From positions 1-20,767 of IMG/VR virus record IMGVR_UViG_3300025101_000246: a DNA stretch of 20,767 bases. One strand, 5' to 3'. This DNA comes from a virus. Below, one piece after another: positions 1-20,767 of this stretch. The notes under the pieces were generated by a model, which worked only from the letters and a program-made list of their open reading frames with translations, searched no databases and was not told where the DNA came from. The translations under genes and the position numbers were made by a program. Within the stretch, counting starts at the first letter, position 1, and each line of letters starts with the position of its first letter.

Positions 1-444
1 TTTAAGAGTCATTGGTTCAACTTTTTCTTTTTTATTATAGTTGAAACCAAACTTCTCACACACACTTATTAATTCAGAGACTTGGTTGTCTTGTCCTCTG
101 CCAAATGAGGCAGTAACAGTATTCTTAATTAAATCTTCGAACCCATTACTTCTCAAATAACCAAAGGCTTCATCAACACGTGACTCAGGAATTTTTGCTG
201 CATAGAATGGTTTAACTTCAACGCTAGAACCATCAGCTAATTTCAACAAAGATACACCTGCTTCCTGCATCATCTCTGGAATTATTCTCTCCTCCAAATC
301 TCTTGATTGATTTTTCAGAGTTTTTAATTTGTCTTCTTGATCGTCAATTTGTTTTTGAAGATCTTTGAGTTGGTTACATTTTTCAGAAATAGATTTTACA
401 CTATCTTGACTAATGTCTATATTTGACATTTTTTCAATATCCAT
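1..444 (-). CDS. DUF7173-like phage protein, 3' end cut by window edge
   Basis: The minus-strand frame from an ATG at 444 stays open for 148 codons to the window edge, so the C-terminus is missing. A strong AGGAGG lies 5 nt before the ATG. Residues about 19-56 are charged and heptad-like (probable coiled coil). After this come a 'PEMMQEAGV' segment and 'GFEDLIKNTVTASFGRGQ' at about 101-118. This layout, an N-terminal coiled coil followed by a G-x-x-D-L-I-K-N / S-F-G-R-G block, is what I recall for the phage family DUF7173, which sits in replication/recombination modules. The biochemical role is unknown. It is transcribed divergently from the helicase gene across a 70-bp region, and its neighbours (helicase, exonuclease) suggest DNA metabolism. 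The family assignment is from memory of the motif. That the gene is real is much surer, given its length, ribosome site and position. Confidence 0.72.
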   Translation of the reverse strand, partial: MDIEKMSNIDISQDSVKSISEKCNQLKDLQKQIDDQEDKLKTLKNQSRDLEERIIPEMMQEAGVSLLKLADGSSVEVKPFYAAKIPESRVDEAFGYLRSNGFEDLIKNTVTASFGRGQDNQVSELISVCEKFGFNYNKKEKVEPMTLK

Positions 445-514
445 ATTTTCCTCCTGTACGGCTATTATTTTATTTACTTGACGTTTGCAAGTAAAAAAAT
501 ATATATCAATCAAG
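445..514. promoter_or_regulatory. Divergent control region with candidate back-to-back promoters
   Basis: This gap separates the leftward DUF7173-like gene from the rightward helicase gene. On the minus strand a TAAAAT (467-472) lies 17 nt from TTTACT (490-495), a reasonable sigma70-like match upstream of the 444 start. On the plus strand TTGACG (478-483) lies 18 nt before TATATC (502-507), which would start RNA at about 514, almost on the helicase ATG at 515. Both -35 elements fall inside the dyad at 473-495. The boxes are seen directly; promoter activity is inferred, and in sequence this AT-rich -10-like boxes are common by chance. Confidence 0.4.
473..495. repeat. Perfect 8-bp inverted repeat, candidate operator
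   Basis: The sequence is TTTACTTG, then 7 nt (ACGTTTG), then CAAGTAAA. The arms are exact reverse complements, forming a 23-bp dyad. It lies between two divergent genes and covers the candidate -35 boxes of both, a natural place for a dimeric repressor. It could also form a small RNA hairpin early in the helicase reading frame if the TTG at 485 is used. No regulator gene is visible in the window. Confidence 0.45.
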
Positions 515-1942
515 ATGTGGAAATACCCGTATAAGACTACCCCATATGAGCATCAACGTAATGCTCTGAATGAATCTGCAGAAAAAGTGCAGTGGGCTTA
601 CTTTATGGAAATGGGTACAGGTAAAACAAAAGTAACTATTGATAATATAGCTTATCTTTTTTTTCAAAGAAAAATTACTTCAGTATTAATTATTGCACCT
701 AAATCAGTTTATTTAAATTGGGAAACTGAAATAGAAACCCACATGCCTGATGTGCTTAAATATAAAATTTATAAATGGAATATTGATAAGCCAAAAGATT
801 ATCATGATTTAGAAAATTATAAAGATCTTAGAATCTTTCTAATAAACGTTGAAGCTCTGTCAACTAAGAGGGGTTTTGAAGCTTGTAAAGAATATTTATT
901 TAAAAATAAGCTAAACTTTGTAGCGTTGGATGAATCAACCACCATAAAAAATAGATCAGCAAAACGAACAAAGAACATTTTAGCACTGCAAAAATTATCG
1001 ATGGTAAGGCGTATATTAACAGGATCCCCAATAACAAAATCTCCATTAGATTTATATACACAATGTCAGTTTTTAAGTCCAGAATTATTAGGTTTCTCAA
1101 GTTATTTAGCTTTTAGGAACAGATATGCAGAGATGACTGATATACCAGTCGGCTCAGGCAGATATATTTCAGTGCCAAAATACTACAAAAGACTAGAAGA
1201 ATTAGAACAAAAAATGAAATTTTTTGCTACACGTATACGTAAAGACCAATGTTTAGATTTAAAACCAAAAGTCAGACAGAAAAGATATATTGAATTAGAT
1301 GGTGATGGTAAAAAAATATATGAAAAACTTAGAACTAATGCTTTGGCAATAGTTGAAGATAGCACAATATCTTTTTCAAATAAACTTACAGAAATTATTA
1401 AGTTGCATCAAGTTTGTAATGGGTTTACTAAGGATGACGATGGTCAGATACTTCAATTACACAAATCTAAGTTACATGCGTTGGAAGAAACTCTTGAAGA
1501 GATAGATGGCAAAGTAATAATTTGGGCAAATTATATTTATAACATTACTGAAATTATAGAATTTTTAGAAAAAAAATATGGTAAGGACTCTGTGGTAAGT
1601 ATATATGGTGCAGTAGATGTTAAAACACGTAAAGAAGCTGTTCGAAGAATGCAAGAAGATCCTAACACGCGTTTTTTGGTGGGTAATCCAACAACAGGAG
1701 GATTTGGCCTTACTCTTACTGCTGTTAACACTGTTATTTATTTTTCTAATAATTACAATTTAGAAGTGAGAAAACAATCAGAAGACCGTGCTCATAGGTT
1801 GGGCCAAAAAGGCACTGTTGTTTATATTGATATTGTTGCAAGAAATACATTAGATGAGGCTATCATGAAGTCTTTAACAAGCAAAGGTCAGATCGCTGCT
1901 AAAACATTGGGAGAAGAAGACCTAAGAGACTGGTTGCTCTAA
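515..1942 (+). CDS. SNF2-family DEAD/DEAH-box helicase
   Basis: Superfamily 2 helicase/translocase, likely an ATP-driven DNA motor in phage replication or recombination. Numbering from a TTG at 485, the motifs in order are: Q-like 'YEHQ' (21-24), Walker A 'MGTGKTK' (43-49), DEAH variant 'DEST' (149-152), motif III 'LTGSP' (178-182), motif V region 'NPTTGGFGLTLTAVNTVIY' (401-419) and motif VI 'QSEDRAHRLGQ' (431-441); the last is typical of SNF2 proteins. About 475 residues is the compact phage-type size with no accessory domains. The open frame starts after a stop at 479-481. I prefer the ATG at 515 (residue 11) over TTG 485 because conserved sequence begins right after it, but neither has a good ribosome site, so the mRNA may be leaderless. 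It is the only gene on this strand. Its last 21 nt overlap the end of the convergent exonuclease gene. Confidence 0.93.
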   Translation: MWKYPYKTTPYEHQRNALNESAEKVQWAYFMEMGTGKTKVTIDNIAYLFFQRKITSVLIIAPKSVYLNWETEIETHMPDVLKYKIYKWNIDKPKDYHDLENYKDLRIFLINVEALSTKRGFEACKEYLFKNKLNFVALDESTTIKNRSAKRTKNILALQKLSMVRRILTGSPITKSPLDLYTQCQFLSPELLGFSSYLAFRNRYAEMTDIPVGSGRYISVPKYYKRLEELEQKMKFFATRIRKDQCLDLKPKVRQKRYIELDGDGKKIYEKLRTNALAIVEDSTISFSNKLTEIIKLHQVCNGFTKDDDGQILQLHKSKLHALEETLEEIDGKVIIWANYIYNITEIIEFLEKKYGKDSVVSIYGAVDVKTRKEAVRRMQEDPNTRFLVGNPTTGGFGLTLTAVNTVIYFSNNYNLEVRKQSEDRAHRLGQKGTVVYIDIVARNTLDEAIMKSLTSKGQIAAKTLGEEDLRDWLL

Positions 1943-2590
1943 TTTATTAAACTGTTCTACTCGTTGTAAAAACCTATCTCCATATTCTTTTAAATCAGCC
2001 TCTGAGAGCTTAAATTCTTGATATTGAAGGTCTCTGGTGCAAATACTGATTACCCCCTGCTCTATGGGGCCGTAATTAGCTGTATGGGCTAAATAATAGG
2101 CACCCAACTGTAATTTATAATCTTCTACCCATTCTTCTTTTTTTGGTTTATTTGATTGTTTCCAATCAATAATACTAGGTTTTCCGTAGGCTACAGCTGT
2201 TAAATCACATGTGCCAGCATATTTATTATGATATTCAAGGCTTATTTCGTTACCCCATACTTCGTCAATCTTAATATTATCTAATATAGTTTTAGCCATC
2301 ATACGTGGTTTTGCGCCCTCTTCCATCGCATTGTAATATCCTTGACCGTTAAGAGTGTATTCCAACACCTGGTGCATCTCAGTTCCGATAGTGCTGGCCT
2401 GCCTCATAATTCTATCAGCCTCTGTTTCTCCTACTTTTCTACGCCAATTATCTAAAAATCTTCTATCTTTAGTTGCACTTAAAATAGTCGTTACACTTGG
2501 AACTTTAACATTATCCACCAAGTATTTTCTTCCTGTCGTGTCTGAGAATCTGTTGTAATGTTTGTAAGGATATTTCCTAACTAATTTCAT
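1922..2590 (-). CDS. PD-(D/E)XK exonuclease (Cas4/RecB-like)
   Basis: A 222-residue nuclease of the PD-(D/E)XK superfamily, likely a phage recombination or host-DNA-degrading exonuclease. Visible landmarks are 'GTEMHQVLEY' (His73), Glu115 in 'GNEISLEY', 'GTCDL' with Asp129, 'IIDWKQ' with Asp142 and Lys144, and 'LQLGAYYLA' (Gln161...Tyr165). This matches the H / G-x-x-D / (D,E)-x-K / Q-x-x-x-Y order of the Cas4/RecB-nuclease group, so the metal-binding site looks intact. The length is normal for phage versions. The ATG at 2590 is 12 nt after the stop of the 58-aa gene and has no clear Shine-Dalgarno sequence. The 3' end overlaps the convergent helicase by 21 nt. Together with the helicase and the DUF7173-like gene it forms the edge of a DNA replication/recombination module. 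Confidence 0.87.
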   Translation of the reverse strand: MKLVRKYPYKHYNRFSDTTGRKYLVDNVKVPSVTTILSATKDRRFLDNWRRKVGETEADRIMRQASTIGTEMHQVLEYTLNGQGYYNAMEEGAKPRMMAKTILDNIKIDEVWGNEISLEYHNKYAGTCDLTAVAYGKPSIIDWKQSNKPKKEEWVEDYKLQLGAYYLAHTANYGPIEQGVISICTRDLQYQEFKLSEADLKEYGDRFLQRVEQFNKLEQPVS

Positions 2591-2591
2591 T

Positions 2592-2607
2592 TGTAGTTAA
2601 TACTACA
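2592..2607. repeat. Short hairpin between holin-like and exonuclease genes
   Basis: TGTAGT-TAAT-ACTACA is a perfect 6-bp stem with a 4-nt loop. It spans the stop codon of the 58-aa gene and the 12-nt gap before the exonuclease start. It lacks a U-run, so it is not a standard terminator. It may affect translation of the exonuclease or be chance. Confidence 0.25.
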
Positions 2608-2779
2608 TATGATTTGAAAGTACAGCTAAAAGAATTGCACCTAATCCACCTATGATCCATTTTTCTAGTCTCGCTATACGTGCTTCCATTCTATCGATGC
2701 GATCAAATGTTTGTTTCTGCATTAGTCTGCAAATTTTTTCATGGTGCTCAATTTTTTGTATTGCTGATTTTCTAGCCAT
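2603..2779 (-). CDS. Small coiled-coil plus membrane protein, holin/XhlA-like candidate
   Basis: This 58-residue gene was found by reading the gap. The N-terminal 40 residues are charged and helical ('DRIDRMEARIARLEKW', heptad-like). Residues about 42-54 ('IIGGLGAILLAVL') are hydrophobic enough for one membrane segment, followed by a four-residue tail. A coiled coil followed by a C-terminal membrane segment is the architecture of XhlA-type hemolysin/holin-associated proteins, and T7 likewise places its small holin after the ejection-core genes. Its ATG shares a base with the TAA of the 1119-aa gene (TAATG at 2777-2781), and an AAGGAG lies 9 nt upstream, so it is well set for coupled translation. 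No endolysin is visible in the window. That it is a gene is likely; the lysis role is inferred from architecture and position. Confidence 0.68.
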   Translation of the reverse strand: MARKSAIQKIEHHEKICRLMQKQTFDRIDRMEARIARLEKWIIGGLGAILLAVLSNHM

Positions 2780-5700
2780 TAGGTTTGTCTCCTTGCTGCT
2801 ATTTGTGCACTCAATGGATCATTAGGAAATAGTGCAGATACTTGTTGCGGTGTTACTTGTCCGGTTGCCGGTTGCATTTGTCCTTGTATCATTGGCATTT
2901 GTTGGTTTACAGGTGCAGCTTCACCACCAGGCTCAAGTTTTTTCATTTGTGCTTCTGGTAGAAAAGTTGAATTAAATTCATTCTGTGCAATTAAACCACC
3001 TTCAATAAAGTTTTCTTCTTCTGCTTGTTCTTCTTCACTTGGTGCCTGCATAACTTCTTCGTCATACATTTGTTGAATAGATTTCATTGGCACGTTACCT
3101 GCGTTGTTTCCATAATTAGGTTTTATCATTTCAACATCTTTACTATTTAAGTATTCAGTAATTCTTTTTAAATCAATGTTGTCAGGATCTACTGGCACAT
3201 AATCGTCATCATCACCGAAAGCTTTGTTCATAAATCTTGCAAACGCCTCTCTCTTAGTACGTAATCCTGCAAGATAAGCTTTAGGGTTTATGACACCTGC
3301 CTGCGTAGTGCCAAATGCTTTGCCACCTTTAAGTATAGCTTCTACTTCTTTTGGAGTTAGTACATCATTTATTTGTCTTAAAAGATATGGATCAGATAGT
3401 ATCTTTCCAGCTCTTAACGCAGTTGCAAAAAGTACAAATGGTGCAAGCGGGCTAGCTGCAGCTGAACCACCAAAACCTAAAGCAACACCAGCAAGCGAAC
3501 TAGCACCACCAAGAGTTAATCTTCTTTGTATGAATGAAGATGAGTTTGTAATTGGTATGTCTGTAAGTCTTTTTGAATACTCTACGAAATTTTCTAAATG
3601 ACCTCTTGCAATAGCTCCTTTTTGTCCACCACCATACATTTGTTCAATAAATTTTTTTACATCAATTGTTGGATCATCTAATCCTAGAATGTTTCTAAAA
3701 GTTACACCATCAAAGTCTCTGTAATCATCAGGTCCAAAACGAATGCTTGTTACATCCTCTAAACCATCCGCAGTAAGACGTGAACTTATTTCACCACCTT
3801 GACTTCTTAACGCTTGTTTAGTTCCCACATTTTCCATAGCTTCATAAATATCATCAACACCATTTTGAAATCTTGGATCGACCTCTAATTTTCTAAAAGC
3901 ACCGTTTTCAAAAGGCGCACTGAAAGGAACTCTTGCTTTTCCAAATATACCAGCATTAATTGGTTTTGATTTGAATGAAGACATAAAAGCATTGTGCATA
4001 AATCTTGCAACGGATGCTTGATATAATTTTTCACCTGCAGCTGAATAACCTGCAAATCCTGGTTGAGCACCAATCATTTTTCTAAATTCTTCTAATGCTG
4101 CTGGACTTCTTGATTTAAACACTGCTGTTTGTATTTTTTCAAAAAGTTTATCTTTCGGAAGTGTAGCTGCTCCCGGAATATTAAATAAAGTTTTTTGTGT
4201 AAATAATGTTTTATCAAATTTTGATAAAGCACCAATGGCAGTAGTTCCTTCTTTACCTGTATAAAATTTCATAATTCTAGAAAAAACTTCGTTTGCATCT
4301 TTTAAAGTATTGTGCATTTGTGAACCTGCGTTTATTACACTTTCTAAAGTATCTTTTCCTGCTTGTGTTTTAGCAATTTTTGCAGCAGCTCTAGCTTTTA
4401 AATCGTCAGTTAGATCTATACCTTCTTTTAAAATAGCTTCTTCTGCTTGTCTTAAAGCTGTATTGTAAGCTTGTTGTCCTGTAGGTATAGCTCCAGACTC
4501 TGCTAATCTCGCAGCAGCTAGCTCTGGGGCCATAATTCTTGCAACGTCTCCACCACCTAATTCTATCATTCTTTGTTGTATAGCTTTGTTTTGTAATAAT
4601 GACGGAACGTTTAATTCTTTTAAGAAACCATGAGCATCTTTTTCTAATGCTTCTCTTATTGCAGCAACAGATTTATTTACTGTTTGATATCTTGTTTGTT
4701 CTAATGCTTGGTTAAGCATCATAGTCATTCCTTTATACTGATTGAATGAAATTGGTTCTCCTCTTGCAACAGCATTTGCAAAATTCATAAACTGACCTAG
4801 TGGATCTAAAAGACCTGCTGATTCTTGAATAGCTTTAAAATCGAAAGCTTGTCTATTAATTTGACCAGTTGCTGCGTCTGAAAAAGCTTTTGCTATGTCA
4901 GGAAATTGTGCGGAGTTTTGTCTTAAAAAATCTTCAGTAGCTTTTAATGTTTTTGGTAATTTTAATATAGCTGGATCTCCTGCAACAGTGTTTAATGCAA
5001 AAAATTTATCATAAGCTTTGTCAATTGTTCCGACATTCTTTTTAAATGTTTCTACTGCTTGGTTGTAAAGTTTTTGAGATAGGAATGAATGAGAATAAAT
5101 TGGTGCAATAGTAGCAATGTTAGAATCTAAAAATCCTTGGGCAAAAGTTTTCTCTGCAGACAGCATTCTTCTATCCATAATTCTAGATATATAAGGAAAT
5201 ACCCCAACCGTCTTAAAATAAGATTGACCTAAACCAGATAAAGGACCATCTCTCATAGCTGCAAGTAATGGTATTTCATATCCGTTGTCACGTGCAAACT
5301 TTGCAATTTCTTTTTGCGTAACTCCAGTTGTACCAAAAGCAAAGTTTAAAAATTTACCTGAAGCCATTAACAATGGTGTAAGTGCTGCAGCTCCAAAATT
5401 AAACAAAGCGGCATTCTTAGCTTCGACCATTGCTCTATCTACAATATTTAATTTATCAATATCTTTTTTAGGCATGTCGCCTAAATCCTCTAATAAGCCA
5501 TCTATTAATGTAGGACCAACTGTTTTATTCATTAAATCATATGCTATAGATCCACCACCTGCACCAATAGTTCCTGCTCCTGCAACTGCAAGTTCACCTC
5601 TTCCAAGCGGACTTCTTATAGCTCTTTCACCTAAATCTAATGTTCTACCTGCAAGTTGTGCAGCACCTTTTAAAAATTTGTATCTGCCTGGTAATTTGTT

Positions 5701-6138
5701 TGCTAATTTTTCAAAAAAGAATTTTTTACCTTTCGTAAGTTTCAAACTTGTCATATCAGTTTGTTTATAAGCATCAGCAATTTTGTTTCTCATATAGTTT
5801 GCTGCCATAAATGAAGCAGAAATGTCTCCAGCTAACACAGCACTACTTCTTCCAGACAACAAAAAGTCAGCTCCTGGCACTGAAGACTCATCCATACCAA
5901 GATAAGCACCTAGGGGATCTTGTATTACAGTTTCTTGTTTTGCTAAATCTTCTCTTGCTTTTGTTCTTTCTTTATAAATTTCTTCTAAAGGTTTTGATTT
6001 TAATACTTTAGATTTTATTAATTTATCTACGGCTCTTAGCTGTAATACATTTAACGTTTCAGGTGCAAAAGTATTATCATCAATACTTTTTTGAAGTCCT
6101 GCTACAAACTCTTTTTGTTGTTCATTTAACTCAGCCAT
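2779..6138 (-). CDS. Very large internal virion (ejection core) protein candidate, T7 gp16-like position
   Basis: This 1119-residue protein is not recognised by a catalytic motif. Residues 1-70 are charged and helical. Hydrophobic, glycine/alanine-rich stretches lie at about 182-203, 243-268 and 876-906. The middle is mostly helical and K/A/E/Q-rich, and the last 110 residues are acidic then Q/P-rich, ending in 'ALFPNDPLSAQIAARRQ', a tail I recall from marine phage proteins. Large helical proteins with buried hydrophobic segments suit phage ejectosome components that leave the capsid and cross the envelope. It is the last of four genes whose order and sizes mirror T7 13-14-15-16 (gp16 is about 1318 residues). 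Unlike T7 gp16, no lytic transglycosylase motif is evident at the N-terminus. Start and stop overlap both neighbours as TAATG, so expression is probably coupled. Confidence 0.72.
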   Translation of the reverse strand: MAELNEQQKEFVAGLQKSIDDNTFAPETLNVLQLRAVDKLIKSKVLKSKPLEEIYKERTKAREDLAKQETVIQDPLGAYLGMDESSVPGADFLLSGRSSAVLAGDISASFMAANYMRNKIADAYKQTDMTSLKLTKGKKFFFEKLANKLPGRYKFLKGAAQLAGRTLDLGERAIRSPLGRGELAVAGAGTIGAGGGSIAYDLMNKTVGPTLIDGLLEDLGDMPKKDIDKLNIVDRAMVEAKNAALFNFGAAALTPLLMASGKFLNFAFGTTGVTQKEIAKFARDNGYEIPLLAAMRDGPLSGLGQSYFKTVGVFPYISRIMDRRMLSAEKTFAQGFLDSNIATIAPIYSHSFLSQKLYNQAVETFKKNVGTIDKAYDKFFALNTVAGDPAILKLPKTLKATEDFLRQNSAQFPDIAKAFSDAATGQINRQAFDFKAIQESAGLLDPLGQFMNFANAVARGEPISFNQYKGMTMMLNQALEQTRYQTVNKSVAAIREALEKDAHGFLKELNVPSLLQNKAIQQRMIELGGGDVARIMAPELAAARLAESGAIPTGQQAYNTALRQAEEAILKEGIDLTDDLKARAAAKIAKTQAGKDTLESVINAGSQMHNTLKDANEVFSRIMKFYTGKEGTTAIGALSKFDKTLFTQKTLFNIPGAATLPKDKLFEKIQTAVFKSRSPAALEEFRKMIGAQPGFAGYSAAGEKLYQASVARFMHNAFMSSFKSKPINAGIFGKARVPFSAPFENGAFRKLEVDPRFQNGVDDIYEAMENVGTKQALRSQGGEISSRLTADGLEDVTSIRFGPDDYRDFDGVTFRNILGLDDPTIDVKKFIEQMYGGGQKGAIARGHLENFVEYSKRLTDIPITNSSSFIQRRLTLGGASSLAGVALGFGGSAAASPLAPFVLFATALRAGKILSDPYLLRQINDVLTPKEVEAILKGGKAFGTTQAGVINPKAYLAGLRTKREAFARFMNKAFGDDDDYVPVDPDNIDLKRITEYLNSKDVEMIKPNYGNNAGNVPMKSIQQMYDEEVMQAPSEEEQAEEENFIEGGLIAQNEFNSTFLPEAQMKKLEPGGEAAPVNQQMPMIQGQMQPATGQVTPQQVSALFPNDPLSAQIAARRQT

Positions 6139-8570
6139 TATTGATTACCCATTAAAAAGTCTAATGCACTCATGTCTGTAGTGAAAGCATCAGGACTTGT
6201 GCCTTGTATTACTCTTCCTGTTCCAAAACTATTTAATATCCCTTGAATGTCACTATTAGTATAACCCATTGTATAGAATCTATTTTTTCTTAATCTATTT
6301 TTCTCTTCTACAATTCCTAATAATTCCTCGTATTTCTGTACTATCTTAGCATCTGGTTCCAAACCTAAGAATCCAGTTAATTCTTCAATTAAATCTAAGT
6401 CTCTGTTTGTTAATCTGTCTTTATCTTTCAATGCGTTAGCAAGTGTGTACGTAAGAGTTCTTGCATTTACTTTTAATTTACCAAGTATCTCTGAAGCGGA
6501 TGGATTACCAGCTAAGAATTTTTGTGTTTTGTTTTCAAATTTTTCTAAAACTTTATCTGTTCGTTTTTGAAGTTTTTCAAATTCTGCATCGTTCATATCA
6601 CCCTGAGACATAGTAAAGTCAGTTGCTACAGATCCAACAAGACCATCTTTAACCTCACCAGGTAGGTTTTTAAGAACTTCCGCAAATCCTAAAATTATTC
6701 CAGATCCTCCAATTGCTTTTCTTCCAGCATCTGTAGACATTAATGCAATTTGTTCTTTTAAGATATCAGAAGATAATTGACCATCAGCTATTAATCTGAT
6801 GTTATCCATGTATGCTGCAGAATCTTTTTGAACATAGAATTGTCCTGCATCTGGTGTAACTAGTCTATAGTTTTGCCCATCGTATACATAAACGTCTCCA
6901 GAGTTTTTATCTTTTTTAGCTTCAAAGAACTGACCACCTTGTTCAAAAGATCCTAATTCAAATTTACTATTACCTTGTGCATCAAGAGCATCTTTCAAAG
7001 CGTCATTTCTCAGTTTTAATAAATCAGTGTTGTAACTTAAGACAGTTGAAGCCCAGTCTCTGTATGCCTCGTCATTTTTCATTTTTACTAATACTTTAGC
7101 ATCTAAAGCTGGTCCTAATGCATTACCAAATATTTCAGCAAATCCACCTAAACCGCCTTTCATTGTTTTACCTGATAATAATCCTGCAGCTAGTTTCATT
7201 AAAAATACTCTTTGAGGATTCATTTCAGTTTTTCTTGGGTCTGCTCTTAAGAATTGTTTCATGTCAATTGTTTCCGCTGCTTTTTTAGCTTCATCAATTT
7301 CAGTATCTCCGGTAGGTTGTTGCTTAGTTCCTGTTCCTGTGCCCCCAGCTGTGTCAGATGTTATGCCATCACCGCCTGTATTTTGTTCAGGTGCATTATT
7401 TTTCTTATTTATTTCTTCAGCTGTTTTTTCTTCTTTAACATAAGTAGGGTGTTTTGTATCATTACCTCTATTGGGAACTTTAGCGTAAAGCTCATCGTTT
7501 TGAATTACTTCATCAACGTTGTTTGAATCAATTTCCCCTTCAGTAATCGCTAATGCTAGGTTAGTGGCTTTGTTAACATCTAAGTTTTTTTGTGCCATTA
7601 ATGCGTTTCTTAGCTCTGCAATAGCTATATTTTTTTCTAATGTTCTTTGTCCAAGAACTGTATCTAACTGCATATCATCGTCAGGACTCATAGATGCTGT
7701 TTCTTCTGCCATCATAATAGCTCTATCTTTTTCTTTTACTTTTTTAACTAACTCATCAACATCTTGAAAATATCTGCCGTATTGTTTTGCATCAGTCATG
7801 TATTGTCTCATTTCTGTAGCAATTCTTTGTTCAGCAGATTGTGATCCTGGAGGTCCTTCAGGAGTTTTATCTAATGGACGGTTAACTAAATTTTTTAATC
7901 CTGGGCTACCTGCTAAAATTAATTTAGCTATATCACTTGTAACCATAGGTCTTTGACCACCAAATGAAAGATCTCTATTAAATATGTCAAAAGCTTTTTT
8001 AAAAGATATGTTGTTGGCTTTTGCATAATCTTTAACCATTTTAGTTTCATCAAAATAAGCTTTTGCTCCACCTGTTGCTGCTAATCCTGCACCAATAGTA
8101 ATAGCACCTACTGGATTAGAGGTTGCAAATCTTGTACCTGTTCCTAAAATTCTAGCTAGATTTTGTGATGTTGCACTTCTACCTAAAGATAAAGGTAGAG
8201 ATGCAAGCTCTGCTGCTCCTAAAGTATTTATTATAGGATCTGGTATACCTGCTGCTTCAGCTCCAGCATACAAAGCACCTAAACCTGAAAGACCTTTAGC
8301 AAACTTTGCAGTTCCTGCTTTAAGTTTTGATTTACCATAACCTGTAATGTATGTGCCAGTGTTAGGATCATATGCAAAAGATCTTCCTGATGGTCCTTGG
8401 TACTGTAGTGGAAAGTTACTATATTGTGATTTAGGAACAAACGTTGGCCCTTGTTGCATTGCAGGTCCTTGAGCGTAAATACCAGTTCTTGCCTTAATAG
8501 GTTTTAAGACACCTCTTCTTAGTGCCTCTCTTCTGAACATAGGTCTGTTTAAAACTCTATTCAAAGACAT
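6138..8570 (-). CDS. Large internal virion protein candidate, T7 gp15-like position
   Basis: An 810-residue protein with no recognised enzyme motif. The N-terminus is basic ('MFRREALRRGVLKPIKAR'). Residues about 85-180 are Gly/Ala-rich and hydrophobic, resembling membrane-active segments. Residues about 377-440 are low-complexity (E/K, then T/G/Q-rich) and probably disordered. A segment around 'LMKLAAGLLSGKTMKGGLG' follows, of a type seen in other marine phage structural proteins. The C-terminal half is helical and charged. By size and position it corresponds to T7 gp15 (747 residues), a core/ejection tube protein. This assignment rests on synteny, not on sequence similarity that I can demonstrate. 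It starts 2 nt after the stop of the 279-aa gene with only a weak GGGG ribosome site, and its stop overlaps the next start (TAATG). Confidence 0.7.
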   Translation of the reverse strand: MSLNRVLNRPMFRREALRRGVLKPIKARTGIYAQGPAMQQGPTFVPKSQYSNFPLQYQGPSGRSFAYDPNTGTYITGYGKSKLKAGTAKFAKGLSGLGALYAGAEAAGIPDPIINTLGAAELASLPLSLGRSATSQNLARILGTGTRFATSNPVGAITIGAGLAATGGAKAYFDETKMVKDYAKANNISFKKAFDIFNRDLSFGGQRPMVTSDIAKLILAGSPGLKNLVNRPLDKTPEGPPGSQSAEQRIATEMRQYMTDAKQYGRYFQDVDELVKKVKEKDRAIMMAEETASMSPDDDMQLDTVLGQRTLEKNIAIAELRNALMAQKNLDVNKATNLALAITEGEIDSNNVDEVIQNDELYAKVPNRGNDTKHPTYVKEEKTAEEINKKNNAPEQNTGGDGITSDTAGGTGTGTKQQPTGDTEIDEAKKAAETIDMKQFLRADPRKTEMNPQRVFLMKLAAGLLSGKTMKGGLGGFAEIFGNALGPALDAKVLVKMKNDEAYRDWASTVLSYNTDLLKLRNDALKDALDAQGNSKFELGSFEQGGQFFEAKKDKNSGDVYVYDGQNYRLVTPDAGQFYVQKDSAAYMDNIRLIADGQLSSDILKEQIALMSTDAGRKAIGGSGIILGFAEVLKNLPGEVKDGLVGSVATDFTMSQGDMNDAEFEKLQKRTDKVLEKFENKTQKFLAGNPSASEILGKLKVNARTLTYTLANALKDKDRLTNRDLDLIEELTGFLGLEPDAKIVQKYEELLGIVEEKNRLRKNRFYTMGYTNSDIQGILNSFGTGRVIQGTSPDAFTTDMSALDFLMGNQ

Positions 8571-8572
8571 TG

Positions 8573-9412
8573 TTACCCCGATTGTTGTGGATTAAATGCT
8601 GAGAATGCAGCTATACCTGTACCTACTGACTGTGCTAATGGACTTGTACCTGGTGTTGTACCCATAGTAACACCTGATTGTGTTTTAGGTCCTGCAGCGT
8701 AAAGGTTTGCAAGAAATTCAGCTCTTTGATAAGGCTCGTATTGTTGTTGTAATGTAGATTGTCTTTGCGCATCTAATGCAGCTTGTGCAAGCTGTCTTTG
8801 TACTCCACCAGAAGTAAATAATTGATTTATGTCAGCCTGAGCCATTTGTTGTTGACCCAAACCCATTTGACCAAGCTGTTGACCAGCAGACAAACCAACT
8901 TGTTGTTGTCTTTGAGCAGCACCTAACGCAGTGTTAAATCCTTGCATTTGTGCTCTACCCATTGCATCTAATGTTCTTCCTTGAAGTTCAGCTTGTTGAA
9001 CACCTTCTCTTCCTCCGCCAAATGCGCCAGAACTAACTGCTTGAGAAGCTAATTTGTTCTGCATTATCTGACCTTGTCTTCCAATTTCATCAGTAACATA
9101 GGATTGAAAAGGATTAAGGTATTGAGCTATTTGTGAAGCACCTATTGGAGCTGCTGCTCCTTGAATTTGTGCAATACCTGATGCAACTGTAGGAGCACCT
9201 ACGCCCGTAGTTCCTGCAGCAGTTATACCTTGTTGCTCAAGAGCTGATAAAGGGGCGACTTCAATGTCAGGTAAATTAATTGGTTTTTGCGCTACTTGAC
9301 GCGCAATATCCATCAATTCAATTTTTCTCTCCTCTATACCAGGAGCTTCTCTATATATACTTGTACCAGTCGTTGGTGCAGCAGGTTGAGATCTTGAAGA
9401 AAAAAAACTCAT
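8573..9412 (-). CDS. Gln/Ala-rich virion protein, T7 gp14-like position
   Basis: This 279-residue protein is rich in Gln, Ala and Gly. A block near residues 100-150 contains 'LNPFQSYVTDEIGRQGQ' and 'SSGAFGGGREGVQQAELQGR'. I recall this N-P-(Y/F)-x3-V plus G-A-F-G-G-x-R signature from many marine phage structural proteins whose exact role is not established. The C-terminal half is helical with repeated Q-rich runs ('QQQMAQ', 'QRQLAQAALDAQRQ'), consistent with a coiled assembly. It lies between the GNAT-fold gene and the 810-aa gene, the position of T7 gene 14 (internal core protein, 196 residues). Start and preceding stop are arranged TAA-T-ATG, so reinitiation by the same ribosome is likely. 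The gene is certain; its virion role is likely; gp14 equivalence is inference. Confidence 0.73.
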   Translation of the reverse strand: MSFFSSRSQPAAPTTGTSIYREAPGIEERKIELMDIARQVAQKPINLPDIEVAPLSALEQQGITAAGTTGVGAPTVASGIAQIQGAAAPIGASQIAQYLNPFQSYVTDEIGRQGQIMQNKLASQAVSSGAFGGGREGVQQAELQGRTLDAMGRAQMQGFNTALGAAQRQQQVGLSAGQQLGQMGLGQQQMAQADINQLFTSGGVQRQLAQAALDAQRQSTLQQQYEPYQRAEFLANLYAAGPKTQSGVTMGTTPGTSPLAQSVGTGIAAFSAFNPQQSG

Positions 9413-9413
9413 A

Positions 9414-9875
9414 TTATATCCATTTTTCTAGTTGTACATGTTTCTTTTTCCAGCCCCATTTTTTAGAAATTTTTTCCCAACCAGGTCTGGCCATAATAGA
9501 CATCCTCTTACACTTATTTAATTGTGCGAAATCAGTTATACTTTTTACTAACATATCCTCCCACAGGTCTCTTCTTTTACCTGTGCATATTATAATTTCA
9601 TATTGTAAATAATTTGGAAGCTGTCCTATTCGACCAACACAAATGCCAAAAACTTTATTTTCCTCTTGCTCATCTGATCCAAACATTATCCAACATTGCA
9701 TATGATCTTTTTTAAGTTCATCATAAACCCAAGAAGACTCTGCATACTTACCAGAAAAAGCTAATGCTTCCGTGACCATAAATTCACATAGTGGCCAAAA
9801 CTTTTCAACGTCTTTTGGCTCAATAGGAATTATACTTACAAGTGGTTTAATTTGTTTTTTCTTTGCTGATGGCAT
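9414..9875 (-). CDS. GNAT-fold phage protein, T7 gp13/DUF2833-like
   Basis: A 153-residue protein resembling a small GNAT acetyltransferase fold. It has an N-terminal 'IIPIEPKDVEKFWPLCEFM' helix, a central beta region, and a C-terminal 'CKRMSIMARPGWEKISKKW' then 'GWKKKHVQLEKWI', the R-x-G-W...G-(W/F) pattern I know from DUF2833/T7 gp13-type proteins. T7 gp13 is needed for correct incorporation of the internal core proteins although it is not a known active acetyltransferase. Here the gene sits directly before the gp14/15/16-sized genes, which supports that role. A classic acetyl-CoA loop (R/Q-x-x-G-x-G/A) is not clear ('TGKRRDLW' is the nearest), so activity is doubtful. A GAAGGAG lies 5 nt before the ATG, inside the preceding gene, and the start overlaps that gene by 29 nt. 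Confidence 0.7.
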   Translation of the reverse strand: MPSAKKKQIKPLVSIIPIEPKDVEKFWPLCEFMVTEALAFSGKYAESSWVYDELKKDHMQCWIMFGSDEQEENKVFGICVGRIGQLPNYLQYEIIICTGKRRDLWEDMLVKSITDFAQLNKCKRMSIMARPGWEKISKKWGWKKKHVQLEKWI

Positions 9876-10836
9876 CTTTCTCCTTCAATAAATCAAATAC
9901 TCTTTTGTATCTTTTTTGTTGTTCATAGAAGTAAGCTGCGCCTTTTTCTCTCATATCTTTCATGCTATTTGGATTAGCACCTGCAATGATTCCTGCGCCT
10001 AATACACCGTCTGCTCTTGTTACAAACTCTCCGTCTGCTAATTGAGCTAACATGGTATCTTCATCTTTATCACCTACTCCTGCTCCGTCCTCAACATATC
10101 CTAATGCTCTAACATAATTGTTAGAATCATTTTCATCGTGAGTCATTTTTGAAGGTAAGTAATTTATACCTCCCTCATTAAATTTTTTTATCTCTGCTAA
10201 GCCACCAGATCTCAATCTAATTTTATCTATAGATAAGTTATTTATTCTTTTTTTACCTATCCCTGCTTCTTCAGGTGCATACATTTTTTCATATTCTTTT
10301 TCTTGCCCTGTAGTTGGATCAATGTAAGTATAGCCTGGTCTATTTGCTTGCATGTCTAAGACACCCATATTGTATCCTGGCATATACATATCAACTGGAC
10401 CTTGATCAAATGCACCACCTAAATATGTTAGTGCAGCTAAAGATCCTCCAACTTTTAATGGATCGTAATCTCCTTTTTTATTTTTAAAAAGATCAAGTAT
10501 GCTACTTTTTTTGTTTTGATTTTGTATGGCTTCATATTGTTTAGCGTAAGTGCTACCTCCGGCTGTCTCCATAGATAAATTTGTAGGGGTTGTAAATCTA
10601 GACATTCCAGGTATTGCAGATACTCCTGGCAAATTTGCAAAGCTTGGAATTGCACTACCAAATCCTGCTCCTTTTGCAAAACCACCAAGTTGTCCTAAAT
10701 TATACCCACTAAAAGCACCAGCAGCTCCTGACAAAAGTGCACCTAATCCTGAAGCTCCTCTATCTCTTGCTGATCTGTATCCTTGTACTCCCCCATAAGC
10801 TCCTAAAGCGTAAGGTAATAATGCTAGTGGATTCAT
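9847..10836 (-). CDS. Virion structural protein with Gly/Ala-rich N-terminus
   Basis: A 329-residue protein of uncertain role. Residues 1-63 are Gly/Ala-rich and weakly hydrophobic ('LGALLSGAAGAFSGYNLGQL'). The middle is polar with Pro/Tyr ('MYMPGYNMGVL', 'GYTYIDPTTGQEKEYEKMY'). Residues about 261-282 carry 'TMLAQLADGEFVTRADGVLG', a motif recurring near the C-terminus of marine phage proteins encoded beside tail and core genes, followed by a charged helix. It is the first gene after the 46-nt gap that is the longest break inside the minus-strand run, and it has a good ribosome site (AAAAGGAG) 11-12 nt before the ATG, partly inside a palindrome. Its end overlaps the GNAT-fold gene by 29 nt. 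Likely virion-associated or needed for core assembly. Confidence 0.7.
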   Translation of the reverse strand: MNPLALLPYALGAYGGVQGYRSARDRGASGLGALLSGAAGAFSGYNLGQLGGFAKGAGFGSAIPSFANLPGVSAIPGMSRFTTPTNLSMETAGGSTYAKQYEAIQNQNKKSSILDLFKNKKGDYDPLKVGGSLAALTYLGGAFDQGPVDMYMPGYNMGVLDMQANRPGYTYIDPTTGQEKEYEKMYAPEEAGIGKKRINNLSIDKIRLRSGGLAEIKKFNEGGINYLPSKMTHDENDSNNYVRALGYVEDGAGVGDKDEDTMLAQLADGEFVTRADGVLGAGIIAGANPNSMKDMREKGAAYFYEQQKRYKRVFDLLKEKDAISKEKTN

Positions 10837-10841
10837 ATATT

Positions 10842-10867
10842 AAAAATTCTCCTTTTAGATCTAAAAG
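10842..10867 (-). promoter_or_regulatory. Leader with perfect 16-bp palindrome overlapping the ribosome site
   Basis: CTTTTAGATCTAAAAG (10852-10867) is a perfect palindrome, able to form a 6-bp stem with a GATC loop in RNA. On the minus strand its 3' half runs directly into the Shine-Dalgarno GGAG of the 329-aa structural gene, so folding could mask that site. The 13-nt AAGGAGAATTTTT (plus-strand 10842-10854) is identical to the leader of the tail fibre gene at 19339-19351. The sequence is observed; regulation is inferred. Confidence 0.4.
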
Positions 10868-10882
10868 CTAAATATTACCATT

Positions 10883-11758
10883 TTACTTGACTGATATCAA
10901 CTCATCATGAAACTTGCCTTGGTATTGATGCTCACCTATGTGTACAATCGCGTCATTAATATAAGCATAGCATTTACCCCCTAAGTCTCTCCAAAGCTTG
11001 CAGAAGGCAAAATCTTCACCATTATAAGTCTTCTCTTTAGGATCATGAAGAGTGTCAAAAAAATTCCACATGTTAGGTTTGTTGACATACTTTCCATTAA
11101 TAACAGTTTTTTGAACTATTTCTTTATCAGGATATTTCTCTATCATTTTTTCAATAACCTCTCTTTTAATAAGCATACATCCTGTTGGTGAATCAGTAAC
11201 TTCCATTACTCCTTTATCAAGCTTTATATTATTTGGATCTGGAACTTTCATAGGATAAGTATGTAAAGCTCTTCTAATATCATCAGGCGATTTTATTCTA
11301 CCCTCTTGCATTTTAGTAAAAGCTTTTTCCCACATTAAAGTTTTAAGTGGGTATGGCACAGATATTATATGTTTATCTGCCTTCAGCATGGCAAATATAG
11401 ACTTACCTTGAAAATATATATCTGAATCAATAAATAATAAATGTGTTGCTTTCGATTCAAGAAATCCTGCAACTGATAGGTTTCTTCCTTGTGTAACCAA
11501 AGATGATTTAATTAAATGAAATGACACTTTAAGTTTTTTCTTAAAACATTCTTGTTGAAATTCTATTAAAGCTTGAGTGTAATGTATTGAAACTTCACTA
11601 TGCACAGGTGTTGCAACAAAAACCTCAGTATTTTTATATTGATTAGAATCTTCTTTCCATAAAGGTTCCGTAGCTTTTTCATAATCAGATTGTGTTTCTA
11701 TGCTGACTTCTTGTAACGTTTGATATGTATCCTCATTTATATATTTACTGCTTGACAC
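10883..11758 (-). CDS. GT-A fold glycosyltransferase
   Basis: A 291-residue glycosyltransferase of the nucleotide-sugar-dependent GT-A type. Evidence: a Rossmann-like start 'EVFVATPVHSEVSIHY' (45-60), 'TQGRN' (89-93), then 'ATHLLFIDSDIYF' with the metal-binding D-x-D at 111-113. Later come 'DSPTGCMLIKREVIEKM' and 'GEDFAFCKLWRDLGGKCYA', the acidic acceptor-side region, and a late His ('VHIGEHQYQG'). The start is GTG at 11758, supported by AAAGGAG 6 nt upstream; no better ATG is nearby. It overlaps the preceding glycosyltransferase gene by 14 nt, so the two are probably co-translated and act together. Substrate and acceptor cannot be told. Plausible targets are virion proteins, phage DNA or host surface sugars; placement within structural genes favours virion decoration. 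Confidence 0.82.
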   Translation of the reverse strand: MSSSKYINEDTYQTLQEVSIETQSDYEKATEPLWKEDSNQYKNTEVFVATPVHSEVSIHYTQALIEFQQECFKKKLKVSFHLIKSSLVTQGRNLSVAGFLESKATHLLFIDSDIYFQGKSIFAMLKADKHIISVPYPLKTLMWEKAFTKMQEGRIKSPDDIRRALHTYPMKVPDPNNIKLDKGVMEVTDSPTGCMLIKREVIEKMIEKYPDKEIVQKTVINGKYVNKPNMWNFFDTLHDPKEKTYNGEDFAFCKLWRDLGGKCYAYINDAIVHIGEHQYQGKFHDELISVK

Positions 11759-12674
11759 TTAGAGCTCCTTTCAAAAAGTTTGTCCATTCCATAGCTTTTT
11801 TATCCCAGCTATAAAAATTTTTATAATATTTTTGTTGTTCGTTTAAATGGTTTTGTATTATATCTGTGTGTAAGTATTGTGCACTTGTATCTATGGCACC
11901 TGCAATGCTCTCTGCTAATAATTCTAAATTTTTTGTATAATTCACATAAACAGGCCATTCAGCACATGTTTCAGGCAAAGCACCAAAGTTTGTTGTTATA
12001 ACGTGAAGACCAGCAGCTAAAGCTTCTAAAGCTGAAGCACAAAACGTTTCTTCAAATATAGATGGGTAGACAAACAAATCGTAGTCCGTCATATGCTCTA
12101 GTATGTATTCATTAGGTTTGTAACCAATGTAATTTACATTAGGTAATTTTCTAGCTTGATCAAATAGTCCCTCTGTATCTTTATTTGCTTTATCAGCAAA
12201 CTCCTTACCGTAAACATCGTTAGAACTATATACATCTAAAGTAATATTTTTATTTTGTATAAACTGCATGGCTAACAACAACACGTTCAGTCCTCTCCAA
12301 GGAGTGCAATGGTGCATAATTCTTATAGGTTCACCTTGTTTATATATTTTTCTTTTTGGGAAATGATGTGCTCCATTTTTAATAACTATTGATCTATCTT
12401 CAGGAACTTGAAAAAAATATCTAAATTTTTCATAACACCAATGTGAATTAAAAACATACCAATCGTATTCATGATGTCTATCTTTGTTTCTAAAAAAGCT
12501 TTGTAAGTTTGGTTGATCCCAAGAATTTTTTTGCCAAAGTATATTAATCTTACTAGGATCTAGTGGCACCTTTCCTGGTATAGATGTGCATATTTGAAAT
12601 TTATCTAATAAATCTTTTGCAACATACTTTTCAAGCAGTTCATGCTGTAACTCAGTTGCGCCTCTAGGTTTCAT
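11745..12674 (-). CDS. GT4-family (GT-B) glycosyltransferase
   Basis: A 309-residue glycosyltransferase of the GT-B fold, GT4-like. The C-terminal nucleotide-sugar domain is clear: 'PIRIMHHCTPWRGLNVLLLA' (116-135), 'PNVNYIGYKPNEYILEHMT' (178-196), then 'DLFVYPSIFEETFCASALEA' (199-218), where Glu209 and Glu217 form the E-x7-E motif, followed by 'AAGLHVITTNFGALPE'. The N-terminal acceptor domain is short for the family (usual proteins run about 350-400 residues), as in other phage versions. The start at 12674 shares a base with the stop of the 66-aa gene (TAATG). It lies upstream of, and overlaps, the GT-A enzyme, so two sequential sugar additions are possible. Confidence 0.87.
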   Translation of the reverse strand: MKPRGATELQHELLEKYVAKDLLDKFQICTSIPGKVPLDPSKINILWQKNSWDQPNLQSFFRNKDRHHEYDWYVFNSHWCYEKFRYFFQVPEDRSIVIKNGAHHFPKRKIYKQGEPIRIMHHCTPWRGLNVLLLAMQFIQNKNITLDVYSSNDVYGKEFADKANKDTEGLFDQARKLPNVNYIGYKPNEYILEHMTDYDLFVYPSIFEETFCASALEALAAGLHVITTNFGALPETCAEWPVYVNYTKNLELLAESIAGAIDTSAQYLHTDIIQNHLNEQQKYYKNFYSWDKKAMEWTNFLKGALSVKQ

Positions 12675-12874
12675 TACTCTTTGGTTTTAGCACCAATATT
12701 TCCAACTCTCGTAACTTTTATTTCTAAGTCTTGTCTAAAATCATCCTCAGTAGTGTCAGTATTGGGATCAGCAACATCAGCATCAAAATCAGCTTTAGAA
12801 GCATAAACTTGTCCTGTTCTTTTGTGTTTAATTATCTCTTTCGCCACTGCAGGTATTTTTACGGGATCGCTCAT
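12674..12874 (-). CDS. Small acidic conserved phage protein
   Basis: A 66-residue protein. 'EIIKHKRTGQVYASKADF' is followed by an acidic stretch 'ADVADPNTDTTEDDF' and 'DLEIKVTRVGNIGAKTKE'. I recall near-identical small proteins next to the basic 44-aa type in marine phage genomes, but no function is established. It starts within the stop of the basic gene (ATGA at 12871-12874) with AAGGAAG upstream, and its stop overlaps the next start (TAATG). The tight coupling to a strongly basic protein of similar size suggests the acidic and basic partners may work together; this is inference. Confidence 0.75.
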   Translation of the reverse strand: MSDPVKIPAVAKEIIKHKRTGQVYASKADFDADVADPNTDTTEDDFRQDLEIKVTRVGNIGAKTKE

Positions 12875-13005
12875 TGTTTTCTTCCTTGTCTATTATAGGG
12901 TTTATAATCTCTTTTTTCATTTTTGTTAAGACTTTTTTTATGTCTTCTTGGACGTTTTCTAGGTTTTGGTCTAGGCACATAATGTGTAAATTTTTGTTTA
13001 GCCAT
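12871..13005 (-). CDS. Very small strongly basic phage protein (44 aa)
   Basis: Found by reading the 123-nt gap between two larger genes. The protein begins 'MAKQKFTHYVPRPKPRKRP', and 18 of 44 residues are Lys or Arg against two acidic residues. I recognise this start as a recurring small protein of marine phages encoded beside structural genes; its function is not known. The charge and Pro/Arg-rich sequence suggest nucleic-acid or capsid-interior binding. It starts with AGG a few nt before the ATG, overlaps the end of the 116-aa gene by 8 nt, and ends in an ATGA overlap with the 66-aa gene. Confidence 0.75.
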   Translation of the reverse strand: MAKQKFTHYVPRPKPRKRPRRHKKSLNKNEKRDYKPYNRQGRKQ

Positions 13006-13348
13006 TTTCCTGTGATCTGTCTATTTGTGCGTAACTTATTAGACCTTGTATTGTATTACTACCTGTGGCTGCTTGAACCGTAATTGCATCGCCAGCTTCC
13101 AAATTTAAACCTTGTGGGGTGGCGTTCACTTGTGTTTTTGCAGCTAAATCATCTCTAAAAAATTCGTATTCTGTGCTTGAATCAGAAGAATCTACAAAAT
13201 TCATATTAACTAATATGGCTGATGACGCATCGCTGTTGGAGCAATAAATACTCTTAACAATTACTGTTGCATCACTTGGACATGTAAACACTGTCGTTTT
13301 ATTTGTGTTAGCTTGTTTGAAACCTTGATTTTTATACCTAATTGTCAT
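12998..13348 (-). CDS. Small beta-rich virion-associated protein
   Basis: A 116-residue protein beginning 'MTIRYKNQGFKQANTNKTT'. Alternating hydrophobic/polar segments ('TVIVKSIYCSNSD', 'ILVNMNFVDSS', 'GDAITVQAATGSN', 'IQGLISYAQI') suggest a compact beta-sandwich like head-decoration or tail-adaptor proteins. There is no signal peptide or catalytic motif. It starts in an ATGA overlap with the 54-aa gene and has no Shine-Dalgarno of its own, so it depends on coupled translation. Placed straight after the tail hub gene, a structural role is likely; the exact part is unknown. Confidence 0.68.
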   Translation of the reverse strand: MTIRYKNQGFKQANTNKTTVFTCPSDATVIVKSIYCSNSDASSAILVNMNFVDSSDSSTEYEFFRDDLAAKTQVNATPQGLNLEAGDAITVQAATGSNTIQGLISYAQIDRSQENG

Positions 13349-13509
13349 GATAAAAAATAATTGAAAGCATCTTGTTCGTTTTTTAATTCTTGTTGATAAG
13401 ATGTATTTAACTTATCTTGCATAGTTCGTAAAGACTGAGTAACTTGTCTTTGATTTTCCTCAGTATACGTAGGTGTTGGTTCAGGTATTACTATATCTAC
13501 TCTAGCCAT
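13345..13509 (-). CDS. Very small phage protein (54 aa)
   Basis: Found by reading the gap after the tail hub gene. It reads 'MARVDIVIPEPTPTYTEENQ' followed by a polar helical segment ('RTMQDKLNTSYQQELKNEQD') and ends 'FNYFLS'. The start lies one nt after the hub stop (TAA-A-ATG), with GAGAGG 7-8 nt upstream; the TGA overlaps the next start as ATGA. The reading frame is uninterrupted and the coupling on both sides is tight, so I take it as real. No function is recognised; a small structural or assembly helper is plausible. Confidence 0.68.
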   Translation of the reverse strand: MARVDIVIPEPTPTYTEENQRQVTQSLRTMQDKLNTSYQQELKNEQDAFNYFLS

Positions 13510-13510
13510 T

Positions 13511-15664
13511 TTAACCTCTCATTCCGTCAGGTTGTACATCTGCTCTGAAAGTGCCATACCTCCAACTTTGTTCTGTAGAGGTGTTAGCAATTTTTAAACT
13601 TGCAAATCTCGATCTAGCACGTGTGTCTACTTTATCAGTAGAACTATTTATTGTAAACGGACCTAAAGGAGAAGACGCTGCTGCAGTTGAGGGGTAATCT
13701 CTTAAATTTATTGTTACCTGAGCATCTCCTGTTAATACTTTAAAATCTGGAACAAACCTTCTCATACTCATAAATACTTGGCCATCACCCTCAATTGCTA
13801 AATCAAAGTCACCTGATTGTATAAAAGCTGGTATTGCAGTTTTTGCTCCTGCTGAATCTACTTGATCAACTCCAACTTCGTGAGCGTAATATTTAAAGGC
13901 ACCATTAATATTTGTTACTCCTTGTATTGTTGGAAATGTTGGCAATCCTGTTGGATCAAATTCGGTGGCATAAGGTACATCATATAAATTTGCATCTGCC
14001 CATGTAGTTCTTGCAAGTGATCCTGTTGTCCAAGTTTGATCTTGATAATTATATGTCACACATCTATCTACATAGCTTGATCCTGATTTAGGATAAAACC
14101 AAGTTATTTCTTCATATAAATGGTTTAATCCAACATAAACAGATTCACCATTTTGATAATTAACACCCAAACCATCTCCTTTAGTTGTAAATACAAAATC
14201 TTCTACAGGGCAAGGCAAAGCTTTTACAGTACCGTCAAATACAAAAAACCCACCTGATTCACCCATCCAATAAACTGCACCATTAACAAACTTCATTGAA
14301 TGTTGTCCTATGGCACCACAATTTGAACCAACTTGTCTTACAGAAAAAGTAAATGGTGGGCCAACAAATTGCATAACATAAGCAGCATTATCAGTAAGTA
14401 TAAAGGTGTAATCTTTACCTTTTACTGCTCCTACAATTTTAGTTCCTGAGTCCAATCTAAAAGTCCCTGCAGTATTAACAGAAGTAGGTGTATAACTACT
14501 TATATTTTCTTGATCAGAAAATCTAATAAACATTTTATCTTGTGTGCTAAGAGTTCCGATAGTAGTTTCAGTTCCAAGCATTACTAAATGCCTATCTCTA
14601 TCAGAGACAAGAGACATAACTGATGCAGTCGGTGCGTTTGATATGACAGTCGCTCTAGTAGTAAGTGCACTTGGATTTGAATTAATAGGGTTCCATTCAA
14701 AAGAATTACCATTTTTAATAGTAGCTATTAATTTTTCACCAAAATTATCTAATGACCAAGATGCAGGATCAATAGTTAAAGTTTGAGATAAGGATGCTTC
14801 TCCCCAAGCTGTATAATATTCAACACCTGCTCCAGAAGAATGACCTGATCTTGTTCCTGCTACAGCTCTGGTAATTCCTGTAAGATCAGTGCTAGTTGTC
14901 CCTGTGTATGAAATAAATTCAGCACCTACTTTTATGGTCCCTGATGACGGAAACCCAGTGGTTGAAGCTAATGTAACAGAAGTTCCTGCTCCACCTGTTC
15001 CCGCAGTGTCATCTAAAAGTGCACCATTAAGAGTACCAAATACTTGTTGTCCTCCGCCCCATAAACCTGTGCCCCAACCGAAGCCATAAGTAAAACCTAG
15101 ATTACCAGGTTTGACATAAGGGTTTATTGTTGCTGATCCACTTCCGTTGACCGTTGTCCCTGCTGCGCTAGCCATAGTAATTGTGAAGCTGTCACTATCT
15201 GGAACAGTAATAACTTGAAATGTGTTGGTCGTAAAATCAGAAGCAACATATCCAGCTCCACTTGGAGGTGTTACTGAAGTAAAAGTAAATAAATCTCCTG
15301 CCTCAAGTTTATGTGCTGGTTTGTTTACAGTTACTGTCGCTGAGGTATTTACAGTATCAAAGGTGCATCCAGTTAAAGCTGTGTCTAATGGCGTAATATC
15401 GTAGAAAGCACCCTCGTAATAAATGACTAAAACTTTGTTAGTTCCTATCGCAGCGTATCTTCTGCCATCTAGATCTGCCCAAATAAATTGTTCTCTAGCT
15501 GCTCCTACAACAGTATTAGATAAAATTTGTTCCCAGCCACCAATTTTTTCAGGTAAACCATATCTAAATCTAACAAAGTCACCATCAGTCCACTGACCTT
15601 CAGCTCCTGTTTGCGTTACTTGTTTATTAAATCCTGGTCTAATCTGTACGTTTGTTAAAGGCAT
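13511..15664 (-). CDS. Tail hub/nozzle protein (P22 gp10 / T7 gp12 counterpart)
   Basis: A 717-residue protein with a beta-propeller-like organisation. The N-terminus 'MPLTNVQIRPGFNKQVTQTG' leads into 'WTDGDFVRFRYGLPEKIGGW' (25-44), the start I know from P22 gp10-like 'packaged DNA stabilisation'/tail nozzle proteins of short-tailed phages. WGGG- and DRDRHL-type turns and repeated beta segments follow ('FILTDNAAYVMQFVGPPFTF', 'GAVYWMGESGGFFVFDG', 'DQTWTTGSLARTTW'). Two extra beta modules appear inserted: about residues 100-182, and about 226-285 ('TSVTLASTTGFPSSGTIKVG', then 'GITRAVAGTRSGHSSGAGV'). Its role would be to plug the portal channel and connect to fibres. The ATG at 15664 follows a 35-nt gap and has no clear ribosome site; a TATAAT sits just upstream. 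Confidence 0.72.
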   Translation of the reverse strand: MPLTNVQIRPGFNKQVTQTGAEGQWTDGDFVRFRYGLPEKIGGWEQILSNTVVGAAREQFIWADLDGRRYAAIGTNKVLVIYYEGAFYDITPLDTALTGCTFDTVNTSATVTVNKPAHKLEAGDLFTFTSVTPPSGAGYVASDFTTNTFQVITVPDSDSFTITMASAAGTTVNGSGSATINPYVKPGNLGFTYGFGWGTGLWGGGQQVFGTLNGALLDDTAGTGGAGTSVTLASTTGFPSSGTIKVGAEFISYTGTTSTDLTGITRAVAGTRSGHSSGAGVEYYTAWGEASLSQTLTIDPASWSLDNFGEKLIATIKNGNSFEWNPINSNPSALTTRATVISNAPTASVMSLVSDRDRHLVMLGTETTIGTLSTQDKMFIRFSDQENISSYTPTSVNTAGTFRLDSGTKIVGAVKGKDYTFILTDNAAYVMQFVGPPFTFSVRQVGSNCGAIGQHSMKFVNGAVYWMGESGGFFVFDGTVKALPCPVEDFVFTTKGDGLGVNYQNGESVYVGLNHLYEEITWFYPKSGSSYVDRCVTYNYQDQTWTTGSLARTTWADANLYDVPYATEFDPTGLPTFPTIQGVTNINGAFKYYAHEVGVDQVDSAGAKTAIPAFIQSGDFDLAIEGDGQVFMSMRRFVPDFKVLTGDAQVTINLRDYPSTAAASSPLGPFTINSSTDKVDTRARSRFASLKIANTSTEQSWRYGTFRADVQPDGMRG

Positions 15665-15699
15665 GACATATTATAGCATTTTATCAACAATAAATAAAC

Positions 15700-16245
15700 T
15701 TACTCTAAATTATAAAAAGGCATATTTTTATCGTATTTATAATCTGCAAAAGGGCCGTTTTGATCAACGTAATGTAAAAAACATTGTGCATGCCAATCTC
15801 CAGTAAAATTTTTACGATAGTGTTGTAATTCACAACCCAAATAAATACAGGCATCTCCTGGAAACATATTAATAGGTTTATCTTCCATGTATATTGGCCA
15901 CTCCGTGCCATCACTACCAAGCATCACAGTAACTGATATCTCACAAGATGGTCTATCTTTGTGGGGTTTAAGCTCAGAATTGTATGTATATAAACGAGTA
16001 AAAGAATAAGTAGGAAATAAATTTAAATTTGTTTCTTTTTCCATAAGTTCTTTTTTATTTAAAAGCAAAGATTCTCCTAAAGGGTCTTTGTAAAATATTG
16101 TGTCTGAATTATTATTTTGAACAAAATCAAAATCAACTCTATTGTTATTATGTTTAATTATCATATATTTTTTTGCTAATTCTGTTTCTTCTTTAGTCAA
16201 AAAGTTTTTGATAATTTTATATTTTAATTCTTTTATAGTAGCCAT
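15700..16245 (-). CDS. 2OG-Fe(II) oxygenase-like protein (first of two)
   Basis: A 181-residue protein resembling phage 2-oxoglutarate/Fe(II) dioxygenases of the prolyl-hydroxylase group. Candidate iron ligands are His95 and Asp97 in 'LKPHKDRPSCEISVTVML' and His142 in 'GCELQHYRKNF'. These are followed by 'WHAQCFLHYVDQNGPF', typical of short marine phage versions. The N-terminus 'KIIKNFLTKEETELAKKYM' is the usual lead-in helix. The 2OG-binding basic residue is less clear (Arg144 is a candidate). It overlaps the second oxygenase by 13 nt and belongs to an extremely AT-rich trio of genes. It may hydroxylate a virion protein or small molecule; the substrate is unknown. Confidence 0.75.
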   Translation of the reverse strand: MATIKELKYKIIKNFLTKEETELAKKYMIIKHNNNRVDFDFVQNNNSDTIFYKDPLGESLLLNKKELMEKETNLNLFPTYSFTRLYTYNSELKPHKDRPSCEISVTVMLGSDGTEWPIYMEDKPINMFPGDACIYLGCELQHYRKNFTGDWHAQCFLHYVDQNGPFADYKYDKNMPFYNLE

Positions 16246-16814
16246 GATACAACTGAATATCTTACACCCTTAGTTACAGGCTCAACTCTATGAGGATACA
16301 TAAAATTACTTGGCCAAACAATTGCTTTCGCAGCAGAAGGTTTAATTCTAAGCATTTCATTTGTTTTACTTAAATTACTAAAAACTAAATCACCACCCTC
16401 ATACTCATTATTTAGAAGAATAATTATAGATAATGTTCTTGGTAAGGAATAACAATGGTCAGTATGAAAACCATAATGTCCATCATTTTCATATTTCAAA
16501 ACAGTAATTTCTTGCACTCCGTTAACAACACAAGTTGTATTAAATTTTCTTTCATAGTTTTTTTTTAAATTTATTATTATTGAACCTAAAAAATTTAACC
16601 AATGTACTTCTGTTTGTGATTTACTTTGCAAATTCAAACTAAAATTTTTTACTTTTCTTGCTCTTTCATCTATAACTTGACCACCACCTGTGTTAGAAAC
16701 AATTGCAGCTTTTTGAAATTTGTCATCTTCTTTGTTAAGCCATTTTATAAAAGAACATAATGTTTCAACTGGCATAATATTTTCTTCAATGTGAATTAGA
16801 TCTTTTATGACCAT
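16233..16814 (-). CDS. 2OG-Fe(II) oxygenase (prolyl 4-hydroxylase-like)
   Basis: A 193-residue dioxygenase. The facial triad is His117 and Asp119 ('YGFHTDHC') and His175 ('MYPHRVEPVTKGVRYSVVSW'), with Arg185 placed to bind the 2-oxoglutarate carboxylate. 'LSIIILLNNEYEGGDLVF' (128-145) is the typical core strand pair. Catalytic residues look complete, so the enzyme is probably active. The length is normal for stand-alone P4H-like phage proteins. It overlaps the DUF6065-like gene by 10 nt upstream and the other oxygenase by 13 nt downstream, with no Shine-Dalgarno of its own; the three genes look like one translation unit. Its substrate is unknown, but its neighbours are fibre, hub and glycosyltransferase genes. 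Confidence 0.88.
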   Translation of the reverse strand: MVIKDLIHIEENIMPVETLCSFIKWLNKEDDKFQKAAIVSNTGGGQVIDERARKVKNFSLNLQSKSQTEVHWLNFLGSIIINLKKNYERKFNTTCVVNGVQEITVLKYENDGHYGFHTDHCYSLPRTLSIIILLNNEYEGGDLVFSNLSKTNEMLRIKPSAAKAIVWPSNFMYPHRVEPVTKGVRYSVVSWLL

Positions 16815-17560
16815 TTTTTTCTAAACCAAATTTTTTCTTTGTAACTGTTTATAAGTCTACTCAAATTTTGAAATTTTTGTTTAATTAAATTATTATCTAT
16901 AGATTTAATTTCTGATTTCCATGATTCTCTTTTAAAAGGAATGACTTGAACATAAGGAGTGCCTTGTTTAAATAATTTATTAAATTTAGGATATTTATCA
17001 GAATTAATTAATATTGGAAAATTTACGAAATGTGAAAATTTATCAGTATCTACAATTCCAGGTATTATACTAAAATAATCATTTTCATTTAATACTGGAG
17101 GCATAAATAAACATGAATATCCTGGTGGTGTTTTAATTATCCAAGGATTTAATATTTTTAAAAAATTAAATTTACCATTTTTTTCTACAGGAAAACTGTT
17201 TCTTCCACCTAATTGTTCAATATGGTGTTCACTTGAAGCATTGCTATTTAAATTATATTTAAATAATTCGTCATTTGTATAACTTCTAGAAGCTCCATAG
17301 TGATATCTAATACCATATTGTTCAAGCTCTTCGTTGTAAAAATTAAAATTTAAATTTACATCCTGCGGTAAAGGCAATGTATAACCAGCTGTTATACAAT
17401 CTAAAAACGGCATACATCCTTTTATATTTAATTTTGGAAATGAGTGCGTAGGTATTTTTTTATACCATTCTGGTATAAATTTTTTAGATAATTTGGGTTG
17501 TATTTCTTTTACCTTAACTAAATCAGGATGAATAAAAAACTCTATCTTATTAGAAAACAT
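16805..17560 (-). CDS. DUF6065-like protein
   Basis: A 251-residue protein. Recognisable blocks are 'KKFIPEWYKKIP' (26-37), 'KGCMPFLDCITAGYTLPLP' (47-65), 'TPPGYSCLFMPPVLN' (144-158), 'IPGIVDTDKFSHFVNFPIL' (166-184) and 'FKQGTPYVQVIPFKRESW' (197-214). This series matches my memory of DUF6065, found in phages and bacteria beside 2OG oxygenase genes; no reaction is established. The 'G-T-P...Q-V-I-P-F' ending recalls beta-rich dUTPase-like folds, but there is no catalytic signature to claim that. It overlaps the downstream oxygenase by 10 nt. The base composition is strikingly AT-rich (only 10 G/C in 16981-17040), unlike the fibre gene upstream. There is no clear ribosome site before the ATG. 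Confidence 0.7.
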   Translation of the reverse strand: MFSNKIEFFIHPDLVKVKEIQPKLSKKFIPEWYKKIPTHSFPKLNIKGCMPFLDCITAGYTLPLPQDVNLNFNFYNEELEQYGIRYHYGASRSYTNDELFKYNLNSNASSEHHIEQLGGRNSFPVEKNGKFNFLKILNPWIIKTPPGYSCLFMPPVLNENDYFSIIPGIVDTDKFSHFVNFPILINSDKYPKFNKLFKQGTPYVQVIPFKRESWKSEIKSIDNNLIKQKFQNLSRLINSYKEKIWFRKKWS

Positions 17561-17579
17561 AAGTAGGTTTTAAAACAAT

Positions 17580-18023
17580 CTACGGTAATTGCAATAACTT
17601 CTTTTGTGAGTGTCCAGGTTGAGCACTAAACCACTCTTGAGGTGTTTGAGTTAATGGATAAAGATCTTCCATTTCTCTAAAATTAATAGCTAACAATTGA
17701 CTGTATACTGTTTGCCACTCGTTAAAATCAGGATGACTTGGGTTAGCTTTTAAAAAATCACCTACTTTTAAAATAAAAGAAGAAACCCATTTTTCAAAAT
17801 CTTCTTTCCATAATGCATCTGTATTTGGTAATCCAATCTCAGTTGCTACAATTTCATCACCATTTAATTTAAAATCTTTTTTAAAATCTAAACCATCGCT
17901 TGCTTGTTCATCAGTAAATTCTTTTGCAACATATGTAAGACGATGTTGCATTAATGAATCTTTTTCAGAATCAGTTAAAGCTATGTTTCTTAAATCACCG
18001 TTTTCAAATATTCCCCACTTCAT
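17580..18023 (-). CDS. Possible tail fibre assembly protein
   Basis: A 147-residue protein with no family I recognise with confidence. It begins 'MKWGIFENGDLRNIALTDSE', is acidic in the middle, and has a helical region 'WKEDFEKWVSSFILKVGDFL' (72-91) followed by 'LTQTPQEWFSAQPGHSQKKL'. A gene of this size directly after a tail fibre, with no gap, is often its assembly chaperone. That is the main reason for the suggestion. The Shine-Dalgarno TAGGAG (6 nt before the ATG) includes the fibre's stop codon TAG, so translation is coupled to the fibre. Confidence 0.6.
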   Translation of the reverse strand: MKWGIFENGDLRNIALTDSEKDSLMQHRLTYVAKEFTDEQASDGLDFKKDFKLNGDEIVATEIGLPNTDALWKEDFEKWVSSFILKVGDFLKANPSHPDFNEWQTVYSQLLAINFREMEDLYPLTQTPQEWFSAQPGHSQKKLLQLP

Positions 18024-18032
18024 TTACAACTC

Positions 18033-19337
18033 CTACGTATCGTTTTCAAAAATTAATATGGAACCACCTCTTGCTGGTCTTGGACCAACACCTCCTGGAT
18101 TACTTGTTCCGCTTTTTGATTGACCTGATCCAGCGTGAAAACCTATTACAGGTCTTAAATTGTAGTTTCCTGCTCCTGGTCCGCTAACAGCTGGAGAGTT
18201 ACTATCAACAAAAAAAGTTGCATCCACAGTTCCATCAGGCGAAGATGCGTTTGTGATACTTCCCGCGTTAGCTGGATTAATTCCTGAGAATCCTCCCTGA
18301 TTAGATCCAGTACCACCACTTCCGCCACCGCAAGTAAATAAAGCTGGAGATCCTAATGTTGTTGCACCGCCAGAATTTCCAGCGTTTGCATTATATCCTC
18401 CAGTCCCGACATTTCCTGTACCACCAAGAGAGTAAGGTGCCGAAAAAGGTGCAGTCACTGGAATTCTATAAACGGCATAACCACCGTCTCCTCCAGCTCC
18501 ACCAGCTCTTCCTTGGCTTGAAGTTCCGCCAGCTCCACCGCCTCCGCCAGTAGCGTAAACAATTAATTCTGTAGTTGCTGGGTTAGCAGTAAAAGTTCCA
18601 GATCCAGGACCTGTAGCCATAAAGTTTGGTGTAAACCCTTTACTACCTCCTGCTCCAGTGGATGCTGCTGTCAAACGACCTTGAGCATCAACAGTTATAC
18701 TTGCAGAAGTATAAGATCCTGCAGTGACTGAAGTGTTAATTAATTGATCCGCTCCAACAGCATCGTCTGCAATTTTATCTTGAGTAACTGCATCATTATT
18801 AATAGTAGCGGTAACAACTGCGTTGTCAGAAATTTGTGCTGCTCGAATTGCATCGTCAGCTATTTTTGCATTTGTAATTGCATCGTCAGCTACTTGAGCA
18901 GTCCCTATAGTTCCACCCAATGTATCAAGTGATACCTCAGTTAAATTTGTACCATCTGAATAAGCAGCATAAATTTTTTGTGCATCTGGACTAAACCCAG
19001 TTCCTGAAGCTGTTTTGATTGTAAGGTTAGATGGGTTTGTTACTCCCGTGCAATCAAAGATATAAAATTTTTCTATTGAATCTGGAATAGTACAAACTGT
19101 GCTAGCTGCAATCGTTGCAGTTGCAAATTTAATAACTAAATTTCTTGCATTAGACAAAGCACCATCAGACATTGCAAGTGCAAGAGTACCACCAGATGAA
19201 AGAGTTACTTGTTCAAAACCTGCAATAGCTTGTTGTACTAAATTTAAATTTGTATTTGTTTTATCACCCCATGTACCAGCGTTTTCACCGGTTACCATTA
19301 GTTCTAATTTTAGATCACTTGAATAACTAGATGCCAT
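18033..19337 (-). CDS. Tail fibre with decapeptide repeats and glycine-rich tip
   Basis: A 434-residue receptor-binding fibre candidate. The N-terminus 'MVTGENAGTWGDKTNTNLN' (14-32) is the attachment motif seen in many marine phage fibres. Residues 151-200 hold five tandem ten-residue repeats (consensus D-D-A-I/V-x-x-A/D-K/Q-I-A/S), suggesting a trimeric shaft. 'ITVDAQGRLTAAS' (214-226) is a common fibre element. From about 262 to 425 the protein is very Gly-rich ('GGGGGAGG', 'GGGSGGTG'), recalling polyglycine-helix adhesin tips such as those of T4-like gp38. The ATG has an excellent AAGGAG 8 nt upstream in a 37-nt gap. It is likely to set host range. The last codons are followed directly by the possible chaperone gene. 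Confidence 0.85.
   Translation of the reverse strand: MASSYSSDLKLELMVTGENAGTWGDKTNTNLNLVQQAIAGFEQVTLSSGGTLALAMSDGALSNARNLVIKFATATIAASTVCTIPDSIEKFYIFDCTGVTNPSNLTIKTASGTGFSPDAQKIYAAYSDGTNLTEVSLDTLGGTIGTAQVADDAITNAKIADDAIRAAQISDNAVVTATINNDAVTQDKIADDAVGADQLINTSVTAGSYTSASITVDAQGRLTAASTGAGGSKGFTPNFMATGPGSGTFTANPATTELIVYATGGGGGAGGTSSQGRAGGAGGDGGYAVYRIPVTAPFSAPYSLGGTGNVGTGGYNANAGNSGGATTLGSPALFTCGGGSGGTGSNQGGFSGINPANAGSITNASSPDGTVDATFFVDSNSPAVSGPGAGNYNLRPVIGFHAGSGQSKSGTSNPGGVGPRPARGGSILIFENDT
18738..18887 (-). repeat. Five tandem 30-bp units encoding a decapeptide repeat
   Basis: Residues 151-200 of the tail fibre: DDAITNAKIA, DDAIRAAQIS, DNAVVTATIN, NDAVTQDKIA, DDAVGADQLI. The DNA units are diverged except for shared blocks such as GCATCGTCAGC (plus strand), so the protein repeat is older than any recent slippage. 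Ten-residue periodicity suits a regular trimeric fibre shaft. Copy number could change by recombination. Confidence 0.75.
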
Positions 19338-19374
19338 AAAAAATTCTCCTTAATAATTTCACATTTTACATTAA
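19338..19374 (-). promoter_or_regulatory. Leader of the tail fibre gene, shared with 10842-10886
   Basis: This 37-nt gap carries two elements also present before the 329-aa structural gene: plus-strand AAAAATTCTCCTT (19339-19351, ribosome site and spacer) and CATTTTAC (19362-19369; its counterpart is 10879-10886). On the minus strand they read GTAAAATG followed by AAGGAGAATTTTT. Shared leaders at two of the few real gaps suggest common control or a shared translation-enhancing leader. AT-rich chance matching is possible. Confidence 0.35.
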
Positions 19375-20730
19375 TTAGGCAGCCAAATCAACTACCGTCC
19401 ATGTATTAGATACCCCTAAATCTATTTCTGCCCAAGCAGTTGTTGCTGGACTTCCCACAGAAGCTGACATTTGAATGCCTGAAACGTCTATTCCAGCTTC
19501 ACCTGTAGCTGTTACAGATCCAATAGAACCTGTCATCGAAGTTCCTGTAACAGGATAAACATTAGCTTGTTCCTCTTCTCCCAAAGTCATTGTAATACTC
19601 TGTCCAGTTACTGGTTCAGTAGTTGTTTGCTCTAATGCAATTGTGCCTAGGGTAAACGTTGCTTGCACTCCTGTGACTTCTGCAATAAATTTAGGCTCAG
19701 GCACCACTTGACCTATTGATCCTGATAATGAAATACCTGAAGGTTCTGCTTTAGCATCTCCAGTAAGAGTAACGCTTCCTAATGTAAAATCTAATTGATC
19801 TTCAGCTGCGTTAACAACAGTTCCAAAATCTCCAACTAATGAAATTATTCCTTGCGTAGAAGTAAGAGATTGACCTGTAACTGAAACTGTTACATCAGTT
19901 ATTCCTGCTTCTTCACCAATAGAGGATGTTAAACTCTGTCCTGTTAATGCAACAGAATAGTTTACACCCCAAGCAAATTCTCCCCATGCTGATCTACCCC
20001 AACCTTCTCCTGTTAGTGTAGATTCATCTACGGTGGCTGCTCCAATGCTTGAAGTTATTGAGGATCCAGTTGTGAGTGCACCTATTCCAGATACTACTTG
20101 ACCTACACTAAAAGATCCTAAATTTCCACTTAATGAAACTGAAACAGAAGATCCTCCAACAGATGTTCCTTGAGAAGATGTGATTTGTGATCCAGTTACA
20201 TCAATATCTGCGTTAGCTGTAATTGATTCTAAAGAACCTATGCTTGAAGTAAGTGATATTCCTGTAGCAGAAATATCAACGTGACCTTGATCTCCCCAAA
20301 CTCCTGATCCCCAAGATAATCCACCCCAGACATTTGATTCAATATCAAATATACCACCCATGCCAATCCCATGAACATAACACAGATAATAAAAATCAGT
20401 TGCTGATGCTGGAGTTACTTCAACATATCGTGTTGTTGCAGCATTAAAAGTTGTTGTGTTGGTATAGTTAGCTTGATTACTTGAACCATCGAGATAATAA
20501 GTTACACCAGAAGAAATAATTCCAGAGGTGCTTGTGTTTGTAGAAAAAATTAATGGGTGGCCATCATTGGTAGCTTCGCTTTGATCAAATCTTAAAGTCC
20601 CACCTTCTACCCAATTTACTGTTCCAGGTCCTGTAGAATTTCTAGATCCGTTTAAATAAAAAACGTTTCCTGTTCCACCGCCATATAGGTTTCCTGAAGC
20701 TACGGTTACTGTATAAGTATACTCTGCCAT
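19375..20730 (-). CDS. Virion protein: cupredoxin-like domain plus beta repeats
   Basis: A 451-residue secreted-looking virion protein without a signal peptide. Residues about 1-128 form a cupredoxin-like domain: 'GNVFYLNG' (21-28), 'GGTLRFDQSEATNDGHPLIF' (43-62) and 'YYLCYVHGIGMGG' (114-126). His58, Cys117, His120 and Met124 are spaced like type-1 copper ligands. Two Trp-Gly clusters follow (135-146 and 244-255). From about 156 to 426 at least ten copies of a motif (T/S)-G-x-x-(L/I/M)-T-x-S-(I/L)-G occur every 20-45 residues, suggesting stacked beta modules. The end 'WAEIDLGVSNTWTVVDLAA' has two similar W-x-x-(I/V)-D-L pieces. The ribosome site is weak. It precedes the tail fibre, so a tail or baseplate-like accessory role is likely. 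No phage family name can be assigned safely. Confidence 0.75.
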   Translation of the reverse strand: MAEYTYTVTVASGNLYGGGTGNVFYLNGSRNSTGPGTVNWVEGGTLRFDQSEATNDGHPLIFSTNTSTSGIISSGVTYYLDGSSNQANYTNTTTFNAATTRYVEVTPASATDFYYLCYVHGIGMGGIFDIESNVWGGLSWGSGVWGDQGHVDISATGISLTSSIGSLESITANADIDVTGSQITSSQGTSVGGSSVSVSLSGNLGSFSVGQVVSGIGALTTGSSITSSIGAATVDESTLTGEGWGRSAWGEFAWGVNYSVALTGQSLTSSIGEEAGITDVTVSVTGQSLTSTQGIISLVGDFGTVVNAAEDQLDFTLGSVTLTGDAKAEPSGISLSGSIGQVVPEPKFIAEVTGVQATFTLGTIALEQTTTEPVTGQSITMTLGEEEQANVYPVTGTSMTGSIGSVTATGEAGIDVSGIQMSASVGSPATTAWAEIDLGVSNTWTVVDLAA

Positions 20731-20767
20731 AGCTTCAGTACCTTAAATTATGCTAATCTCAATATAG

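Follow-up and report, generated by a model that had tools for sequence, protein, structure and literature searches.

In this work, we describe a domain at the start of a structural protein of an ocean phage that is predicted to fold like the blue-copper electron carriers of photosynthesis and that keeps all four residues used to hold copper in these proteins. The same domain recurs on tail and baseplate proteins of hundreds of marine phages, suggesting that their virions probably carry copper, although copper binding and redox activity have not been shown. Cupredoxins are well known, but we found no previous description of a conserved cupredoxin on virion structural proteins, nor of a purpose for it, in the open-licence papers searched.

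The domain was found in a stretch of viral DNA of 20,767 nucleotides (IMGVR_UViG_3300025101_000246), hereafter the window. The features relevant to this study are the following:

19375..20730 (-), whole gene, 451 aa, with the predicted cupredoxin followed by repeats (WGxxxWG and TGxxxTxSxG types) and a conserved C-terminus
20341..20730 (-), predicted cupredoxin domain, residues 1-130 of the 451-aa protein
20557..20559 (-), His58 codon, predicted first copper ligand (FDQSEATNDGHPL)
20380..20382 (-), Cys117 codon, predicted thiolate ligand
20371..20373 (-), His120 codon, predicted second His ligand
20359..20361 (-), Met124 codon, predicted axial ligand
18033..19337 (-), adjacent tail-fibre-like gene, 434 aa
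13511..15664 (-), virion structural protein, 717 aa

The initial annotation placed a cupredoxin-like domain with a complete type-1 ligand set at 20347-20730, which covers residues 1-128, whereas the domain runs to about residue 130. The four residues are exactly as it numbered them. Cys117 is the only cysteine of the whole protein, and its only histidines are 58, 120 and 150. All of the 78 full-length close homologues from IMG/VR, which vary from 415 to 969 aa, keep the four residues. Weak tblastn hits in isolates led us to cyanophages S-B68, ACG-2014h, Bellamy and S-H9-1, pelagiphage Mosig, Methylophilales phage Melnitz and phage 023Pt_psg01, all with FDQSDxSNxxHPL ... YYC-x2-H-x2/3-MG or a close variant of it. 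Searches with these sequences and an iterated HMM gave 359 domains in 351 loci. In their alignment, His58, Cys117, His120, Met124 and Gly125 are the only positions at 100% (H in 359/359, C and the second H in 357/357, M in 356/356, the rest being gaps), while overall identity falls to 30-40%. The spacing is C-x2-H-x2-M in 248 domains and x3 in 107, as in the window, and 257 of 260 distinct domains hold exactly one Cys. This conservation is not a consequence of how the domains were collected, since of 195 domains that carry a ligand-free search peptide and no ligand-containing one, 193 keep the C-x2-H-x2/3-M motif. A chance motif is therefore rejected. In some loci there are two cupredoxin domains back to back, or a second divergent copy near the main one (L043, 2614-2985 and 3001-3378; L366, 3187-3522 and 3559-3873; L077, 1475-1852).

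The GHPL element and the wide occurrence of the pattern in marine phages, both proposed in the initial annotation, were also confirmed. Among isolates, the domain of S-B68 matches 176 of 50,697 phage records, all of them marine, that is, Synechococcus, Prochlorococcus, Pelagibacter, Methylophilales and marine metagenome phages. The PHROG families hit by members are tail fiber, baseplate wedge and wedge-fibre connector.

An AlphaFold2 model of residues 1-137, built with 62 homologues, had a pLDDT of 90.6 and a pTM of 0.86. In this model, His58 lies just before strand 60-63, Cys117 closes strand 113-117, His120 lies in the turn after it and Met124 at the start of the last strand, which is the canonical arrangement. 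The 50 PDB hits listed by Foldseek are all cupredoxins or cupredoxin-fold proteins (multicopper oxidases, NirK, laccases, factor VIII), with 33 hits at E 1e-3 or better and a best E of 1.4e-4. VIA gave Z 8.3 to the N-terminal cupredoxin of three-domain nitrite reductase (NirK), 7.2 to rusticyanin and 6.5 to auracyanin A, but also 6.7 to one unrelated beta-barrel family (SO1698), and these values are moderate by themselves. A second subfamily (represented by locus L090), modelled from its own alignment, gave a pLDDT of 93. VIA ranked only cupredoxins in the first 50 for this model (Z 6.3-8.6, including plastocyanin, nitrosocyanin and a Nitrosopumilus purple cupredoxin), although Foldseek gave no E below 1e-3 and mixed Ig folds with cupredoxins.

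Sequence comparisons pointed in the same direction. Amicyanins and plastocyanin-family sequences were retrieved from annotated plasmids, and hhalign of the phage alignment to them gave E 3.4e-4, with His58, Cys117, His120 and Met124 on amicyanin His53, Cys92, His95 and Met98. With cellular relatives added, E was 1e-5 and the probability 82%, again with ligands on ligands. Moreover, 9 of 46 family members match PF00127 (Copper-bind; best 4.3e-5), and a marine Woeseiaceae protein (L411) passes its curated cut-off (21.4 vs 21.2 bits). NCBI models for plastocyanin (4.1e-4), amicyanin (0.0021), sulfocyanin (0.0011) and halocyanin are also touched. A profile search of the PDB returned mostly plastocyanins and other copper proteins, none significant alone. 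Nevertheless, the window protein itself matches no Pfam family and none of the NCBI copper models, and a PF00127 search of its own record found nothing, so the assignment rests on fold plus transitive homology and the domain is placed in the cupredoxin superfamily, not in PF00127. The phmmer hits of the single sequence to NCAM/antibody and ribosomal L31 proteins were low-complexity or Ig-like chance matches, gone or outranked once a profile was used.

Extra, very divergent copies were collected from seven annotated phage genomes and two dozen contigs. Five of them (L462-L465, L474) keep all four ligands at E 1e-11 to 1e-27, whereas eight (L466-L473) lack Cys, the second His and Met, only two of them keeping the first His. 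P-HM2 (NC_015284.1; 50974-51627, 74711-74986, 97248-99119) holds four intact copies plus one damaged copy on three large ORFs, and P-HM1 has the same set. A P-HM2 copy has His at the Cys position. S-PM2 (NC_006820.1; 50424-50873) holds one damaged copy, with an insertion in the middle and CATQ instead of CxxH, which keeps the first His and Cys but lacks the second His and Met. Ligand loss is thus not strictly all-or-none but, apart from domains cut by a contig end, no copy found lacks exactly one ligand (L235 carries a two-residue insertion between Cys and His). This is what a metal site predicts and what packing residues would not. A metal-free Ig-like structural domain, whose four residues are conserved for packing, could be suggested by the Ig domains among the Foldseek hits of the second model and by the degenerate copies, which show that the fold can persist without ligands. 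However, the ligands are the most conserved positions, they vanish several at a time, and a single Cys is kept in nearly all distinct domains, making this explanation very unlikely.

The window belongs near HTVC023P/HTVC027P-type pelagiphages. Its 717-aa virion protein (phrog_3287, E 1.9e-88) is 61%, 55% and 48% identical to those of HTVC023P, HTVC027P and 023Pt_psg01, respectively. The structural gene block also includes two adjacent genes (10883-12674, -), one glycosyltransferase-like (phrog_2170) and one of phrog_1574. A 181-aa protein (15700-16245, -) matches PHROG "ferrochelatase" families (1.1e-51), as do annotated pelagiphage genes, but its sequence (PHKDRPSCEISV...LQHYRKN..WHAQCFLHYVD) looks like a 2OG-Fe(II) oxygenase and the neighbouring 193-aa gene is a clear one (PF13640), so the ferrochelatase label is probably wrong.

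The tail-fibre-like gene that follows the cupredoxin gene in the window matches phrog_892 tail fiber (E 2.5e-15) and others, and its N-terminus is 73% identical to the HTVC023P putative tail protein. In a relative (L009), the cupredoxin gene follows four small genes, among them a phrog_12985 and a phrog_644 protein, and also precedes a tail-fibre-like gene. The L009 homologue is 40% identical over the full length to the window protein and shares its last 20 residues (..VDLAA). The C-terminal part of the window protein (19375-20340, -) is made of repeats with WGxxxWG pairs. The HTVC027P gene gp68, upstream of its tail protein, resembles the repeats but has no cupredoxin. As the repeats are of low complexity, homology is in this case probable, not certain. 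In 023Pt_psg01 the cupredoxin is instead fused to the front of the phrog_12985 protein, 49% identical to the free-standing L009 protein. This is probably a head-tail structural protein, judging mainly from its place in the gene order, since phrog_12985 has no named function. Elsewhere, the domain lies towards the C-terminus, after a T7 tail-fibre N-terminal domain (L409, domain 430-534 of 587) or a T4 gp9/10 N-terminal domain (L407; L420, last 109 residues, the T4 match of L420 being just below its cut-off). It is thus a module that moves between virion proteins, and the description as a tail module in the initial annotation is only partly right, since in the window it sits on a repeat protein encoded next to a tail-fibre-like gene.

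A scan of 84,980 prokaryote genomes found 61 loci, by their titles almost all marine MAGs or single cells. Some are phage contigs, but SAR86 and Woeseiaceae proteins with lipoprotein-like N-termini, Marine Group II archaeal proteins with collagen-like stalks, cadherin/Ig proteins and a 3,861-residue Ig/lectin-rich protein on a 1.06-Mb Bacteroidetes contig look cellular. Their four ligands are intact. Interestingly, a window-type cupredoxin (L418, 1625-1984; shared insertion, CYVHGNAMG) lies in a 929-aa protein with a CBM5/12 carbohydrate-binding module, on a short contig binned as a Euryarchaeota MAG. The gene tree mixes phage and cell rows with support too low to indicate which way the domain moved between phages and cells.

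Based on our data, we favor, with moderate confidence, the view that the first 130 residues are a cupredoxin with an intact type-1 copper site of amicyanin-like loop type, displayed on the virion. Homology to cupredoxins is almost certain, and both copper binding in vivo and exposure on the virion are likely. We infer that the domain is made apo in the host cytosol and takes up copper after lysis from seawater or the host envelope. Its most likely job, although this remains tentative, is at host contact, as a copper-stabilized attachment or docking module that engages the host surface or copper-handling proteins there. This role is favored by the distal placement on fibre-type proteins and by the use of the domain on cell-surface adhesin-like proteins. 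It is weakened because the domain is N-terminal in the window, internal in large baseplate proteins, fused to the head-tail type protein in 023Pt_psg01 and missing from the corresponding protein of HTVC027P, which infects SAR11 without it there.

Alternatively, the copper might cycle between Cu(II) and Cu(I) at the host surface, through extracellular reductants or superoxide from active cells, and gate irreversible adsorption or ejection, which could underlie the light-dependent adsorption of some cyanophages. Type-1 sites, such as those of plastocyanin, azurin and amicyanin, are built for electron transfer. Moreover, P-HM2, which does not adsorb in the dark, carries the intact copies, whereas P-SSP7, whose adsorption is light-independent (PMC7112961), has none. 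However, these two phages also differ as myovirus and podovirus, and two phages are no test. P-HM1 has the same copies as P-HM2, S-PM2, apparently light-dependent as well (Jia 2010), holds only a damaged copy, and pelagiphages of non-photosynthetic hosts have the domain. We therefore consider a redox switch unlikely, although the domain, on proteins now labelled "hypothetical" or "tail fiber", offers a candidate for redox- or light-sensitive adsorption of cyanophages. More speculatively, and with low probability, marine phages may carry blue-copper proteins as working parts of the virion, with several copper sites per set of structural proteins as in P-HM2, and use copper redox state or copper-dependent docking to decide on adsorption, the module being shared by exchange with surface proteins of marine bacteria and archaea.

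Compared with amicyanin and plastocyanin (PF00127, TIGR02656, TIGR02657), the phage domain shares the predicted cupredoxin fold and the His, Cys-x2-His-x2-Met ligands in order. It differs in being part of a repeat-bearing virion protein, in an extra insertion around residues 84-100 and in having Pro instead of Asn after the first His. Unlike soluble plastocyanin of the phage-carried petE type, a single-domain exported protein, the window protein starts MAEYTYTVTVASG without a signal peptide and continues into repeats. The Pro residue, together with the fact that Cys/His2/Met sites of cupredoxins accept other metals in vitro, might indicate that the site binds Zn, Fe or Ni, or serves only as a structural metal staple, but the invariant axial Met and the closeness to copper families make this improbable. 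In fact, His-Pro after the first ligand also occurs in multicopper oxidases, as seen in the alignment to copper oxidase 6vox. Multicopper oxidase and NirK cupredoxin domains (2dv6 N-domain, laccases, CueO) were the best structural matches, but the window protein has no HxH motifs for type-2/3 copper, so no oxidase chemistry is expected.

The nearest published idea is that of the HxH iron-binding tail fibres of T4 (gp37) and alterophages (R22Y), for which an iron "Ferrojan horse" was proposed (PMC11705849). By analogy, the virion-bound copper might be bait for host copper-uptake receptors, which would be in accordance with the marine-only distribution among isolates, in a trace-metal-poor habitat. 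This seems doubtful, since type-1 copper is buried and bound very tightly, carriers include proteins not at fibre tips, and cells display the same domain on themselves. Both systems involve a metal-binding module proposed on marine phage tails, and the cupredoxin supplies a phage counterpart to the iron Trojan-horse idea, but the fold, the metal and the motif are different, and no HxH is found in the window protein.
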